Of a stretch of 64,000 nucleotides of DNA, positions 1 to 64,000 are shown one piece after another. Source of the DNA: Thermococcus guaymasensis DSM 11113. GTDB taxonomy: Archaea; Methanobacteriota_B; Thermococci; Thermococcales; Thermococcaceae. The notes below the pieces were generated by a model. That model made no database searches and had not been told where the DNA came from. It saw nothing but the letters and a program-made list of their open reading frames with translations. Where the stretch lies: contig NZ_CP007140.1 of assembly GCF_000816105.1 (NCBI RefSeq), positions 682,001 to 746,000 of the forward strand, given 5' to 3'. How positions within the stretch are numbered: position 1 is the stretch's first letter; the number at the start of each line of letters is the position of its first letter. Position numbers and translations under genes: made by a program.

Positions 1-687
1 ATAATGGATCCCGAACTAACGGGGGTCTTCATTCATGAAGCGGTTGGCCACGCCACCGAGGCCGACGCAGTTAAGAACGGCGAGAGCATCTTTGCAGGAA
101 AACTGGGAGAGAGAGTGAGCGTAGAGGAGCTGAACGTCGTGGACGACCCCACTCTTCCCGGCAAGTTCGGCTCGTATGCCTACGACGACGAGGGCATGCC
201 GGGTAGGAGGGTTGAGATAATCAAAAACGGGGTTCTGAACGACTACATGAACGACAGGGAAACGTCAGCGCTTCTGGATCTTCCCCCCAACGGCCACGGC
301 AGGGCTCAGAGCTACGCGCACCAGCCCCTCGTCAGGATGTCGAACACATACGTCGAGCCAGGGAACTGGGATCCGGAAGAGATATTCGAAGAAGTCAAGA
401 GCGGCCTCTACATGATAGGGGACAAAGGAGGCGAGGTAGATGTTACCACCGGGACTTTCACGTTCGGGGCGAAGGAGGGCTACATAGTTGAAAACGGAGA
501 GCTCAAAGCCCATCTCAGGGACGTCTCACTGTCCGGGAACCTCCTGGAAGTCCTGAAGAACATAAGGGCAATCGGCAGGGATGTAAAGATTCAATATCCC
601 GGCTACTGCGGGAAGGGTCAGTGGGTTCCCGTTGACGACGGCGGGCCCCACGTGCTCACGAGGGCCCTCGTCGGCGGCATGAGGTGA
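1..687 (+). CDS. tldD: TldD-type metalloprotease, C-terminal part (5' end outside window)
   Basis: This is the C-terminal half of a TldD/PmbA-family metalloprotease; the reading frame runs in from before the window, so the ATG at 4 is not the real start. The zinc motif HExxxH is visible as HEAVGH about 11 residues into the visible part, followed by the conserved TEADAVK stretch. In bacterial TldD this motif lies near the middle of a roughly 480-residue protein, which fits a missing N-terminal half. TldD works with the paralogue TldE, encoded immediately downstream, as a heterodimer that cleaves unfolded peptides. The close packing of the two genes supports one operon. Confidence 0.85.
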   Translation: MMDPELTGVFIHEAVGHATEADAVKNGESIFAGKLGERVSVEELNVVDDPTLPGKFGSYAYDDEGMPGRRVEIIKNGVLNDYMNDRETSALLDLPPNGHGRAQSYAHQPLVRMSNTYVEPGNWDPEEIFEEVKSGLYMIGDKGGEVDVTTGTFTFGAKEGYIVENGELKAHLRDVSLSGNLLEVLKNIRAIGRDVKIQYPGYCGKGQWVPVDDGGPHVLTRALVGGMR

Positions 688-692
688 TCGGA

Positions 693-2003
693 ATGGAGGC
701 AATTGAAAAGCTCACGCGGATACTTCACAGAAAAAACGTGGAATGGGAAATCTACTGGGAAGCGGGAAGGAGCACATCATTCCGCGCGGAAAGGGAGAGA
801 CTTGAGAGGGCACAGGAGAAGTTCTTCTCCGGAATTGGGCTGAGGATAGGCCTCAATGGACGGGTGGGATTTTCCTACATCACAGGGCTTCCAAAAGACG
901 AAAAACGCCTTACCGAACTCGTTAAGAGAGCCGAAAAGCTTGCACGGGTCGGGTCAAAACCGTTCAAAGGATTTCCAGAGCCCAACGGGAAATTTCCCGA
1001 GATAAAAGGACTTTACGATCGGGCTATCGATGAGCTGGATTTCGACGAAGCGCACTCTCTCGCCAAGGAGTTTGTGGACGAGATGAAGGGAATAAAGGGG
1101 GAGCAGGAAGAGTACACCCTTTCCGGCGCGATGAGCTTCGGCACAGTAAATACCGGGATAGCGAATTCCAACGGCATTGAAGAGGAGGAACCCAGAACAG
1201 GCATGTCCATGTGGGTCTATGCGGTAAAGAAGGGCCAGAGGAGCGGGAGTGGCTACGCCTCGCAAACATACACAACACTTCAGGGGGTTCACGAGGGTGA
1301 GGAACTCATAAGGAGGGCCATGGAAGAGGCCGACTTGAGCCAGAAGGCCGAGAAAATTGAAGGTTTCAGTGGGGAGGTTCTGCTGGAGCCCCAAGCTGTC
1401 GAGGCACTTGTTTACCTTTTCCTGGAGAATCTCTACGGGGAGGGCGTCTATTACTCCCGCTCCTGCTTCTCCGTGGACGACCTTGGAAAGGAAGTGCTCT
1501 CTGAGAAGATCTCAATAGCGGACGACCCAACGATCGAGTTCTCCCCTGGAAGCTACTCATTTGACGGAGAGGGTGTCCCAGGTAAGAAAAAGGCTCTGGT
1601 CTCAACGGGCGAGCTGAAGTCGTTCCTGTTAGACCACACCTACGCAGCACTGCTGGGGCTTGAGAGCACTGGAAACGCGGTGAGGGACTTCAGATCGGTC
1701 CCAAAGATAGGGACGAGCAACGTCCTTGTCCAAAAAGGGGAAGAAAAGCTGGAAGATTGGGAGGGAATTATCGTCTCAAAGGTCTTCGGAGAGCACACGG
1801 CCAACCCGGTGACGGGGGAGTTCTCCCTCACGGTGGAGCTGGGTTACGTCGTCAGGAACGGCGAGGCCAAACCGTTCAGCGGGAACATGGTTTCAGGAAA
1901 CGTATTCGACGTCCTCAGAAAGGTGTCATGGGTCGGAAAGGAGGTTGAGAGAAGGGGAAGCTTTTACTCCCCAAAGATCGTCACCGAGGTAAGGCTGGTC
2001 TAA
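693..2003 (+). CDS. TldE/PmbA-like partner of TldD
   Basis: This is a 436-residue TldD/PmbA-family protein without the HExxxH zinc motif. That is the usual state of the TldE (PmbA) subunit, which pairs with the catalytic TldD. The family's C-terminal features are visible, including GSYSFDGEGVPGKKK and the region around FGEHTANPVTGEFS. I chose ATG 693 because AGGTGAT lies 4 bases upstream and overlaps the tldD stop; a GTG at 684 would add three residues. The two genes are translationally coupled. The protein probably forms the non-catalytic half of the heterodimer in the cytoplasm; the substrate is unknown here. Confidence 0.85.
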   Translation: MEAIEKLTRILHRKNVEWEIYWEAGRSTSFRAERERLERAQEKFFSGIGLRIGLNGRVGFSYITGLPKDEKRLTELVKRAEKLARVGSKPFKGFPEPNGKFPEIKGLYDRAIDELDFDEAHSLAKEFVDEMKGIKGEQEEYTLSGAMSFGTVNTGIANSNGIEEEEPRTGMSMWVYAVKKGQRSGSGYASQTYTTLQGVHEGEELIRRAMEEADLSQKAEKIEGFSGEVLLEPQAVEALVYLFLENLYGEGVYYSRSCFSVDDLGKEVLSEKISIADDPTIEFSPGSYSFDGEGVPGKKKALVSTGELKSFLLDHTYAALLGLESTGNAVRDFRSVPKIGTSNVLVQKGEEKLEDWEGIIVSKVFGEHTANPVTGEFSLTVELGYVVRNGEAKPFSGNMVSGNVFDVLRKVSWVGKEVERRGSFYSPKIVTEVRLV

Positions 2004-2461
2004 CGGACTATCATGGTCGGAACCTTTATCATTCCCACAACCTCCTCCAGCAGAGAGCCTATCCTCGTTTTTCCACTCCTGCCGTATGCACCCATAACGA
2101 CAAGGGTGTATCCACCGGAGTTCGCCTCGCGCAGTATTGTCTCCTTGGCAGAGCCTTCAACGATCCTAAATGAGCAGTTCACGCCCTCTTTATGACAGAG
2201 CTCCATAAGGTTCGTCATTATCCCTCGTATCCCCTTCTTCATCTCCTTCCAGATCTCCTCCTCAAAGCTCTCGATTTTCTCAAGTTTGTCGCTGAACATG
2301 CTCAGGTTGAAGGCCATTGACTTGGCCTCCCTCCTGTCGAGGACTGAGAAAAGTATGACCTTACCACCGCGCTTCTTGGCTATTGCTATGGCGTGGAGCG
2401 CCGCTTTTTGGCTCCACTTGGAGCCATCTATAAGGACGAGTATCTTCAGGCTCATCTTCAT
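2000..2461 (-). CDS. Universal stress protein (UspA family)
   Basis: This is a 153-residue single-domain Usp. It begins with the typical beta strand KILVLIDGSKWSQKAALHA and ends with the nucleotide-loop region VVMGAYGRSGKTRIGS. In ATP-binding Usps the loop is G-2x-G-9x-G-S; here I count only seven residues between the second and third glycine, so ATP binding is uncertain. The start overlaps the stop of the upstream transporter by 4 bp (ATGA), so the two are co-translated. With another Usp gene on the far side of the transporter, it probably serves that transporter as a regulatory partner. Confidence 0.8.
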   Translation of the reverse strand: MKMSLKILVLIDGSKWSQKAALHAIAIAKKRGGKVILFSVLDRREAKSMAFNLSMFSDKLEKIESFEEEIWKEMKKGIRGIMTNLMELCHKEGVNCSFRIVEGSAKETILREANSGGYTLVVMGAYGRSGKTRIGSLLEEVVGMIKVPTMIVR

Positions 2462-3738
2462 ACCCCCACGTAGCGGAGCCAGAGCACAAGGATACCGATC
2501 CCAACGGTTGAAAACATGACCACGAGACCCATCTTAAGGAAGTCCATGAAAGTTATTTTAACTCCCTCCCTGCCGGCGATACCTATGACCACGACGTTGG
2601 CGCTCGCCCCTATGGCCGTGCCGTTTCCACCAAGGCAGGCACCGAGCGAGAGGGCCCACCAGAGGGGGTAAGTGTTGAGGGAAGAGCCCATCGCCTTGAT
2701 CAGGGGTATCATAGTCGCGGTGAGGGGGATGTTATCTACTATGGCAGACGCTATAGCCGAGAACCACGCTATCACTAGGATCGCCTCACCGGTACTGTTG
2801 ATGTGACCAACCAGCCACTCAGCAACATCACTGATAACGCCCGTCTCGACGAGTGATCCAACGATTATGAAAAGGCCCATGAAGAAGAAGATCGCCGTCC
2901 ACTCCACCTTCTCCAGTATCCCCTCCGGATCCTGCTTGCTCCAGAGAAGGAGGAAAGAGGCGCCGCTTAATGCCACAACCGCAGGTTCGATGCCGAGCCT
3001 GTCGTGAACAAAGAACAGGGCAATAACCGCAAGGATCACCACGACCGACTTCCTGAAGAGAGCGGGGTCTTTTATGGCTTCTTCTTCACTCAGGCCCTCA
3101 ATCACAGAGAGGAGGTTCTGTCTGTGAGAGTGGCTGACGTGGAGCTCTCTGCGGTAGGCGAGGTAGATTATGCCGATCATGATCAGCAGGTCGAGGAAGG
3201 CTATGGGCCCCATGTTTATCAGGAATTCGTTGAAGCTCAGGCTGGCGGCCGAACCTATCATTATGTTCGGGGGATCGCCTATCAGCGTAGCAGTCCCTCC
3301 GATGTTGGAGGCAAAGACCTCCGCGAGGAGAAAGGGAATGGGATCAACTTCCATAAGGCGGGTTATGTAGATCAGCATGGGAGTGAGCAGGAGAACCGTT
3401 GTAACGTTGTCGAGAACAGAACTCACAACGGCAGTGACAACCGAGAACAGTAGAAGAACCCTCATTGGGCTACCTTTGGCCAGTTTGGCTGTTTTTATAG
3501 CTATATACTCAAAGAGACCGCTTTCTCTCGCCGTGTTCACTATGATCATCATACCAATGAGAAGGAACAGAGTGTCGAGGTCGAGATAAACAGGCACCTT
3601 TTCCCACGGTACAACACGCAAAAACAGAACTACTGCGGCACCAAAGAGGGCTGCAACGGTTCTGTGAACCTTTTCACTTATTATGAGTGCATAGGTAAAG
3701 AGGAACACTGTAACGGCTATTATGAGCGCTGAGTCCAT
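2458..3738 (-). CDS. ArsB/NhaD-superfamily (SLC13-like) ion transporter
   Basis: This is a 426-residue, very hydrophobic protein with about a dozen membrane segments. It carries the two repeated superfamily motifs: SSVLDNVTTVLLLTP in the first half and SAIVDNIPLTATMIP in the second, plus GGTATLIGDPPNI and GGNGTAIGASANV. These mark the ion-transporter superfamily that includes ArsB arsenite permeases and NhaD Na+/H+ antiporters. The sequence alone does not decide between anion export and sodium/proton exchange. It sits between two universal-stress genes in one minus-strand operon: 29 bp after the upstream one, and overlapping the downstream one by 4 bp. Confidence 0.8.
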   Translation of the reverse strand: MDSALIIAVTVFLFTYALIISEKVHRTVAALFGAAVVLFLRVVPWEKVPVYLDLDTLFLLIGMMIIVNTARESGLFEYIAIKTAKLAKGSPMRVLLLFSVVTAVVSSVLDNVTTVLLLTPMLIYITRLMEVDPIPFLLAEVFASNIGGTATLIGDPPNIMIGSAASLSFNEFLINMGPIAFLDLLIMIGIIYLAYRRELHVSHSHRQNLLSVIEGLSEEEAIKDPALFRKSVVVILAVIALFFVHDRLGIEPAVVALSGASFLLLWSKQDPEGILEKVEWTAIFFFMGLFIIVGSLVETGVISDVAEWLVGHINSTGEAILVIAWFSAIASAIVDNIPLTATMIPLIKAMGSSLNTYPLWWALSLGACLGGNGTAIGASANVVVIGIAGREGVKITFMDFLKMGLVVMFSTVGIGILVLWLRYVGV

Positions 3739-3767
3739 TTACGGCACCTCCATTTTAATAGACGATA

Positions 3768-4319
3768 TTAATAGACGATAACGGGCCTTTCGATGTGCTG
3801 AACGATTTTGAAGACGACTGGGCTCATTGGCGAGGTTTTGCTCGGCTCGGAGCCGAAGTGGCGGGAGATGATGAGAATATCGAACCTGCCGGTGGACATC
3901 AGCTCTATGACGTCGTCGCTTTTGCTTCCTATCACGCGGCTAGGTTTAACCGAAAGGCCCAGCTTCTCAAGGGTCGGAGCGAGGGTGTCAAGGGTTTTTT
4001 GGGCAAAGTTAATCTTTTCCTCCTTCAGCTTCTCAGCCTCCTCCTTTCCAAGGGTCTGCTCTATCAAGCGGAGAGTTCTCTTCTCGGAGACATAAATTAA
4101 GTGCACCGAGGCCCCAGCGTAAGCCCGCAGGGTCTCAAAAAGTTCTTCTGGGATATCAAGTGAAAACCTGTCAATCGGGAACAGTATTGAGTTAACTTCC
4201 GGAAGAACGAGCTCCTCCGGAAGGAGAAGAAATTCACGGTAGCGCTTGATTATCTGCTCATAACGATCCTCGGCGATGTTCTTGAACTTCCTAGAGACTA
4301 TGCGGTTGAGCGCCTCCAT
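3768..4319 (-). CDS. Universal stress protein-like, first gene of the transporter operon
   Basis: This is a 183-residue protein with a helical N-terminal extension of about 40 residues followed by a Usp-like fold: a first strand VNSILFPIDRFSLD, then VHLIYVSE, and a late strand DILIISRHFG. The glycine-rich ATP loop is weak (HFGSEPSKTSPMSPVV), so it may be a non-nucleotide-binding Usp. It starts the operon Usp - transporter - Usp. The upstream 110 bp shared with the divergent protease gene holds its promoter. The family call is moderate because the motif match is partial. Confidence 0.65.
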   Translation of the reverse strand: MEALNRIVSRKFKNIAEDRYEQIIKRYREFLLLPEELVLPEVNSILFPIDRFSLDIPEELFETLRAYAGASVHLIYVSEKRTLRLIEQTLGKEEAEKLKEEKINFAQKTLDTLAPTLEKLGLSVKPSRVIGSKSDDVIELMSTGRFDILIISRHFGSEPSKTSPMSPVVFKIVQHIERPVIVY

Positions 4320-4430
4320 TGGGCACCATCCGAATTCCGAAAAGGTGAGGCGTTTTTAAAGCTTTCTGAGGGGCCGAACTACCAAAAACCATTTAAGAGA
4401 TTCCATAAACCGGAAAAGGGGTGAAGTGAA

Positions 4431-6368
4431 ATGAAAAAAGCTTATACCGTGATTGTTACGCTCCTTCTTTTGCTCTCGACACTGCCCGTGGTAGGGGCTC
4501 AATGCCCCTCCGAAGGACACACAGTTATTCTCAAGGCCCCCGCGGTCTCAAGGACTGCAGACGGAAGGCTCGTCGGCGTCGCCACGAACTTCGTCATAAC
4601 GGTCGCCCCGGGAAGCGGGCACGTGTACCTTGAAACCTGGCCCCTTGCAGAGGTGGACATGCAGGCGAGCGCGAGGCTGGCAACGCAGATAGCAGGAGAG
4701 GTCACTGGAAAGGACATGAGCAAATACGACGTCTTCATCCAGGTCAAGGCGGATTCCCCAATCATAGGTGGCCCCTCGGCCGGAGGAACGATGACCGTTG
4801 GGATAATAGCCGCACTTGAGGGCTGGGAAGTCAGGGACAACGTCATGATGACGGGAATGATAAACCCGGACGGCACGATAGGGCCGGTCGGCGGAATTCT
4901 CGAAAAGGCAGCCGCGGCGGCCTCTGTCGGGGCCAAGCTGTTCCTGATCCCAGAGGGCCAGAGGATACAGGTGGTTCAGGAAAGACAGGAACGGAACATA
5001 GGGGGGATAATCCAGATCACGACAACAACTAAAAAGGTTGACGTTGCCCAGTACGCCAAGGAGCGCTGGGGCCTTGAGGTTAAGGAGATAAGGGACATCT
5101 ACGATGCGGTCTATTACTTCACCGGCCACAGGCTCCAGAAACCTCAGACCCCAACCACTGTTCAGATTGACACTTCTTTCCTGAGGGAAGATGCTGAAAA
5201 GGACTACGAGAACACGACCGCCTACTACCAGGACGTCCTTGAGAGGCTTAAGAAGAGCAGCGTCGATTATGGGACGTACATGGCCCTGAAAGAAGCCCTA
5301 GATCAAGCCGCGGCCCTTCTTGACTCATCCAAGGCCTCTCTCGATGAAGGCATGTACTATACCGTCCTCAGCAAGGACTTCCAGGCCAGGATTGTGATAA
5401 GGCACGTTGACTGGTACTTAGAAGTTCAGACTGTTCAGGATATTTCGGCTCTTCTGAACCGTGTGAACTCGTATATCAACGAGACGGAACAGTATGTCTC
5501 CGAAATGGAAATCCAGGGTATGACTATGCTCCAAGCGATAGCCGCAGCCGAGGAGAGGATTGAGCAGGCAAAGGACGCACTGCAGGACGCTTGGAAAAGC
5601 TTCTACAATGGCAACTACTGGGACGCCGTTGGAAACGCCGCCTATGCTTACGAGAGGGCAGACACTGCACGCTTCTGGGCGTCGCTTGGAAAGCGCTTTG
5701 CCAGCGGGGAGGTCATTAAAAGGGAAGAGCTCAAGGAAACGGCGAGGACGTACATAGACGAATCAAACCTGATTGCGACTTACATTGAATCAATGTACGG
5801 CGACGTGCTCGGCACTTCACTCACCGACACAATACAGAAGGCGGAGGAATACTACGACGATGGAAAATACTCCGCGGCGATATTTACCGCGATGGAGGCC
5901 AGAGTCAGGGGAGAGGTTTTCCTCGACACGCTAGGAATAGACAACGTCACGGTGCTGAGGGACAAACTCAACCAGATGAGAGAGGGCGCCAAGACCGCGA
6001 TAGGACTTGCCCAGTCGAAGGGTATAGTCCCAATCCTCGCCATAGCCTACTACGAGTTCGCCGAGAGCTACGAGAAGGGTGAAGGCATCGAAGACCTCCA
6101 GAACGCCATGATATTCTACCAGTACGCGAGGGAAAGCGCCGGCGTTTTCCTGATGAAAGTGAAATCGGGAGAATCAAACTCAACTTGGACGAACCCCCTG
6201 AATCCTTCAAACTGGACAACGAGCTCACCCAACACCCCATCGAGCACATCAAACGCAAGTACTTCGAATACAGGGACTTCAAACACCGGCGCTGGGATAA
6301 CCTCCCTCTGTGGGCCCGGAATAATAGCGCTCTTCGCCCTTCTACCCCTGCTCAGGAGAAGGAAGTGA
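4431..6368 (+). CDS. Exported Lon-type (S16) serine protease with CGP-CTERM anchor
   Basis: This is a 645-residue secreted protein. Residues 1-24 are a signal peptide. Residues about 30-215 are an S16 (Lon) proteolytic domain with the Ser-Lys dyad visible: S116 in GGPSAGG and K159 in GILEKAAAA. No AAA+ ATPase domain is present. Residues about 240-590 are helical, followed by a Ser/Thr/Asn-rich spacer of about 35 residues likely to be glycosylated. The last 20 residues form the Thermococcales CGP-CTERM sorting signal: a CGPG motif, a hydrophobic stretch and an Arg-Arg-Arg-Lys tail. It should act at the outer face of the membrane. GGGGTGAAGTG precedes the ATG. The 3' end overlaps the convergent downstream gene by 27 bp. 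Confidence 0.85.
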   Translation: MKKAYTVIVTLLLLLSTLPVVGAQCPSEGHTVILKAPAVSRTADGRLVGVATNFVITVAPGSGHVYLETWPLAEVDMQASARLATQIAGEVTGKDMSKYDVFIQVKADSPIIGGPSAGGTMTVGIIAALEGWEVRDNVMMTGMINPDGTIGPVGGILEKAAAAASVGAKLFLIPEGQRIQVVQERQERNIGGIIQITTTTKKVDVAQYAKERWGLEVKEIRDIYDAVYYFTGHRLQKPQTPTTVQIDTSFLREDAEKDYENTTAYYQDVLERLKKSSVDYGTYMALKEALDQAAALLDSSKASLDEGMYYTVLSKDFQARIVIRHVDWYLEVQTVQDISALLNRVNSYINETEQYVSEMEIQGMTMLQAIAAAEERIEQAKDALQDAWKSFYNGNYWDAVGNAAYAYERADTARFWASLGKRFASGEVIKREELKETARTYIDESNLIATYIESMYGDVLGTSLTDTIQKAEEYYDDGKYSAAIFTAMEARVRGEVFLDTLGIDNVTVLRDKLNQMREGAKTAIGLAQSKGIVPILAIAYYEFAESYEKGEGIEDLQNAMIFYQYARESAGVFLMKVKSGESNSTWTNPLNPSNWTTSSPNTPSSTSNASTSNTGTSNTGAGITSLCGPGIIALFALLPLLRRRK

Positions 6369-7628
6369 GGGGAGCTTCTCAACTCCCTTCCTTTTGAGCA
6401 GCTTTATCTCCCAGTCGGCGAGGCTCGGACAAACTGTGCAGCCGAGCCTGTAAAAGCCCTCGTAGTAGAGGGGGTGTAGCTCAATACCCCTACCCAAGAG
6501 AAAGAGCTGAACCATGAACCCGCTCCAGAACTTTACCGGCATGACCTCAAGGAACGTCCCGAAGTCCGTCCTCCTCTCCACAACAGGTGGCTTGAGCCTT
6601 CTCCTCGCGCTTTCCCCGTCCCGGTCGCCAACTACAAGGATTGGATCCTCAAATTGAGATGCAACGGAGTAGAGGGCCTCAACCTTCATTTTCGTGCACC
6701 AGCGGTTTTTAGGGGTGGGCATGCCGTACTTCTCTATCGGCATGGGGACGTCGACGCGGAGCAGATTCACACCGAGCTTTCTAGCGGTTTTCTCGATGTA
6801 TTCATCTGTCAGGGGCATCTCGTACTCCATCCTAACATAGACTGCGGTCACTTTGCCGAGGGCCTCTTTGGCCAGGATCAACGCGGCAGTTGAGTCCTTG
6901 CCACCGCTCCAAGGCACGAGCACGTCCCTGCCCTCAAACTGGCGTAGGAACTCCTTAGAAGCCCCTGCAAAAGCCTCAATATAATCTCGGTTGAGTTCAA
7001 TGAGGCGCCCAAGGGAAACGTTCTCCGAGTGAGGAATCCTCCAGAGAACCTCCGTCGGAAAACCGAGCTTCTTGCTGACTTCCACAACCGCATAGGGGCC
7101 GGAGTAGTAGGTCTCCCTGTTCATAAGCTTCCTGAGAACGAGGGAGTTCTCACCGAGTTCAACGCCGAGGAGTTCTCTCATGGCAGTTCTGAAGCCCTCA
7201 CCAACCGCAAGGTAGGCGTCGTAATCGGGGTGGATCTCAATCCCAAGGGGGTTCTGCGGGTCGAGTGCGTAACCGTTCTCCCACCGGAAACCGAGCCGGA
7301 AACGGGCCTTTATCTCCTCTATGTGTGAGTAGAGCTCGTCAACCCGCATGTTCCTGACGCGCTTCGTCCTGAGGGATCTCGCGTAAAAGGGCTTCCCCGA
7401 GTCACGGAGGAGGGGCAAAAGTTCCTCTAAAAGGTCTCTTTCTTTCTCACCAAGGAGGAGAACCGGGATGTACGGCCCTTCAAGAATCCTTTCAAGGCTT
7501 TCAGAGACTTCTTCCTTCCTCCTGCCACCGCCGAGGCTTTCAACCCTAAGAAAGCCCCCGTAGTTTCTCTCGTTTATGTACTGCAGGGCCTTCGCATCCT
7601 TTCTGGCCCTCGCTATGAGCGTGAACAT
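6342..7628 (-). CDS. PAPS-reductase-like adenine nucleotide alpha hydrolase
   Basis: This is a 428-residue protein. A PP-loop motif, SGGKDST, lies near residue 240 in LVPWSGGKDSTAALILAKE. It marks the N-type ATP pyrophosphatase fold shared by PAPS reductases and tRNA thiolases. A WCTKMKVEAL stretch follows, as in the archaeal PAPS-reductase-like family, and cysteines near the C-terminus (GCTVCPSLADWE) may bind metal or an Fe-S cluster. The N-terminal 200 residues are archaea-specific. The substrate is unknown: sulfur transfer or RNA modification are both possible, sulfate assimilation is less likely in this lineage. TTTTAAATAC lies upstream of the ATG. Confidence 0.7.
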   Translation of the reverse strand: MFTLIARARKDAKALQYINERNYGGFLRVESLGGGRRKEEVSESLERILEGPYIPVLLLGEKERDLLEELLPLLRDSGKPFYARSLRTKRVRNMRVDELYSHIEEIKARFRLGFRWENGYALDPQNPLGIEIHPDYDAYLAVGEGFRTAMRELLGVELGENSLVLRKLMNRETYYSGPYAVVEVSKKLGFPTEVLWRIPHSENVSLGRLIELNRDYIEAFAGASKEFLRQFEGRDVLVPWSGGKDSTAALILAKEALGKVTAVYVRMEYEMPLTDEYIEKTARKLGVNLLRVDVPMPIEKYGMPTPKNRWCTKMKVEALYSVASQFEDPILVVGDRDGESARRRLKPPVVERRTDFGTFLEVMPVKFWSGFMVQLFLLGRGIELHPLYYEGFYRLGCTVCPSLADWEIKLLKRKGVEKLPSLPSPEQG

Positions 7629-7639
7629 GGTAGTATTTA

Positions 7640-7795
7640 AAAGGCGCGACTTAAAAAGTCTTCCAGCCGATGGGGAGAACTCCCTACCCTGAGCCGTGAT
7701 GAAACCGGCTTCGCCGAGGCTTCCGCGCGACGATTAAGCGGACGATCCCGCGCTGACCTCCTCCCCGCCATGAACGGTGAGGCTTTCAAAAGAAA
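7640..7795 (-). ncRNA. Structured GC-rich intergenic segment, possible decayed TnpB guide-RNA (omega-RNA) end
   Basis: The 281-bp gap between the divergent genes at 7628 and 7910 contains a strongly GC-rich stretch on the minus strand. It reads GGGGAGGAGGTCAG, then a GCGCG/CGCGC stem, then GGAAGCC, a second stem, and GGGTAGGGAGTTC. From memory this order resembles the 3' end of archaeal IS200/IS605-type TnpB elements, where a stem-loop guide RNA precedes the element's right end. No TnpB reading frame remains. It could equally be an unrelated structured RNA or leader. Treat it as a lead. Confidence 0.22.
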
Positions 7796-7909
7796 AAGGT
7801 AATAACTCCCCTCAAGCTCGACTTCAAAACATTCCGAGGCGAGTTTATGAGTCTGCCTAAATTGGGAAGGACTTTTAAAAAGTTGAACCCAAAGCCGGGC
7901 GGTGAGAGC

Positions 7910-8545
7910 ATGCCGTACCTCGTGATCGAGCACCTTGAGGAGATAAGCGACTGGCTGTGGCTGGAGTACAAGCACGCCAGCGAGTGGTGGAGAGACAGGC
8001 TGATTTTCACCAACGTCCTGCCAGAGGAGAGGGAGAAACTCGCGAAGCTCGGGAGCGTCATAGGCGAGAGCGTTACCAGGTTCCCGTTTGACCGCTCAAA
8101 AATCATAGTCCTCGACCTCCAGGCGGAGGAAGGGCTCAAGCCCGAAGACATTGATGAAGACACCCTGATAGTCGTCGGCGGAATCCTCGGTGATGCCGTC
8201 CCAAGGGGTCGAACCAGGGAGTTCATAACGTCGAAGATGGAAGGCGTTAAAGTGAGACACATTGGAGAGGCCCAGTTCTCGATTGACGGTGCAAGCATCG
8301 TGGCCAGGTTCATCGCGGACGGTAAGAGGCTCGAAGAGATTGAATACGAGGAGAACCCGACGATAAAGCTCGACGAGTTCAGCGAGATAACGCTCCACTA
8401 CGCGGTTCCAAAGCTCGACGGAAAGCTCCTCCTAACGCCGGGTCTCATAGAGCTCCAGAAGAGGGAGCTCGGCTACACGGAAGTGGACGACGAGATAAGC
8501 GACGATGAGCTGATCGAGTTCTTTGAGGGGAAGAGGGAGCTTTAG
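7910..8545 (+). CDS. SPOUT-fold methyltransferase, DUF431 family
   Basis: This is a 211-residue protein starting MPYLVIEHLEE. It matches the archaeal/eukaryotic DUF431 SPOUT methyltransferases, the family of yeast Sfm1. The visible signature is IVVGGILGDAVPRGRTREF, the SAM-binding knot region, and HIGEAQFSIDGAS. The yeast member methylates an arginine of ribosomal protein S3; archaeal members have been called RNA methyltransferases, so the substrate here is open. I chose ATG 7910 because GGTGAGAGC sits just before it and ACTTTTAAAA is a TATA box about 35 bp upstream; an ATG at 7847 in the same frame would run through that promoter. It overlaps the convergent next gene by 4 bp. Confidence 0.75.
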   Translation: MPYLVIEHLEEISDWLWLEYKHASEWWRDRLIFTNVLPEEREKLAKLGSVIGESVTRFPFDRSKIIVLDLQAEEGLKPEDIDEDTLIVVGGILGDAVPRGRTREFITSKMEGVKVRHIGEAQFSIDGASIVARFIADGKRLEEIEYEENPTIKLDEFSEITLHYAVPKLDGKLLLTPGLIELQKRELGYTEVDDEISDDELIEFFEGKREL

Positions 8546-8838
8546 TCCTTCCACTCCTCCGCCAATCTCTCTATTTCCCTCCAGACCCTCTCCCTATCGG
8601 CCTTGTCAACGACGAGAAAAACTTCTTGGACGGAGCCATCGCTCTTGGCGACGAGCTTAAGGCCGGTCCGCGTTTCCCGCGTCACCTTGATCTCAAAGCC
8701 CCTGGAATCGCTCGCGTAAATCCTCCCAGGGATTACCTTCTTGACGCCGGGAATGGAGGCTATCTCTTCGAGCGGTTTCTCAAGTCCCTTGAGGAAGTGG
8801 TGCTCCCTCTTGACGCCTTTGCGGAAGTACTTGGGCAT
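8542..8838 (-). CDS. Small conserved protein, DUF2103-like
   Basis: This is a 98-residue basic protein with an N-terminal KREHHFLKGLEKPLEE segment and a central SIPGVKKVIPGRIYA motif. It resembles the archaeal DUF2103 family, described as predicted metal-binding proteins; I recognise it from memory and with moderate certainty. The tandem histidines near residue 12 could be ligands. It has no signal peptide or membrane segment. The gene stands alone on the minus strand and overlaps the end of the SPOUT methyltransferase gene by 4 bp. No function can be assigned. Confidence 0.6.
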   Translation of the reverse strand: MPKYFRKGVKREHHFLKGLEKPLEEIASIPGVKKVIPGRIYASDSRGFEIKVTRETRTGLKLVAKSDGSVQEVFLVVDKADRERVWREIERLAEEWKD

Positions 8839-8918
8839 GGACGTAGATTCAAACCGAGACTTTTAGTTCTTGCGCAAGGCTTAAGTTATCCTCGGCGTCA
8901 AACTAAATCGGTGGGAGA

Positions 8919-9191
8919 ATGGAGGATCTGTGGATTGTCAAAGAGTTTGAAAAAGTTGCGGAATTGATGCCTGAGAGGGCCCTAAATCTAATAAAGAAAG
9001 ACCCCGACCTCTTAAAGGAGATAGTAATCTCGGCGTATCTGGATGAAATCATAAGCCTTGGAAAAGCCGCAGAGGTCCTCGGGGTAACGAGAGAAGAGCT
9101 TATAGAGGAGTTTAAAAAACGAGGGATCCCCATTAGAGCTCCCGACAGGGAAGACGTTCTCTCAGAAGTGGAGGTCATAACGTGTTTGTAG
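8919..9191 (+). CDS. UPF0175-family antitoxin
   Basis: This is a 90-residue protein of the UPF0175 family. A helical N-terminal part is followed by the helix-turn-helix-like EIISLGKAAEVLGVTREELIEEFKKRGI, in which the Sxx-KAAExxG-sS-xxE-F-LL-ER pattern of these small antitoxins is recognisable. It overlaps the following PIN-domain gene by 10 bp, the classic arrangement of an antitoxin preceding its toxin. GGTGGGAG lies just before the ATG. The protein probably neutralises the PIN nuclease by direct binding and represses its own promoter. Confidence 0.8.
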   Translation: MEDLWIVKEFEKVAELMPERALNLIKKDPDLLKEIVISAYLDEIISLGKAAEVLGVTREELIEEFKKRGIPIRAPDREDVLSEVEVITCL

Positions 9192-9664
9192 TGGACACAA
9201 CGGTGTTGTCCAACTTTGCAAAGACGAATTCGATGGACGTTCTCAGAGGAATTCTCGATGAAACAGCGCTAACTACCCCCCAGGTTGTTGAAGAATTTAT
9301 GGTGGGAGTTAAGCGAGGCAGGTATCCTCCAGTTAAAATCCCCATACCAATTACAAAGCTTACTCCTGAGGAAGAAAGATTGTACAGACTCCTTCGCGCG
9401 AAGCTGGGAAAGGGAGAATCATCTTGCATAGCCGTCGCAAAACACAGGGGGTTAATTTTGCTCAGCGATGACTACGACGCGCGAAAGAAGGCGAGACTGC
9501 TCGGGGTCAAAGTGTCGGGGACGATAGGAGTTCTCGTGCTTGGAGTCAAGAGAGGCATTCTAACGTTGGAAGAAGGCAACGAGTTGCTGGAGAAAATGAT
9601 TGAAAAGGGCTTCTACTCCCCCGTAAAAAGACTTGAAGAAGTTATGCCCGCTTCCTCACCTTGA
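9182..9664 (+). CDS. PIN-domain toxin, DUF3368 family
   Basis: This is a 160-residue PIN-fold ribonuclease of the DUF3368 type. The acidic residues expected for the metal site are visible: D4 in VVDTTVLSNF, the E near residue 39 in QVVEEFMVG, the E in KGESSCIAVA and the D in LLSDDYDARKKA. It begins at GTG 9182 inside the end of the UPF0175 gene. Unlike the three other PIN loci of this window, this one is full length with no visible damage, so the pair is probably a working type II toxin-antitoxin module. Its end overlaps the convergent arcS by 23 bp. Confidence 0.82.
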   Translation: MFVVDTTVLSNFAKTNSMDVLRGILDETALTTPQVVEEFMVGVKRGRYPPVKIPIPITKLTPEEERLYRLLRAKLGKGESSCIAVAKHRGLILLSDDYDARKKARLLGVKVSGTIGVLVLGVKRGILTLEEGNELLEKMIEKGFYSPVKRLEEVMPASSP

Positions 9665-11348
9665 CGGCGACGCCCTTCTTCGCCTTAACCATCTCCTCGC
9701 CGCTCAGGACGGCCTTGCCTACGCCCACAACTCTGTCGTCGCGGACGACTCCGACTATGTCATCCGGGCGAATCCGCTCGTCGGCCTCGTTAACGCCCAC
9801 CGCAAAGACGTCGCCGCGGAGGTCGAAGTCAATCTCCACCCAGTAGGCTTTGAGCGAGTCGTAGATTCTCTGCATTCCGAAGGGCGTGACGCTTATGACA
9901 CCGTCCCTGAAAGTTCCTGTCTGCTGGTTGCCGATGAAGAGGCGGAGCATTTTACTACCCTTGACCTGCCCGTCCTCTGGGAGAACTGCCTCACCAGCAC
10001 CGATGCCGAAGTAGAAGTCGAAGACCTTCCTTATGTTCTCAAAGTAGCGATAGGTTCTGTCCTCTTTGCTTCCCTCAAGCTCGAACTCCTTCAGGGTCTC
10101 GGTGAGGGATTTCAAACTTTCTTTGCTCGTCGTCCCGTTCTTCACGTCGGTGAAGATTATCTCCCTGCCGGAGAGCTCACCCGCGAGCTTCGCTATCTCG
10201 ATGTAGGCCTCGTCGAGGTGCGCTATAATGGGAACGTCCTTCGGATACTTTTCGAGGGTCTTCGCCAAAAGCTCGGCCGCTGGCTTTATCTCCTCCTCGC
10301 TCCAGTGGCCGGTAACGACTATGTCGTACTTCGCCAGCCACTCCCACTCCCTCGGGACGACGCCGAAAGGCGATGTTAAGATTAGCTCGTGAACCTTGGC
10401 TGTTCCAGAGCCTAAAGCTTCCTTCACGGCACGCCTGTAGAGGGTGTGTGAGCGGGAGAACGAATAAGGTTTCCTCGCCGAGCACGGGAAGAGGAGCACG
10501 AGCTCGGTGTTCTTAGGTGGAGTGAAGCGCTCGACGACTCGGGAGTGCCAGCGCTTGACCTCGGGCCTCCTGATGGAGGCGTCGCTGATGAAGTAAACGG
10601 TCTCCTTCTGAATCGGCGTGTATTTTTCGAGATAATCGGCGTGTTCCAAATCCGCTATTCTGAGGATCCCCGCGTGGTACTGGGTGTAGAAAAGGTTCTC
10701 AACCAAATAGCGGAGCTTGCCTTCCTCCAGGGCCTTCCTCACGAGGAGTATCGTCTTCCTGGCGAAGTCGAGGGCGTTTGGCTCCTTGCCCCAGAGGAAA
10801 GGGCTGTACTGGGTGAAGCCCCTACCCTCAAAGTCGTAGAGCTTGAGGGAGCGCGTGTCAAAGGCATCAACGCCAAGGTAAACGGCGAGTGGGTAGAAAA
10901 ACGGCTCAACGTCCGCTATTATCATGACGTTCGGGAACCTCTCACGGAGCTCGCGCAGGATTTTAACGAAGTAGCGGTACTCCTTGACGAGGATTTTGGA
11001 GTTGCCGAGGTAAATTGCCTCGAAGTTGTACCGCCCGATTATCTTGAAGAACTCCTCAAGGTACTCGGTTCTCCTCAAAGCTGGCAGATAAAAGGCATTG
11101 AAGCCCTCGTAATTAACGCTCCAGAGCCTTCCGAGGGCTTTCTCAATGACCTCGGCGGGGGTGTAAAAGCCGAGGGGTATGGCCGGAGCCAGGTTGAAGT
11201 CGTAATCGCCCGGCTCCTTTGGGTGGAAGAATGAGTTGAAGGGCGAAAGCGTGAAGTCTACCCCAACCAGGGCTGGCGTTCTAAAGGAGTAGTCCCCTAA
11301 GCGGACTAACCCAAGCCTTCCAGGGCCTTCGTGCTTGATTACCTCCAT
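9642..11348 (-). CDS. arcS: Archaeosine synthase ArcS (TgtA2)
   Basis: This is a 568-residue enzyme of archaeosine (G+) biosynthesis at tRNA position 15. It carries a TGT-like domain without the guanine-exchange residues. The ArcS hallmark PCSARKPYSFSRSH lies at residues 288-301, and a C-terminal PUA domain lies at about 490-568 (GVNEADERIRPDDIVGVV is its core). In Thermococcus kodakarensis ArcS attaches lysine to preQ0 in tRNA and the radical-SAM enzyme RaSEA then releases archaeosine. I placed the start at ATG 11348 (MEVIKHEG). The open frame continues 82 codons further upstream, but that part is low-complexity Arg/Ser and lies across the upstream gene. It follows the coiled-coil gene by 10 bp. 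Confidence 0.9.
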   Translation of the reverse strand: MEVIKHEGPGRLGLVRLGDYSFRTPALVGVDFTLSPFNSFFHPKEPGDYDFNLAPAIPLGFYTPAEVIEKALGRLWSVNYEGFNAFYLPALRRTEYLEEFFKIIGRYNFEAIYLGNSKILVKEYRYFVKILRELRERFPNVMIIADVEPFFYPLAVYLGVDAFDTRSLKLYDFEGRGFTQYSPFLWGKEPNALDFARKTILLVRKALEEGKLRYLVENLFYTQYHAGILRIADLEHADYLEKYTPIQKETVYFISDASIRRPEVKRWHSRVVERFTPPKNTELVLLFPCSARKPYSFSRSHTLYRRAVKEALGSGTAKVHELILTSPFGVVPREWEWLAKYDIVVTGHWSEEEIKPAAELLAKTLEKYPKDVPIIAHLDEAYIEIAKLAGELSGREIIFTDVKNGTTSKESLKSLTETLKEFELEGSKEDRTYRYFENIRKVFDFYFGIGAGEAVLPEDGQVKGSKMLRLFIGNQQTGTFRDGVISVTPFGMQRIYDSLKAYWVEIDFDLRGDVFAVGVNEADERIRPDDIVGVVRDDRVVGVGKAVLSGEEMVKAKKGVAVKVRKRA

Positions 11349-11358
11349 AGCCAAGGCC

Positions 11359-12264
11359 TCAGACGAGGTTGTACCTCTGGAGGAGCAGCAGCTCATCGAG
11401 TGTGAGCTTCTCACCGCGCTTGAACTTCTCAAGGGCCTCAACGGCCTTCTCAAAGCTGCTGTCCTTTCTGGCGCGCATCTTCGCGACAAGCCTGTAGGCG
11501 ATGAGCTCCTTGTGCCTCTCGTCGTACTCACGGATCTTCCTCTCGATCTCGCGGAGCTGCCTCCTGACCTCCCTGACCTTATCACGGAGCTCAACGACCT
11601 TGGCGTGATACTCGTCGGCCTCCTTCTTGACCTCGTCCGCCTGGTTGAAGGCCTTTATCATCATCTCATGGAACTGCTGGCTCTGGTTCGCCAGCTTCTG
11701 GATCTCAAGGCTTATCGCCCTTCTGGCCTTCTTGAGCTGGTCGACCTTCTTCCTCGTCTCAACTAGCTTCTTGTGGAAGCGGTCGGCCTGCTGGATTATC
11801 TCAAGCTCCGTCGCGAGAACCTGTATCTGGTCAACGATCTGCTTCTCCCTCTCAGGGGTTATCTTCGGGTTGGTCTGGAGCTCCCATTCAAGCTTCTCGA
11901 TTCTCTCCTTGATCTTCTCAGCGGGCATGTTGAGCCTTCTCAGCTGGTTGTACTCGTCCCTCTTGGTCCTGTACTCAAGTATCTCCTGATAGAGAAGGTC
12001 AAGCTTGGCGTTGATTTCCTCACGATTCTTCTTGAGCTGTTTTATCTGCTCATTAATTTCATCCCTCTTCGCCTTGTACTCCCTGCCCTTCTGGCGGAGC
12101 TGCTGCACTTCCTTGTTTTTCTCGTCCCTCTTTTGAATCCAGCTCTGGAGCTCTTTTTCGAGCTCCTCGAGCTTGGCCCTTATCTCATTCCTCTCCTTTT
12201 CAAGGGCCTCGATTTCCTTCTTGATCCTCTTTATCTCTTCTGGATCCACTTTGACCGTTGGCAT
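11359..12264 (-). CDS. Coiled-coil protein, COG1340-like
   Basis: This is a 301-residue, highly charged protein that is almost entirely coiled coil from residue 8 to about 260. It is rich in Lys, Glu and Arg heptads such as EIEALEKERNEIRAKLEELEKEL, and ends with a short globular tail (EKFKRGEKLTLDELLLLQRYNLV). Such proteins are conserved next to or near RNA-modification and translation genes in Thermococcales, but no biochemical role is established to my knowledge. The start ATG 12264 gives MPTVKVDPEE. The 17 codons upstream in frame lack an appropriate ribosome binding site. It leads an operon with arcS. Confidence 0.7.
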   Translation of the reverse strand: MPTVKVDPEEIKRIKKEIEALEKERNEIRAKLEELEKELQSWIQKRDEKNKEVQQLRQKGREYKAKRDEINEQIKQLKKNREEINAKLDLLYQEILEYRTKRDEYNQLRRLNMPAEKIKERIEKLEWELQTNPKITPEREKQIVDQIQVLATELEIIQQADRFHKKLVETRKKVDQLKKARRAISLEIQKLANQSQQFHEMMIKAFNQADEVKKEADEYHAKVVELRDKVREVRRQLREIERKIREYDERHKELIAYRLVAKMRARKDSSFEKAVEALEKFKRGEKLTLDELLLLQRYNLV

Positions 12265-12311
12265 CGCTCTTACCCCTCTCCTCATTTTTAGAACAGCCGG
12301 GTTCTGGAGGG

Positions 12312-12336
12312 ACAAGGAAAAAAGTAAATAAAAACT
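12312..12336 (-). terminator. T-rich terminator-like run after the metallophosphoesterase gene
   Basis: On the minus strand, within 35 bases after the stop of the metallophosphoesterase gene, the sequence runs through three T-tracts (AGTTTTTATTTACTTTTTTCC). Archaeal RNA polymerase terminates at such oligo-T runs without a hairpin. The same run may also serve as AT-rich promoter sequence for the coiled-coil gene at 12264. Confidence 0.4.
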
Positions 12337-12345
12337 TTTTGGCCG

Positions 12346-13971
12346 TCACTCGACCTCGACAAACCTAACTTCAATCGTACCGTTGGGCTCCATCGAGAGC
12401 AGGGCATAGCCGTAAAAGCCGCCCTCATTCGGGTCTGTGACGTAGAGAGGCGCCCCTGCGCCGCCGGTTATTACCATCTCGACCCCTTCGTACTCCCCAT
12501 ACCAGTTGATGTGGATGTGGCTGAAAACTCCGAAGGCGTTGCATTCTCTCATGAGCTCAAGGAGCCTCTCGGCGGAGTTGGGATCCATCGTGTGATCGCC
12601 GTTCGGCCTAGGGTCATAGGGCGGGGCGTGCATCACTATCACCGGCCTCTCACCGCGCTTCCTAGCGGTCTCCAGCTGTTCCTTGAGCCAAGCGAGCTGG
12701 TCTTCGATGAGGCGATAGCCGTTGTTTACGTTGTTGGCAAAGATGTAGCGGTAGTTCCCGAGGCTGAAGGCGTAGTCGGTCGGGCCGAAGAGGTAGTGGA
12801 AGATGCTAACACCCTCTCCCTGGTACTCATGGTTTCCAACTGCTATAAAGACCGGCTTGTTCCAGTGCCAGACCTTCATGAGCTCCGCCCACTGGTAGAT
12901 TGTCCCGGAGTAAACGAGGTCTCCACCGTCTATGACAAAGGCCCCATCCTCTCTGTTGATTTCTTCCATAATCTTGAGGAAAACTTCGGGAGGCTTCTCC
13001 CCGCTTCCGGGCCTGTGGTCTCCGAATGCGAGGACTTTGTAGTCAGAGACATCCTTTGCAACTATTGAGAAGCTCGACTCGTCCGTGGTGAGATCTATGG
13101 TAGTGTTGTCGACGACCTTCGTCCCCTCCGGAAGAACCATGAGCGCGGGGTTGACGTTCTCGATTACGTAGGTGAGCGGGACGCCCTTCGGGTTCTCGAT
13201 CTTAACGGTGACGTTAAAGCCGAGGGCCCTTATGTAAACCCTTGTGCCGTTGACTAGCCTTATGAAGCCCCCGCTGACGGTGACGTTCTCACCCTTGACA
13301 ACGCGCCAGTAGTAGTTGAAGGGCTCGTCGAAGAGGAGCTGGTGGAGTTCGTAGTACTCGTCATCGTCAGGAATACCGTTAAAGTTCACGTCGCCAAGCT
13401 CCTTGAGGAGGACTCCCTCAAAGGACTTCGAGCGCACCACTGCGTTGCGGTCAACGGAAAGCATTCCGTCTTTGAGGCCCTTCATGAAGTAGAGCGACGC
13501 GCCCACCCCGGCCCTGCTCGTCCCGGTGACGACCATAATTGGGCCATTTTCGGAGTTCATAACCGCCACTACACCGAGCCAGGGGCCCGGGAGGTGGGTC
13601 CCCTGCTTGTAGGCGATGTAACCAAAGGGCTCAAGCTCCTGAACCTGGAGCGGTTTTCCAAAGAGGAGCCCTGACTTAATCGCGTCCCCTGGAGAGAGGA
13701 CGACTATTCCGCTCCCCTCAAAGGCAGAGACCGGCTCGACCCTTGCGTCCGGGAAGTAGTGTTTCACGAGATCGGCGTAGCCCTCGCTGACGTAGAAGGT
13801 CTCGTTGAAGGGCTCCCACCAGGTTCCGATGACCTTTCCAGCCGGGTACCGGGAGAAATCGATTCCAGTTGCAGTAGATGTGGAAGTCGCTGAACCCTTG
13901 TCAGAGCCAGAACCAAGGCACCCAGCCGATAAGACAACGAGGATCAACACAAACCCAAGCAGTCGCTTCAT
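12346..13971 (-). CDS. Calcineurin-like metallophosphoesterase lipoprotein
   Basis: This is a 541-residue membrane-anchored lipoprotein. The N-terminus MKRLLGFVLILVVLSAGCLG is a lipoprotein signal peptide with the lipobox LSAGC, followed by a Ser/Thr/Gly spacer. Residues about 30-300 have no recognised domain. The C-terminal 230 residues hold the metallophosphoesterase motifs in order: GDHRPG (replacing GDxH), GGDLVYSG (GDxxY/D), GNHEY (GNHE/D), MHAPPY and FSHIHIN (GHxH-like). It should hydrolyse phosphoesters at the outer cell surface; the substrate is unknown. I chose ATG 13971 because the lipoprotein signal begins there and GGTGGTTGT precedes it. Confidence 0.82.
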   Translation of the reverse strand: MKRLLGFVLILVVLSAGCLGSGSDKGSATSTSTATGIDFSRYPAGKVIGTWWEPFNETFYVSEGYADLVKHYFPDARVEPVSAFEGSGIVVLSPGDAIKSGLLFGKPLQVQELEPFGYIAYKQGTHLPGPWLGVVAVMNSENGPIMVVTGTSRAGVGASLYFMKGLKDGMLSVDRNAVVRSKSFEGVLLKELGDVNFNGIPDDDEYYELHQLLFDEPFNYYWRVVKGENVTVSGGFIRLVNGTRVYIRALGFNVTVKIENPKGVPLTYVIENVNPALMVLPEGTKVVDNTTIDLTTDESSFSIVAKDVSDYKVLAFGDHRPGSGEKPPEVFLKIMEEINREDGAFVIDGGDLVYSGTIYQWAELMKVWHWNKPVFIAVGNHEYQGEGVSIFHYLFGPTDYAFSLGNYRYIFANNVNNGYRLIEDQLAWLKEQLETARKRGERPVIVMHAPPYDPRPNGDHTMDPNSAERLLELMRECNAFGVFSHIHINWYGEYEGVEMVITGGAGAPLYVTDPNEGGFYGYALLSMEPNGTIEVRFVEVE

Positions 13972-14056
13972 ACAACCACCATTAAAAACGCGCCGGCAGA
14001 CCTTAAAAGCGTGAAGGTTTAAATAGGAAGCTCTCCAAGAACTAAGCGGTGATACC

Positions 14057-14410
14057 ATGTTCGTAGGCCACTACAAGGACGTCCCTGAAAAGGACACCGG
14101 TTTTGAGGGCGTAACGATAAGGTGGCTCGTTTCTCCAAAGCTCGGCGCCAAGAACTTCGCCATGCGCTACTTCGTCCTCAAGAAGGGGGCTGAGATTCCG
14201 ATACACCAGCACGACTGGGAGCACGAGATTTTCATCCTGAAGGGAGAGGGCATAATAACCAACGGAAAGGAGGAATACCACGTTAAGCCCGGAAACTTCC
14301 TCTACGTCCCGCCCAACGAGCCCCACGGCTACAAGGCCCTAACTGACACCTTAGAGTTCCTCTGCCTCATTCCCGCCAAGAAGGAGGCCATCCCCGAAGA
14401 TGAGTGGTGA
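14057..14410 (+). CDS. Small cupin-domain protein
   Basis: This is a 117-residue single cupin. The metal-binding motif 1 is visible as PIHQHDWEHEIFILKGEG (H, H, E) and motif 2 as PPNEPHGYKAL (H). The fold binds a divalent metal and may act as an isomerase, dioxygenase or simply a ligand sensor; the sequence does not decide. A TATA-like GTTTAAATAG lies about 30 bp before the ATG and GCGGTGAT is the ribosome binding site. It is transcribed away from the metallophosphoesterase gene and ends next to the convergent signal peptidase gene. Confidence 0.8.
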   Translation: MFVGHYKDVPEKDTGFEGVTIRWLVSPKLGAKNFAMRYFVLKKGAEIPIHQHDWEHEIFILKGEGIITNGKEEYHVKPGNFLYVPPNEPHGYKALTDTLEFLCLIPAKKEAIPEDEW

Positions 14411-14989
14411 TTAGAACTTCCCCTTGCCAGGTCTCCTCGAAGACCTGAGTCCATATCCCTCCCCCAATTTCTTGAAGGAAGAAATGGATTCTTTCTCTGT
14501 CTTTTCTAACTCGTCCAAAAGTGTCTTAACCAGTTCATAGCCAACGAGAGCTATAAGGGCCAGTATGAGAGCAGTCACACCTAAGGGAAGATAGTAGTAA
14601 AGCCTCCCCACATAAGGAATTACGAAGAGGGGCTTTCCTATAATCTGACTTGGATAAACCCGCCAGGGATCTGTGTACTCTCTATTGTCTCCTTTTGTCA
14701 CGTAATAAATCCTCCCATTTTCGTCGGTTCTGACTTCAATAATCCTGTGGATTATCCGGTATTCTGTTCCCTGGAGCTCAAGACGGTAGAGAACCACATC
14801 TCCAGGAGAAACCTCCTCCACTGGACGCACGATAACGAGATCACCCGGATTTATGTGCGGCTCCATAGAGTTCGTGAGGATAACAACGTAATGGAACCCA
14901 AAGACAAAGTGGAGAATGAGTGCCAGGACAAGGAAGAACAGGGGAAAGTACGAGACGAGTGAAATTATCCCTTTCCGAAATCTGACCAT
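14411..14989 (-). CDS. Signal peptidase I, archaeal (ER/SipW) type
   Basis: This is a 192-residue membrane-bound signal peptidase. An N-terminal membrane helix (about residues 8-36) is followed by the catalytic serine S41 in TNSMEPHINPGDLV, then H81 in IIHRII, which replaces the bacterial lysine. D101 lies in KGDNREYTDP, and a second membrane helix lies near residue 130. The Ser-His-Asp arrangement is that of archaeal, SEC11 and SipW enzymes. ATG 14989 overlaps the stop of the upstream secreted-protein gene by one base (TAATG), so translation is coupled. Sitting last behind two exported proteins, it is likely dedicated to processing them. Confidence 0.88.
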   Translation of the reverse strand: MVRFRKGIISLVSYFPLFFLVLALILHFVFGFHYVVILTNSMEPHINPGDLVIVRPVEEVSPGDVVLYRLELQGTEYRIIHRIIEVRTDENGRIYYVTKGDNREYTDPWRVYPSQIIGKPLFVIPYVGRLYYYLPLGVTALILALIALVGYELVKTLLDELEKTEKESISSFKKLGEGYGLRSSRRPGKGKF

Positions 14990-16119
14990 TAAACCACCCC
15001 CTGATTGAAGAGGCACTCCACCCCCGCCGCCACTATTTCGGCACTGTATTCTGCGCTCTTAACCACGTAAACCCAGTCGACATAGGCCAAAAGATTGACG
15101 TCGGCAAATATGTCAGCGTTGGCCTGACCGAAGCCAATGGAGACTTCCCTGTTTCTGAAACGACGACCAGTCTCAAAGACTTGGGAAGCTATCAAGGCTC
15201 CGCTTGAGAACTTCTCAATCCTGCCTGCACTGCTTGAGGGAGAAACAAAGATCTCACCTAGGTAATACTGCTTTCCAGCCCGCTTGTTCACCTCCGTGGC
15301 CCCATTCTGGTCGTTTCCAAACTCAAAGTAGAACTTCGAACTTCCTGCATAAACGGTCTCGTGAATACCTATGTAGTCATATCTGTCTCCCCTCCCGGCA
15401 TGGGTGTGAATGAACATATAAAACGGATAACTTTCCGCATTTTGGGTATCCGAGGCGCGCCTGAATTTAAAGACTATCCTATAGCTGTCGTTCACGGTGA
15501 GAGTAGTTAACCTAGCCTCTTTAGCCTCAGAGAAAAGCCAAGTGGAGATGGTGGAGTTTATCACCAGCTTTCCTCTTGAGGTGCTAAGCTCACCGGGATC
15601 AAAGGGATTGGAATTATCGAAGATGCCCGTATCAACGTGCGGGTAGTTTTCGAGGCTGTTAAAGTTGTTGAAGTACATGAACAGCATAGCGGGTTTTCGG
15701 TATTTCCGATACGGGTTGTCGGAGCCATAATAAATCCTGACCACTGCCCACCCATCTTTGGGGATATACGGAACCCTGAAAAAGACTGTAAAAACCTTCC
15801 TCGTACGCCTCATCACCCAGTAGTAAAGGGGGTTGCCATTTTCGTCAACGACGTAGACGTTACCGGCTTTAAGACGGGAATATGCGGGTATTCTCTCGGA
15901 GGGGATGGTAATGTTAAAGGTGTAGTTGACGAGGTCAAAGTTTTCCAGGTTTGTCACGTTGACATCGATGTAGTACCTGTCGGTGGTGCAAGAACCAAGG
16001 GCCTGCACGGTTAAGTTAATAGAGGGGACTGAAAAAGCGGGAGTCAGGACTAAGGAGGACAGCAGGAAAAAGATCAAGCCAATGAGTCCAAGTTTGGTGG
16101 GAATTCGGTGGCATAGCAT
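14989..16119 (-). CDS. Secreted DUF2341-type surface protein
   Basis: This is a 376-residue exported protein. Residues 1-30 are a signal peptide ending TPAFS, and the mature part begins VPSINLTVQALGS. A DUF2341-like region around residues 60-150 contains YYWVMRRTRKVFTVFFRVPYI and WAVVRIYYGSDNPYRKYRKP. The rest is beta-rich, resembling a lectin-like sandwich (FYMFIHTHAGRGDRYDYIGI). There is no C-terminal membrane anchor. Its mature N-terminus resembles that of the upstream secreted protein (VPSITVNLQKLGS). The two genes and the signal peptidase form a small export operon. A role in a pilus, adhesin or surface layer is inference. Confidence 0.7.
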   Translation of the reverse strand: MLCHRIPTKLGLIGLIFFLLSSLVLTPAFSVPSINLTVQALGSCTTDRYYIDVNVTNLENFDLVNYTFNITIPSERIPAYSRLKAGNVYVVDENGNPLYYWVMRRTRKVFTVFFRVPYIPKDGWAVVRIYYGSDNPYRKYRKPAMLFMYFNNFNSLENYPHVDTGIFDNSNPFDPGELSTSRGKLVINSTISTWLFSEAKEARLTTLTVNDSYRIVFKFRRASDTQNAESYPFYMFIHTHAGRGDRYDYIGIHETVYAGSSKFYFEFGNDQNGATEVNKRAGKQYYLGEIFVSPSSSAGRIEKFSSGALIASQVFETGRRFRNREVSIGFGQANADIFADVNLLAYVDWVYVVKSAEYSAEIVAAGVECLFNQGVV

Positions 16120-16179
16120 GGCTGCACTCCAATCTCTAAAAAATGAGGGGATAAATCAGGCCCCAATGTCCCTAGAGCC

Positions 16180-16596
16180 TCAGCTGGTTATCTCTTGACC
16201 TTTGTAGATAACCTTAACCGAGTCGAGCTGATCTATTGGGACACCAGAACTGAATGAAATCTCCACGTAGAAATTGCCACTACCATCTTGAGTTATGGAG
16301 TCACTACCAGAATCAAGAGTGTTACCGCTGGCGTCCAAGAGATGGACGTAAACTGTGGCTCCTTTTTCAACGTCACTTCCTGTAAAGTACACCTTGACTC
16401 CCGTGACGGACATCCCATCTGTGCTAAGGATAAAGTTCACATTAGCGCTCACATCAAGGCTATTGGAGAATGAATCGCTTCCACTGCCAAGCTTCTGGAG
16501 GTTCACTGTAATGCTCGGCACTGCCAGCGCCGCTCCGACCATCAGGAAAACCAGCGCCCCCACGAGGGGCAGTATCCTTTTAAACAACCTGTTCAT
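16180..16596 (-). CDS. Small secreted beta-rich protein
   Basis: This is a 138-residue exported protein with a clear signal peptide (MNRLFKRILPLVGALVFLMVGAALA) and a mature part starting VPSITVNLQKLGSG. The mature domain has no cysteine and alternates polar and hydrophobic residues, as in a beta sandwich (VTGVKVYFTGSDVEKGATVYVHLLDASG). I chose ATG 16596 because GGGGTGAT lies four bases upstream. It is the first gene before the DUF2341 protein and signal peptidase. I do not recognise a named family. A structural subunit of a filament is one possibility, a carbohydrate-binding domain another. Confidence 0.65.
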   Translation of the reverse strand: MNRLFKRILPLVGALVFLMVGAALAVPSITVNLQKLGSGSDSFSNSLDVSANVNFILSTDGMSVTGVKVYFTGSDVEKGATVYVHLLDASGNTLDSGSDSITQDGSGNFYVEISFSSGVPIDQLDSVKVIYKGQEITS

Positions 16597-16644
16597 TTTT
16601 ATCACCCCGATTAAATCGTCCCGAATTTACGAACTTTCTTGTAT

Positions 16645-16797
16645 TTAACGTTTTTCCTCAACGCAATTGTAAAATTCACAACAAACAATCATCTGATCTA
16701 AACAAAATCCATATTCAACGGCATCAACTTCAGGCATCATGCAATCAGAGATGTAATAACTCTCAAATAGATCGGCGAGGATATGGAAAAAATTCAT
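16645..16797 (-). CDS. Possible 50-residue Cys-rich protein coupled to the methylthiotransferase gene
   Basis: This short open frame starts at an ATG that overlaps the stop of the methylthiotransferase gene by 4 bp (ATGA) and ends at TAA 16645, encoding 50 residues. Five cysteines lie at about residues 19, 32, 39, 40 and 45, and the protein is acidic. The base composition is clearly more AT-rich than the neighbouring genes. The ATGA overlap suggests translational coupling, but there is no independent ribosome binding site. A chance open frame in an AT-rich intergenic region is a real alternative. Confidence 0.3.
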   Translation of the reverse strand: MNFFHILADLFESYYISDCMMPEVDAVEYGFCLDQMIVCCEFYNCVEEKR

Positions 16798-18068
16798 TCA
16801 AGGCTTCCAAGCAGGTAAGTCGCAGTGGCCCGTTCGACCCGTGCCTTAACGAACTCTCCAGCCTCGCCAGAATCGAGGATTATGTCCTTATAGTTGAACG
16901 TCCTGCCCTCGACTCCACCCTTTTCGCCCGGCCCGTGGACGAGAACCTCAACGGTTCTGCCGACGTAAGTTTTGTTTATCTCGTGGGCTATCTGAAGGCG
17001 AAGCCTGTGGAGGAGCCTTGAGCGCTCCTTGGCCTTCCAGCCAGGGATCTGCTTCCACCTGGCCGCTATCGTCCCCGGTCTTGCAGAATAACGGGAGACG
17101 TTAATCTTGTCGGGCCTCACGCGCTTGACGAGCTCGACCGTGTTCCCGAAGGCCTCCTCGGTCTCGCTAGGAAAACCAACTATTATGTCCGTGTTGAGGT
17201 TCAAACCGGAAATCTTCCTCCGGAATGCCCTCACTATCTCCTCAAACTCTTCCACTGTGTACGTCCTGCCCATCTTCCTGAGAACCTCGTTGTCACCGCT
17301 CTGAACTGGCAAATGCAGGAACTTGTAGACCTTCTCGTCTTGATAAGCCTCAATCAGCTCGTCGAGGAACTTGAGGACGTGGTTGGGGTTCATCATGCCG
17401 ACCCTGACGCGGAAGTCGCCTTCTATAGCTGTTATCTCGTCGAGGAGCTCCGCCAGGTTAGTGCCTATGTCAAAGCCGTAACAGCCAGTGTCCTCGCTGG
17501 AGAGTATAATCTCCTTGTAGCCCCTCGCTATGGCCTCCCTCACCCATTTGACTATGAGCTCGGGCTTGTAGCTCTTTAAAACGCCCCTTGCGAAGCGCGT
17601 CGCGCAGTAGGTGCAGGCGTTCAGACAGCCCTCACTTATCGGGACGACGAAGGAAACGCCGGGCTTCCAGAGCCTCGGGAGCTCAAGCTTGTCGGGATTC
17701 CTCTCGCGCCAGCCCTCAACGCTGACGAGCTTTCCACCGCGCTCCGCGGTTTCAACAGCCTCAGCGATCCGGTCTATGCTTTTGACCCCGAGGATTCCGG
17801 AGACGCGGGGATCTATGACGTCTGGATTAACGTGAACGAGACAGCCGGTAACGATTACCTTCTTTCCGGAATCAAGTAGCTCCCTTATGCGCCTCGCCAT
17901 CTTAACCTCAGTCGGGTCTTTCACGGCGCAGGTGTTCACAACGACGTAGTCCGCACTCTCCGGAGTTTCGGCTAACTCATAGCCGGCCCTCAGGAGTATC
18001 GCTTCCATAATCTCGCCGTCTGCCCTGTTCCTTGAGCAACCGTAGCTCTCGACGTAAACTCTTACCAT
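16794..18068 (-). CDS. tRNA threonylcarbamoyladenosine (t6A) methylthiotransferase, MtaB/CDKAL1-like
   Basis: This is a 424-residue radical-SAM methylthiotransferase. The N-terminal UPF0004 domain has its three cluster cysteines (ESYGCSRNRADGE, VVNTCAVKDPTEV, VTGCLVHVNPD). The radical-SAM motif CLNACTYC binds the second 4Fe-4S cluster, and a C-terminal TRAM domain (about residues 350-424, TYVGRTVEVLVHGPGEKGG) binds tRNA. Archaeal members of the e-MtaB/CDKAL1 branch add a methylthio group to t6A37, giving ms2t6A. Start ATG 18068 (MVRVYVESYGC) is the family's usual N-terminus. The same frame is open much further upstream, but across carS on the same strand, and is not coding. It lies 35 bp downstream of carS. 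Confidence 0.9.
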   Translation of the reverse strand: MVRVYVESYGCSRNRADGEIMEAILLRAGYELAETPESADYVVVNTCAVKDPTEVKMARRIRELLDSGKKVIVTGCLVHVNPDVIDPRVSGILGVKSIDRIAEAVETAERGGKLVSVEGWRERNPDKLELPRLWKPGVSFVVPISEGCLNACTYCATRFARGVLKSYKPELIVKWVREAIARGYKEIILSSEDTGCYGFDIGTNLAELLDEITAIEGDFRVRVGMMNPNHVLKFLDELIEAYQDEKVYKFLHLPVQSGDNEVLRKMGRTYTVEEFEEIVRAFRRKISGLNLNTDIIVGFPSETEEAFGNTVELVKRVRPDKINVSRYSARPGTIAARWKQIPGWKAKERSRLLHRLRLQIAHEINKTYVGRTVEVLVHGPGEKGGVEGRTFNYKDIILDSGEAGEFVKARVERATATYLLGSLE

Positions 18069-18103
18069 CGGAGCGGCTCTCCCCGGTCGGTTTAAAAACC
18101 TCA

Positions 18104-18619
18104 CTACCACGGGACGCTCTTCCAGCCCATTTTGTAAGCGAAGTAGTTGGCAGCCCAGTGGACGAGCGGTGTGAATATCAGGAGGAACAGCATCTGGCCG
18201 GAGGAAACGGTCTTCACCGGATAAGCGAAGGCCAGCGCGCTTATCAGGAAGCCCAGCTGGTCCAAGCCAACAGCCGGATAGCCCCTGGGTAGGTTCAGGC
18301 GCCTCTTTATGAAGCTCCCCACGAGGTCGCCCATAAGCGCACCAAAGGACAGCAGAAACGCCAGAAGAACGGCCGTTCTGAGGGAGCCGTAGAAGGACGG
18401 GATCAAATAATACTGGATAACCCCGACGAAGGTGCCGACTAAAACCCCGCCGAAGAACCCCCTCCACGTCTTCCCGTCGCCAAAGAGCCTGTTCCCGTCC
18501 CTCCATTTTCTCCCGCCGTCTATCGGTCTGCCGCCTCCGAGAATGACGGGAGAGGCGTTGGCGAAGTAAGCCGGGAGGACGTACCACAGGGCCCAGAACA
18601 TCGATGAGAGTGCTCCCAT
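18104..18619 (-). CDS. carS: CDP-archaeol synthase
   Basis: This is a 171-residue integral membrane enzyme that transfers CMP from CTP to 2,3-di-O-geranylgeranylglyceryl phosphate, making CDP-archaeol, the branch point of archaeal phospholipid synthesis. Five or so membrane segments are visible. Conserved polar motifs include NASPVILGGGRPIDGGR, DGNRLFGDGKTWRGFFGG and GALMGDLVGSFIKRRLNLPRG, typical of CarS (formerly DUF46). ATG 18619 has GGTGA six bases upstream; a GTG at 18628 would add three residues. A TATA-like CTTTTTAAAC lies on the minus strand about 30 bp upstream. Confidence 0.92.
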   Translation of the reverse strand: MGALSSMFWALWYVLPAYFANASPVILGGGRPIDGGRKWRDGNRLFGDGKTWRGFFGGVLVGTFVGVIQYYLIPSFYGSLRTAVLLAFLLSFGALMGDLVGSFIKRRLNLPRGYPAVGLDQLGFLISALAFAYPVKTVSSGQMLFLLIFTPLVHWAANYFAYKMGWKSVPW

Positions 18620-18827
18620 TGATTTCACCGGTGGAAGTTGAACCGACGTTTAAAAAGTCTTCTGGTGCAAAGCCTTTCCGCGAAGGTGGATCTAAAACAG
18701 GTGAAAATGCCAGTATGTGCAATTCTGTGAGCTTATTACCACCTTTGTTCGTATTATATTCCACAAGGGACATTCGAGAAAAGTATTTATGCACTGAGCC
18801 ATATCCTAATTTTAGGTGGTGGGTCAC

Positions 18828-19433
18828 ATGGACACAATCCTAGATACCCTCACAAACGCCAAAGAGGGCATAATTCTAGTGGAGTACCCATCGAGAGGCC
18901 ATCCCGAACTGACGTTCCTTGAAATCGTCAAGAGCTGGAAACAAAAAGGGGTAACCCCCCTTATAGTTGACATCTGGGACACCCTTCACGTCTTCCTTCA
19001 AAACCTGAAGTTCGAGGGGATAGAGCTGAGCGTTGAGGACATCCCGGTGATAAAGGAACGGGGCATCGTCAAGGTCGGAAAAGTCATCGGACGCGTCGAC
19101 GTGATGGAGGATTTCGAATACCACCTCGCGGCCTACGGTCAGGTTGCAAGGAAGGTTCCGGAGGACTCAAGGAACCACACGATAGTCCTCGGAATGGAGA
19201 AGTTTTCCTTCACGTTCATAGACGATCCCCCCAAGCTGGAGAGATACTTTGAAACTATAACGAGAAGGTACCTATCCATCAAAGGAAGGACAAGCTTCCT
19301 CTTCCTCAACACGGACATCGCATCTGAGTACCTCAGAAAGGGGCTTGAGCAGGACTCTGACTACGTGCTCAGGGTAAATGGCAAGAGGATCCATCTCCTA
19401 AAGTCGCCGGGGGTGGCTGAAAATGAACTTTAA
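18828..19433 (+). CDS. DUF257-like protein 1
   Basis: This is a 201-residue cytoplasmic protein of a family I associate with Thermococcales (DUF257). Visible features are GIILVEYPSRGHPE near the N-terminus, where a RecA/KaiC protein would have its P-loop, and TPLIVDIWDTLHVFLQNLK, a strand with two acids. There is no GxxxxGKT motif. GTGGTGGG precedes ATG 18828 and AAAGTATTTATGC is a likely TATA box. It overlaps the next DUF257-like gene by 11 bp, so the two are co-expressed and may form a heteromer. No function is known to me. Confidence 0.7.
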   Translation: MDTILDTLTNAKEGIILVEYPSRGHPELTFLEIVKSWKQKGVTPLIVDIWDTLHVFLQNLKFEGIELSVEDIPVIKERGIVKVGKVIGRVDVMEDFEYHLAAYGQVARKVPEDSRNHTIVLGMEKFSFTFIDDPPKLERYFETITRRYLSIKGRTSFLFLNTDIASEYLRKGLEQDSDYVLRVNGKRIHLLKSPGVAENEL

Positions 19434-20037
19434 CGACTACCTCTCCAAAATCTCACCCGGGGAGAGCGTCCTCATAGAGCACACATCACTATCACTGCAC
19501 GCGCTTGCATTCTACGTGATAGGCCAGAAGTACGGCTGGGACAGGGTTCTGTTGGTTGATGTAATAGACTCAAGCGTCCCGGTTATTAGATGGCTTCGGC
19601 TCTCGGGCCTAAGTGTCCCGGAAAACGTGACGAGAATAAAGGCCGGAGGCGTTTCCAACTGGGGAAGGGTAATACTGGAAGTTGACCCGCACAAAGACCC
19701 GGGGATATTCCTGAGCAAGTTCAGCAGGAAACTACGAGAGGTGTACTCCAAAAGTGAGTTCACAGCCACAGTCATAATGAACCCTGAGAGGCTCTTTCCC
19801 CTCCAAAATGAGAACATAAACTTCATACTGACACTTTCAAATATGGCGTCAGCGTTCTTAGGGGATCCCAGGAGGATAACATTTTACTTCGTCAACAGAG
19901 AGATGACAGAAAGTATCTACCCGGCCCTCCTTGAGGAAGCCTTTACGAGGGTCCTCTGCTTCACAGGGAAGAGGAATCTCAGGGTTCTGAAATCGCCGGA
20001 GATTGAAGAGGAGGGAAGCGAGATAAAGCTCGATTAG
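19423..20037 (+). CDS. DUF257-like protein 2
   Basis: This is a 204-residue paralogue of the preceding gene. The same layout is visible: an N-terminal SPGESVLIEHTSLSLHALAF, then VLLVDVIDSSVPVIRWLRLSG, then ATVIMNPERLFPLQNE, and a C-terminal LRVLKSPEIEE like the HLLKSP ending of its neighbours. It begins inside the end of the upstream gene (11-bp overlap). A Walker A motif is absent. Together with the DUF257-like genes at 18828 and 23637 it makes three copies within 5.5 kb. Confidence 0.7.
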   Translation: MNFNDYLSKISPGESVLIEHTSLSLHALAFYVIGQKYGWDRVLLVDVIDSSVPVIRWLRLSGLSVPENVTRIKAGGVSNWGRVILEVDPHKDPGIFLSKFSRKLREVYSKSEFTATVIMNPERLFPLQNENINFILTLSNMASAFLGDPRRITFYFVNREMTESIYPALLEEAFTRVLCFTGKRNLRVLKSPEIEEEGSEIKLD

Positions 20038-20150
20038 TGCAGATACAACATCCCAGGGCATTTTCTGTGTTATTTCCCTCAAAAAGACTCAAACATCGGA
20101 GACAGAAAAACTTCTAAAAGTCCCAATAAAATTACGTTAGGGGTGATTAC

Positions 20151-20678
20151 GTGGAAGCGCTGGCAATGGTCATCGGGTCTGCGGTTGCATACCTAGTTCT
20201 GTCCGGGAGAAGGGAGAGAGAATGGGAGGAGGAACTCGAGCTCAGCCGAGGCCTCAACATCGTTAGAATGTTCAAAGACCCAGAATACAACATAACTCCC
20301 AAAAACAGACAGAACACCAAAGTGGCCGTTAAGCACGCCGTCAGGATAGACAAACGCGCTCTTCTGGGGGACATGCCCAAGAGCGCAACGATTATCATAG
20401 TGGACGGCGAAGGACGGGCTTACGCGGGCAAATTTGGAGGAGTGGAATACGAGCAGAGGGGATTTCTTTTCAAAAAGAGCATTCCAAAGATCAAGGTAAG
20501 GACTGCAAAGCAGGGCCGGCCGGTTGTAAGGGAATACGACAACATCGACGAAGTTTACATCAAGCTAATGAAGAGCACCGAGCACATAGCTGAGAAGTGG
20601 AGGAAGGATAAATTCTACTATACCGCCATCGTGGCAAAAAAGAAGGGCAGGTATCCGTTTAAGATAAAGAGGAGCTAA
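20151..20678 (+). CDS. Conserved hypothetical protein with N-terminal membrane anchor
   Basis: This is a 175-residue protein. Residues 1-17 (starting MEALAMVIGSAVAYLVL) form one short hydrophobic segment followed by charged residues, so it is likely anchored in the membrane with the remainder in the cytoplasm. The body is basic and beta-rich (ATIIIVDGEGRAYAGKFGG, FLFKKSIPKIKVRTAK), with a lysine-rich C-terminus (KKKGRYPFKIKRS). GTG 20151 is used because GGGGTGAT lies five bases upstream; an ATG at 20166 would cut the anchor. I do not recognise a family. Confidence 0.6.
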   Translation: MEALAMVIGSAVAYLVLSGRREREWEEELELSRGLNIVRMFKDPEYNITPKNRQNTKVAVKHAVRIDKRALLGDMPKSATIIIVDGEGRAYAGKFGGVEYEQRGFLFKKSIPKIKVRTAKQGRPVVREYDNIDEVYIKLMKSTEHIAEKWRKDKFYYTAIVAKKKGRYPFKIKRS

Positions 20679-20815
20679 CGCCGAAGTTCCTCACAAAACA
20701 AGGCTAACATCACATAGATGACATTAAGAAGAGCCCTCACAGTGGGAGGGGCTTCAAAAAGCCATAACTGAAAGAAAAAATAGAAAACTCAACAAGAGAG
20801 AACAGCAGGCTCCCT

Positions 20816-22564
20816 TTACCTTGCCACCTCCAATACAATCACTAACCCGGGATAGCTCCAGGAGTCGCCTGTATGTGCGGATATCCTGGTTTCATCGTTG
20901 ATAAGACCTATCTTCATGTAGTAGGCGTCGCACTCCCTCAGCGGTTTATCCCATTCACTTTCCTCCCCGAACCGAGGCCCCGGCCAGTAATAGCGGACGA
21001 GCTTCTCCGCCAGTAGGGGATGGTAATAGAGCGCCAAATCGGATATCCCGTATAAAACCCACCCTTCCGTAAATCCATACGGAAGATAATTATTAGCAGG
21101 TTGTCCAGTGTTCACCAGCGATCCAAAGTCAGATTCAGCGTTCTCTTTCAGCCTCACATCCCTGTGGTATTGAGGATACCTCTCAAGGAGTAGCTCCTCA
21201 GTTAGATTCTCGATTAGCTTGATGTCCTTGTCGGTCATTCTGTACGCCATACTTCCAAGCCTCTCACCGGCCCACGTCCAGTTCTCCACGTTAACCTCAC
21301 CCTTCCCGTCCAGAGAAATCCTGTAGAACGTCACGTTCTCTATTTCGCCCATACCCCTCTCGATTGAGTACCAGTAGTAGTTGCCAAGGGGGATTATCGG
21401 GAGTTCCTGATCGAGGACAAAATACGTGCCGTTGATTTTTATCGCTACTGTTGCGTGACCTATCGTTTGGTTCCAGTAGTCGATGCTGAGAACGTAAACT
21501 GGACTAACGTTGGCGTCGAGGAGGAGGGCAGCGGTTAGAATTGCGTAGTCTGTGCATATCCCGCTACGCAGGGCGAAAGCCGTGTCGTTGGCAGCCTGGA
21601 GCATTGTAAGGTTGAGGTACCGTTCCTTTTCGCTCTCGTTAAGGGAGTCCCACAACTCAACACTTTGGTTCACGTACTCCGCTTTTGTATGATTGTACTC
21701 GATATTTTCATCAATCCACTCCAAAACCGCCCACGCCCGGTCAAGGGTTGAAGTATACTCCAAAAAGCGCGATGAGATATTCTCAACCTTTTTTCTCAGC
21801 AGAAAACTTAAGGCGGATTTGAGGGCGTCTGTTCCAGTTCCTTCGTACCTCCAGTTATAAGTCGGGTCGGTTCCAATCCCAACCTCGTATCCGTCTGGCA
21901 GGTAATCCCCGTCGGTGTCCATCATGAGGGGATCGGTGTAGTAGACTAAAACTTCCCGCCCATCTGTCAAGTTATCCCGGTCAGTATCGTTCACTAAGGG
22001 ATTCGTTCCGTAGGTGAGAACCTCGTCTCCATCGCTGAGACCATCACCATCCGTGTCAGCCTTCAACGGGTTGGTTCCTTTGGATAACTCCACGCCGTCT
22101 AAAAGAGCATCACCGTCAGTATCCTCAAGGCTCGGACTCGTATTCAGGATAAAGGCTTCCCTGTAATCACTCAACCCATCGCCATCGGTGTCATTGGTTA
22201 AGGGGTTAGTTTTAAGTTCAAGTTCTTCTCCATCGGGAATCCCATCTGCATCCGTGTCAGCCCCCAATGGGTTAGTCCCAATCTTAACCTCTTCACCATC
22301 ATCCAAACCATCGCCATCCGTGTCTTTCCGGCCAGGATCCGTCCTATAAACGTTTATTTCATCCCAATTCGAGAGGCCATCTCCATCGGAGTCCACGTTC
22401 TTAGATACCCTCGGGATAGTGCCTGTGTCTGAATGAACCGCCGATGTAAATTGCTCTTTGGGAGTTGAAGTTGTAGTACCCCCACCCCCAATGCACGCAG
22501 ATGAGAAAACAGCACTAACAAGAACCGCTATTAGAATTGGTGCAACGATTGTATCCCGTCTCAT
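20816..22564 (-). CDS. Lipoprotein with eight thrombospondin-type-3-like Ca2+ repeats and a transglutaminase-like domain
   Basis: This is a 582-residue exported lipoprotein. The signal peptide ends in the lipobox SSAC (Cys about residue 24) and a Thr/Ser linker follows. Residues about 57-233 contain eight repeats of the form DTDGDGLSDGxEVxxGTNPL, the calcium-binding thrombospondin type 3 pattern. Residues about 270-400 form a transglutaminase-like core with the triad visible: Cys in SGICTDYAIL, His in GHATVAIKI and Asp in YFVLDQELP. The final 170 residues are unique. It probably acts at the outer surface as a peptidase or cross-linking enzyme held off the membrane by a calcium-stiffened stalk. 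Confidence 0.82.
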   Translation of the reverse strand: MRRDTIVAPILIAVLVSAVFSSACIGGGGTTTSTPKEQFTSAVHSDTGTIPRVSKNVDSDGDGLSNWDEINVYRTDPGRKDTDGDGLDDGEEVKIGTNPLGADTDADGIPDGEELELKTNPLTNDTDGDGLSDYREAFILNTSPSLEDTDGDALLDGVELSKGTNPLKADTDGDGLSDGDEVLTYGTNPLVNDTDRDNLTDGREVLVYYTDPLMMDTDGDYLPDGYEVGIGTDPTYNWRYEGTGTDALKSALSFLLRKKVENISSRFLEYTSTLDRAWAVLEWIDENIEYNHTKAEYVNQSVELWDSLNESEKERYLNLTMLQAANDTAFALRSGICTDYAILTAALLLDANVSPVYVLSIDYWNQTIGHATVAIKINGTYFVLDQELPIIPLGNYYWYSIERGMGEIENVTFYRISLDGKGEVNVENWTWAGERLGSMAYRMTDKDIKLIENLTEELLLERYPQYHRDVRLKENAESDFGSLVNTGQPANNYLPYGFTEGWVLYGISDLALYYHPLLAEKLVRYYWPGPRFGEESEWDKPLRECDAYYMKIGLINDETRISAHTGDSWSYPGLVIVLEVAR

Positions 22565-22681
22565 GGCCAGAACCCTCCCATTTTCGATGATAAACTTTGT
22601 TCGTTCTCAACGGTTATATGCCTTGCTACGTCACCGCAAACATTTAATTAGCCTAAAAGAAGGTTTCTAAGGTGAAGAAAA

Positions 22682-23602
22682 ATGCCGATGAGGTGCAAGT
22701 TCTGTGAGAAGCCAGCGTTCATCAAGCTCCACTACCCGAAGATGTACCTCTGCGAGGAGCACTTCAAGGAGTACTTTGAGAGGAAGGTAAAGAGGACGAT
22801 AGAGCGCTATAAAATGCTCAAACCTGACGAGAGGGTTCTGGTAGTGGTGAGCGGGGGAAAGGACTCAGCCGTTACAGCTTACATACTCAAAAAGCTCGGC
22901 TACAACATCGAGTGCCTCCACATAAACCTTGGAATCGGCGAGTACAGCGAGAAGAGCGAGGAGTATGCAAAGAAGCAGTGCGAAGCTTTAGGGGTTCCTC
23001 TTCACATCGTCCGAGTTAAAGAGCTATTCGGGAAGGGCATCGGCGAGGTCAGGACGAGAAGGCCGACCTGCTCCTACTGCGGCCTGACCAAGCGCTACAT
23101 CTTCAACAAGTTCGCCTACGACAACGGCTTCGATGCAGTTGCCACGGGCCACAACCTCGACGACGAGGCGAGCTTCATCTTCTCGAACATGATGCACTGG
23201 AACACGCAGTATCTGGCAAAGCAGGGGCCGGTGACGCCGAGCCAGTTCAACGGCAAGCTTGTCAAGAAGGTCAAGCCCCTCTACGAGGTCACCGAGAGGG
23301 AGGTAGTTGCCTACGCTCTCGCTAATGGCATCGAGTACATGATGGAGGAGTGCCCCCACGCCGTTGGAGCAACGACGATTGAGTACAAGGAGATACTCAA
23401 CGAGATGGAGGAAAAGAGGCCGGGAACGAAAATAAACTTCATCAAGGGCTTCCTGAAGAAGAAGCACCTCTTCGAGGCAGAACTACAGGAGGCGGAGCTG
23501 AGGGAGTGTAAAGTCTGCGGCATGCCTTCAAGTGGCGAGGTCTGCTCGTTCTGCAGGTTCTGGGGGCTTAAAGAGCCGATAGACTTTAAGTTACATTTAT
23601 AA
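22682..23602 (+). CDS. ttuA: tRNA-5-methyluridine-54 2-sulfurtransferase TtuA
   Basis: This is a 306-residue thiolase of the TtuA/Ncs6 family. N-terminal zinc finger CKFCEKPAFI...CEEHF; PP-loop SGGKDSAVTAY near residue 57; the three cluster cysteines for the 4Fe-4S centre (C in CSYCGLTKRY and C in EECPHAVG); and a C-terminal zinc finger CKVCGMPSSGEVCSFC. The sequence agrees with what I remember of Pyrococcus horikoshii PH0300, the structurally characterised TtuA that makes s2T54 in the T-loop of thermophile tRNA. A second paralogue lies at 47102. AAGGTGA lies six bases before the ATG. Confidence 0.85.
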   Translation: MPMRCKFCEKPAFIKLHYPKMYLCEEHFKEYFERKVKRTIERYKMLKPDERVLVVVSGGKDSAVTAYILKKLGYNIECLHINLGIGEYSEKSEEYAKKQCEALGVPLHIVRVKELFGKGIGEVRTRRPTCSYCGLTKRYIFNKFAYDNGFDAVATGHNLDDEASFIFSNMMHWNTQYLAKQGPVTPSQFNGKLVKKVKPLYEVTEREVVAYALANGIEYMMEECPHAVGATTIEYKEILNEMEEKRPGTKINFIKGFLKKKHLFEAELQEAELRECKVCGMPSSGEVCSFCRFWGLKEPIDFKLHL

Positions 23603-23636
23603 AGATAAACATGAAGCATTGAACGGGGGGATATTC

Positions 23637-24290
23637 ATGAACGTCTCAACAATTATGCAAAACCTGTGGGGTTCTCTCAAGAGGGGTGAACTAGTACTCG
23701 TAGAGAGAACCGACGCTGGGGATCAGTACCTCGCCATGCATAACATAGTAACTTGGGGATTGAGAGATAAATACAACATCCTCATCGTGGATATCCTTGA
23801 CTCCCTGCACCTTTTGACCGCCAAGGCCAGACTTGCTGGTATAGAGACCGAGGTGTTCACCAAAGTTGAGGTAATAAAGATAGGGGGCAGAATACCAGTG
23901 GGCAAAGTAATAAAGACCATCGAGGAGATCTCGGAGCCTGTAATACTAACGAAGAAATTCAGGGATGTTTACGAGCAGGTTCTTGAGTCCAGATCCCCGG
24001 TGCTCACCATAGTCCTCGGCCTAGAGAAGCTCCTCGTAGCCTCAGAGTTCTCATCCGCAAACGTTCATGCACTGGTAAAACTGATGTCCAAATACGTTGG
24101 GGACGAAAGACGGCTGACCGTGCACCTTGTGAAAACAGACATCATAGGCCCCGAGAGACAGTCCTTAACTGCCCTTCTCGAAGACATGGCGACTACCGTG
24201 ATAAGGGTATCAAAGAAAGGAAAGGCAACGGAATTCCACGTCATCAAGTCCGTAACACCCAACCTTGAGGACATGGTTCTCAGGTTCTGA
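23637..24290 (+). CDS. DUF257-like protein 3
   Basis: This is a 217-residue third member of the DUF257-like group. It has the same order of elements: LKRGELVLVERTDAGDQYLAMH in place of a P-loop, NILIVDILDSLHLLTAKARLAG, VLTIVLGLEKLLVAS, and a terminal FHVIKSVTPNLED. ATG 23637 is preferred because GGGGGG lies seven bases upstream, whereas the in-frame TTG at 23619 has nothing. It follows ttuA by 34 bp on the same strand. No function known; the three copies are divergent enough that they are not a recent duplication. Confidence 0.68.
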   Translation: MNVSTIMQNLWGSLKRGELVLVERTDAGDQYLAMHNIVTWGLRDKYNILIVDILDSLHLLTAKARLAGIETEVFTKVEVIKIGGRIPVGKVIKTIEEISEPVILTKKFRDVYEQVLESRSPVLTIVLGLEKLLVASEFSSANVHALVKLMSKYVGDERRLTVHLVKTDIIGPERQSLTALLEDMATTVIRVSKKGKATEFHVIKSVTPNLEDMVLRF

Positions 24291-24331
24291 GTTCTCCTCA
24301 ATTTTGGGGAGCTCAAAACACAAAGAGGAAA

Positions 24332-26290
24332 TTAAAGTTCCTCAAATACCAACCTGAACCTCAGCTCCCCCTCTAACGGGAAGAGGATAGTGTAGCTGAC
24401 GCCCTGCTGGATGAAGTCCCAGCCGCTCTCGCTCTGGCTGAGGGTCTTTATCGGGAACTTCCACACCCTTGCCTTCCTGTCGAGCTCTATGGCAACCTTT
24501 CCGATGCCATACGGGTCGTTTATCTCGAACCTCTCGGCCTCGAATTCAGCAGGCTCCTCCATGACGCTGTGGACTGCGAGGTTGAGCTCGACGCCGAAGA
24601 GAGCTTTTACGTCGCTCCTCACGGTGTAGTCCACGACGAAGCCGTCCTCAGTCAGGTGAAAGGTCTTCTCGACCCTCGCCGGCCTTCCGGAGACGGTTCC
24701 GTCCCTCTCGAGGGTGACGCCGCCCTCAAAAAGGCCGTAGTCGTAGGCACCCGTCACGAAATCCCCAAGCTCGATGTGCCTGTTGAGGCGGTACTCGTCG
24801 AGGGTGGTCTCCAGGTCGAGGAAGTGGTCCTGGAGGATGGCCCTAAGGTAGCTGTCGTACGCTAATTCGCGCCTGATCTCCTCAGGTATCTGCTTGCCGA
24901 GCTCGTGGATGCTAGCAACGCCCTCTCCATCTTCTTCCTCCGGCGTGGCCGCCTCGGAAACCTCGTGGTAGTGCTCCCAGCGCCTCATGAGCACGTCGTT
25001 GTAGTTAACGGCCTTCCTCTTGGAGCTGAGCTCGAAGAGCGCCCCGCCATAGGCGGGCTTGAAGACGGCGTAGAAGTTCTCGTTCTCAAGGAAGACCTCG
25101 TCTCTTCCGTCGAAGTCAATGTCCCTCACGAAGCTTCCGGTAGGAACGTGGCTGTTGGCCTTGATGATGTTCTCCCAGATGGCCCTCCTAAGGTGAGGCA
25201 GGTAGACGCCGCCGAAGACGCCGTGCCAGTAGGCGTCGTTGCACTGAGCCTTGAGGAGGAAATGCCTGGCCTCGGGGTTTTCCCTCACCAGCTTGCTCAC
25301 CATGAGCATGCGCTTGTGCATGTAGTTGCTCTCCGGGTACTTGAAGAAGAAGTTCTTCCAGATCCCGCCGCGGACGAATATGCGGTAGCGCTCGAACTGG
25401 CCCCCCTCCTTCAGCTTCTCGACGAACTCGACGAAGAGCTTCGCCTGCTTGGCCGGGAGCGACCACTCGCTCATCTCGAAGTAGGAAGCTATGGGTAGAT
25501 AGACGAGACCCTTCGGTTTGAACCTCTTGAGGTACTCCGAGTAGAGGGTGAGGTTTATCCTCTCGTCGCTCGAAATCCTGTCAAAGAACTCCCTGAGCCA
25601 GCCCTTCTCATAAACCCACTCGTACGTCCCCGGCCAGACACCGAACTTCTCGCCGTCGTCGTGGAAGACCGCGACCCTGCTCTCATCACCGTCATCGAGG
25701 CCGTGGAGGTAATCGAGGGTCTTTTCAACGGGACGGAACGGGATTAGATAGCGGAGCTTCTCGTCTATCGGGAAAACGGTTATGACCTCCCCCCCGTCCT
25801 CGGTGTAGTATGGCCAGTAGAGTTCCTCCTTGCTCAGGCCGGCGCTCATGAAGTGATAATCATCGACGATGACGTACTCTATGCCCGCCTGGCGGAGGCT
25901 CTTGACGAGTTCAGGCTGCCACACCCTTTCGGTCAGCCATACTCCCTTTGAGTCGTATCCAAGCTTCTTTGCGAAATCTTTAAGGAGCTTTATCTGCTCT
26001 ATCCTGTCCTCCTTCGGGATAGCCGCGAGTACCGGTTCGTAGAAGCCTGCAACGACTATCTCAAGCTGCCCCTTCTTCACGAGGCTCTTGAGAAGGTCTA
26101 TGTGCTCCGGCTTGTTCTCTGCAATCCACTCAAGGAGCGGGCCGGAGTAGTGGGCCGCGACCTTCATGTTCGGATATTCTTCCAGCGTCTCCATAAATGG
26201 CCGGTATGACCTTTCGTAGGCGCTCTCAAAGACCCAGCCGAAGTTCCCGAGGGGCTGATGGTTGTGGATTCCAAAGATAAAGTTCACCAT
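24332..26290 (-). CDS. GH57 4-alpha-glucanotransferase
   Basis: This is a 652-residue enzyme closely similar, from memory, to the Thermococcus litoralis 4-alpha-glucanotransferase. That enzyme moves alpha-1,4-glucan chains and makes cycloamyloses during maltodextrin use. The family start FIFGIHNHQPLGNFGWVFE is present. The catalytic nucleophile is E121 in WLTERVWQPE and the acid/base D212 in VFHDDGEKFG (equivalent to E123 and D214 of the T. litoralis enzyme). The C-terminal half is the beta-sandwich domain. ATG 26290 is chosen over GTG 26299 because GGGTGAT overlaps that GTG. No signal peptide, so cytoplasmic. The promoter carries an exact Thermococcales glycolytic motif. Confidence 0.93.
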   Translation of the reverse strand: MVNFIFGIHNHQPLGNFGWVFESAYERSYRPFMETLEEYPNMKVAAHYSGPLLEWIAENKPEHIDLLKSLVKKGQLEIVVAGFYEPVLAAIPKEDRIEQIKLLKDFAKKLGYDSKGVWLTERVWQPELVKSLRQAGIEYVIVDDYHFMSAGLSKEELYWPYYTEDGGEVITVFPIDEKLRYLIPFRPVEKTLDYLHGLDDGDESRVAVFHDDGEKFGVWPGTYEWVYEKGWLREFFDRISSDERINLTLYSEYLKRFKPKGLVYLPIASYFEMSEWSLPAKQAKLFVEFVEKLKEGGQFERYRIFVRGGIWKNFFFKYPESNYMHKRMLMVSKLVRENPEARHFLLKAQCNDAYWHGVFGGVYLPHLRRAIWENIIKANSHVPTGSFVRDIDFDGRDEVFLENENFYAVFKPAYGGALFELSSKRKAVNYNDVLMRRWEHYHEVSEAATPEEEDGEGVASIHELGKQIPEEIRRELAYDSYLRAILQDHFLDLETTLDEYRLNRHIELGDFVTGAYDYGLFEGGVTLERDGTVSGRPARVEKTFHLTEDGFVVDYTVRSDVKALFGVELNLAVHSVMEEPAEFEAERFEINDPYGIGKVAIELDRKARVWKFPIKTLSQSESGWDFIQQGVSYTILFPLEGELRFRLVFEEL

Positions 26291-26306
26291 GGCTATCACC
26301 CGCTCT

Positions 26307-26323
26307 TATCACTAAAGGTGATA
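26307..26323 (-). promoter_or_regulatory. Thermococcales glycolytic motif (Tgr/TrmBL1 operator)
   Basis: The sequence is exactly TATCAC-N5-GTGATA (spacer TAAAG), the palindrome bound by the sugar-responsive regulator Tgr/TrmBL1. It lies between the TATA box of the GH57 gene and its ATG, at the expected transcription start. In known cases this position means repression that is lifted by maltodextrins, the mode of glycolytic and sugar-uptake genes. Confidence 0.9.
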
Positions 26324-26332
26324 CAGATGTGT

Positions 26333-26344
26333 GGATATAAATAC
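26333..26344 (-). promoter_or_regulatory. TATA box of the GH57 gene
   Basis: GTATTTATATCC on the minus strand is a good archaeal TATA element. Its centre is about 48 bp before ATG 26290, putting the transcript start about 22 bases before the ATG, inside the Tgr operator. Confidence 0.75.
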
Positions 26345-26351
26345 TTTGCTC

Positions 26352-26978
26352 TCAGAGCAGAGAGAAGAGGTAGAGGGAGAGCGCCACGAAAACCTGGTTG
26401 GAGAAGTTGTCGTCTGGGGGCAGGTCATAGAACTCGACTATCGTCCCTACAAGAGCCCCGACGAGGGCGAACTTGAGGCCGAGGAGGGGGTAGATTATCA
26501 ACAGGGCGCTGATGAAGTAGGCAAGGCTGCCCTCAAGGCTCTTGCCGTTGGAAAACCTGTGCCGGCCGAAGTTCTTCCCGATTATCGCGGCTACGGCATC
26601 CCCTACGGTAGCGACCGTTACGGCCGCTATCGCAATTTCCCTGCTGAAGAAGTAGACAACTATCAGGGAAGCTAGGGTGAAGTAGATATGAGCCGCAACA
26701 CCTTCTTGCTCGTGCTCCCTCTCGATCTCCGTAACGTGATGCTCAATAACCTCAATTCCCGTCACGACTTCAGGATTGATCAGTCGGAGCTTTACCTTTA
26801 TCCTGTCCCTAATCTCCTCGATTATCCGGAAGGGTTCGAGGACAACGAAAACCACGAAGGCAACAGTTATGAAGGTGAGGGTGAACTCCCTGCCGGTGAG
26901 CTGGTAAATGGCCGGGACAGTGAGGCCGGTTAAGTGAATGGCCTTACGCTTCAGCTCGGTTTTTAAGCCCGTGCTCAC
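26352..26978 (-). CDS. Dolichol-kinase-like membrane enzyme (SEC59/phosphatidate cytidylyltransferase fold)
   Basis: This is a 208-residue integral membrane protein with about six helices. The family motif ATVGDAVAAIIGKNFGRHRF is followed by NGKSLEGSLAYF, typical of COG0170 enzymes that use CTP to phosphorylate polyprenols (dolichol kinase, phytol kinase). In archaea such an enzyme could supply dolichyl phosphate for protein glycosylation or recycle isoprenoid alcohols; the exact lipid is unknown. It starts with GTG 26978, inside the end of the upstream HAD gene (35-bp overlap), so the two are translated together. Confidence 0.78.
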   Translation of the reverse strand: MSTGLKTELKRKAIHLTGLTVPAIYQLTGREFTLTFITVAFVVFVVLEPFRIIEEIRDRIKVKLRLINPEVVTGIEVIEHHVTEIEREHEQEGVAAHIYFTLASLIVVYFFSREIAIAAVTVATVGDAVAAIIGKNFGRHRFSNGKSLEGSLAYFISALLIIYPLLGLKFALVGALVGTIVEFYDLPPDDNFSNQVFVALSLYLFSLL

Positions 26979-27645
26979 GCTTTATCACCTCCAGGGCCTC
27001 GATTAAATCGTTCACCACGTAATCGGCGTTTTTAACTGCTAGACCTCTGAAGTGACCCCTCTTGACCAGTATCCCCACGGCCCTTATTGCTTTTGCCCCC
27101 GCCATATCGGTCTCATCTCTGTCACCAACAACGTAGACCTCTCTATCGGGAAAACGGCTCAAAGCCAGGCGGAAGTTGTGGGGGGTCAGCTTGGAGTGGC
27201 CCGTTTCGCCGCTGATTATGACAGAGTCAAAGTAGCCCCCAAGCCCGAGGCGTTCGATCTTCCTCCTCTGCCACCGGGAGGAAGAGTCTGTAACGAGCAC
27301 AATCTTGGCTCCGAGGCTTTTAAGACCTTCAAGAAAGGGCACCGCATCCGGGTAAAGCCTCAGGTTCGAGAAGAACACCTCCTCGACTATCTTAAGGGTT
27401 CTGGAAAACCCATCGCCCGGCTCCTTCCCATAGACCCTGAAAAAGACCTCCCTCAGGATGTCCTCCAGTTCCATCTTGTGCAGGGACTCAACCCGGTAGA
27501 GCTCCTTGTAACCCCCAAAGAGGATGTATTTTATCAGCCGAAACTTTCTTTCCCGCAGGAGTTCTAGGAAGAGCCTCAGAAGAACTTTCTTTCCCGCCTC
27601 CCACGTGGTGCAGAGTGTATCGTCGAGGTCCACTATTACAAGCAT
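26944..27645 (-). CDS. HAD-superfamily hydrolase
   Basis: This is a 233-residue phosphatase-type HAD protein. Motif I is IVDLDDTLCTTWE near the N-terminus, motif II is VLVTDSSSRW, motif III the lysine in GHSKLTPHNF, and motif IV VYVGDRDETDMAGAKAI. The helical insertion after motif I is a type-1 cap. ATG 27645 is preferred, with GGGAGGG six to seven bases upstream; the in-frame codon at 27663 lacks a binding site. It overlaps the dolichol-kinase-like gene by 35 bp, so its substrate may be a lipid or nucleotide phosphate in the same pathway (inference). Confidence 0.82.
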   Translation of the reverse strand: MLVIVDLDDTLCTTWEAGKKVLLRLFLELLRERKFRLIKYILFGGYKELYRVESLHKMELEDILREVFFRVYGKEPGDGFSRTLKIVEEVFFSNLRLYPDAVPFLEGLKSLGAKIVLVTDSSSRWQRRKIERLGLGGYFDSVIISGETGHSKLTPHNFRLALSRFPDREVYVVGDRDETDMAGAKAIRAVGILVKRGHFRGLAVKNADYVVNDLIEALEVIKREHGLKNRAEA

Positions 27646-27725
27646 TGAACCCTCCCACTCCAATCGGGGGAATGGAAGTTAAAAGCATAGCGACAGGCTT
27701 AAAAAGCAGGAAAGGAAACAATCTG

Positions 27726-27977
27726 ATGATGAGGGGAGAAACTCTCATACTAGCGGGCATGATCACGATAATAGCCGGCTTCCTGCTGGTGTTTATAGGA
27801 ACCTTGATTTCCGCCCTAGGGGGCAATGGGGATGTTGAGGGCGGGGGAGTGATAATGATAGGCCCCATACCCATAGTTTTCGGCACGAGCAGGGGAGCAG
27901 TTACCCTGGTCTCGATTTTAGCGGTTCTGCTCATGGTGCTCTGGATAATCGGCGCCCTGTTGGCGAGGAGGGTATGA
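27726..27977 (+). CDS. Small membrane protein, DUF131/TIGR00304-like
   Basis: This is an 83-residue protein with two membrane segments, one near the N-terminus (LILAGMITIIAGFLLVFIGTLI) and one at the C-terminus (VSILAVLLMVLWIIGALLARR). Between them GGGVIMIGPIPIVFGTS matches the archaeal DUF131/TIGR00304 signature. No function is known. It overlaps nothing but ends one base before the GTG of the antiporter gene, so the two form an operon and the small protein may be an accessory subunit. Confidence 0.7.
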   Translation: MMRGETLILAGMITIIAGFLLVFIGTLISALGGNGDVEGGGVIMIGPIPIVFGTSRGAVTLVSILAVLLMVLWIIGALLARRV

Positions 27978-27978
27978 T

Positions 27979-29166
27979 GTGGAGTTTTTAGCTGCCCTTG
28001 CAGTTCTGCTCGTCACCGCGAAGAGCCTCGAATGGGCCTTCGAGAGGTTCGAGATACACCCCATAATAGCCCACGTGCTCACGGGTATTGTACTGGGGCC
28101 CTTCCTCCTCGGCCTTGTTGAACCCACTCCAGACCTCAAGGTTCTGGCGGAGTTCGGGCTCATCATGATGATGCTCTACATGGGTTTAACGAGCAACTTC
28201 TCGGCGATAGCCCAGAACACCAAAAAGGCGGTAGTGGTTGCCACCCTCGGAGTTGCCGTCTCCTTCGCGCTGGGGTTCCTCACGGTCTACTCCTTTGGCA
28301 AGCCCCTCTCCGCGGCGATCTTCGTGGGGGTGACCCTTGGAAACACAGCAATAGAAGTTACCAGCGGTGTCCTCGTCAAGGAAAGGGTGAAGAGGGTCGT
28401 TTCCTCCATTCTTATGGGCGCTGCCTTCGCCGACGACATACTAGCCGTTTACCTCATCGGCATCGTCACTGCCATGGCAGGGGGGAGCCTCAGCCTTCAG
28501 GCTTTCGGGGTGCTCACCCTCAAGATATTCGCCTTCATAGGAGCGACGATCCTCGTCTCCGAATTCGTGTTCAAAAAGGCCGAGTGGTTCAGGAACGTTG
28601 TCAAGAACCTCAACGTGTTCTTCACGTTCACCCTCATACTGACCTTCCTGCTCGCCATAATAGCGGAAAACATCGGCCTCAACCAGATAATCGGTGCCTA
28701 CCTGGCTGGCCTCACGATAAGCAGGCTCCGCGAGAGGAAGGACCCGCTGGTCGTAACGAGGATTAAGCTCAACGAGCTTATTGAAGACCTCCAAGTTGTT
28801 CTTACCGAGTTCTTCATGCCGCTCTTCTTCATCTACGTTGGGCTCATGTTCAACCCTCCGCTGAGCCAGGTCAGCCTCCCGCTGATAATTGGTTTATACC
28901 TCTCGGCAGTCCTTGGAAAGCTTATCGGCTGCGGTCTCGGCGCAAAGCTTTCCGGCCTCAGCTGGGACGACTCCATAGCAGTCGGCATAGGAATGGGGGG
29001 CAGGGGAAGCCTTGAGCTGGCCATTCTGACCTTCGGCCTCAACGCCGGGCTGATAGATCAGGGCCTCTTCGCGAGCGTCATAATTGTGTCTATGCTGACG
29101 GCACTCACGACGCCGGTATTCTTCAAGGCGTACCTCAAAAGGCAAAAGCTTAAATCATCATCCTGA
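27979..29166 (+). CDS. CPA2-family Na+(K+)/H+ antiporter
   Basis: This is a 395-residue antiporter with about 12 membrane segments. The paired aspartates expected in the ion-binding helix are visible in GAAFADDILAVYLIG, and GNTAIEVTSGVLV marks the crossed unwound helix. It lacks the cytoplasmic RCK/KTN domain of KefB-type proteins and matches the short NapA/KefB-like form. It should exchange Na+ or K+ for protons across the cell membrane. The start is GTG 27979 (MEFLAALAVLL), directly after the DUF131 gene. Confidence 0.85.
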   Translation: MEFLAALAVLLVTAKSLEWAFERFEIHPIIAHVLTGIVLGPFLLGLVEPTPDLKVLAEFGLIMMMLYMGLTSNFSAIAQNTKKAVVVATLGVAVSFALGFLTVYSFGKPLSAAIFVGVTLGNTAIEVTSGVLVKERVKRVVSSILMGAAFADDILAVYLIGIVTAMAGGSLSLQAFGVLTLKIFAFIGATILVSEFVFKKAEWFRNVVKNLNVFFTFTLILTFLLAIIAENIGLNQIIGAYLAGLTISRLRERKDPLVVTRIKLNELIEDLQVVLTEFFMPLFFIYVGLMFNPPLSQVSLPLIIGLYLSAVLGKLIGCGLGAKLSGLSWDDSIAVGIGMGGRGSLELAILTFGLNAGLIDQGLFASVIIVSMLTALTTPVFFKAYLKRQKLKSSS

Positions 29167-29186
29167 GAGCGACCACCGGTGAGAGC

Positions 29187-30338
29187 ATGTTTCCAGAGCG
29201 GGGGGCAAGCGAGGAGGAAGTGCTTGAAGAATTACGGCGGAAAACCGCCGAAGATTTAACGTTCGACTCCGGAAGGATTCTCGGCTCCATGTGCACCTAT
29301 CCTCATCCCTTTGCGATTAAGGTAATCACCGAGTTCATAGACAGAAACCTCGGAGACCCGGGTTTGCACGTGGGGAGCAGGAAGGTTGAGGAAGAGGCAG
29401 TTGAGATGCTCTCAAACCTCCTCGGTCTCGAAAGGGGCTACGGGCACATAGTTTCCGGGGGCACCGAGGCGAACATTTTAGCGGTAAGGGCATTCCGCAA
29501 CTTGGCCGACGTTGAGGAACCAGAGCTCATACTCCCGAGGAGCGCCCACTTCTCCTTCATCAAGGCCGGCGAGATGCTGGGAGTTAAGCTCGTCTGGGCG
29601 GAGCTGAATAAAGACTACACCGTCAACGTGAGGGACGTTGAGGATAAGATTACGGACAACACGATTGGAATCGTCGGAATAGCGGGAACGACAGGCCTCG
29701 GGGTCGTGGACAATATTCCGGCTTTAAGCGATCTGGCTCTCGATTACGGGCTTCCGCTCCACGTCGATGCCGCTTTCGGGGGCTTCGTGATTCCCTTTGC
29801 TAAGGCCCTGGGCTACGACATCCCGGACTTCGACTTTCGCTTAAAGGGCGTGAAGAGCATAACCATAGACCCCCACAAGATGGGCATGGTGCCGATTCCA
29901 GCCGGCGGCATAATCTTCCGCGAGAAGAAGTACATCGACGCGATAAGCGTCTTGGCCCCTTACCTCGCTGGTGGGAGAATATGGCAGGCCACCATAACGG
30001 GAACGAGGCCCGGGGCGAACGCTCTCGCGGTCTGGGCGATGATCAAGCACCTCGGCTTCGAGGGCTACAAGGAGGTCGTGAGGAGGGCGATGGAGCTGAG
30101 CCGGTGGTTTGCAGGGGAACTGAAGAAGATTCCAGGCGTTTACCTTATCCGCGAGCCAGTTCTGAACATTGTCTCCTTCGGCACGGAGAACCTTGAGCAG
30201 GTCGAAGAGGATCTGAAGAGAAGGGGCTGGGGCATAAGCGCCCACCGCGGTTACATCAGAATCGTTCTCATGCCCCACGTGAGGAGGGAACATTTAGAAG
30301 AGTTCTTGAGGGATTTGAGGGAGATTGTGCGGGGTTAA
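29187..30338 (+). CDS. mfnA: L-aspartate/L-tyrosine decarboxylase MfnA
   Basis: This is a 383-residue PLP-dependent decarboxylase of group II. The PLP lysine is in SITIDPHKMG, preceded by HVDAAFGGFV (the Asp that contacts the pyridine nitrogen) and HIVSGGTEANILAVRA (the phosphate-binding region). In Thermococcus, which lacks methanofuran, the enzyme decarboxylates aspartate to beta-alanine for coenzyme A synthesis; in methanogens it makes tyramine. The length is typical. GGTGAGAGC lies before the ATG. It stands alone, 20 bp after the antiporter gene. Confidence 0.9.
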   Translation: MFPERGASEEEVLEELRRKTAEDLTFDSGRILGSMCTYPHPFAIKVITEFIDRNLGDPGLHVGSRKVEEEAVEMLSNLLGLERGYGHIVSGGTEANILAVRAFRNLADVEEPELILPRSAHFSFIKAGEMLGVKLVWAELNKDYTVNVRDVEDKITDNTIGIVGIAGTTGLGVVDNIPALSDLALDYGLPLHVDAAFGGFVIPFAKALGYDIPDFDFRLKGVKSITIDPHKMGMVPIPAGGIIFREKKYIDAISVLAPYLAGGRIWQATITGTRPGANALAVWAMIKHLGFEGYKEVVRRAMELSRWFAGELKKIPGVYLIREPVLNIVSFGTENLEQVEEDLKRRGWGISAHRGYIRIVLMPHVRREHLEEFLRDLREIVRG

Positions 30339-30510
30339 TAACGCAGGATTTAATATCGCGATACTAAAAGGGTGAAATCAACCCGTAACCCCCTGAAGTC
30401 CACGTTGGCCACCCCCTCGACTTCGGAATTTCCGCTATGCGCTTCTTGACCTTTAGTTGACACTTTGAGATTAAGCTGTGATGCCCAAAGGACTCACTGA
30501 AAGAAATGAG

Positions 30511-30567
30511 ACGGTCAGTCCGTCACTCCCTCGTCACGGCTCGGACAAGGCTGAACTCATCATCCCG
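30511..30567 (-). ncRNA. C/D-box guide sRNA (second of tandem pair)
   Basis: On the minus strand a textbook C/D architecture is present: C box ATGATGA (30557-30563), 12-nt guide, D' box CCGA (30541-30544), 3 nt, C' box GTGACGA (30531-30537), 12-nt guide, D box CTGA (30515-30518). The D guide (GGGAGTGACGGA) pairs over 10 nt with CCGUCACUCC of the archaeal 16S decoding site and, by the N+5 rule, points at U1406 (E. coli numbering). The D' guide (GTTCAGCCTTGT) pairs over 10 nt with CAAGGCUGAA of 16S and points at G902. The rRNA sequences are from memory. A TATA-like element lies about 28 bp before the C box. Confidence 0.78.
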
Positions 30568-30586
30568 GGAAAAGTTGGAACGGGCG

Positions 30587-30595
30587 CTTAAAAGG
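30587..30595 (-). promoter_or_regulatory. TATA-like box of the downstream C/D sRNA
   Basis: CCTTTTAAG on the minus strand is centred 28 bp before the C box at 30563, which puts the predicted transcript start just before the sRNA. It supports an independent promoter for the second sRNA. Confidence 0.55.
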
Positions 30596-30596
30596 C

Positions 30597-30655
30597 TTGC
30601 TCAGCGATCACCTTTCCTTCCTCACCGTTCGGTTCGCCCATCACTCATCATCGCG
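30597..30655 (-). ncRNA. C/D-box guide sRNA (first of tandem pair)
   Basis: Minus strand: C box ATGATGA (30645-30651), 12-nt guide, D' box CCGA (30629-30632), 3 nt, C' box GTGAGGA (30619-30625), 14-nt guide, D box CTGA (30601-30604). The D' guide (GTGATGGGCGAA) pairs with UUCGCCCAU of archaeal 23S rRNA just before the A-loop, with further pairing through one G-U, and points at about C2530 (E. coli numbering). The D guide ends AGGTGATCG and pairs over 9 nt with CGAUCACCU at the 3' end of 16S rRNA, pointing at about C1533. Targets are from remembered rRNA sequences. The C' match and 14-nt guide are slightly less ideal than in its neighbour. Confidence 0.7.
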
Positions 30656-30674
30656 GGTTAGCATTGGTAGAGGG

Positions 30675-30685
30675 TCTTTAAGAGG
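30675..30685 (-). promoter_or_regulatory. TATA-like box of the upstream C/D sRNA
   Basis: CCTCTTAAAGA on the minus strand is centred about 28 bp before the C box at 30651, the same geometry as for the second sRNA. The element lies in the gap between the end of the TasA-like gene and the sRNA. Confidence 0.5.
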
Positions 30686-30721
30686 TTTCCTATCCTCAAC
30701 CAAAAAGAGAAGAATAAAACA

Positions 30722-31318
30722 TCACTGGCTGGCCGTTATTATTAGCCCCACATCCGCGCTGTCCGTGAGGCACTCGTTGCCCGCTGAAGGGGAGAGTTTG
30801 ATTGTTATTGTGACTTTAATTTGCTCATCCGGCTTTAGCAAGCCGTTGAAGATGCTGAGCTCGCTCATGTTGACTTCGCGGAGAGTCTTTCCGATGTAGT
30901 TGCTTAGGGCAGTGTCAGTACCGTTCACCTCAACGCGGAAGTCGGCTATCGTCAGGTATTCGCTGAGCTCGCCGACTTCTGGGGTGTTGTCCACCAGGGC
31001 CTCTGCCTTGCTCAGCGAGCCGTCCTCTAGGTCAGTCACGTTGAAGAGAAGCCCAACTGAAGAGACCGGATAATCACCGCGGTTCTTCACGTAGAATGTG
31101 AACGTCCTGCTCTCTCCGGGCGCGAGGTTGTCGAAGGAGAACAGTTTGTAGTCGTCGTAGAACCTTTTGCCGTCCTTGCTTATGCCAATGTCGAAGTCGC
31201 CTGTGGAGACCTCGTTTCCGCTGGACTTCGCAACGTCGCTGAAGTAGGAAACGCCCAGGTGTACTCCGGCCAGGAACACCAGCAGGGCCGCAACTCCAAC
31301 TATTATGTAGCGTTTCAT
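30722..31318 (-). CDS. TasA/camelysin-like secreted protein (archaeal bundling-pilin type)
   Basis: This is a 198-residue exported protein. The N-terminal helix MKRYIIVGVAALLVFLAGVHLG is followed by VSYFSD at about residues 23-28, the hallmark of SipW-type substrates (TasA, CalY). Then come TGDFDIGISKDG and FSFDNLAPGESRTFTFYVKNRGD, the TasA beta-sandwich core including the LAPGES turn. Bacterial TasA and the Pyrobaculum AbpA pilin form donor-strand-exchange filaments that bundle in biofilms; assigning this protein the same role is inference. ATG 31318 has AGGTGGT upstream and a TATA box at 31361. The gene is monocistronic. Confidence 0.75.
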   Translation of the reverse strand: MKRYIIVGVAALLVFLAGVHLGVSYFSDVAKSSGNEVSTGDFDIGISKDGKRFYDDYKLFSFDNLAPGESRTFTFYVKNRGDYPVSSVGLLFNVTDLEDGSLSKAEALVDNTPEVGELSEYLTIADFRVEVNGTDTALSNYIGKTLREVNMSELSIFNGLLKPDEQIKVTITIKLSPSAGNECLTDSADVGLIITASQ

Positions 31319-31360
31319 TGAAACCACCTAAGGTAGTTCTCATGGGCTGATACGATAATT

Positions 31361-31372
31361 GATTTATAAAGT
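31361..31372 (-). promoter_or_regulatory. TATA box of the TasA-like gene
   Basis: ACTTTATAAATC on the minus strand is a strong TATA element about 48 bp before ATG 31318, leaving a short leader with the AGGTGGT ribosome binding site. The upstream AT-rich stretch to 31400 shows no other recognised site. Confidence 0.7.
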
Positions 31373-31551
31373 TTTTGATTTTTAGTCGTAAGAATTAGTT
31401 CCCAGAACTAGATATAATGGCCGGTGAACAACCGCCTGGGTAGATGATGAGACCGGAGGTCTACGAGGTCGTCAGAAGCTTTGAGAACCCGTTCGTGGAA
31501 TGAGGCAAAAACGTTATTACCCTTCTCATCCATCTTTTATCGGCGGGACGA

Positions 31552-31731
31552 ATGGAGGAAGTCGAAGTGGTTTATGAGAAAGGCGTCTTTAAGCCGTTGA
31601 AAAAGGTGAACCTCAAGGAGGGAACTCACGGGAAGGTGATCCTCGAACTCGGGTTAGCGGACATCATTGAGAGGTTCGGCGAGAAAGTCGAGAAAGACGC
31701 CCTCAGGGAATTCCTGGAGGAGCGGAGATGA
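31552..31731 (+). CDS. DUF104/UPF0165-family antitoxin
   Basis: This 59-residue protein starts MEEVEVVYEKGVFKPLKKVNL, the signature of the DUF104 (UPF0165) antitoxin family, and ends LREFLEERR. It is closely related to the copy at 39477 (MERIEVVYRNGVFVPLKKVHL...VFLEERR). It should pair with a PIN-domain toxin encoded directly downstream, but only a collapsed remnant of that toxin is left, overlapping its stop by 4 bp. The antitoxin itself looks intact. Confidence 0.82.
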   Translation: MEEVEVVYEKGVFKPLKKVNLKEGTHGKVILELGLADIIERFGEKVEKDALREFLEERR

Positions 31732-31961
31732 TAGTAGTAGATACCTCCGTTTTCATAGATGCCCACTTCAGAAACGCAATTCTCGTCTCAAACGATAAGT
31801 TTCAGGTGGATAGCGCTCTGAAATTTGGAATCAAAGCATTCTACCTGCTTGAGGAATGGCAGGAGTTAAATAAGCTCCTTATTGTAGATTCAACAGATAT
31901 GGAAGTCAGTAGAAGGGGAAGATTAATAAACGCGGCATCTTGTCCTAATAACAATGACTGA
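31728..31961 (+). pseudogene. PIN-domain toxin remnant with internal deletion
   Basis: The 77-codon frame begins MIVVDTSVFIDA, the first strand and first catalytic Asp of a PIN toxin. It then jumps directly to RNAILVSNDKFQVDSALKFGIKAFYLLEE, which is the C-terminal end of the same family. About 60-80 residues of a normal ~140-residue toxin, with at least one catalytic acid, are missing. The joint is in frame. The product cannot be an active nuclease. The copy at 39659 keeps more of the N-terminus but the same ending, which confirms the alignment. The tail runs into the flippase start. Confidence 0.75.
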
Positions 31962-33201
31962 GAGTCTGAAGACGAGACTGATAAAAAACGCGGGCTGGCT
32001 GTTTGGGGCTGAAATAATTTCCAAGGTGTTAGCCTACGGTGTGATAGTTATCTTAAGCCGAACGTTAGGGCCGGACGGACTAGGCCAGTACTCGTTCATC
32101 TTCTACTACGTGGGACTTTTGGGGATATTTCGTGATCTGGGCGTTGGTTACTACTTCATGCGTGAGGTTGCGAGAGACAAAGGCAGGCTGAAAGAGTTGC
32201 TCCCGGACGTCTTGGGTCTCAAGATAGTTTTAGCAGTTATTAACTTCCTAATAATTGTAGGAATTACACTTTTCCTCCCAAAGCCTGAGTGGATAAAGGT
32301 TCTTATCGTTCTGGCAGGGGCAGAGGCCATACTAACCTGGATCTCCCTGCTTTTCACGTACATTATGTATTCCCACGAAGTTACTAAGTACGAGGCAATT
32401 GCAAGGACCGTTGAGAGATTCTGGGCGTTCTTCGTTGGCGGAGCCGTTTTGTACATATTTAAATCTCTCCCTCCATTTATAATTGCACTTTTGACTGGTT
32501 ATACATTGAGAGAACTCCTGCGGATAAGGTGGGGGCTTCAGTTCGTTGATGAACTCAGGGTTCGCTTTAGGCCGGAAGTTTGGAAGAACCTCCTGATGAA
32601 ATCCTATCCCTTCTGGTTCATAGGGCTCTTCACGCTCATCTACTACCGCACTGACATGGTGATGCTCAGCCTTCTGAGGGGAGATTATGAGACTGGAATT
32701 TACAGAGCGGCCTTTACGCTCATAGAGGTCTCACTCTTCATTCCAAACATAGTTATCTCAACGACCATGCCTTCTATGTCGAGGCTGTGGAAGGAAGACA
32801 GAAAGACGCTTGAAGTGCTCTTCAAGAAGAGCTTTCAGATACTCCTGCTCATTGGACTCCTTGGAACCGCTGGATACTACACCCTCGCCAGGATTGGAAT
32901 TCTATTCGTCTTCGGGGAGAAGTTCCTGCCGAGCGTTCCCGTGCTGAGGATTTTAGCGTTTGCAGTTCCCTTCATGTTCCTCAACTCCCTCTTTGGGAGC
33001 TACATGAACGCGACCGGGAAAGAGCTTACCTTTACGAAGATCACGGGGTTTACGGCGTTGCTGAACGTGGTTCTAAACTACGTTCTGATACTGAACTATG
33101 GGGCAGAAGGGGCGGCGGTGGCGACGGTGGTGAGTCAGGGAGTTGCAACTATCGGGGGTCTCTTATCAGAAGGCATGCCCATAACTAGGCGGACTCATTA
33201 G
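31954..33201 (+). CDS. Polysaccharide flippase (Wzx/PST, MOP superfamily)
   Basis: This is a 415-residue protein with about 12 membrane segments and the MOP-type N-terminus LIKNAGWLFGAEIISKVLAYGVIVILSRTLGPDGLGQYSF. It would flip lipid-linked glycans across the membrane and opens the surface-glycan island. The C-terminus ends abruptly (GGLLSEGMPITRRTH) where related proteins continue for one or two more helices. Another frame there reads GVSYQKACP before a stop, so a frameshift or truncation next to the AT-rich gene that follows is possible. Start ATG 31954 overlaps the toxin remnant; no good ribosome binding site is seen. Confidence 0.8.
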   Translation: MTESLKTRLIKNAGWLFGAEIISKVLAYGVIVILSRTLGPDGLGQYSFIFYYVGLLGIFRDLGVGYYFMREVARDKGRLKELLPDVLGLKIVLAVINFLIIVGITLFLPKPEWIKVLIVLAGAEAILTWISLLFTYIMYSHEVTKYEAIARTVERFWAFFVGGAVLYIFKSLPPFIIALLTGYTLRELLRIRWGLQFVDELRVRFRPEVWKNLLMKSYPFWFIGLFTLIYYRTDMVMLSLLRGDYETGIYRAAFTLIEVSLFIPNIVISTTMPSMSRLWKEDRKTLEVLFKKSFQILLLIGLLGTAGYYTLARIGILFVFGEKFLPSVPVLRILAFAVPFMFLNSLFGSYMNATGKELTFTKITGFTALLNVVLNYVLILNYGAEGAAVATVVSQGVATIGGLLSEGMPITRRTH

Positions 33202-33256
33202 GTCAAGTTTTAAAAGGAATAGCGAGAGTGTATAAACACACCATGGGGGGTTGCAC

Positions 33257-34372
33257 ATGGAATTCCCATTTGGAGGAGTTTATTTTGATATGAACGTTAC
33301 ACTACCCGCTAGTCCGATTAACCAAGAGATCGAAAACCTAGCAAGGTTGTATAATGTCATTCAAAAAGAGCACCCGCGTTCTGGGGATAGAATCCAGATC
33401 AAGGTAACAAATGATGCCCCGGAGACCGTATCAAATAATCCCAAAACGCATTATGAAATCGAAAATGGTTTTGGTATGAAGACGTATTTTGGATGGATAT
33501 ATTATGCAGGGGGACATGATAATACAAAAGGGGCAGTAACGTACATTCCCGCTCAGAAGATTCTACGGAAAAGTCATTTTTTCAAATGGATAATTGATAA
33601 AGAATTCAGACATCCTTATCAAAAAATTTCCCAAGTTATGCACGAAATGATACTTATCCCATCCATATTATTATTGTCCAAAACTTTGCTCCCCATACAT
33701 TCTAGTGCAGTATTTGACCCTAAAAACGAAAAGTTAATAGTGTTTTCCGGGAGCGGGGGTGTTGGAAAAACATTTCTCGAAATGAGCTTTATATTAAAAG
33801 ATAATTTTCAGTTTTTTTCAGATGATATACTTATTATTGACGATAAACTCAGAGGCTATGTGAATCTAAATTGGCCAAAAATATACAAATACAACGTGAA
33901 CCAACTACCAATTTTAAATAGGTATGTGACATCCGGAATACTTGACAAGCTGCACTGGAGGATCTGTCAGTTTAATCCCCTTGTTAAGGGCGGGTGCAGG
34001 AGAAAGATCAACCCGCTACTGTTTAGGGACGAGAACACTCCCACAGTCAAAAAGATCGACGAGATATACCTTCTGTTCAATGAAAGGATAGATACGATAC
34101 ATATAGATCCTCTTGATCCTGAAACCTTTGGGATGATAAGCCTAGAGATCATAAAGTCAGAATACAAAGATCTCTTTACACATCTCAACTACCACAAGTT
34201 TAATAGACTATCACTAGGCTTCAAGCCCGTATACGAACTCTCGCAGATTGGTGAAAAATTCATCGAGATATTCAAGAAAAATAAGGGAGTATCAATTTAC
34301 ATTGTAAGAATTCCCTATGGTACCCCTCCAGCAGAGCTATACAGAACAATAAAACGGAAAATCATAGCATGA
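33257..34372 (+). CDS. HPr-kinase-like P-loop protein in glycan island
   Basis: This is a 371-residue protein. Near residue 160 there is LPIHSSAVFD, then VFSGSGGVGKTFLEMSFIL (Walker A) and QFFSDDILIIDD, the spacing seen in HPr kinase/phosphorylase-like P-loop kinases. The N-terminal 150 and C-terminal 130 residues are not recognised. The gene is far more AT-rich than its neighbours and uses codons rare around it, pointing to separate acquisition. GGGGGG precedes ATG 33257; TTTTAAAAGG is a TATA box near 33207, so it has its own promoter. The substrate is unknown; a sugar or glycolipid kinase is possible. It overlaps the convergent glycosyltransferase by 11 bp. Confidence 0.6.
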   Translation: MEFPFGGVYFDMNVTLPASPINQEIENLARLYNVIQKEHPRSGDRIQIKVTNDAPETVSNNPKTHYEIENGFGMKTYFGWIYYAGGHDNTKGAVTYIPAQKILRKSHFFKWIIDKEFRHPYQKISQVMHEMILIPSILLLSKTLLPIHSSAVFDPKNEKLIVFSGSGGVGKTFLEMSFILKDNFQFFSDDILIIDDKLRGYVNLNWPKIYKYNVNQLPILNRYVTSGILDKLHWRICQFNPLVKGGCRRKINPLLFRDENTPTVKKIDEIYLLFNERIDTIHIDPLDPETFGMISLEIIKSEYKDLFTHLNYHKFNRLSLGFKPVYELSQIGEKFIEIFKKNKGVSIYIVRIPYGTPPAELYRTIKRKIIA

Positions 34373-35513
34373 TTTTAGTAGCTATTTTTATTATCTCCTT
34401 CACAATATTTTCCCATGTGAACTGCCCCGCATACTCCCTTATTTTCTCCCTGTCCCACTCCTTATCGAGAGCTATTAAAATTTTCTCCGCCAAGCATTCA
34501 GGGTCTTTCGGCGGGCAGAGCAAGCCATAGTCATCCGATATTATTATCTCTGGGACTCCCCCAACAGTAGTGCCAATGAAGGGCAAACCAACCCCAAGGG
34601 CTTCAAACATTACTGTGGGATTACCCTCACTAAGGCTTGGTAATACAAATAAATCAGCGGCGTTCATCCAGAGGGCAAGCTGATCATCTGGGACAAAGCC
34701 CAACAGTTTAACATGATTCTGAAGACCAAGCCTGTTTATCTGTTGCTGGAGCCTCTTTTTGAGAGGGCCATTTCCCCCAATGAAGCATATAACGTCTTTT
34801 CTCTTCTTTGTGACAAGGTGCATTGCATCAATGAGGTAGTGAAATCCCTTCCGCTCTATCAATGCACCCAATGAAAAGATTATCTTTGCATCATCTTTAA
34901 GTCCAAGCTCTGTCCTCGCAGCTTTCTTCTCAATAATCTTCAACCGCCCTGGATTAAAACCATTTGGAATGGAATAGACGTTAAGATTAAACTCCCTCAA
35001 CAAAGGCACGTCTTTTTTATTAACCCTGAGCAACGCATCTGCGTTCCTCCACGTCCAGTAAATCTTCTCGTTTCCAGAATTATACTCCCTCAAAAACCAA
35101 TCCCTGTTCTCGTGGATTGTAATCACAACAGGAACTTCAAACTCCTTAGCAAGCTTAACCCCTGCATACCCGCCTGGCCACGTAAAGTGAGCATGAATTA
35201 AATCGAACTCCAGTTTCTCACGCTCGATAACCCGCATAGCGGCTTTGAAGAAGTTGTCACCGAGGCGTTTTCTGAAGAACTCAACGGGCAGGTGGAAGAA
35301 CCTCGGATAATAAACTCTAACGTTGTCGTACTCATAATCACGGAGGTTCCTGTTAGAGCCATAAGGTTGGGGGGAGATTACATAGATCTCATTAAAATGT
35401 CTGGCAAGATACCTGACCTGCTCCTTGACGAAAATCCCGCCGTAGTGCCGGTTGTCCTCATCGGGATACGAATTTGTCAGGATTAGGAGATTTTTATTCT
35501 CAAATTCACTCAT
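34362..35513 (-). CDS. GT4-type glycosyltransferase
   Basis: This is a 383-residue GT-B enzyme. It has the N-terminal NLLILTNSYPDEDNRHYGGIFVKEQVRYLA, the donor-domain FSLGALIERKGFHYLIDA, and the EX7E-type motif in LPSLSEGNPTVMFEALGVGLPFIGTTVGGVPEII. It would transfer a sugar from a nucleotide donor onto a lipid-linked glycan at the cytoplasmic membrane face. It is the last of a minus-strand run of three glycosyltransferases. Its end overlaps the convergent HPr-kinase-like gene. Donor and acceptor cannot be read from the sequence. Confidence 0.85.
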   Translation of the reverse strand: MSEFENKNLLILTNSYPDEDNRHYGGIFVKEQVRYLARHFNEIYVISPQPYGSNRNLRDYEYDNVRVYYPRFFHLPVEFFRKRLGDNFFKAAMRVIEREKLEFDLIHAHFTWPGGYAGVKLAKEFEVPVVITIHENRDWFLREYNSGNEKIYWTWRNADALLRVNKKDVPLLREFNLNVYSIPNGFNPGRLKIIEKKAARTELGLKDDAKIIFSLGALIERKGFHYLIDAMHLVTKKRKDVICFIGGNGPLKKRLQQQINRLGLQNHVKLLGFVPDDQLALWMNAADLFVLPSLSEGNPTVMFEALGVGLPFIGTTVGGVPEIIISDDYGLLCPPKDPECLAEKILIALDKEWDREKIREYAGQFTWENIVKEIIKIATKIML

Positions 35514-35554
35514 AGGCTCCCCACCGATATCAATACCATCTTTTTATTTCTAAA

Positions 35555-36691
35555 CTACTGGCGGTATATTCTTTTTAATTTTTCTGACTCACGCTCCCAG
35601 TTCCATTTTTTGACGATGTGTTTTGGGTTGAACTTGATTCTGCCCAGTGAACTCAATGCTCGCTTGATATCCCCCAAACTTAAGGTTGTGGCTACCCCGC
35701 ACCGGTACTCCTCGACGAAATCCTCCATCAGGGTATTACTGTTCACTACAACGGGAACCCCCAGTGATGTGGCCTCAAACACCTTTATTGCAATTGCTCT
35801 TCGGATGTTTTCTCTATATGGGTAGACTGAGTATATAGCGCTGCACTCACGATAATACTCCTGAATCATGTGATATGGCACGCTTCCTGTGAATTCCACA
35901 TTAAGGCCTCTATACCGCTCCATAACGATCTTTCTGAGCTCACCAAGACTTTTCCCACCGCCAACAAACAGCAGTTTCACAGGAAAGTTCAGAGTTTTTA
36001 CGGCCTCAAAGAGGGGAATGAAATTTGAAATCGTCCGTATGGTTCCGATGAATCCTATAACAAACCCATCCCTACCCTTTTTTGGGGGTACCTTTTGTGT
36101 GCTAAACTGTGCAAGGATAGGGACGTTCCATATCGTCGTTATTTTCTCGGCCTCAATTCCCTCCCGGATATAGTACTCCCTTAGCCCCTCATGTTTTCCA
36201 CCTATCGATTGGGTCGCCACGATTAAGCGGTCGGAGCACTTGGCAAAGAAGGCATCAATCCGCTTGACAATCTCGGCAAGCAAGCGGGAAAATAGAGTGG
36301 ATTTACCCTCGACTTCAAAAAAAGTGTGGTAGAGATCGTGCACATCATAGACCCACTTCTTGCCCTTAATGTACTTGAAAAGGAGCCCCAAAAAGGCAGT
36401 ATCAAAATCGTGGGTGTGGACCGCATCGAAATCCTTCTTAGCCATGAAAATGAATGCTTTGATGTAGAAGACAGGAAGCTTAACCAAGAAGTCAAAAAAA
36501 CTGCCGTATCTTGACTTAGGCCCAAACCTCACAACCCGAATTCCTTCGACGGTTTCTTCCCGCGGATACTTTCCCTCACGATCCCACGCCAAAACAATGA
36601 CCTCGTGCCCAGCATTAACGAGGCTTTTGGCCTCCTTATAAACGCGCGGATCTGGTTTAAATGGGTTCGTGACCAGCATAACTACCCTCAT
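35555..36691 (-). CDS. GT4-type glycosyltransferase
   Basis: This is a 378-residue GT-B enzyme starting RVVMLVTNPFKPDPRVYKEAKSLVNAGHEVIVLAWDREG. It has an acceptor-domain VHTHDFDTAFLG and WVYDVHDLYHTFFE, a donor-domain IGFIGTIRTISNFIPLFEAV, and RRAIAIKVFEATSLGVPVVV in place of the EX7E region. This is the branch often annotated as group 1 family transferases of surface polysaccharides. It follows the GT2 gene by 4 bp and precedes the next GT4 gene by 41 bp, all in one transcript. Confidence 0.83.
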   Translation of the reverse strand: MRVVMLVTNPFKPDPRVYKEAKSLVNAGHEVIVLAWDREGKYPREETVEGIRVVRFGPKSRYGSFFDFLVKLPVFYIKAFIFMAKKDFDAVHTHDFDTAFLGLLFKYIKGKKWVYDVHDLYHTFFEVEGKSTLFSRLLAEIVKRIDAFFAKCSDRLIVATQSIGGKHEGLREYYIREGIEAEKITTIWNVPILAQFSTQKVPPKKGRDGFVIGFIGTIRTISNFIPLFEAVKTLNFPVKLLFVGGGKSLGELRKIVMERYRGLNVEFTGSVPYHMIQEYYRECSAIYSVYPYRENIRRAIAIKVFEATSLGVPVVVNSNTLMEDFVEEYRCGVATTLSLGDIKRALSSLGRIKFNPKHIVKKWNWERESEKLKRIYRQ

Positions 36692-36695
36692 CCAA

Positions 36696-37682
36696 TCACC
36701 TGAAAGCTTTCTTTCCCACCATCAGCCCGACTATGAAACCGAGGCTTATCAAGTTATGGAACAACCACATCACCGGGGGTAGGGCAAGGGCATCAACGTT
36801 TTTAGTCTTTCTCCAGAGCCTGACCCCCTCCCCGAAGAGACCGGCCCAGTACAGGACAAAGAGGGGAACCAGAAAACGCCAGAAGGGAATCAATGCCTCA
36901 AACCCAAGGAAGCCGAGTGGAGCGAGCCAGAGGGGTGAAAAATACCCCTTCCTGAGCGCCATTGCCTTAACGGCACCGTAGTTAAACGTCTGCTTTAAAA
37001 ACCCCCTCCATGTAGAGCGGGCATAATAATAACTCCTGATTTCCGGGTTGAAGAACAGTTTATACCCCCTCTTGTTTATCCTGAGATTGAACTCAAAGTC
37101 GTTTCCGGTTATCATGTCCTCATCAAAGCCCCCGATCTCCTCGGCGATTTTTTTGTCGTAGAGCGCGAAGGCAACAGTCTTGGCGAAGTGTGGCTTTTCT
37201 TCGTACCAGAATGTGCTTGCGCCAGAGAGAGGAGAAGAGTAAATCAAGGCCACGAACTTGGCTAGCCGGTTCTCATAGAGTTTGACTATCTTCCCACCAA
37301 CACCGGCAAGCTTTGGTTCCTTTTCTTTGACCTCCAGAAAAGTCTCAACGCTCTTTCTCAAGAAATCCCTCTCCGGATACGCGTGGGCCCCGAAGATCAT
37401 GAAGAACTCCCCCCTGGCCTCGCGGATCCCCATGTTGAAGGCGTAGACCTGTCTTTTCTTCGGGTTCTTCCTGTATTTCACGAGGCCTGGATACCTGCGC
37501 TCAAAATCTTTCACTATCTCAGCGGTTCTATCGGTGCTCATACCATCGTAAACCAGTATCTCATACTTTTCCTTCGGATAATCCTGATTGACCCACTCCC
37601 CGAGGCACTTCTCGATGTATTTTTCCTCGTTATAGGCGGGTATTATTACCGTGACGAATGGAAACCCCTCGTTTTCAACCAT
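36696..37682 (-). CDS. GT2-type glycosyltransferase with C-terminal membrane segments
   Basis: This is a 328-residue GT-A enzyme. Nucleotide-binding VTVIIPAYNEEKYIEKCLGEW, a DGMSTDRTAEIVKDF motif, and GGFDEDMITGNDFEFNLRINKRGYKL (ED-type catalytic region) are visible. The last 80 residues hold two or three membrane helices. I chose ATG 37682: GGTGAAG sits five to six bases upstream, and the in-frame TTG at 37712 lies on the TATA box ATATAAACG (37702-37709). It leads the three-gene glycosyltransferase run on this strand. Confidence 0.85.
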   Translation of the reverse strand: MVENEGFPFVTVIIPAYNEEKYIEKCLGEWVNQDYPKEKYEILVYDGMSTDRTAEIVKDFERRYPGLVKYRKNPKKRQVYAFNMGIREARGEFFMIFGAHAYPERDFLRKSVETFLEVKEKEPKLAGVGGKIVKLYENRLAKFVALIYSSPLSGASTFWYEEKPHFAKTVAFALYDKKIAEEIGGFDEDMITGNDFEFNLRINKRGYKLFFNPEIRSYYYARSTWRGFLKQTFNYGAVKAMALRKGYFSPLWLAPLGFLGFEALIPFWRFLVPLFVLYWAGLFGEGVRLWRKTKNVDALALPPVMWLFHNLISLGFIVGLMVGKKAFR

Positions 37683-37741
37683 TGACTTCACCGGGATAAC
37701 GTTTATATCCAACCTTTGTAAATTCCACCGGGTGTTCCTAA

Positions 37742-38356
37742 ATGCCAGAGGAGGCTAAAAAATATTTCGTTCACCCCCTCGCGGTTGTTGAGGAGGGGGC
37801 CGAGATCGGCGAAGGAACGAGGATATGGCACTTCGCACACGTAAGAAAGGGAGCAAAAATAGGAAAGAACTGCAACATCGGAAAGGACGTTTACATTGAC
37901 GTTGACGTCGAGATAGGCAACAACGTTAAGATACAGAACGGAGTGAGCGTTTATCATGGTGTTAAGGTTGAAGACGACGTTTTTCTCGGCCCGCATATGA
38001 CCTTCACCAACGACCTCTACCCGAGGGCCTTCAACGACGACTGGGAAGTTGTTCCAACCCTCGTCAAAAAGGGCGCGAGCATAGGAGCCCACGCGACGAT
38101 AGTCTGCGGCGTGACAATCGGCGAGTATGCTATGGTCGGGGCCGGAGCCGTCGTTACAAAGGACGTCCCACCCTTCGGGCTCGTCTACGGAAACCCCGCC
38201 CGGCTAAAGGGCTTCGTCTGCTACTGCGGGAGGAAGCTTGAGGAGAAGATCGGCGAGGACAAGGAGCACGTTATCTTCAAGTGCTCCCACTGCGGAAGGG
38301 AGGTTAAAATCAGGAAGGAAGACTACGAGCGCTATCTTAAGGAAAAAGACCTGTGA
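37742..38356 (+). CDS. UDP-2-acetamido-3-amino-hexuronate N-acetyltransferase (WbpD/WlbB-like)
   Basis: This is a 204-residue left-handed beta-helix acetyltransferase of hexapeptide repeats ([38 protein letters not shown]). It has the WbpD signature region [31 protein letters not shown] and the ending [12 protein letters not shown]. Unusually a C-terminal 45-residue tail carries a CYCG...CSHCG zinc-ribbon-like pair. With the aminotransferase, 3-dehydrogenase and 6-dehydrogenase genes nearby it completes the steps to UDP-GlcNAc(3NAc)A. It is followed by the aminotransferase gene after 10 bp. Confidence 0.85.
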
Positions 38357-38366
38357 GGCGGTGAAA

Positions 38367-39470
38367 ATGAGGAAGGTACCAATAGCCAAGCCCCTTATAG
38401 GGGATGAGGAAATAAACGCCGTTGTTGATGTCCTGAAGAGCGGAATGCTGGCCCACGGAAAGGAGGTCGAGGCCTTCGAGAGGGAGTTTGCCGAGTACCT
38501 CGGCGCCAAGCACGGCGTTGCCGTCGCCAACGGAACCGCAGCTTTGGACGTTGCCCTCAAGGCCCTTAAAATAGGGGAGGGCGATGAAGTCATAACGACC
38601 CCCTTCACGTTCATAGCCTCCGCTACCTCAATCCTCTTCCAGAGGGCAAAACCGGTTTTCGCTGACATCGACCCCAAAACCTACAACCTCGACCCGAACG
38701 AGGTTCTCGAAAAGATAACGGACAAGACCAAGGCCATACTTGTCGTCCACCTCTACGGCCAGCCAGCTGACATGAAGGCCTTCAAAGAGATAGCCGAGGA
38801 TCACAACCTCTACCTCATCGAGGACTGCGCCCAGGCACACGGTGCCCAGTTTGAAGGCCAGAAGGTCGGCACCTTCGGCCACATCGCCGCGTTCAGCTTC
38901 TACCCCACCAAGAACATGACGACGGGCGAGGGCGGAATGGTCGTTACCAACGACGACGAGCTCGCGAAGAGGGCAAAGCTCATCAGGAGCCACGGACAGG
39001 CGGAGAAGTACCTCCACGTAGAGCTCGGCTACAACCTCAGGATGACCAACATCGGCGGGGCCCTTGGTAGGGTCCAGCTCAGGAAGCTCGATAAATGGAA
39101 CGAGATCCGGAACGAGAACGCGAGGAAGCTGAGCGAGGGCATTGAAAAAATCCCGGGACTTACCCCGCCCTACGTCGACCCGAGGGTCTACCACGTCTTC
39201 CACCAGTACGTCATCAGGGTTGAGGAGGACTTCCCGCTCGGCAGGGACGAGCTCATGGCGAAGCTCCGCGAGAGGGGCATAGGCACCGCCGTTCACTACC
39301 CGATGCCAGTCCACCACCAGCCGCTCTTCCAGAAGCTCGGCTATGAGAAAGACTGCTGTCCGAACGCTATCGAGGCGAGCAAGAGAGTGCTCAGCCTGCC
39401 GGTTCACCCCGCTGTGAGCGATGAGGACATCGAGTACATCGTGAGAACTCTTGAAGAGCTCTCAGGGTGA
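38367..39470 (+). CDS. DegT/DnrJ/EryC1-type sugar aminotransferase (WbpE-like)
   Basis: This is a 367-residue PLP aminotransferase. The PLP lysine is in FSFYPTKNMTTGEGGMV, the phosphate-binding ANGTAALDVALKAL near residue 55, and the aspartate in LYLIEDCAQAHGA. The ending GTAVHYPMPVHHQPLFQKLGY is that of WbpE/WlbC, which aminates C3 of UDP-3-keto-GlcNAcA. I placed the start at ATG 38367 (MRKVPIAKPLIG), with GCGGTGAAA upstream. The frame is open 43 codons further, but that part overlaps the acetyltransferase gene in another frame and is not coding. Confidence 0.88.
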   Translation: MRKVPIAKPLIGDEEINAVVDVLKSGMLAHGKEVEAFEREFAEYLGAKHGVAVANGTAALDVALKALKIGEGDEVITTPFTFIASATSILFQRAKPVFADIDPKTYNLDPNEVLEKITDKTKAILVVHLYGQPADMKAFKEIAEDHNLYLIEDCAQAHGAQFEGQKVGTFGHIAAFSFYPTKNMTTGEGGMVVTNDDELAKRAKLIRSHGQAEKYLHVELGYNLRMTNIGGALGRVQLRKLDKWNEIRNENARKLSEGIEKIPGLTPPYVDPRVYHVFHQYVIRVEEDFPLGRDELMAKLRERGIGTAVHYPMPVHHQPLFQKLGYEKDCCPNAIEASKRVLSLPVHPAVSDEDIEYIVRTLEELSG

Positions 39471-39476
39471 TTAGCT

Positions 39477-39662
39477 TTGGAGAGAATTGAGGTAGTTTAC
39501 AGGAACGGTGTGTTCGTTCCACTGAAGAAGGTTCACCTTAAGGAGGGAACGAAAGGAATAGTAGTCCTTACGAGGGGTAAAGAACTCGTGGAGTTCGCCA
39601 GAAAGCACAGGAAGAAGGTTCAGGAGGATGTCCTGGCAGTGTTCCTGGAGGAGAGACGATGA
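39477..39662 (+). CDS. DUF104/UPF0165-family antitoxin
   Basis: This is a 61-residue antitoxin (MERIEVVYRNGVFVPLKKVHLKEG...), closely similar to the copy at 31552. The start is probably TTG 39477, because the family N-terminus begins exactly there and no ATG is available. It lies 6 bp after the aminotransferase gene and overlaps the toxin remnant by 4 bp (ATGA). The gene interrupts what would otherwise be a continuous sugar-nucleotide operon, so the cassette was probably inserted and later inactivated. Confidence 0.8.
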   Translation: MERIEVVYRNGVFVPLKKVHLKEGTKGIVVLTRGKELVEFARKHRKKVQEDVLAVFLEERR

Positions 39663-39915
39663 TCGTGGTTGATACCTCGGTTTTCGTTGATTTATTTTTT
39701 GAATACGACAGGAACAGAACGAGGTTAGCAGAGCAGTTTTTTGAAAATGTGAACGATGCTCCCCTCTTTGAGCCTGAACTTTTTAAGATTGAACTTATCT
39801 CACAGCTCGTGAGAAAGTTCCAGGTAAAGAACGCCAGGGACTTTGGAATCCGGCGTTTTATCTCCTCGAAGGTGAAAAGGTTATTGATGAGATTACAGAA
39901 TTGTTCGGGAGATGA
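39659..39915 (+). pseudogene. PIN-domain toxin remnant with internal deletion and frameshift
   Basis: The frame starts MIVVDTSVFVDLFFEYDRNRTRLAEQFFENV and continues with FEPELFKIELISQLVRKF, covering the first catalytic Asp and the middle Glu. It then passes directly to KFQVKNARDFGI, the C-terminal part of the family. Roughly 50 residues between are absent, including the later catalytic acids. After FGI the frame shifts: the expected ending (PAFYLLEGEKVIDEITELFGR, stop at 39915) is read in another frame. The old stop overlaps the next gene's ATG, so the cassette was once cleanly coupled to it. Confidence 0.75.
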
Positions 39916-40871
39916 TGACAATGCTCCGCGTTGGAGTCGTCGGTGTCGGGATGATGGGCCAGCACCACGTCAGGGTCTACTCCGAGCTGGCCAGAGAGGA
40001 GAAGGTTGAGCTCGTTGGAATTGCCGATGCGAACTTTGAGAGGGCAAAGGAACTGGCCAAAAAATACGGGACCGTTCCTTATGGGGATTACAGGGAACTG
40101 GCAAAGGAGAACCTCGACGCCGTTGATATAGCCGTGCCAACTTCGCTCCACAAAGACGTTGCACTGGAGTTCATAAGCCATGGAACGAGCGTTCTGGTAG
40201 AGAAGCCCATAGCGGACACGATTGAAAACGCCCGGGCGATAATACAGGCGGCCGAGGAAGCTGGAGTTACCCTGATGGTTGGGCACATAGAAAGGTTTAA
40301 CCCGGCGGTCCTCAGGCTGAAGGAGCTCATAGAGAGGGGAGAACTTGGAAGAGTCGTGACCATAAGCGCGAAGCGCGTCGGGCCGATGGCAAAGAGGATA
40401 AGAGACGTCGGGATAATCATAGACCTCGGTGTCCACGACATAGACGTCATAAGCTACCTCTTTGGAAAACAGGTAAGAACAGTGTACGCAAGGGCTGGAA
40501 ACGTCCTCCATCCGGCAGGTGTTGAGGATCACGCGTTGATAACCCTCGGCTTCGAGAACGGAACTGGTATAGTCGAGACCAACTGGCTCACCCCCCACAA
40601 AACGAGAACCCTGAACGTGGTTGGAACCGGCGGAATAGCTTACCTCAACTACATTGAGCAGAGCCTTAAGCTCTACAACAGTGACTGGATCAAAGAGGCT
40701 AAGATACAAAAACGGGAGCCGCTGAGAAACGAGCTGGAGCACTTCATTGAATGCGTTAAAGCAGGTAAGAAGCCGATAGTCGATGGGAGAGCGGGCCTTC
40801 ATGCGCTTCGCGTTGCGCTCTTGGCCCAGAAGAGCGCTAGAACGGGAAAGGTCATGGAGGTGAGAGAATGA
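39912..40871 (+). CDS. Gfo/Idh/MocA oxidoreductase, UDP-GlcNAc(A) 3-dehydrogenase (WbpB/WlbA-like)
   Basis: This is a 319-residue NAD-dependent oxidoreductase. The dinucleotide motif is VGVVGVGMMGQHH and the family EKP motif is VLVEKPIADTIENA. The catalytic histidine region is DLGVHDIDVISYL. In WbpB/WlbA the enzyme oxidises C3 of UDP-N-acetylglucosaminuronate before transamination. ATG 39912 overlaps the toxin-remnant stop; an internal ATG at 39921 (MLRVGVVGVG) is an equally good start. The stop overlaps the next dehydrogenase by 4 bp. Confidence 0.85.
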   Translation: MMTMLRVGVVGVGMMGQHHVRVYSELAREEKVELVGIADANFERAKELAKKYGTVPYGDYRELAKENLDAVDIAVPTSLHKDVALEFISHGTSVLVEKPIADTIENARAIIQAAEEAGVTLMVGHIERFNPAVLRLKELIERGELGRVVTISAKRVGPMAKRIRDVGIIIDLGVHDIDVISYLFGKQVRTVYARAGNVLHPAGVEDHALITLGFENGTGIVETNWLTPHKTRTLNVVGTGGIAYLNYIEQSLKLYNSDWIKEAKIQKREPLRNELEHFIECVKAGKKPIVDGRAGLHALRVALLAQKSARTGKVMEVRE

Positions 40872-42226
40872 AGCTGATCGGGTTAACCAGGGAAGAAGTA
40901 AAGGAAGCCTTCAAGAACGGAAGGTTTACGATAGCGGTTTATGGAATGGGAAAAATGGGCCTTCCCCTCGCGGCGGTCTTTGCCGACCACGGGGCCAACG
41001 TTATCGGTGTGGACATAAACGAAAAAGTCGTCGAAATGATAAACCGGGGCGAGAACCACGTTAAGGAAGAGCCCGGCCTCGATGAGCTGGTGAGGAGGAA
41101 CGTTGAGGCTGGAAGACTAAAGGCGACCACCGATGGTGTCTGGGCTGCAAAACAGGCCGACGTTATGGTCATTCTCGTTCCGACCCTCACGGACGAGAGG
41201 GGCAATTTAAAGCTCGGCCCCGTCTATGATGTGGCCGAGAAAATCTCCGGGGGGCTTGAGAGGGGGGACATCGTGATAACCGAGGCCACTATGCCCCCCG
41301 GAACAACGGAAAGCCTCGTCCCAATCCTCGAAAAATCAGGCCTAAAGCTCGGCGAGTTTGGATTGGCTCATGCTCCGGAGAGAACGATGACGGGAACTGC
41401 GATAAGGGACATCACCGGGCAATACCCCAAGATAGTTGGCGCGAGCGATGAGAAAACCCTGGAGGCAGTCATCGGAATATACGAGACGATAAACAGGAAG
41501 GGCGTTATTCCGATGAGCTCAATAAAGGCGGCTGAAGCAGTTAAAGTCTTCGAAGGCGTTTACCGCGACGTCAACATCGCCCTCGCCAACGAGCTGGCGA
41601 TGTGGTGCGAGGAGCACGGGCTGGATGCGCTTGAGGTCTTCCAGGCGGCCAACACGCAGCCCTACTGCCACCTCCACATGCCGGGGGCGGGAGTTGGAGG
41701 ACACTGCATCCCCGTTTATCCTTGGTTCGTCATAAACCTTGCCAAGAAGACCAATCCAAGGCTCACAAAGACGGCAAGGGAGATTAACGATTCTATGCCA
41801 CATCACGTCGTTGAGCTGACAGTCAAGGCCCTTAATGAAGTTGGAAGACCTGTGAAGGGAAGCAACATCCTCGTTCTCGGCCTGACATTCAGAGGTGGCG
41901 TTAGGGAGTTCATGAAGGCCGCGGCAAAGCCGATAATCAAGGAGCTCAAGGAGTGGGGAGCAAACGTCTACGCCTACGACCCGCTGTGCACCCGCGAAGA
42001 CGCCGAGCGCTTTGGAGCAGAGTGGAAGGAGGACTTCAGGGACATCGACGCCATAGTCATCACAGCGGACCACAAAGAGTTTAGGGAGCTCGATCTGGAG
42101 AAGCTCTCGAAGGAAGTGAGGACGAGGGTAATAGTGGACGGCAGGAACGTCCTGGATCCTGCCGAGGCAGAGGAAAAGGGATTCGTGTATCTAAGGGTGG
42201 GAAGGGTTGACTTCGGACAGCCATAG
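40868..42226 (+). CDS. UDP-N-acetyl-hexosamine 6-dehydrogenase (WbpA/WecC-like)
   Basis: This is a 452-residue UDP-glucose/GDP-mannose dehydrogenase-family enzyme. It has the NAD motif VYGMGKMGLPLAAVFADHGANVIGVD, the catalytic cysteine in GAGVGGHCIPVYPWF, and the C-terminal UDP-binding half beginning NILVLGLTFRGGVREF. It oxidises C6 of UDP-GlcNAc or UDP-ManNAc to the uronic acid in two NAD-dependent steps. The 4-bp overlap with the 3-dehydrogenase gene indicates a common pathway. The 3' end overlaps the convergent glycosyltransferase by 36 bp. Confidence 0.88.
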   Translation: MKLIGLTREEVKEAFKNGRFTIAVYGMGKMGLPLAAVFADHGANVIGVDINEKVVEMINRGENHVKEEPGLDELVRRNVEAGRLKATTDGVWAAKQADVMVILVPTLTDERGNLKLGPVYDVAEKISGGLERGDIVITEATMPPGTTESLVPILEKSGLKLGEFGLAHAPERTMTGTAIRDITGQYPKIVGASDEKTLEAVIGIYETINRKGVIPMSSIKAAEAVKVFEGVYRDVNIALANELAMWCEEHGLDALEVFQAANTQPYCHLHMPGAGVGGHCIPVYPWFVINLAKKTNPRLTKTAREINDSMPHHVVELTVKALNEVGRPVKGSNILVLGLTFRGGVREFMKAAAKPIIKELKEWGANVYAYDPLCTREDAERFGAEWKEDFRDIDAIVITADHKEFRELDLEKLSKEVRTRVIVDGRNVLDPAEAEEKGFVYLRVGRVDFGQP

Positions 42227-43312
42227 CTCCACAATTTTTTCCCACGAATAATTCCTCAAAATAGCCTTCTCTTTTTTTCCCACCTTAACTCTCAAAGTGC
42301 CATCCTCCAAAAGATGACTCAAAACTCCAAGAATACCTTCAGTTTTCACAACGAACCCGCTCTTCCCGTTCTCCACCAGAAACCTCGCGGCGTTCATCGG
42401 GGCATTGAGCGTGACAACGGGCAGACCGCAGGCCATGGCCTCAAGCACTACCATACCAAATCCCTCCCTCCGTGACGGAAGAACGAAGACCTTTGAAGCC
42501 TTCATCAGGGCTATAACTCTCTCATAAGGCAGAAAACCCATAAAGAGAACGTTTTTTTCGAGGCCGAGATTCCTAGCTATGAGTTCCAGCCTTCCCCTCT
42601 CCGGCCCGTCACCAACTATCACGGCCCTAACGTCCGGGAGCTCCTCCTTTACCTTCACCAGCACCTTCAGAAGGAGGTCAACGCCCTTCTCCGGGATCAG
42701 CCGGCCGACGAATATGACGTCCGATTCGAGCTCATCCGGCGGAACTGACCGTATGAACTCAACATCAACACCGTTGGGCACGAGCGAAACGGGCTTCCTG
42801 AGGCCAGCGCTTAGGAGGTCGAGCCTCGTCTTCCACGAGACGGCGATGTGCCGTTCCGCAGAAAACAACAACCGCTCCGCGAACCATCCCGGAAAACCCG
42901 CGGGGCCAAGATACCTCCACCAGTAAGGGCCCCAGAACTCGTGCCACGTAATAACAGTGTTGGGAAGGCTTTTCAGCGCCAGAGCCCCCGGATAGAAGAG
43001 GTTCTGGACATCGACGAGGTCGTATCCCCTAAACTCCCCGATTCTACGACGCAGAAGAGATGCGAGGCGGAGCATTGGAAAGGGATTCCTCTTTCCGAGG
43101 AGATAAAGCCGTTCTGGCGCGAGAGCCAGCCCGTGATAGTGAATTCCGTCGCGCTCTATCTCGTTCTTTCCCTCCCAGTGTTTGTAGCCATATATGTGAA
43201 CCTCGTGATCCCTAGCCAACCTCTTGGCGAGCTCGTAGATCCTCTTTTCCACGCCACCTTTGACCCATGGATAGATTACGTCGTAGACGAATGCTATCCT
43301 CAGCGTTTCCAT
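42191..43312 (-). CDS. GT4-type glycosyltransferase
   Basis: This is a 373-residue GT-B enzyme. The N-terminus RIAFVYDVIYPWVKGGVEKRIYELAKRLA is the typical GT4 acceptor site. The donor site is VIFVGRLIPEKGVDLLLKVL, and the EX7E motif lies in RREGFGMVVLEAMACGLPVVTLNAP. It shows no membrane helix and works at the cytoplasmic face. It overlaps the sugar dehydrogenase gene tail-to-tail and is probably transcribed with the nucleotidyltransferase gene, 36 bp upstream of it. Confidence 0.87.
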   Translation of the reverse strand: METLRIAFVYDVIYPWVKGGVEKRIYELAKRLARDHEVHIYGYKHWEGKNEIERDGIHYHGLALAPERLYLLGKRNPFPMLRLASLLRRRIGEFRGYDLVDVQNLFYPGALALKSLPNTVITWHEFWGPYWWRYLGPAGFPGWFAERLLFSAERHIAVSWKTRLDLLSAGLRKPVSLVPNGVDVEFIRSVPPDELESDVIFVGRLIPEKGVDLLLKVLVKVKEELPDVRAVIVGDGPERGRLELIARNLGLEKNVLFMGFLPYERVIALMKASKVFVLPSRREGFGMVVLEAMACGLPVVTLNAPMNAARFLVENGKSGFVVKTEGILGVLSHLLEDGTLRVKVGKKEKAILRNYSWEKIVELWLSEVNPSHP

Positions 43313-43348
43313 GGTGGAAGAGATAGAGGAGAAAAGACTAAAAGCTTT

Positions 43349-44344
43349 TCACTCTCCACGCTGTATCTTCGCGTGGCCTCCAACCAGGCTCTTCCTGAGC
43401 TCGAGGTTCCTTATCTCGCACCTCTCGTCTATTATGGAGCGCCATATCGTCGAGCTCCTGATGACAGTCTTCCTGAAGATTATCGAGTCGCTGACGTCGG
43501 AGTTCTCAATGACGCAGTCCTCGCCGATGTAGGCGAAGGGCCCGATTATGGAGCGCCCGAGTATCTTTGCCCCGCGCTTTATAACCACCGGCGGAATTAT
43601 CTTTGAGTAGGGGCTTATCTGGATCTCCTCAATGTGGCTCTCCCTCAAAAGTGTTCTCAGGGCTTCAAGGTAACTATCAGCGGAGCCTATGTCGTACCAG
43701 TACTCGGAGAAGCGGTAGGCCTTAATCGGCTCCCCCCGTTCGAGGAGCCACTGGACGAAGTAGCCCGGTGAATCCCTGTTCCCATTGCTCAGATACTCGT
43801 CGAGGAGTCCCATAACCCTCTCAGGGAAAACATAGACGCCGGTGCTTATGAGAGTCGAGCGCGGCTGAGCCGGCTTCTCCTCAAAGGCCACAACCCTGTC
43901 GCCTTCAAGGACAACAACGCCGTAGCGCTTCGCGAGCTCAAGGTCGCCGACGTCGTAGACCGCTATGAGCGTCTCTCCAGAGTAGCGGGCAAGGAAGTCT
44001 TGGAGCGAGAACGAGAAGAGGTTGTCGCCAGCTATGACGAGGTAGTCGTCCATGCCGAGCTCCTCAACGGCCTTCTTCATGGCCCCAATCGTCCCGAGCT
44101 TCTCCTCCTCGTGGAGCGTGTCCTCGACGATGAGCTCGACGCCGTATTTCTCTGCAATCGGCCTGAAGTGGGACTCGAAGAAGCGGTTCGTGGAGATATA
44201 GACGGGCAGGTCTAGCTCAAGGGCCTTTTCAAGGATGTAGTCGATTATCCTCTTTTCCCCGACCGGGAGCAACGCTTTGGGGTGGTCTTTAGTTATGGGC
44301 CACAGACGAGTTGCATAGCCGCCTGCCATGATTAGGACTTTCAT
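43349..44344 (-). CDS. Sugar-1-phosphate nucleotidyltransferase
   Basis: This is a 331-residue protein with the nucleotidyltransferase signature LIMAGGYATRLWPITKDHPKALLPVGEK and a metal-binding VIAGDNLFSFSL. A C-terminal left-handed beta-helix part follows (IKRGAKILGRSIIGPFAYIGEDCVIENSDVSDSIIF). It activates a sugar-1-phosphate with UTP, dTTP or GTP; the specificity cannot be read. ATG 44344 (MKVLIMAGG) has GGGGAGGG upstream; nine further codons in frame are unlikely to be used. It supplies donor sugars to the island's transferases. Confidence 0.88.
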   Translation of the reverse strand: MKVLIMAGGYATRLWPITKDHPKALLPVGEKRIIDYILEKALELDLPVYISTNRFFESHFRPIAEKYGVELIVEDTLHEEEKLGTIGAMKKAVEELGMDDYLVIAGDNLFSFSLQDFLARYSGETLIAVYDVGDLELAKRYGVVVLEGDRVVAFEEKPAQPRSTLISTGVYVFPERVMGLLDEYLSNGNRDSPGYFVQWLLERGEPIKAYRFSEYWYDIGSADSYLEALRTLLRESHIEEIQISPYSKIIPPVVIKRGAKILGRSIIGPFAYIGEDCVIENSDVSDSIIFRKTVIRSSTIWRSIIDERCEIRNLELRKSLVGGHAKIQRGE

Positions 44345-44389
44345 GGTTTTCCCTCCCCGATATCTCAACATAACAAAGCTATAAACTTT

Positions 44390-44797
44390 TCATCGTATTC
44401 CAAGGGCCTCCCTCCGGTAAATGTTTAGGTAGTAGGAATAGTCATGGTACTCTCTCATCGTCCTCTCCTCGAAGTCACACCGAGCTTTCTCGTCCCGGCT
44501 AAAGAGGAGCAGACCCCCAATGGCCCGGAACCTGAAGGTCACCGGTGCGCTGTTAAGAATCCTGACATCGACGGGAAGCCCTATCAACCTTGAGAGCTCA
44601 TCTTCAAGCTCTTCCTCGCAAAATGGGGAAACACTGCCCTTTACATAGACGGCAATATCAATGTCCCTAAAAGGCCTATCTTCAGTAAATGAGCCGTGCA
44701 GGTAGGCAAAAACTACCTCCTCACTTTTCAGGAGGTATCCTCTGAGTAATTCAATGATTTTTTCCTTTTCTTCCCTGCTCAGCGTGTAGACCTGCAT
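44390..44797 (-). CDS. MNT-type minimal nucleotidyltransferase
   Basis: This is a 135-residue protein with the pol-beta nucleotidyltransferase motif FAYLHGSFTEDRPFRDIDIAVYV, that is GSxxx plus DxD. Such MntA-like proteins usually accompany a HEPN-domain partner and act as AMPylating antitoxins. No HEPN gene is adjacent on either side here, so this copy is either an orphan or has lost its partner. It precedes the sugar nucleotidyltransferase gene on the same strand by 45 bp. Confidence 0.75.
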   Translation of the reverse strand: MQVYTLSREEKEKIIELLRGYLLKSEEVVFAYLHGSFTEDRPFRDIDIAVYVKGSVSPFCEEELEDELSRLIGLPVDVRILNSAPVTFRFRAIGGLLLFSRDEKARCDFEERTMREYHDYSYYLNIYRREALGIR

Positions 44798-44876
44798 GGT
44801 AAAAGATCAGGGCTTGAATACAAAAAACTTTCCCAAAGCTTAATAACAGTCCCTCGAACTCTTAATGGTGATAAAA

Positions 44877-45827
44877 ATGAAGGCCCTTGTGACAGGTGGA
44901 GCAGGCTTCATAGGTTCTCACCTCGTTGATGGGCTCATGGAGCGGGGGCATGAGGTAAGGGTTCTCGACGATCTAAGCGCGGGCACTCTGGACAACATAA
45001 AGCGGTGGCTCGACCACGAGCGCTTCGAGTTCATAAAGGGCGACATGAGAGACGCTGAACTCGTTAAGAAAGCTGTTAAGGGTGTTGAAGTCGTCTTTCA
45101 CCTTGCCGCCAATCCGGAGGTAAGAATAGGCTCCCAGAGCCCCGAACTGCTCTACGAGACCAACGTTCTCATAACCTACAACCTCCTCAACGCGATAAAG
45201 GACTCAAACGTGCAATATCTCGTCTTCACGAGTTCTTCTACCGTCTACGGCGACGCTGAAGTCATTCCCACGCCCGAGGACTACGCCCCGCTCGAACCGA
45301 TAAGCGTCTACGGAGGGGCGAAGCTCGCTGCCGAGGCCCTGATAAGCGGCTACGCACACACCTTCGACTTCAAAGCCTTAATCTTCCGCCTGGCGAACAT
45401 CATAGGCGAGCGCTCGAACCACGGCGTCATCTACGACTTCATAAACAAGCTCAAGAAGAACCCAAATGAGCTTGAGATACTCGGTGATGGGACTCAGAGA
45501 AAGAGCTACCTCCACGTGAGCGACACGGTAGAGGGCATGCTCCACATCTTCGAGCACTTCAAGAAGTCCGAAAAGACCGTCGATTTTTACAACCTCGGCA
45601 ACGACGACTGGATAACCGTGAAGGAGATAGCGGAGATAGTGAGCAGGGAGATGGGGCTGAAGCCGAGGTTCGTTTTCACCGGCGGCGTTGATGGCGGTCG
45701 CGGCTGGAAGGGAGACGTCAAGTTCATGCGCCTGAGCATAGAGAAGGCAAAGGCCACAGGCTGGAGGCCGAGGCTCAACAGCTGTGAGGCAGTGAGGAGA
45801 ACCGTTCGGGAGCTCTTGAAAACATGA
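44877..45827 (+). CDS. NAD-dependent sugar epimerase (GalE-like)
   Basis: This is a 316-residue extended short-chain dehydrogenase. It has the NAD motif VTGGAGFIGSHLVDGLMERGHEV, FTSSSTVYGDAEV, and the catalytic SxxxK pair Tyr-Lys in SVYGGAKLAAE. It matches archaeal UDP-glucose/UDP-GlcNAc 4-epimerases. ATG 44877 is preferred, with GGTGAT at 44867 as the ribosome binding site; the ATG at 44865 overlaps that site. It ends the surface-glycan island and probably provides galactose- or GalNAc-type donors. Confidence 0.87.
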   Translation: MKALVTGGAGFIGSHLVDGLMERGHEVRVLDDLSAGTLDNIKRWLDHERFEFIKGDMRDAELVKKAVKGVEVVFHLAANPEVRIGSQSPELLYETNVLITYNLLNAIKDSNVQYLVFTSSSTVYGDAEVIPTPEDYAPLEPISVYGGAKLAAEALISGYAHTFDFKALIFRLANIIGERSNHGVIYDFINKLKKNPNELEILGDGTQRKSYLHVSDTVEGMLHIFEHFKKSEKTVDFYNLGNDDWITVKEIAEIVSREMGLKPRFVFTGGVDGGRGWKGDVKFMRLSIEKAKATGWRPRLNSCEAVRRTVRELLKT

Positions 45828-45914
45828 CCCTCGCTCTTCTTATTTACCATCTGTGAGAGACTAAGTTTTATAAAGCAAAGTCAGTATTTTAGGTCAGCAT
45901 AAGGGGTGTCGATA

Positions 45915-47057
45915 ATGGTCAGCACGCTCATTGTTGTCATAACTGCAATCATAGCATTTTGGGTGCTAGTTTATGCCATATTCGGGAGGAGAGAGGAAGA
46001 GGAAGTCGAGGAAGAGGGTGTTGCCGTTGATCTGTTCGTGATAATGTGGAGAACGAAGAGAGTACTCGGATTCATAGACAGGCTTGCGGCCAAGGGAAAG
46101 AAGTTCTGGAAGGTCTACGGAGACGTCGGGATAGCCCTTGGGTTCCTCGGAATGGCCTTCGTCTTCTACGCCCTTCTAAGAACCGCCATAGCCACGATCA
46201 AAACCCACGGAGAGCAGGCCGGAGTCCAGCTCGTCATTCCAGGACTGACAATTCCCCTCTGGTACGGCCTCGTCGGGCTTGCAGTAGTCATGATCGTCCA
46301 CGAACTGAGCCACGGAGTAGTTGCACGGGCAGACAAACTTCCCCTCAAATCCGTTGGGCTGGTTCTGTTCTTCATTATCCCCGGCGCCTTCGTGGAGCCA
46401 GATGAGGAGGAGCTCAAAAAGGCCCCCCTGAGGACGAGACTTAGGGTTTACGGCGCTGGTTCACTCGCCAACCTCCTCGTGGCTTTACTTGCACTCCTCA
46501 TAATGAACTTCGCCCTAACGCCCCTTCTTCAGCCGGCCGGCATCGAGGTGGCAGGTGTCATAAGCGATTCTCCCGCCTCGGGAGTCCTCGAAAAGGGTGA
46601 CGTCATAGTTGCAATAAACGGGACGGCGATAAAGACGCTCGAGGACTTCGAGAAGTTCATAAACACCACAAGACCCAACCAGACCATCGCGATAACCGTA
46701 CTGAGGGAGGGAGAAGAAAAAACGGTGACCCTAAAGCTTGGGGCAAGGGACGACGACCCCAGCAGGCCGTTCATAGGCATCTACCTCGGCCAGCACTACA
46801 AATCAAGGATAGGCCATGAAAACATAGTGTTCCCGCTGTTCTTCTCGTTCTACTGGATATACTTCCTGAACCTCGGAATCGGCCTGATGAACCTCTTCCC
46901 GCTGGTTCCGCTGGACGGTGGAAGAATGCTCGACGACGTGCTGAAGGAGTACCTCCCAGAAAGCATTGCAAAGCCCATTAGATACGGGGTAATCATGGGT
47001 GGTCTCCTGCTGCTTGGCCTCAACCTCTGGCCGGCGATAATGAACCTAGCCCGATGA
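45915..47057 (+). CDS. Site-2-type intramembrane metalloprotease with PDZ domain (M50)
   Basis: This is a 380-residue membrane protease. The zinc motif HELSHG lies in VVMIVHELSHGVVARAD, and the second metal motif is LVPLDGGRMLDD. Between them, residues about 200-280 form a PDZ domain (GVISDSPASGVLEKGDVIVAINGTAI). Four to six membrane helices are visible. Such proteases release membrane-bound regulators by intramembrane cleavage. ATG 45915 is chosen because AGGGGTG precedes it at a normal distance; the upstream GTG 45906 is part of that site. AGTTTTATAAAG at 45863 is the TATA box. It overlaps nothing and ends 44 bp before the next gene. Confidence 0.87.
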   Translation: MVSTLIVVITAIIAFWVLVYAIFGRREEEEVEEEGVAVDLFVIMWRTKRVLGFIDRLAAKGKKFWKVYGDVGIALGFLGMAFVFYALLRTAIATIKTHGEQAGVQLVIPGLTIPLWYGLVGLAVVMIVHELSHGVVARADKLPLKSVGLVLFFIIPGAFVEPDEEELKKAPLRTRLRVYGAGSLANLLVALLALLIMNFALTPLLQPAGIEVAGVISDSPASGVLEKGDVIVAINGTAIKTLEDFEKFINTTRPNQTIAITVLREGEEKTVTLKLGARDDDPSRPFIGIYLGQHYKSRIGHENIVFPLFFSFYWIYFLNLGIGLMNLFPLVPLDGGRMLDDVLKEYLPESIAKPIRYGVIMGGLLLLGLNLWPAIMNLAR

Positions 47058-47101
47058 GGCCAACCTTTTTTAACCCCTCTTTCAACCCCCATCCGAGGCC
47101 T

Positions 47102-48076
47102 ATGGCGAAGTGTTCAAAGTGCGGTCGTCCAGCGGTCTACCACGCGCGCTACACGGGCAGATACTACTGCCACAAGCACTTCAACGAGATGGTGGAGAAG
47201 AAGTTCAAGGAGACAATCAAGAGGTACCACCTCATAGAGAAGGGCGAGAGGATAGGGGTTGGTGTGAGCGGCGGAAAGGACAGCGTTGTTCTAATGCACC
47301 TCTTAGCAAAGCTCCGCGAGAAGTTCCCCTTCGAGCTGGTCGCGATAACGATTGACGAGGGCATAGCCGGTTACAGGCCTCCAAGCGTTGAGATAGCGAA
47401 GAGGAACGCGAAGAAGCTCGGAATAGAGCACCGCATCTATTCATTCAAGGAGTACATCGGCTTCACCCTCGACGAGACAGTAGAGATAATGGGAAGCTTC
47501 GAGAAGGGCGAGCGCGTTGGAGCGTGCTCCTACTGCGGTGTCTGGAGGCGCTGGCTTCTCAACTATGCGGCGAAGGACGTTGAAGCCGACAAGTTAGCTG
47601 TAGGTCACAACCTCGACGATGAGGTCCAGATGTTCATAATGAATATCCTGCGCGGTGACATAGCCCGGCTGGGAAGAACCGGCCCCTACTACGAGGAGAT
47701 ACATCCGGAGCTGGTTCCAAGGATAAAGCCCCTCCGCGAGATTCCGGAGAAGGAGATTGTCCTCTACGCGGTTCTAAACAACATAGAGGTCGATTTGAGC
47801 GAGTGCCCCTACGCGGTCGAGGCATTTAGGGCGGAAATCCGCGACTGGCTCAACGAGATGGAGGAGAGGCATCCGGGAACAAAGTATCAAATCCTCAGGA
47901 GCTACGACAAGCTCTTCCCGCTCATAGCGAAGACCTACACGAAGAAAACCAGCGAGCTGAACCGCTGTAAGATATGCGGCCAGCCGACGACGGGAGAGAT
48001 ATGCAAGGCCTGCCAGTTCCGACTTCAGGTCGAGAGAAAGGCGAGGAAGAAGGGGCTGACGTTCAGGGTTGAGTAG
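47102..48076 (+). CDS. TtuA/Ncs6-family tRNA 2-thiolation protein (second paralogue)
   Basis: This is a 324-residue thiolase of the same family as ttuA at 22682. N-terminal zinc finger CSKCGRPAVY...CHKHF, PP-loop GVSGGKDSVVLMHLL, cluster cysteines in GACSYCGVWRRW and SECPYAVEAF, and C-terminal CKICGQPTTGEICKAC. It is closer in type to Ncs6/CTU1, which thiolates the wobble uridine U34, whereas the other copy looks like the U54 enzyme; that split is inference. I chose ATG 47102 (MAKCSKCG), the family's usual N-terminus. The frame extends into the protease gene upstream. Confidence 0.83.
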   Translation: MAKCSKCGRPAVYHARYTGRYYCHKHFNEMVEKKFKETIKRYHLIEKGERIGVGVSGGKDSVVLMHLLAKLREKFPFELVAITIDEGIAGYRPPSVEIAKRNAKKLGIEHRIYSFKEYIGFTLDETVEIMGSFEKGERVGACSYCGVWRRWLLNYAAKDVEADKLAVGHNLDDEVQMFIMNILRGDIARLGRTGPYYEEIHPELVPRIKPLREIPEKEIVLYAVLNNIEVDLSECPYAVEAFRAEIRDWLNEMEERHPGTKYQILRSYDKLFPLIAKTYTKKTSELNRCKICGQPTTGEICKACQFRLQVERKARKKGLTFRVE

Positions 48077-48120
48077 CAAGGGTTAAATACAATTGTCGTT
48101 AATCTGTATTTGGTGATTAC

Positions 48121-48441
48121 ATGGCCGAGAGAGTGGAGTACCCGATTTCCGTTAGACTGCCGGGCTACGTCGTCAGGAAGATAGACGAGCTCATAGAGAA
48201 AAGGGAATTCCGGAGTCGTTCGGACTTCATAAAGTTCGCCGTCACCTTTACACTCGGCCAGATGATGCTCGAAGAAGCAAAGGAGCTGGCAAAGAACCTT
48301 AGCGAGGAGGAAATCAAAGCGGAAAGCGAGAAAGCCCGGAAGAAACTGGAGAGAGGGGAATTTGAGGACGAAGAGAGAGGAGTGAAAGAAACTCTCAGGG
48401 ATGTCGAGAGGGAATACCGGAAGCTAATGGGTGCCGAGTGA
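48121..48441 (+). CDS. Ribbon-helix-helix antitoxin (VapB/CopG type)
   Basis: This is a 106-residue protein with an N-terminal RHH domain (VEYPISVRLPGYVVRKIDELIEKREFRSRSDFIKFAV). A long charged helix follows (ELAKNLSEEEIKAESEKARKKLERG), the usual toxin-binding part. It binds DNA as a dimer and would repress its own promoter. The expected PIN toxin downstream starts one base into its stop (TGATG) but has collapsed to a few codons. The antitoxin is intact and complete. Confidence 0.8.
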   Translation: MAERVEYPISVRLPGYVVRKIDELIEKREFRSRSDFIKFAVTFTLGQMMLEEAKELAKNLSEEEIKAESEKARKKLERGEFEDEERGVKETLRDVEREYRKLMGAE

Positions 48442-48520
48442 TGAAAGTTGTCATGGACACAAGCTGAAGGTTCTCAAGCCGATAGAGTTCTACCATGAGG
48501 TACTAAAAAGACATTGCTGA
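48441..48520 (+). pseudogene. PIN-domain toxin remnant, only both ends left
   Basis: Directly coupled to the RHH gene (TGATG), ATG 48441 gives MKVVMDTS, the first strand and Asp of a PIN toxin, and then a stop. In the next frame the sequence continues as LKVLKPIEFYHEVLKRHC before a stop at 48518, which looks like the C-terminus of such a toxin. About 110 residues between are missing. It is the most severe of the three collapsed toxins in this window. The family call rests on very short pieces. Confidence 0.6.
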
Positions 48521-48582
48521 AATGACCTGCTCGTCAAGACGTATCAAACAACCATTTATAAAGACCTGTTTAGTATACTGAA

Positions 48583-48600
48583 CAACCTTTATAAAGGTTG
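48583..48600 (+). promoter_or_regulatory. Perfect 18-bp palindrome centred on the TATA box of the AAA_14 ATPase gene
   Basis: CAACCTTTATAAAGGTTG is fully self-complementary and contains the TATA box. It is centred about 26 bp before ATG 48618, so the transcript would begin at or near the ATG (leaderless). A weaker copy, CAACCATTTATAAAGACC, lies at 48549-48566, and an imperfect palindrome GTTTAGTATACTGAAC fills the gap at 48568-48583. A protein bound here would block TBP, so tight repression or autoregulation is likely. Confidence 0.6.
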
Positions 48601-48617
48601 AGCGAGTAAAGGCTACC

Positions 48618-49907
48618 ATGAACGAGAACATCGCGCGAGTCCTCGTAGAATGGCAGGAGAACTGGACGCCCGAGCTAATCGAGAGGGACTTCGACCTTTC
48701 GCTGGTTCCGGAAAAGCCTAGGAAGGTCATCACGTTTGCAGGCTGTCGGAGGACGGGCAAGACCTATCTGATGTTCCAGCTGATAAACGAGCTCTCCAGG
48801 AGAATACCGAAGGAAGAGATTTTCTACATCAACTTCGAGGACGAGAGGCTTGAGAAGAAAATCGAAACGCTGACGGAGCTTATACCAACTATCGAAGAGC
48901 TGTTCGGGAAGAAGGAAAGGCTTTATCTCTTCCTCGACGAGGTTCAGAACGTCCCCGGATGGGACTCGTGGGTGAGGAGAATACACGATTCCAGAGAAGA
49001 CGTAAGGCTCTTTCTTAGTGGCTCCTCATCGAAACTGTCGAGCAGGGAGATACCGACATCGCTGAGGGGAAGGGCGCTCACCTTCGAGGTCTTTCCACTG
49101 AGCTTTCCCGAGTTCCTGCGCTTCAAGAACTTTGAGGTGCCCGAGAGGGTGGAGTTCAGCGGGAGGAAGGCCGAGCTCCTGAACCTCCTGCGGGAGTACC
49201 TCACCTACGGAGGTTTTCCGGAGGTCGTTTTAGTGGAGGACAAGAGGATAAAGGCCATGATAATCAGGGACTACTTCAACACGATTATAGCCTTAGACGT
49301 CGTTGAGCGCTATAAAGTCAGAAATCCCGAGGAGCTGAGGGCGTTCATAAGGCTCCTCCTCAACTCGGAGTACTTCAGCCTGAGCAGGGCCGAGAGAACT
49401 ATGAGAAGCCTCGGTTATTCCGTCAGCAAGGCAACCCTGGCGAACTACCTCCGCTACCTGGAAGAGTGCTACTTTGCCTTCCCCGTTGAGGTTTTCTCAC
49501 CGAAAGTGAAGCTCAGAATCCAGCACCCGAAGAAGATATACTTCGTGGACACGGCTTTTCTGACCTTCCTGAGCGTGAAGTTCAGCGAGGACATCGGCAG
49601 GCTTATGGAGAACGCGGTCTTCATCGAACTCCTGAGGAGGGGCAGAGATGTGAACTACGCCCTCGGCGAGAACTGGGAGGTGGACTTCGTTCTGCCGGAG
49701 GAGGAAACGCTTATTCAGGTCAGCTACGACGTTTCGAGGCCGGAAACCATGGAGCGGGAGCTCAGGGCACTGAGGAAAGCAAAGAGGTTCTTCGGGTGGG
49801 AAAACGCCAAGCTGATAACGTGGGACGTCGAGAAGAAGGTAGACGGAATTGAAGTAGTACCCCTCTGGAGGTTCCTCCTTGATCATCGAGACGGCCGTTC
49901 CCTTTGA
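48618..49907 (+). CDS. AAA_14/DUF4143-type ATPase
   Basis: This is a 429-residue ATPase of the archaeal AAA_14 + DUF4143 family. The Walker A motif is AGCRRTGKTY (residues 41-50), Walker B RLYLFLDEVQNVPGWDSW, and sensor LFLSGSSSKLSSREIPTSLRGR. The C-terminal part contains a winged-helix-like YSVSKATLANYLRYLEE and a nuclease-like fold (GENWEVDFVLPEEETLIQVSYDV). These proteins are common in archaea and often variable between strains; their job is unknown, with defence or selfish-element links suspected. It lies next to a decayed toxin-antitoxin pair and has a palindromic promoter. Confidence 0.83.
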   Translation: MNENIARVLVEWQENWTPELIERDFDLSLVPEKPRKVITFAGCRRTGKTYLMFQLINELSRRIPKEEIFYINFEDERLEKKIETLTELIPTIEELFGKKERLYLFLDEVQNVPGWDSWVRRIHDSREDVRLFLSGSSSKLSSREIPTSLRGRALTFEVFPLSFPEFLRFKNFEVPERVEFSGRKAELLNLLREYLTYGGFPEVVLVEDKRIKAMIIRDYFNTIIALDVVERYKVRNPEELRAFIRLLLNSEYFSLSRAERTMRSLGYSVSKATLANYLRYLEECYFAFPVEVFSPKVKLRIQHPKKIYFVDTAFLTFLSVKFSEDIGRLMENAVFIELLRRGRDVNYALGENWEVDFVLPEEETLIQVSYDVSRPETMERELRALRKAKRFFGWENAKLITWDVEKKVDGIEVVPLWRFLLDHRDGRSL

Positions 49908-50073
49908 GGAGCTTGAGGAGATAAGGCGAAAGAGCGGAGCGAGCGTCAGGCTAACCTTCCTCAAAACCCTCAAGAGGAACGGGATAGTCCTCAATCGGGT
50001 TCTCTTGGAAGGCCATCCAGAGGAAATCGAGCGCTTCATGGAAAAGCTCCGCCTGGCGAGGGCGGGCGGTTAG
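49879..50073 (+). CDS. Small conserved protein of unknown function
   Basis: This is a 64-residue protein (starting MIIETAVPFEELEEIRRKSG) whose probable start TTG 49879 lies inside the end of the ATPase gene, with TGGAGG eight bases upstream. It has an alternating strand-helix pattern, with basic residues in the middle (FLKTLKRNG) and a helical end (PEEIERFMEKLRLARA), compatible with a small RNA- or protein-binding fold. I do not recognise the family. Coding is supported by codon use typical of the window. Confidence 0.55.
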   Translation: MIIETAVPFEELEEIRRKSGASVRLTFLKTLKRNGIVLNRVLLEGHPEEIERFMEKLRLARAGG

Positions 50074-50135
50074 TTTGCGCCCCAAACTTCCGGGCGGGTA
50101 TTTAAAAGTTCACTCAAACTTTTCCCGGTGGGAGC

Positions 50136-50276
50136 ATGGAAGGGCTAACCGAAGCGCTCAGGACGTACTACGGCTTCGGGAGGAGGCCGAGGAAGTTCGT
50201 TGAGATAACTGGAGAGGGCGTGAAGGAGCTTGGAGAAGTCCTCAAAATTCTGAGAGAGGTGGCCGGGAATGATTGA
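50136..50276 (+). CDS. 46-residue small protein preceding the CPBP protease
   Basis: The short frame encodes MEGLTEALRTYYGFGRRPRK and a helical remainder ending LKILREVAGND. It has its own TATA box (GTATTTAAAAG near 50098) and a strong ribosome binding site GGTGGGAG ending four bases before ATG 50136. It overlaps the protease gene start by 8 bp. These signals make it a real gene rather than a leader. No family recognised; it may be a partner of the membrane protease. Confidence 0.6.
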   Translation: MEGLTEALRTYYGFGRRPRKFVEITGEGVKELGEVLKILREVAGND

Positions 50277-50892
50277 GTTCGCGGTTGCCTTTGCCCTGTG
50301 GCTGTTGATTTTATCCGCTTCCGGGGCAGTTGCCACACTGGTCGCCGGGAGGTGGGCGAAAAAGGCTGGCTTCGCGATGCAGCTAACGATGTTCTCCCTG
50401 TCTCTCGCGGTGATTGAGCTCATGGGCGGGCCAGGGAAGTTCGGTCTCGGTGTAAGCTTCAGATACGTTCCCCAGGCAGTTGTTCTCGGCTTTGGTGCCT
50501 CGCTTATAATCAACCTGCTCGAAGGCAATCCCTCAGTTCCGATGGAAGAGTTCATGCCCGAGGGCATCGAAAGGTTCGTTCTTCTCCTCGTTCTAGCTCC
50601 GCTGGGAGAAGAAGTCTTCACAAGGGGACTCATCGAGGGCTATCTTTTGAGCTATGACCACTTCTGGAGCGCGATACTCTTCTCGGCTTTGCTTTTCGCC
50701 CTCCCTCACTGGATGGCCTACGAAGGGGACAAAAAACGGAAGATTGAGGCTGTCGGGGGAGCCTTCGTTCTCGGCTCGCTGGCCGGCTACCTCTTCGCCC
50801 TTGGAGGCATAGTCCCGGCAATCATGCTTCACTCCTCGGCGAATTTGGCGGGACTGACTGTCCTAAGGTTTAAAGAGAAAAACAGAAACTAA
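50269..50892 (+). CDS. CPBP-family intramembrane metalloprotease (CAAX/Rce1-like)
   Basis: This is a 207-residue membrane protein with about six helices. It carries the CPBP motifs in order: EExxxR as APLGEEVFTRGLIEG, a histidine in LLFALPHWMAY, and HSSANLAG near the end. Eukaryotic Rce1 trims prenylated proteins; prokaryotic members process peptides or confer immunity, so the role here is open. Translation is coupled to the upstream 46-residue gene. It overlaps the convergent KaiC-like gene by 4 bp. Confidence 0.82.
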   Translation: MIEFAVAFALWLLILSASGAVATLVAGRWAKKAGFAMQLTMFSLSLAVIELMGGPGKFGLGVSFRYVPQAVVLGFGASLIINLLEGNPSVPMEEFMPEGIERFVLLLVLAPLGEEVFTRGLIEGYLLSYDHFWSAILFSALLFALPHWMAYEGDKKRKIEAVGGAFVLGSLAGYLFALGGIVPAIMLHSSANLAGLTVLRFKEKNRN

Positions 50893-51659
50893 CGGGACTT
50901 TTCCGGCTTCTCTATCTCAACTCTCCCCCTTGTCAGCCTGAAAGTATAGCCCTCGACACTTGGCTCGAAATCGGGGAGCGGTGAGCTCCTGACTATCATC
51001 TTTTCGACACCAGGTTTATTCGTGGGCTGGAACTCTATGACGTACTGGCTGTACAGGGCCATCCAGGAGACGAGCTCCTCGGAAGCGCGGCTCCGATTGA
51101 GGAGGAATATGTTGAGGGGCCTCTTTCTCTTTTCCGAAATTCTGGCGCGCTCCTTGAGGGCCATAAGCCGCTGAAAGACGCGGATGAAGTTCTTCTCACC
51201 GAGGAGGAAGGCCATTCCATCAACGGTAACATCTATTCCAACGGGCCGCCTGTCGCCGATCCGCTCCGTGAGTATGCGCCGGTAGAGCCCGTTGTACTTG
51301 GGAAGGAACGTGCTCCCATCTATACTCGGGTCCGTGTAGACGTAATCCTCCGAGTACTTGAGGCCGTGGAAGGAGGAGAACATGTCCACAACGACGAGGT
51401 CACCCTTTCTTCCGAGCTCGTCGATATCGAAGTTCATAGACCTAAGCTCCATACGGAGGGGCGTAATCGGAAGGACTGAATCGAGGATGACGCCAAAGTC
51501 ACCCATACCCATCCTGCGTCTCAGAATCTCAAAACCAAGGGTCCACCCTCGCGAGTACGTTGTGTAGATTATCAGGAGGTTGCTGTCCTCAAGGAGACCT
51601 CCCCCAAGGGCCTCGTCGAGCATGGGAATACCCGTGCTAAGGACTTCCACAACTCCCAC
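50889..51659 (-). CDS. KaiC/RadA-like protein lacking a Walker A motif
   Basis: This is a 256-residue protein. The N-terminus STGIPMLDEALGGGLLEDSNLLIIYTTYSRG is laid out exactly like a KaiC-family ATPase (GxxxLDxxLGGGxxxGSxxLI). However, the P-loop GxxGxGKT is replaced by YTTYSRG, so ATP binding is probably lost. A Walker-B-like strand is visible (KGDLVVVDMFSSFHG) along with RKRPLNIFLLNRSRAS. The order of elements recalls the three DUF257-like proteins in this window. It may be a scaffold or regulatory partner of an active KaiC-type protein (inference). Confidence 0.65.
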   Translation of the reverse strand: MGVVEVLSTGIPMLDEALGGGLLEDSNLLIIYTTYSRGWTLGFEILRRRMGMGDFGVILDSVLPITPLRMELRSMNFDIDELGRKGDLVVVDMFSSFHGLKYSEDYVYTDPSIDGSTFLPKYNGLYRRILTERIGDRRPVGIDVTVDGMAFLLGEKNFIRVFQRLMALKERARISEKRKRPLNIFLLNRSRASEELVSWMALYSQYVIEFQPTNKPGVEKMIVRSSPLPDFEPSVEGYTFRLTRGRVEIEKPEKSR

Positions 51660-51750
51660 CTCTCTTGGAACTAAGTGGTGGGGTTATTTAACATTAACTC
51701 CTCCAAGGTGCTTAGCGGAGAGTTGACCAAATAAAATTGGAACATCAGCG

Positions 51751-51765
51751 TTCTGAAATTCAGAA
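51751..51765 (+). promoter_or_regulatory. 15-bp inverted repeat next to a promoter
   Basis: TTCTGAAATTCAGAA is a perfect inverted repeat (7+1+7). It lies just upstream of the TATA box ATGTTATAAATAG (51773-51783) of the membrane-protein/HTH operon that starts at 51816. In archaea a site directly upstream of the TATA/BRE region often serves an activator. The winged-helix protein encoded by the second gene of this operon is the obvious candidate. Confidence 0.5.
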
Positions 51766-51815
51766 AAAGTCCATGTTATAAATAGAAAAACGCCTACTCA
51801 CAATTGGTGAAGGAT

Positions 51816-52430
51816 ATGGAAGAAGTTAGGGAACTGAAGAACGTTTTGGAAAGGGTGGAGGGCAGGCTGATAGCCGCTGGAAAGATGTACGGGGCGATGA
51901 ACTTCGCGGTGTGGCTTTCTGTGATGCTACTCTACTACGTCGTCCTGGGCATCTTTGATATTCCCTGGCAGTTCAATCTAATCTACTGGCCGGCCGCCTT
52001 TGTAGTCGCAATGAGTTTCACGGGAAGGGTTTGGGAGAGGCTCAAGAGGCTCGGCAAAGCAGTTGACAGGGAAATTGAGGCGTCAAAAACCAGTGGAATC
52101 CTTGTCATGGCATCCTGGATAACGGGAATAATCCTCGGATGGGGGATAATCCCAAGGATGGGGGTAGGTGTAAGTGAAGGCGCCGCCCTTGCAGTGGGCT
52201 TCTTGAGCTTCATAACGCTCTCGATCTTCGGTATGTGGCTGGTCTTTGCCAGATACAGTGGGGTAGAGCGGGAAATAATCCCATCGTTTTTGATACCCGC
52301 GATGGGAATACCAATCGCGTGGAACATGGAAACGGGTGCCATAGTTTGGGCCGGCTTCACCGTTGCCCTGAGCTTTACCCTTACGATACTCTGGTACCTC
52401 CACTCGGCCTTCAAGGCAATAGAGCGGTGA
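51816..52430 (+). CDS. Membrane protein paired with a winged-helix regulator
   Basis: This is a 204-residue protein. A short charged N-terminal helix (MEEVRELKNVLERVEGRLIAAGK) is followed by five to six membrane segments with small interconnecting loops. No catalytic motif is seen. ATG 51816 has GGTGAAGGAT just upstream; a TTG at 51804 in frame is unlikely. Pairs of such membrane proteins with a small HTH_34-type regulator are widespread in archaea and bacteria, usually as small stress- or envelope-sensing modules. The regulator gene follows after 4 bp. Confidence 0.6.
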   Translation: MEEVRELKNVLERVEGRLIAAGKMYGAMNFAVWLSVMLLYYVVLGIFDIPWQFNLIYWPAAFVVAMSFTGRVWERLKRLGKAVDREIEASKTSGILVMASWITGIILGWGIIPRMGVGVSEGAALAVGFLSFITLSIFGMWLVFARYSGVEREIIPSFLIPAMGIPIAWNMETGAIVWAGFTVALSFTLTILWYLHSAFKAIER

Positions 52431-52434
52431 TACC

Positions 52435-52743
52435 ATGGAGGCCCTCAGAGAGCTGAGCAGGAACCACACACTCGGAAATCCGGTTAGATTAGGGGTGATG
52501 CTCTACCTGCTCCCCCGGGGGAGGGTTCTCTTCAGGGACCTCTTGAAGGTTCTGGAGGTAACGCCAGGCAATCTTGACTCGCACCTTAAGGCCCTCGAAA
52601 AAGCCGGCTACATCGAGATTTACAAGGTTATCGCAGACAGACCTCGAACGGCCGTTAGAATAACGGAGAAAGGAGCGAAGGAAACCGGGGAGTATCTGAG
52701 GGCCCTGAAAGAAGCGCTATCACTCATTCCTGCGGAGGACTAA
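52435..52743 (+). CDS. Winged-helix transcriptional regulator (HTH_34/ArsR-MarR-like)
   Basis: This is a 102-residue DNA-binding protein. The helix-turn-helix is VLFRDLLKVLEVTPGNLDSHLKALEKAGYIEIYKVI, followed by a wing (RPRTAVRITEKGAKETGEYL) and a C-terminal dimerisation helix. The domain matches the HTH_34 family. It is the second gene of an operon with a membrane protein, and it probably binds the inverted repeat at 51751 to control its own operon. Its end overlaps the convergent membrane-protein gene by 20 bp. Confidence 0.8.
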   Translation: MEALRELSRNHTLGNPVRLGVMLYLLPRGRVLFRDLLKVLEVTPGNLDSHLKALEKAGYIEIYKVIADRPRTAVRITEKGAKETGEYLRALKEALSLIPAED

Positions 52744-53344
52744 ACGGATAGCCCTTCTTCGTGACAATCCAGAGCCCAAAGAGGGCCCCGAGGGTGTCCA
52801 TTATCAGATCCCTCAGCTTGTTTCCGAGGCTCTCTGTTATGAAGCCTATCCAACTTTCACTCAGCTTTTCCGCGATTTCCCAGCCGAGGGAGAGCGCATA
52901 AAAGACCACAAAGGAGTAAAGGACAACCTGCCTTTTTGTGAGTTGGATTCCAATGGATTCCAGGCCAGAGAGAATCTCGGCCACAATCAGCCACACCGCC
53001 AGCCCCCCGAGGAAATGGCTTATTATGTCAGCGTTCCCCCAGTCCCTGTGGAAAAGGTCGTAGCCCGTGAACGGGACGTTTACGAGGGAAACGTGAACCG
53101 CTATGAAGATGGAAAGAACCGCCATCGTCCTTTCATTGTACACGGGGGCCAAAAAGGGCCTGAGCTTCTCGGGCGGGTTCGGAAGCCTTCTCGGAAGGAC
53201 TAAGGGAACCGAGAGACCAGCCATTGCCATCAAGGTTCGGTAAAGGTGGTCGCTCCTCCCGTTACGTAAAGCCGTCAAAAATCCTAGAAAGACCACAAAG
53301 ATTGAAGATAGCATAATCATCCGTTCTCGCTTGATTTCTGTCAC
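52724..53344 (-). CDS. Integral membrane protein, YjdF/DUF2238-like
   Basis: This is a 206-residue protein with six or so membrane helices. Polar residues sit in helices in a pattern seen in DUF2238/YjdF proteins: DIISHFLGGLAVWLI, YALSLGWEIAEKLSESWIGF and NKLRDLIMDTLGALFGLWIV. No function is established for the family; VanZ-like membrane proteins share the general layout. It is followed on the same strand by nothing close, and precedes nothing in an operon, so it appears monocistronic. Confidence 0.55.
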   Translation of the reverse strand: MTEIKRERMIMLSSIFVVFLGFLTALRNGRSDHLYRTLMAMAGLSVPLVLPRRLPNPPEKLRPFLAPVYNERTMAVLSIFIAVHVSLVNVPFTGYDLFHRDWGNADIISHFLGGLAVWLIVAEILSGLESIGIQLTKRQVVLYSFVVFYALSLGWEIAEKLSESWIGFITESLGNKLRDLIMDTLGALFGLWIVTKKGYPFSPPQE

Positions 53345-53367
53345 CGAGACATATAGGGCGCTGGGGC

Positions 53368-55386
53368 TTAAAGCCCTTGCCTTTTCCTCTTCTCTGCTTC
53401 AAGCTCTTCCTCGGCCTTTCTCCTGAGCTCCCTAATGCGCTCAATCCTGTACTCCTCCACCAGCCTGAGGAACTTCTCGGCTTCCCTCTCCCTATCTTCC
53501 TCAGCCCAGCGCTTCAAGAGCTCCTCTATCGCTTTTTCAAGCGTCTCCCGCTCAACGACCGCGAACTCGTCCACCCTTTTGACATCGAGCTCCTCGCTCG
53601 TGAAGAAGGGTATATGGGCCTCGCGGAGAACCTCTCTGACGGGTTCCGGAAGGGGTTTCTCGGTTATCAAAGCCCTTATCCCCTTCTCGACGAGCTCTTC
53701 CGCTATCGCTTTTCCAGCGCCCGCGGGGTTCACAACGAAGAGGACGTCTCCTTTCCTCAACCCAACCTCGCGCTCGATTCTCTCCAGCTCGCGCCAGCTG
53801 AGGACTCTTAGCACCTTCAGCGGAACCGCCGAGCCTCGAACCTCAACGACGTTCATTCTCTTGACCTTCACCAGATCCCTGCTCAGCCTCTCTATAACGG
53901 CCTTGGCCTCCCTCAGCTGTTTTTCGAGGATTTCGATGCGCTTCACCTTCGCTTCAAGTTCTCTCTCGCGGAGGACCTTCTTTCTGACCTCCTCGTCGTA
54001 GTCCGCTATCTTCCTCTCAAGCCTCTCGATGGTTCTCCTCTGCTCGCGGATAATACCCCTCAGCTCCTCGTTCTCGCGCTCAAGAAAGGCTATGCGCTCC
54101 TCCAGCTCGCGGATCTTCCTCACGTACGGCCTCACATCAACGCTCTCTCCTCCCTCAGGTTCCGACGCCTCTTCCGCGGGCCTCTCACGCCTCGTAACCT
54201 TCTGCATAGCCTCGCCAAGGTTGTAGCCCTGGATCACGAGTGCCTTCACCTCATCCGCCTTCCTGAGAAGGCCCGCCTCACGGAGTTTCGCCTCGACGTG
54301 CTCCAGCTTGGGCTTGAGCCTGAGGTAGGCCTTGTAGGCTGCAGCCAAAGCGTCGCGCTGGTGGTCGTCGTCAACTTTGATGCCCAAACTCCTCAACAGC
54401 TCGTTCTTCTCCTCAACCCTTAAGCTCTCCCTCGGAACGAAGAGGTTTGCTTTAAAGGAGCGGGCTATCTTCTCGACGAAGCCAGGAGCTGGGGAAACGT
54501 CTGTGGCAACCACCACAGGATGTCCAATCTCGCTTATGAACCTGAAGACCTCGCCGACGGGCATGTTCCTCTCACTGTGGAGAGCCACCACGTTGCCGTT
54601 GAGGTCTATTACCGCTATTCCAACCGTTATGCCGGGGTCTATGCCAACGATGACGCTCCGCCTCTCCCTCACCGCTTCCTCGCCCTTCAGCGGGGCGAAG
54701 CCGAGCTCGGCCCTCTCGATCGGCTGAATTCTGACCTCTACGTCTCCACCCCGCATGGGCCTCACGATTCCAGCTAACTCCTCCCTGCTCGCGTATATTC
54801 TGAACTCCCCTCTGGCTAGGCCGTAGTCCTTCTCCTCGGTTTCGAGGTCGAAGGGAATATCTGCCCTCCTCAACCTGTCCTCGATTTCCCTAACCTTGTC
54901 CCTGACTAGGTTGTGGACGCGCTTCCTGTAGCGGTCCTGGCTCCACCCGCCCTTACCGTGACTCCTTCCTCGGGTTACCTTGACTATAACCTCGTCCTCA
55001 AACGCTAAAACCTCGTAGCCGACGCCCTTGCTCGCGAGCAGGGCTGAGAGCTTCGCCTCCTCATAGGGGTCGAACCGATCACCCGTTGTTATGCCGTGCT
55101 CCTTCGCGAGGCTCTGAAGGCTCCTCTGCTCACCCGGACGACCTGTCACCTGGACGAGCTTTGTCCCGGGCGGAAGGGCCCGAAGGAACTTTCTCAGGTC
55201 GTCGCCAAGCTCGGTGACGCTGTCAATCGCCACTATTTCCGGCCTCTTTGCCCTGATGAAGCGGATCAGGCGGTACAGTGTGAACTCACCCTTTCGCTCA
55301 AGCCTCCCGTTGTACCAGCTCACGACCGCGAAACGCTTTGGGTTCTCGCCAATCACATCTATGCCCAGTATGAGAATGAGCACCAC
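53368..55386 (-). CDS. DUF460/COG2433 protein: RNase-H-like domains with long coiled coil
   Basis: This is a 672-residue protein. An N-terminal RNase-H-like half-domain (LILGIDVIGENPKRFAVVSW, IVAIDSVTELGDDL) is followed around residue 250 by a second one with RuvC/YqgF-like VIVGIDPGITVGIAVIDLNGNVVAL. The later acidic residues lie in VVATDVSPAPG and DDDHQRDALAAAYKAY. Residues about 420-530 form a coiled coil, and the C-terminus has a further alpha/beta part and a charged helix. It is conserved across archaea as a predicted nuclease; the substrate is unknown. The start is GTG 55386 (MVLILILGID). Confidence 0.82.
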   Translation of the reverse strand: MVLILILGIDVIGENPKRFAVVSWYNGRLERKGEFTLYRLIRFIRAKRPEIVAIDSVTELGDDLRKFLRALPPGTKLVQVTGRPGEQRSLQSLAKEHGITTGDRFDPYEEAKLSALLASKGVGYEVLAFEDEVIVKVTRGRSHGKGGWSQDRYRKRVHNLVRDKVREIEDRLRRADIPFDLETEEKDYGLARGEFRIYASREELAGIVRPMRGGDVEVRIQPIERAELGFAPLKGEEAVRERRSVIVGIDPGITVGIAVIDLNGNVVALHSERNMPVGEVFRFISEIGHPVVVATDVSPAPGFVEKIARSFKANLFVPRESLRVEEKNELLRSLGIKVDDDHQRDALAAAYKAYLRLKPKLEHVEAKLREAGLLRKADEVKALVIQGYNLGEAMQKVTRRERPAEEASEPEGGESVDVRPYVRKIRELEERIAFLERENEELRGIIREQRRTIERLERKIADYDEEVRKKVLRERELEAKVKRIEILEKQLREAKAVIERLSRDLVKVKRMNVVEVRGSAVPLKVLRVLSWRELERIEREVGLRKGDVLFVVNPAGAGKAIAEELVEKGIRALITEKPLPEPVREVLREAHIPFFTSEELDVKRVDEFAVVERETLEKAIEELLKRWAEEDREREAEKFLRLVEEYRIERIRELRRKAEEELEAEKRKRQGL

Positions 55387-55504
55387 CCTCCATCTGGAGT
55401 GACGCGGGTGGCTTTTTAATGGTTTGGCCGACGAGGCTTAAGGTTTCACCAAAACCGTTATTTAGCCCTCAGGTTATATTCAATCCCGGGGTGGTAGAGT
55501 GAAG

Positions 55505-55834
55505 ATGCGCCTTGTCTTTGACAAAAAGTACGACATTGTGAGCGGGGAATACATCGTCAGGGTCAGGGAGCTCGACCTGGACGAGGAGCTTGAGGCCATA
55601 GTGGATGGCTTCGACCCCAAGGTCAGGATTAGGGGTGAGGAGCTCGGCCTCAAAGAGCTGACAGAGAAAGTCTTCAAGGCCAGCACAAGAGAGGACGCAG
55701 AAAAAATAATGAGCGAGATCAGGGGAGCCCTCGTCGAAACCTTCAGTTCACTCATAGCCCGCTTCAAGGAGGCCCAGAGCTTCAACGGCTCGGTGGTTTA
55801 TGAGATTGACTTCAACGAGTTATTCAAGGAGTAG
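55505..55834 (+). CDS. Conserved hypothetical protein
   Basis: This is a 109-residue acidic protein with an N-terminal beta-rich part (MRLVFDKKYDIVSGEYIVRVREL) and a helical C-terminal half (REDAEKIMSEIRGALVETFSSLIARFKEAQ). No cysteine-metal motif, signal peptide or membrane helix is present. GGGGTGGT lies 9 bases before ATG 55505; GTG 55499 is also possible. It overlaps the end of the convergent pcp gene by 15 bp. I do not recognise the family. Confidence 0.55.
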   Translation: MRLVFDKKYDIVSGEYIVRVRELDLDEELEAIVDGFDPKVRIRGEELGLKELTEKVFKASTREDAEKIMSEIRGALVETFSSLIARFKEAQSFNGSVVYEIDFNELFKE

Positions 55835-56419
55835 CTCCAAAGCGAGCCTTATTGCCCCGTTTATCGTTTCCTGGGCCATTGACGGCCTCGGCTTGTCGAG
55901 GGCCTGGGCGTAGTTAAACGGAACGTGGATAAAACCAGCTTTTGCTTCCATTCCTGAGACTGCTATCGTGTGCAAAGCTGTGAACATCGCGGTGTTGCAG
56001 ACGTATGTTCCGGCGGTGTTGGAAACTCCAGCCGGGATCCCAGCGTCCCTGAGGGCCTTTACGATGGCCTTAATCGGTATCGTGGCGAAGTAAGCGTCGG
56101 GGGCACCCTCAAAGATCGGCTCGTCCTCAGGCTTAAATCCGTCGTTGTCCGGCATCGTTGAGTCCATGACGTTTATCGCGACCCTCTCAACGGTCACGTT
56201 GGGCCTTCCACCGGCCTGACCAGTCAAAAGGACAATATCGGGCCTCTCTTTGGTTATCAGCCTCGGCAGTATCTCCCTAACCCTGTTGAACGACACTGGC
56301 AACTGGACTTTCAGGAGCGTCGCGCCGTTTAGCTCGTCCGGAAGTGCCTTTACAGCCTCCCACGACGGGTTTATGCTCTCACCACCGAAGGGCTCGAAAC
56401 CTGTCACAAGGGCCTTCAT
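55820..56419 (-). CDS. pcp: Pyroglutamyl-peptidase I (pyrrolidone-carboxylate peptidase)
   Basis: This is a 199-residue cysteine peptidase that removes N-terminal pyroglutamate from peptides. The family N-terminus KALVTGFEPFGGESINPSWE is clear. The catalytic triad is visible: Glu in TGQAGGRPNVTVERVAINV, Cys in SNTAGTYVCNTAMF and His in AGFIHVPFNYAQ. Length and motifs match the structurally known Thermococcales enzymes, which are cytoplasmic tetramers. It stands alone. Confidence 0.93.
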   Translation of the reverse strand: MKALVTGFEPFGGESINPSWEAVKALPDELNGATLLKVQLPVSFNRVREILPRLITKERPDIVLLTGQAGGRPNVTVERVAINVMDSTMPDNDGFKPEDEPIFEGAPDAYFATIPIKAIVKALRDAGIPAGVSNTAGTYVCNTAMFTALHTIAVSGMEAKAGFIHVPFNYAQALDKPRPSMAQETINGAIRLALELLLE

Positions 56420-56479
56420 GCTATCACCAAAAGGGGTAGGTTTTTAGGGTTTAAAAGCTACTCTTGTCGAGGGGTGGGA

Positions 56480-57592
56480 ATGAAGTACGATGTGCTGATC
56501 ATCGGGGCCGGGCCCGTCGGCAACTACCTCGCCAGACTTCTTGCAGGAAAGCTCGATGTTGCGGTCGTGGAAAGAAAGCGATCCTTCGGAGGAAAGGCCT
56601 GCACGGGGATAATAGGTGCAGAGAGCTTTGAGAGGCTCGACCTTCCGAAGGAAGCCGTGCTGAACCCCCTCCGGGGCGCCCTCTTTAAGTCCAGGATCCA
56701 GAGTTTTGAAATAGCAAGGAAATCAGCGCAGGCATACGTCGTTGACAGGAAAACCCTTGAGAGGAAGCTCGCGGAGGAGGCGGTGAGAAAGGGAGCCGAC
56801 TACTTTGTGGGTACTACTTTCACGGGTTTTAGGGACGGAAGGGCAAGGCTCCAGCACTTGAAGGAGACCTTTGAGATATCGGCCGACATTTACGTCGGTG
56901 CAGACGGGGTAGCGAGCACCGTTGCGAAGGAGATCGGCGCTGAGAGCGACGCAGAATTCCTCAAGGGATACGAGGTTGAGATTGTTGGAGAATTCAGGCC
57001 GGACTTCGTGGAGGTATGGGTAAACAAAGACCTCAATCCGGAGTTCTTCTCCTGGGTCGTACCCATTAGCGCAAACGTCGCAAGGGTTGGGACATTTGGA
57101 AGCCTTGAGGCCTTGAACAGATTTCTTAGGACCAGAGGATTAAAGCCGACATCAGTCCTTGAGTTCAAAGCAGGCTCTGTGGGGCTCGGCTGGAGGAAGC
57201 CATGGGTCAAGGGCAACGTGGCGCTCGTGGGAGACGCTGCGCTCCAGATAAAACCCACTACAGCCGGCGGAATAGTCTTCGGAGCCATCTGTGCATATCA
57301 CCTGGCAGAAGCGATACTTTCGGGTGACCTCCCCCAATACGTGGCCGCCTGTTCTGCGATAAGAAAGCAGATATCCTTCGGGTTGAGGATAAGGAAGGCC
57401 TTCAAAGGATTAAGCCAAGAGGGTATCGAGAGGATCTTTGAAGTCCTCGGAAGCCAGGAGGCCAAGGAAGTCATAGAGGAACAGGCCGACTTTGACGACC
57501 ACCTGAGAACATTCAAAGCCATTGCGAGGAGGCCAAAACTCCTCGCGGGCCTGCTCAGAGCCAGCCCCTCTCTGATAAGAGCCCTCCTGTGA
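56480..57592 (+). CDS. Geranylgeranyl-reductase-family FAD oxidoreductase
   Basis: This is a 370-residue flavoprotein. The FAD-binding motif YDVLIIGAGPVGNYLARLLAGKLDVAVVE opens the protein, and the second FAD contact is NVALVGDAALQIKPTTAGGIVFGAICA near residue 250, the GD motif of the GGR/PHBH group. In archaea family members saturate geranylgeranyl chains of membrane lipids; other members act on quinones. The CTGIIGAESF stretch fits the GGR subgroup. ATG 56480 has GGGGTGGG directly upstream. The precise substrate is not fixed by sequence. Confidence 0.8.
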   Translation: MKYDVLIIGAGPVGNYLARLLAGKLDVAVVERKRSFGGKACTGIIGAESFERLDLPKEAVLNPLRGALFKSRIQSFEIARKSAQAYVVDRKTLERKLAEEAVRKGADYFVGTTFTGFRDGRARLQHLKETFEISADIYVGADGVASTVAKEIGAESDAEFLKGYEVEIVGEFRPDFVEVWVNKDLNPEFFSWVVPISANVARVGTFGSLEALNRFLRTRGLKPTSVLEFKAGSVGLGWRKPWVKGNVALVGDAALQIKPTTAGGIVFGAICAYHLAEAILSGDLPQYVAACSAIRKQISFGLRIRKAFKGLSQEGIERIFEVLGSQEAKEVIEEQADFDDHLRTFKAIARRPKLLAGLLRASPSLIRALL

Positions 57593-57640
57593 GTGGAAGC
57601 TTTATAGAGGGAAATCGTTCAGAGAAATAAGGTGGTAAAG

Positions 57641-58117
57641 ATGGGCGCTGAAATCCTCGAAAGGATCAGAAACCTCAACGAGCGTGAACTCTTGAGCTAC
57701 TGGATTAAGGGGGAATACGAGGAGGCAGAGACATACTGGAAGCTTGCCGAGAGGGCCAAAGAGCTCGGCCTCCCGGAAGAAGTGGTTTTGACTTTCAAGA
57801 GGCTCGGCGATGAGTCAAAGGGACATGGCGACGAGCTCTATAAGATATACCGCGAGCAGTATGGGAACGAGCTGGCTGAGGTAGACATCCCAAACGTCGA
57901 GTCCCTTAACGTCCTCGGCAAGTTCTGGAAGGTTGAAGACCTTGATGATGTCCTCAAAGTGGCCCTTGAGAGCGAAAAACTTGCTGAAACGATTTACAGG
58001 AAGCTGGCCGAGGAGTGTAAAGACGAGGAGCTCAGGAAAACGTACCTCCAGTTGGCTGAAGTTGAGAGAAGCCACTACGAGGCTCTTCTGGGACTTTTGG
58101 GTGATAAAAAGGTTTGA
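57641..58117 (+). CDS. Ferritin-like/rubrerythrin-type four-helix protein
   Basis: This is a 158-residue protein with a four-helix bundle pattern. Probable di-iron ligands are the glutamates in YEEAETYWKL and LGDESKGHGDELYK on the first helix pair, and ALESEKLAETIYRKL and LAEVERSHYEALLG on the second (two ExxH pairs). No rubredoxin domain is attached. Such erythrin-like proteins reduce peroxide or store iron in anaerobes. ATG 57641 follows GGTGGT at a normal distance. Confidence 0.78.
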   Translation: MGAEILERIRNLNERELLSYWIKGEYEEAETYWKLAERAKELGLPEEVVLTFKRLGDESKGHGDELYKIYREQYGNELAEVDIPNVESLNVLGKFWKVEDLDDVLKVALESEKLAETIYRKLAEECKDEELRKTYLQLAEVERSHYEALLGLLGDKKV

Positions 58118-58132
58118 TTTTTGTCTCTTTTC
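58113..58132 (+). terminator. T-rich terminator-like run after the ferritin-like gene
   Basis: Immediately after the stop at 58117 the plus strand reads GATTTTTGTCTCTTTTC, the oligo-T pattern at which archaeal RNA polymerase releases. It lies in the 57-bp gap to the convergent mbhN gene. Confidence 0.45.
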
Positions 58133-58144
58133 TATGAGGATATT

Positions 58145-58170
58145 GGAAAGAGTTTAAAAAGAAAAGCCGA
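58145..58170 (-). terminator. T-rich terminator-like run after the mbh operon
   Basis: On the minus strand the sequence after the mbhN stop reads GGCTTTTCTTTTTAAACTC, an oligo-T run at the end of the hydrogenase operon. With the run on the other strand it makes a bidirectional terminator region. Confidence 0.45.
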
Positions 58171-58174
58171 GGCT

Positions 58175-58612
58175 TCAAGCCTTTGACTGCTCCTTCTTCT
58201 CAGCTTTGGCTTTTTCCTTTGCCTTCTTCTGCTCTTCCAGCTTCTTCTTAATCTCCTCTACCTTCTCGGGCTTGAGGGGTATGAACTTGTCGTCGTAGTT
58301 GTCGTAGCTCGCCAGCAGGAACTCGTCGCTCATCTGGAGTGCTCCTGTCGGGCAGACGTCAACGCACTGCTTGCAGTAGACGCAGCGGGCCGTCCAGAGT
58401 GCAACTTTCCTTATCTCGGGCAGGAATACGAAGACGCCCGCTGGACAGACAGTAACGCACATCCTGCAGCCGACGCACTTGTCCACGTTGTACTTTATCT
58501 GGCCTCTGAAGTTCTCTGGAACCGGCACTGGCTCGGCCCTGGGGAAGAGGTTGGTTGCTGGTTTCTTGAACAGGTTTCTAAGCACTGTGGGGACGAGGGG
58601 TGAGAGGCTCAC
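58175..58612 (-). CDS. mbhN: Membrane-bound hydrogenase subunit MbhN (NuoI-like ferredoxin subunit)
   Basis: This is a 145-residue subunit with two 4Fe-4S motifs: CVGCRMCVTVCPAG near residue 46 and CVYCKQCVDVCPTG near residue 77. It passes electrons from reduced ferredoxin toward the catalytic MbhL/MbhJ module. The C-terminal 35 residues are a Lys/Glu/Ala-rich charged tail. It starts with GTG 58612, overlapping the mbhM stop by 4 bp (GTGA). It is the last gene of the operon. Confidence 0.88.
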   Translation of the reverse strand: MSLSPLVPTVLRNLFKKPATNLFPRAEPVPVPENFRGQIKYNVDKCVGCRMCVTVCPAGVFVFLPEIRKVALWTARCVYCKQCVDVCPTGALQMSDEFLLASYDNYDDKFIPLKPEKVEEIKKKLEEQKKAKEKAKAEKKEQSKA

Positions 58613-59607
58613 ATTATCACCTCCATTGCTATGAGGAGGGTGCCGATGATTGAGGCTGGGAGGACGTTCTTCCAGAGAAGCTCAACGGCTTGCGTTATTT
58701 TGAGCCTGCCGGTGGTGGCCCTGAAGACGCTCTGAACTGCGAAGAGCAGGATGAAGACCTTGAGCGTGTGGAAGAGCAGGTTCACGATGTCCGCTGAAAT
58801 CCCGCTGAGGTTGAGGTAGCCCGCTATTCCCCACGGGAAGAATATTGACACGACGAGCGACGCTCCTATGTATGTCTTGAGGGCCTTTGTGAGCTTTAAC
58901 AGGGCCAAGTAACGTCCGCTGTACTCGGCAAGGGCACCTTCGGCTATCTCCTCCTCCGCGTCGGGTATGTTGAAGTACCCGGCCTCTATCTCGCTCGCCA
59001 GCCAGACGCAGAAGACGTAGAGGAGGATTATTGCACCTACGAAGCTGAGCGGGGTCCCTATCTCCCAGATGTTGTGCTGGTAGAAGACCCCCATGCTGAA
59101 CGGCTTCTCGACGCCGAGCTTTCCGAGGCGCCACATTATTGCGAAGATTGCCAGCATCATGGCCGGCTCTCTTGAGACCATTATCGCCGCTTCCCTCGCC
59201 GCACCTATCTTTGCGTAGGGGCTTCCCGAGCTTATTGCACCGAGTATCTTGAAGAAGCATATCAGCGTAAGGAGGTAGATGAAGACGATGACGTCTCCCC
59301 TGCTTGAGAGCAGCGGTTCGAAGCCCATTGGGGTGTAGGCGAGTAGCGCTATAGTCGTCGCCAAGGCGAGCACAGGTGCCGCTCTGAACATGTAGTTGGC
59401 GGTGTTGGGGACTATTGTCTCCTTGCTCGCCAGCTTGAGGAAGTCATAGATTGGCTGGAGGAGCGGCGGGCCGACCCTCCTCTGCATCCTCGCGACCAGC
59501 TTCCTGTCTATTCCCTCCCAGACGAGTGAGGCTAGTGAGACGAAGGCGTAGAGGCCTATCAGGCCTGCTACAGGATAGACGATGTTTGCCATGACGTCCA
59601 TATTCAT
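58609..59607 (-). CDS. mbhM: Membrane-bound hydrogenase subunit MbhM (NuoH-like)
   Basis: This is a 332-residue membrane subunit with about eight helices, the NuoH homologue that links the hydrogenase module to the ion-translocating arm. Characteristic stretches are RKLVARMQRRVGPPLLQPIYDFLKL, AKIGAAREAAIMVSREPAMML and WLASEIEAGYFNIPDAEEEIAEGALAEYSGRY. ATG 59607 overlaps the mbhL stop by one base (TGATG); ATG 59601 or 59592 are alternative starts. It contributes the ferredoxin-side cavity where redox is coupled to ion movement. Confidence 0.9.
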   Translation of the reverse strand: MNMDVMANIVYPVAGLIGLYAFVSLASLVWEGIDRKLVARMQRRVGPPLLQPIYDFLKLASKETIVPNTANYMFRAAPVLALATTIALLAYTPMGFEPLLSSRGDVIVFIYLLTLICFFKILGAISSGSPYAKIGAAREAAIMVSREPAMMLAIFAIMWRLGKLGVEKPFSMGVFYQHNIWEIGTPLSFVGAIILLYVFCVWLASEIEAGYFNIPDAEEEIAEGALAEYSGRYLALLKLTKALKTYIGASLVVSIFFPWGIAGYLNLSGISADIVNLLFHTLKVFILLFAVQSVFRATTGRLKITQAVELLWKNVLPASIIGTLLIAMEVIM

Positions 59608-60887
59608 CACCTCGCACAACCCACTCCGAGCGGGCTCGGGTCGCCCTTAACGTCCGGGTTGATCTCGCGCGTCTTCTCTATCGAGGCCTTGATGAGGTCT
59701 CTCTCTGTGAGGACTTTCCTCTTTCCGTCCTGAATCACAGCAACCCTGTCCGTACAGCTGAGGCACGGGTCTATTGAGGCAATGGCAACCACGACGTCCG
59801 CGACCTGGTTGCCCACCAGCCCCTTGGCGATGGTGAAGATGTTCGGGAAGGTCGGTTCCCTCGCCTTCCAGCGGAGCGGCTTGTCCGAGCCCCTCTTTCC
59901 GCGGACGTAGTGTACAAGCTCGCCACGCGGTGCCTCGTACCTTCCAACTCCCTCCCCGTCGACCATAATCTTGAGCTTGGCGACGAGGACGTTGTCCTTC
60001 GGGAAGGCCTTGATTTTTCCGTCTGGCATCTGGTCGAGCGCGTGTTCGAGGAGCTCAAGGCTCTGGTGGATTTCCCCAATCCTCACCGCCGTCCTGTCGT
60101 AAACGTCGCCGTGCGGTTTCTCCCCGGTGACATCCTGCGGGAGCACCGGCTTAACTCCAAGATCTGGATAAACGCCGAGCCCCTCGCTCCACCTGGCGTC
60201 AACCTTTAACCCAGAACCCCTGGCGGTCGGGCCAACGGCACCGTACTCCCTGGCGATGCGCCTGCTTATGACTGCAGTGTCCCTCAGACGAGCCTCTATG
60301 GTCGGGTCGTGGAGGAATACCTCCTCTATCTGAGGCATTATGCTCCTGTAGTACTTTATCAGGTCGAGGATGAGCCTCTTGCCCTTATCGTCTATGTCCC
60401 TTCTCACACCACCGATGGTCACCATCGAGTAGTTCACGCGGTTCCCCGAGATGGCCTCGAGGACGTCCATGACCTTCTCACGCGCCAGCCATGTGAGGTG
60501 GAGAACCGTATCGTAGCCTATGTCGTGGCCGATGACACCGATGTTGAGCAGGTGGGAGTGAATTCTCTCAAGCTCACCCACTATGGCGCGTATGTACTCG
60601 GCCCTCTCAGGCACCTCTATGCCTGCTGCCTCCTCGACGGCCCTGCTGTAGGTGTGGTTGTGCGAGAATGAGCAGATGCCGCAGATTCTCTCTACCAGGT
60701 ACATCATCTGGACGTAGTTCCTCCGGTATGATATCCACTGAATCCCGCGAAGGTTGTAACCGAGCTTGACGTCAACGTTGATTATCCTCTCGCCGTCAAG
60801 GGTGAGTATGAACTTCTCGGGCTCTTCTAAGCCGGGGTGAATTGGCCCGATTGGGACCTTTACCCAGTACTCGACCTTCTCGGTCAT
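59607..60887 (-). CDS. mbhL: Membrane-bound [NiFe]-hydrogenase large subunit MbhL
   Basis: This is the 426-residue catalytic subunit. All four nickel-binding cysteines are visible: RICGIC near residues 67-72 and DPCLSCTDR near residue 377. With all four present it should evolve H2, in contrast to the related sulfur-reducing Mbx complex whose NiFe site is altered. N-terminal PIGPIHPGLEEPEKF and the arginine of R-x-CGxxC are as in the Pyrococcus furiosus enzyme. ATG 60887 overlaps the mbhK stop by 4 bp. Confidence 0.92.
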   Translation of the reverse strand: MTEKVEYWVKVPIGPIHPGLEEPEKFILTLDGERIINVDVKLGYNLRGIQWISYRRNYVQMMYLVERICGICSFSHNHTYSRAVEEAAGIEVPERAEYIRAIVGELERIHSHLLNIGVIGHDIGYDTVLHLTWLAREKVMDVLEAISGNRVNYSMVTIGGVRRDIDDKGKRLILDLIKYYRSIMPQIEEVFLHDPTIEARLRDTAVISRRIAREYGAVGPTARGSGLKVDARWSEGLGVYPDLGVKPVLPQDVTGEKPHGDVYDRTAVRIGEIHQSLELLEHALDQMPDGKIKAFPKDNVLVAKLKIMVDGEGVGRYEAPRGELVHYVRGKRGSDKPLRWKAREPTFPNIFTIAKGLVGNQVADVVVAIASIDPCLSCTDRVAVIQDGKRKVLTERDLIKASIEKTREINPDVKGDPSPLGVGCAR

Positions 60888-61450
60888 TTACCTCCCCCCT
60901 TTATGTAGTACGGGTGGCCTGCGTTGTGCACCATCTCCTCAGGGATGCCTTTATCGTCAAGCCTGAGCGGGTAGATGCCCTCCGGGAAGTCGTCCGGGAG
61001 GAAGAGCCTCCTGCTGTCGGGGATGCCCTCAAAGATTATGCCCATCATCTCCGCCGCTTCCCTCTCGTACTGAACCGCTATCGGGAAGACGTCGCTGATG
61101 TCTGGAATGACGGGGTCGTCCTTGGGTGCCCTGACCTCGACGAGCAGTGAAACTCCCGGAGCGTCCTCGTAGTTCATAAGGATGTGGCTCATGTAGCCCA
61201 GTTCCTCACCGTAGTCCTGCTCAATGCCTATCGAGTAATGGGCCTCAGGGTCGAGCTCAACGATGAACTTCATGAGGGCTTTATAGTCCTCCCTCGGGAC
61301 TCTCACCCAGACGCGCCTTCTTCCCCACTTGTTCTCCTTTATCTCGACCTGTGCGCTGGGGAAACGGCTCTTTATGGCATCTGCAACGGTCTCTTCCTTG
61401 GTCGGTTCCTTAACCTCAACTTTCTCCATGACTGCGTTATCGTCAGCCAT
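60884..61450 (-). CDS. mbhK: Membrane-bound hydrogenase subunit MbhK (NuoC-like)
   Basis: This is a 188-residue subunit homologous to NuoC (30-kDa subunit). The family motif is in ALMKFIVELDPEAHYSIGIEQDYGEELGYMSH, then VFPIAVQYEREAAEMMGIIFEGIPDSRRLFLPDDFPEGIYPLR. The N-terminal 30 residues are charged and variable. It is a structural part of the peripheral arm between MbhJ and MbhL. ATG 61450 overlaps the mbhJ stop by one base (TGATG) and has GGTGAGGAG upstream; GTG 61453 is the alternative. Confidence 0.88.
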   Translation of the reverse strand: MADDNAVMEKVEVKEPTKEETVADAIKSRFPSAQVEIKENKWGRRRVWVRVPREDYKALMKFIVELDPEAHYSIGIEQDYGEELGYMSHILMNYEDAPGVSLLVEVRAPKDDPVIPDISDVFPIAVQYEREAAEMMGIIFEGIPDSRRLFLPDDFPEGIYPLRLDDKGIPEEMVHNAGHPYYIKGGGK

Positions 61451-61977
61451 CACTCCTCACCCTCCGGCACTTTGCCTTTCAGGATTTTAGCAAGCTTTTC
61501 GAGGGCCAGGACGACGCCGTAAAGGATTGCTTCCGGCCTCGGCGGGCACCCCGGCACGTAGACGTCTACCGGAATGACGTTGCTCAGGGGTGCGTTGGTG
61601 AAGGGGCTCTCGTAGAACACGCTGCCTCCGGTTGGGCAGGCTCCGACAGCCATGACTATCTTGGGGTCTGGAGTCTGCTCGTAGACGAGCTTGACCCTTT
61701 CGAGGCTCTGGTTGGTTACCGGGCCTGTGACGAGGAGTATGTCAGCGTGCCTCGGACTGCCGACGAGCTTGACACCAAAGCGCTCTGCATCGTATCTCGG
61801 TGTCAAAATTGCTATGATTTCGATGTCGCAGCCGTTACACGAGCCGCTGTTCACGTGGAAGACCCAGGGCGACCTCCCTATGAAGCGACACAGCTGGGCA
61901 ATTCTCTTCTCCAGCTTCTCACGCTCGCTCGTGGCCACATTCGTCTTGTTCTGGTCAGCGGGAACCTTGATGCTCAT
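61450..61977 (-). CDS. mbhJ: Membrane-bound hydrogenase small subunit MbhJ (NuoB-like)
   Basis: This is the 175-residue NuoB homologue that carries the proximal 4Fe-4S cluster. The cysteines are in SGSCNGCDIEI, VGACPTGG and VPGCPPRPEAIL. It receives electrons from MbhN and hands them to the NiFe site of MbhL. The length and motifs agree with P. furiosus MbhJ. It follows mbhI by 4 bp and is translationally coupled to mbhK. Confidence 0.9.
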   Translation of the reverse strand: MSIKVPADQNKTNVATSEREKLEKRIAQLCRFIGRSPWVFHVNSGSCNGCDIEIIAILTPRYDAERFGVKLVGSPRHADILLVTGPVTNQSLERVKLVYEQTPDPKIVMAVGACPTGGSVFYESPFTNAPLSNVIPVDVYVPGCPPRPEAILYGVVLALEKLAKILKGKVPEGEE

Positions 61978-61981
61978 TCAA

Positions 61982-62329
61982 TCACCCCCAGATCAATATA
62001 ACTCCAAGCACGAAGGCAGTGGTTATGAGCAGGTAGCTCACGTAGTCCGTAAGCAGGCCGGTGTGGTCCGCTCTAAGGACGGTAAAGAACCTCTTGAGGG
62101 CGTATGTGAGGCCCCACATGACATTCCTTCCGGTGAAGTTGCCCTCGAGGTGCTCAAAGCCAGGAATGACTTTGTCCGGGTCTTCACCGCTGATGAATAT
62201 TTTAGTTCCGTCGCCGGTCTCCCTGGTGCCCATGCCGGACTTCTTGGCCCACTCGTTCAGCAGCCATGCTAGGATAAGACCGATGATAAAGATGAAGACG
62301 AAATAGAGGGCGTCCCAGTAGCCAAACAT
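61982..62329 (-). CDS. mbhI: Membrane-bound hydrogenase subunit MbhI
   Basis: This is a 115-residue subunit with an N-terminal helix (WDALYFVFIFIIGLILAWLL) and a C-terminal helix (YVSYLLITTAFVLGVILIW), and a polar middle section. It is specific to Mbh-type complexes and joins the antiporter-like and hydrogenase modules. ATG 62329 (MFGYWDAL) follows the mbhH stop by one base, with GGGGGTG as ribosome binding site; the in-frame TTG at 62347 is unlikely. Confidence 0.85.
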   Translation of the reverse strand: MFGYWDALYFVFIFIIGLILAWLLNEWAKKSGMGTRETGDGTKIFISGEDPDKVIPGFEHLEGNFTGRNVMWGLTYALKRFFTVLRADHTGLLTDYVSYLLITTAFVLGVILIWG

Positions 62330-62330
62330 T

Positions 62331-63926
62331 TCACGCACCCCCTGCAAGGCTTATCAGGGCTTTTATGTACTCGAAATTGAACTGCTCCAGCATCCGGGCC
62401 GCGGGTATCATTACCTTGTCGCTTATCTGCCACGGGAAGAGGCCCATGACGACTATTGCGAGCACGAGCAGGAACATTGGGAGCATCATTGAGGTCTCGG
62501 GATCTTTTGCATTCGCTATCTTCTCGCTCGGTCTGCCGAAGAACGTGTAGAGCACCCTGACATAGGCGGCGGTACAGAAAGCCGTTCCGATTATGGCTAT
62601 CGCACCGAGAACCGGGTTGTATATGGCCGAGCTCTCGTAGATGAGCCACTTGCTGGCGAAGCCGTTCAGCGGTGGGAGGCCGACTATCGCTGCCGCTCCG
62701 ATGAGGAACGCGAATGTGGTCTTCGGCATGGTCTTTGCCAGTCCGCTCAGCTCGTTCAAGTTCCTCGTGCCAACCTCGTGAATTACCGCACCGGCAACAA
62801 GGAAGAGGAGCGCCTTCATGAGCGCGTGGTTAACGGTGTGGTAGATCGCACCGGCGAGCGCAACCTCGCCAGTGTGGCTTCCATAAGCTGTTAAGCCTAT
62901 TCCAAGGCCGAGGAGGATGTAGCCTATCTGGCCCACTGAAGAATAAGCTAAGAGCCTCTTCATGTCGGTCTGGATTACGGCCATTGCGTTCCCTATTATT
63001 AGCGTCAGGCATGCGAAGATTATGATGACCCACCCCACAGCACTCATGTTAATGTAGGGCTGGTGGTACACTTCGAGTATTTTGTTGCCCAGCGGGCTGT
63101 AGATGCTGAAGAGTATCCTCGCGAGCGCGTAGATTCCACCTACTTTGATGACCAGGCCTGAAAGCATAGCCGAGATGCTGCTGGGTGCCGCAGGGTGTGC
63201 ATCCGCCAACCACATATGAACAGGTGCAGCACCGCTCTTGAAGAGCAGTCCAGCTATGAAAAGTGCTAAAGCGACCTTTGCCGTAACGGTCGGGTTCTGC
63301 AGGAGTTTAATCGCCAGGTAACCCATCGTGAGGGTTCCGTACTGACCGTAGAGGAGCGCTATGCCGAGGAGGACAAACGAGCTGGCTATTGAACCGACGA
63401 ACATGTATTTTATGCCCGCTTCAATGCCCTCCCAGGTGTCGTTCCTGAAGGCGACGAGGGCGTAGCTGGCTATACTCATGATTTCGAGGAAGACGTAGAA
63501 GTTGAACAGGTCGCCGGTTATGGCTATGCCAAGCATTCCGAGCTCGAGGACGAGTATGAGCGTATAGTACTTGTCGAGGCCGGTGTCGTGCTTCATGTAG
63601 TCGATGGAGTAGATTACTGTCACAAACGACACAAAGGCCACGGTTAGTGCCATTATTGCGCTGAAGAGGTCAACCTCCCAGACTATCCTGATGGGGAAGT
63701 CAACCCCCTGGCCGAACGGCGTCTTTGCACCGAGGGTGTAGACTATGATTTCCTTGGTGTCCCAGACGTGGTAGAATAGGGCTGAGGCAACGACCAAGGT
63801 CGCACCGCTGATTATGACCGCCCATGCCTCCCTCGCCTTCTTCCCTGCGAGGCTAACTATAGGCATCGAGAACGCTCCGAAGAGCGGGATGATTATGAGG
63901 TAAGGGAGTATCGCTTCCGCGTTCAT
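62331..63926 (-). CDS. mbhH: Membrane-bound hydrogenase subunit MbhH (MrpD/NuoN-like antiporter subunit)
   Basis: This is a 531-residue subunit with about 14 membrane helices, homologous to Mrp antiporter subunit D and complex I ND2/ND4/ND5. Visible features are the glutamate-bearing LILVLELGMLGIAITGDLFNFYVFLEIMSIAS, LFKSGAAPVHMWLADAHPAAPSSISAMLSG, and HTVNHALMKALLFLVAG with lysines and histidines for proton relay. It is thought to translocate H+ or Na+ when H2 is made. ATG 63926 overlaps the upstream stop by 3 bp. Confidence 0.9.
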   Translation of the reverse strand: MNAEAILPYLIIIPLFGAFSMPIVSLAGKKAREAWAVIISGATLVVASALFYHVWDTKEIIVYTLGAKTPFGQGVDFPIRIVWEVDLFSAIMALTVAFVSFVTVIYSIDYMKHDTGLDKYYTLILVLELGMLGIAITGDLFNFYVFLEIMSIASYALVAFRNDTWEGIEAGIKYMFVGSIASSFVLLGIALLYGQYGTLTMGYLAIKLLQNPTVTAKVALALFIAGLLFKSGAAPVHMWLADAHPAAPSSISAMLSGLVIKVGGIYALARILFSIYSPLGNKILEVYHQPYINMSAVGWVIIIFACLTLIIGNAMAVIQTDMKRLLAYSSVGQIGYILLGLGIGLTAYGSHTGEVALAGAIYHTVNHALMKALLFLVAGAVIHEVGTRNLNELSGLAKTMPKTTFAFLIGAAAIVGLPPLNGFASKWLIYESSAIYNPVLGAIAIIGTAFCTAAYVRVLYTFFGRPSEKIANAKDPETSMMLPMFLLVLAIVVMGLFPWQISDKVMIPAARMLEQFNFEYIKALISLAGGA

Positions 63927-64000
63927 CCCCTCAACCTCCTGAGGGCTCTCACGTCAAGGGTTCCGTAGTGGCGGTAGGCGTTTATCACCAAAGCCACGGC
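63923..64000 (-). CDS. mbhG: Membrane-bound hydrogenase subunit MbhG (MrpC/NuoK-like), C-terminal end
   Basis: This is the last 25 residues of a frame that continues beyond the window: AVALVINAYRHYGTLDVRAL and then RRLRG. The ending resembles MrpC-type (NuoK-like) subunits. Its TGA overlaps the mbhH ATG (ATGA). The position immediately before mbhH is where mbhG lies in Pyrococcus furiosus. The rest of the operon (mbhA-F) should follow outside the window. Confidence 0.75.
   Translation of the reverse strand, partial: AVALVINAYRHYGTLDVRALRRLRG

What the first reader, a model, noticed from the sequence alone, without database searches (positions are those of the whole stretch)
30511..30655. Tandem C/D-box guide RNAs, each with its own TATA box, aimed at ribosomal functional centres
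Two units in the same intergenic gap share the exact layout C(ATGATGA)-12 nt-D'(CCGA)-3 nt-C'-guide-D(CTGA), and each has a TATA-like element about 28 bp before its C box. From remembered archaeal rRNA, the four guides pair over 9-10 nt with the 16S decoding site (predicting U1406), the 16S G902 region, 23S near C2530 just before the A-loop, and the 16S 3' end (about C1533). The D' box of both is CCGA instead of CTGA, an unusual shared variant suggesting a duplicated pair. The region would be left blank by gene finders.
Basis: partly seen in the sequence, partly recalled or inferred. Interest (0 to 1): 0.72.

Follow-up and report, generated by a model that had tools for sequence, protein, structure and literature searches.

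The report
Two known archaeal rRNA-methylation guide RNAs
Two small RNA genes sit side by side in a heat-loving archaeon and almost certainly guide methyl groups onto the part of the ribosome that reads the genetic code; both belong to already catalogued RNA families, so this is mainly an ordinary, well-conserved example with some informative detail.

Summary
On the minus strand, 30567..30513 matches Rfam sR60 (79.9 bits, cutoff 50) and 30655..30599 matches Rfam sR1 (56.1, cutoff 45). The pair is kept in 53 of 54 genus genomes examined, in the same order, each with its own conserved BRE/TATA. In five genomes an insertion (a PIN-toxin cassette where read) splits the pair and each half keeps its TATA. 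The fourth is wrong: the sR1 D' guide does not fit 23S C2530 (mismatch at guide position 4, -11.5 kcal/mol, rank 9); it fits 16S C1402 (10 bp, -19.3). C1402 is Cm in P. abyssi 16S in published work. So two neighbouring RNAs aim 4 nt apart at the decoding site. The shared CCGA D' box is not a sign of duplication: sR60 has CTGA in 28 of 53 genomes, and 7 of 24 C/D RNAs in this genome have CCGA. It goes with a changed C' box, as expected for the kink-turn 3b:3n pair. U1406 and G902 methylation is not reported in the P. abyssi 30S structure. Known kind; low to moderate interest.

The parts
30513..30567 (-). sR60, C/D box guide RNA (55 nt)
   Evidence: Rfam RF01309, 79.9 bits vs cutoff 50, E=3.5e-18
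30599..30655 (-). sR1, C/D box guide RNA (57 nt)
   Evidence: Rfam RF01152, 56.1 bits vs cutoff 45, E=2.9e-11
30557..30563 (-). sR60 box C, ATGATGA
   Evidence: sequence; conserved in genus
30545..30556 (-). sR60 D' guide GTTCAGCCTTGT, aims at 16S G902 (own 852)
   Evidence: 11 bp with 1 GU, -17.5 kcal/mol, best in 16S+23S
30541..30544 (-). sR60 box D', CCGA (CTGA in 28 of 53 relatives)
30531..30537 (-). sR60 box C', GTGACGA (GTGATGA where D' is CTGA)
30519..30530 (-). sR60 D guide GGGAGTGACGGA, aims at 16S U1406 (own 1358)
   Evidence: 10 bp, no GU, -21.2 kcal/mol, best in 16S+23S
30515..30518 (-). sR60 box D, CTGA
30645..30651 (-). sR1 box C, ATGATGA
30633..30644 (-). sR1 D' guide GTGATGGGCGAA, aims at 16S C1402 (own 1354)
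   Evidence: 10 bp with 1 GU (guide positions 3-12), -19.3 kcal/mol, next best -13.5
30629..30632 (-). sR1 box D', CCGA (54 of 54 relatives)
30619..30625 (-). sR1 box C', GTGAGGA
30605..30618 (-). sR1 D guide AGGAAAGGTGATCG, aims at 16S C1533 (own 1482)
   Evidence: 9 bp, -14.1 kcal/mol, next best -9.3
30601..30604 (-). sR1 box D, CTGA
30677..30682 (-). sR1 TATA box CTTAAA
   Evidence: TATA present in 53 of 54 genomes at this distance while flanks are random
30685..30690 (-). sR1 BRE-like GGAAAC
   Evidence: conserved peak at -40..-35 in 44 distinct upstreams
30588..30593 (-). sR60 TATA box TTTTAA, between the two RNAs
   Evidence: 53 of 53 genomes, including 5 with an insertion

Best explanation
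[quoted passage not shown] Each RNA folds with L7Ae into terminal C/D and internal C'/D' kink-turn or k-loop motifs, recruits Nop5 and fibrillarin, and directs 2'-O-methylation of the 16S nucleotide paired with the fifth guide base upstream of D or D'. Predicted targets: sR1 C1402 (D') and C1533 (D); sR60 G902 (D') and U1406 (D). The C1402 and U1406 guides overlap on the same 16S strand of the decoding site, so the two RNPs cannot bind there at once and must act in turn. Shown by sequence: anatomy, family membership, conservation, promoter conservation, pairing to own rRNA, and the protein genes. Inferred: transcription, RNP assembly, methylation in this species.
For: Rfam matches over curated cutoffs. 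Pair kept in 53 of 54 genus genomes. Guide cores near-invariant (sR60 D positions 2-11 identical in 53 of 53) while the spacer and guide position 1 drift. Own-rRNA duplexes are the best in 16S+23S for all four guides. Fisher combined P against shuffled guides 0.003; single guides are only P 0.03-0.12. The target stretches are invariant in the genus 16S copies read (18 to 19 loci). Fibrillarin, Nop and L7Ae genes are present. Conserved promoter peak. Cm1376 in P. abyssi 16S, equal to E. coli m4Cm1402, modelled from cryo-EM with the modified nucleotides observed by LC-HRMS (PMC7005279).
Against: The same P. abyssi study lists no 2'-O-methyl at the U1406, G902 or C1533 equivalents; resolution was 3.2 A, so partial or missed modification is possible. 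The C1533 guide gives only 9 bp, and random genomic 12-mers do as well 35% of the time. sR1 D' positions 1-2 do not pair with C1402 yet are conserved. No transcript data for this organism. No Pyrococcus copy of sR1 could be read here, so the link between sR1 and Cm1376 is by position only.
Confidence: 0.93

Rival explanations
1. The sR1 D' guide methylates 23S near C2530 instead of, or as well as, 16S C1402.
For: With one mismatch, guide positions 1-3 and 5-11 pair with TTCACCCATTA of own 23S. Guide positions 1-2 (AA) are conserved in 53 of 54 genomes although unpaired at C1402.
Against: C.A mismatch at position 4, next to the target; -11.5 kcal/mol, rank 9, against -19.3 for C1402. All 29 genus 23S loci read have the mismatching A. 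C1402 is known to be methylated in a close relative.
Confidence: 0.08
2. The RNAs act mainly as rRNA folding chaperones: each brings two distant 16S strands together (902 with 1406; 1402 with 1533), and methylation at some of the sites is weak or absent.
For: Both guides of each RNA hit sites at or near the decoding centre. A chaperone role for dual guides has been proposed (PMC4644070). P. abyssi 30S shows Cm1402 but not the other three sites.
Against: Register from D/D' to target is exact for methylation at every site, and guide positions 3-7 are nearly invariant. No test of folding exists here.
Confidence: 0.2
3. sR1 and sR60 arose by tandem duplication of one gene, marked by the shared CCGA D' box.
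For: Adjacent, same strand, same C-D' spacing, same D' box in this genome.
Against: sR60 has CTGA in 28 of 53 genomes; the guides aim at different sites; 5 other C/D RNAs scattered in this genome also have CCGA.
Confidence: 0.05

Closest known systems
Rfam RF01309 sR60 (archaeal C/D box sRNA)
   Same: Length, boxes and both guides match; 79.9 bits over the full model.
   Different: D' box CCGA and C' TGACGA here, against CUGA and UGAUGA in the family consensus.
Rfam RF01152 sR1 (archaeal C/D box sRNA)
   Same: Full-length match, boxes C and D identical.
   Different: D' is CCGA not CUGA; both guide stretches differ from the consensus at several columns that are printed as weakly conserved, so targets may differ from other members. 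In the whole-genome search mode the score was 43.4, just under the cutoff of 45.
Eukaryotic guides for 18S Cm1639/Cm1703/Cm1645 (plant AtU43) and bacterial RsmI for 16S Cm1402
   Same: Same 16S/18S nucleotide (E. coli C1402) methylated on the ribose (PMC11542601).
   Different: RsmI is a stand-alone protein; sequence kinship to the eukaryotic guides was not tested. Functional equivalence only.
Clustered C/D sRNA genes of archaea (Tripp et al. 2017 as reviewed in PMC7994747)
   Different: Here each gene keeps its own promoter; the review reports a TATA-like motif in only about 20% of C/D genes.

Membership tests
Archaeal C/D box guide sRNA | Box C RUGAUGA and box D CUGA at the ends | tested here: met
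Archaeal C/D box guide sRNA | Internal C' and D' boxes able to form the tandem G.A kink-turn core | tested here: met
   GA/AG kept; D' second base and C' fourth base vary together
Archaeal C/D box guide sRNA | Guide complementarity to rRNA with target at fifth position from D or D' | tested here: met
   chance control (modest for single guides)
Archaeal C/D box guide sRNA | L7Ae, Nop5 and fibrillarin encoded in the genome | tested here: met
Archaeal C/D box guide sRNA | Expressed small RNA bound in an RNP, methylation at the target | not testable with these tools
   needs small-RNA sequencing, pull-down, RiboMeth-seq
Rfam sR60 (RF01309) | Score above gathering cutoff | tested here: met
   79.9 vs 50
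Rfam sR1 (RF01152) | Score above gathering cutoff | tested here: met
   56.1 vs 45 in cmscan; 43.4 in the stricter genome search
Gene with its own promoter | BRE/TATA at fixed distance, conserved when context changes | tested here: met
   several unrelated upstream neighbour groups

The most novel reading that the evidence does not exclude
In Thermococcus-like C/D sRNAs the internal C'/D' motif comes in a few discrete types set by the kink-turn 3b:3n pair (C' base : D' base): U:U, C:C, G:C, and rarely G:U. By published folding rules these differ in whether they fold with ions alone, so neighbouring guides such as sR60 (C:C) and sR1 (G:C) could assemble or act at different rates on the overlapping decoding-site target.
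Probability: 0.25. Interest if true: 0.45.

Novelty: already known. Interest (0 to 1): 0.25.

Why it matters
It supplies a probable guide RNA for Cm1402, a decoding-site ribose methylation shared by bacteria, archaea and eukaryotes, and shows that an adjacent gene targets a nucleotide four bases away. It also explains the odd CCGA box as half of a coupled base-pair change rather than a mark of duplication. None of this adds a new kind of system.

Tried and rejected
Duplicated-pair reading of CCGA: rejected. A second, better C1402 guide in the same genome: searched with GGGCGGTNTGA and one mismatch; the eight candidates inspected (those with a D-box-like end) had no convincing C box in place; the listing was truncated, so not exhaustive. 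Secondary sR60/sR1 hits in the own genome (1445932, 1245593): different C/D RNAs with other targets. Pyrococcus copies: none could be named in the held collections (one search returned only MAGs labelled Thermococcus, Thermococcaceae or Thermococci). Published transcript for this pair: T. kodakarensis papers confirm dozens of C/D RNAs, but the pair was not found in the main-text tables read.

Full report
What is there. The gap 30339-30721 lies between a pyridoxal-dependent decarboxylase gene (29187-30338, +) and a gene with a weak camelysin (M73) match (30722-31327, -). On the minus strand it holds two C/D box RNAs. cmscan over the whole window gives just two matches: sR60 at 30567..30513 and sR1 at 30655..30599, both full length and over the curated cutoff. 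A plain C-D'-C' pattern finds 24 places in this 1.92 Mb genome and none with the reversed control; the pair are the only two inside the window.

Conservation. sR1 was found next to sR60 in 53 of 54 genus loci in which the sR1 guide motif was read, same order and strand (one MAG contributes two loci). The C-box to C-box distance is 88-94 nt in 48 and 795-818 nt in 5. In four of those five the inserted stretch was read: it encodes, on the other strand, a PIN-domain protein (Pfam PF01850, E=2.2e-19 for the copy tested) plus a small upstream ORF with no Pfam match, which looks like a VapBC-type toxin-antitoxin cassette. Both RNAs and both TATA boxes survive that insertion.

Promoters. Over 44 distinct sR1 upstream regions conservation is flat beyond -45, rises at -40..-35 (BRE-like GG.AA), peaks at -31..-26 (TTTTAA), and rises again from -4 to the C box. 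TATA is present in 53 of 54 sR1 and 53 of 53 sR60 upstreams, and in only 5 of 44 control windows further up. The upstream neighbour falls into several unrelated groups. T. kodakarensis start sites lie about 23 bp after the TATA box (PMC4247193), which puts the 5' ends a few bases before each C box.

Targets. The organism's own 16S and 23S were fetched and aligned to E. coli rrsB. For every guide the best place in 16S plus 23S is in 16S: sR60 D' at G902 (11 bp, one GU, -17.5 kcal/mol), sR60 D at U1406 (10 bp, -21.2), sR1 D' at C1402 (10 bp, one GU, -19.3), sR1 D at C1533 (9 bp, -14.1); second places are -14.6, -13.9, -13.5 and -9.3. The chance test is sobering: single guides reach P 0.03-0.12 against shuffled guides, and 0.003 combined. 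The stronger arguments are conservation of the guide cores, the overlap of two independent guides on one short stretch, and the known Cm at C1402 in P. abyssi (PMC7005279 Table 4). A 2024 review also aligns a P. abyssi Cm1369 with E. coli Cm1402 (PMC11542601), in another numbering.

The CCGA box. sR1 has CCGA in 54 of 54 loci. sR60 has CTGA in 28 and CCGA in 25; CTGA goes with C' TGATGA in 28 of 28, CCGA with TGACGA in 24 of 25. Across the 24 C/D RNAs of this genome, 16 have CTGA (C' TGATGA 14, TGAGGA 2) and 7 have CCGA (TGAGGA 4, TGACGA 3, TGATGA 0); Fisher P=1.5e-4. In box C/D kink-turns box D's second base (3n) faces the second U of box C (3b); archaeal C/D motifs favour U:U (PMC5689011). 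So CCGA is one half of a coupled change to C:C or G:C. McPhee et al. [quoted passage not shown] applying that to these C'/D' k-loops is inference. The sR60 co-change may be few events on the tree; this was not counted.

Caveats. The P. abyssi 30S study lists no ribose methyl at the U1406, G902 or C1533 equivalents, so those three stay predictions. Guide positions 1-2 of sR1 D' (AA) are conserved but unpaired at C1402. No expression data exist for this genome here.

Verdict. A pair of known-family C/D guide RNAs, correctly spotted; one target corrected, the duplication argument not upheld.

Noticed in passing
L039, L043, L051, L057, L182 (between sR1 and sR60): A roughly 700-bp insertion sits between the two RNA genes, leaving both promoters intact; in the four loci read it encodes a PIN-domain protein plus a small ORF (VapBC-like). 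L182 has an insertion of similar size that was not read for genes.
   Followed up: partly
own genome, 24 C/D RNAs (G000:C1): D' second base and C' fourth base are coupled (U:U, G:C, C:C, G:U), the kink-turn 3b:3n pair; P=1.5e-4.
   Followed up: partly
L027-L032 (other families of the same class): An sR60-like C/D RNA whose D guide GAGATGGGCGGT fits 16S C1402 with one mismatch (a 23S site also fits); possibly an independently built C1402 guide (judged on this organism's rRNA).
   Followed up: partly
30633-30634 (sR1 D' guide positions 1-2): AA next to the D' box is conserved in 53 of 54 loci although it does not pair with the C1402 target.
   Followed up: no
G000:C1:1445932-1445986 (-) (L094): Another C/D RNA with strong 16S matches: 11 bp at own 1020, and a score of 11.5 at own 1155 if the second CTGA of CTGACTGA is box D.
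   Followed up: no
G016:C51 and G016:C226: One MAG bin carries both the split and the unsplit version of the pair, suggesting a mixed bin.
   Followed up: no
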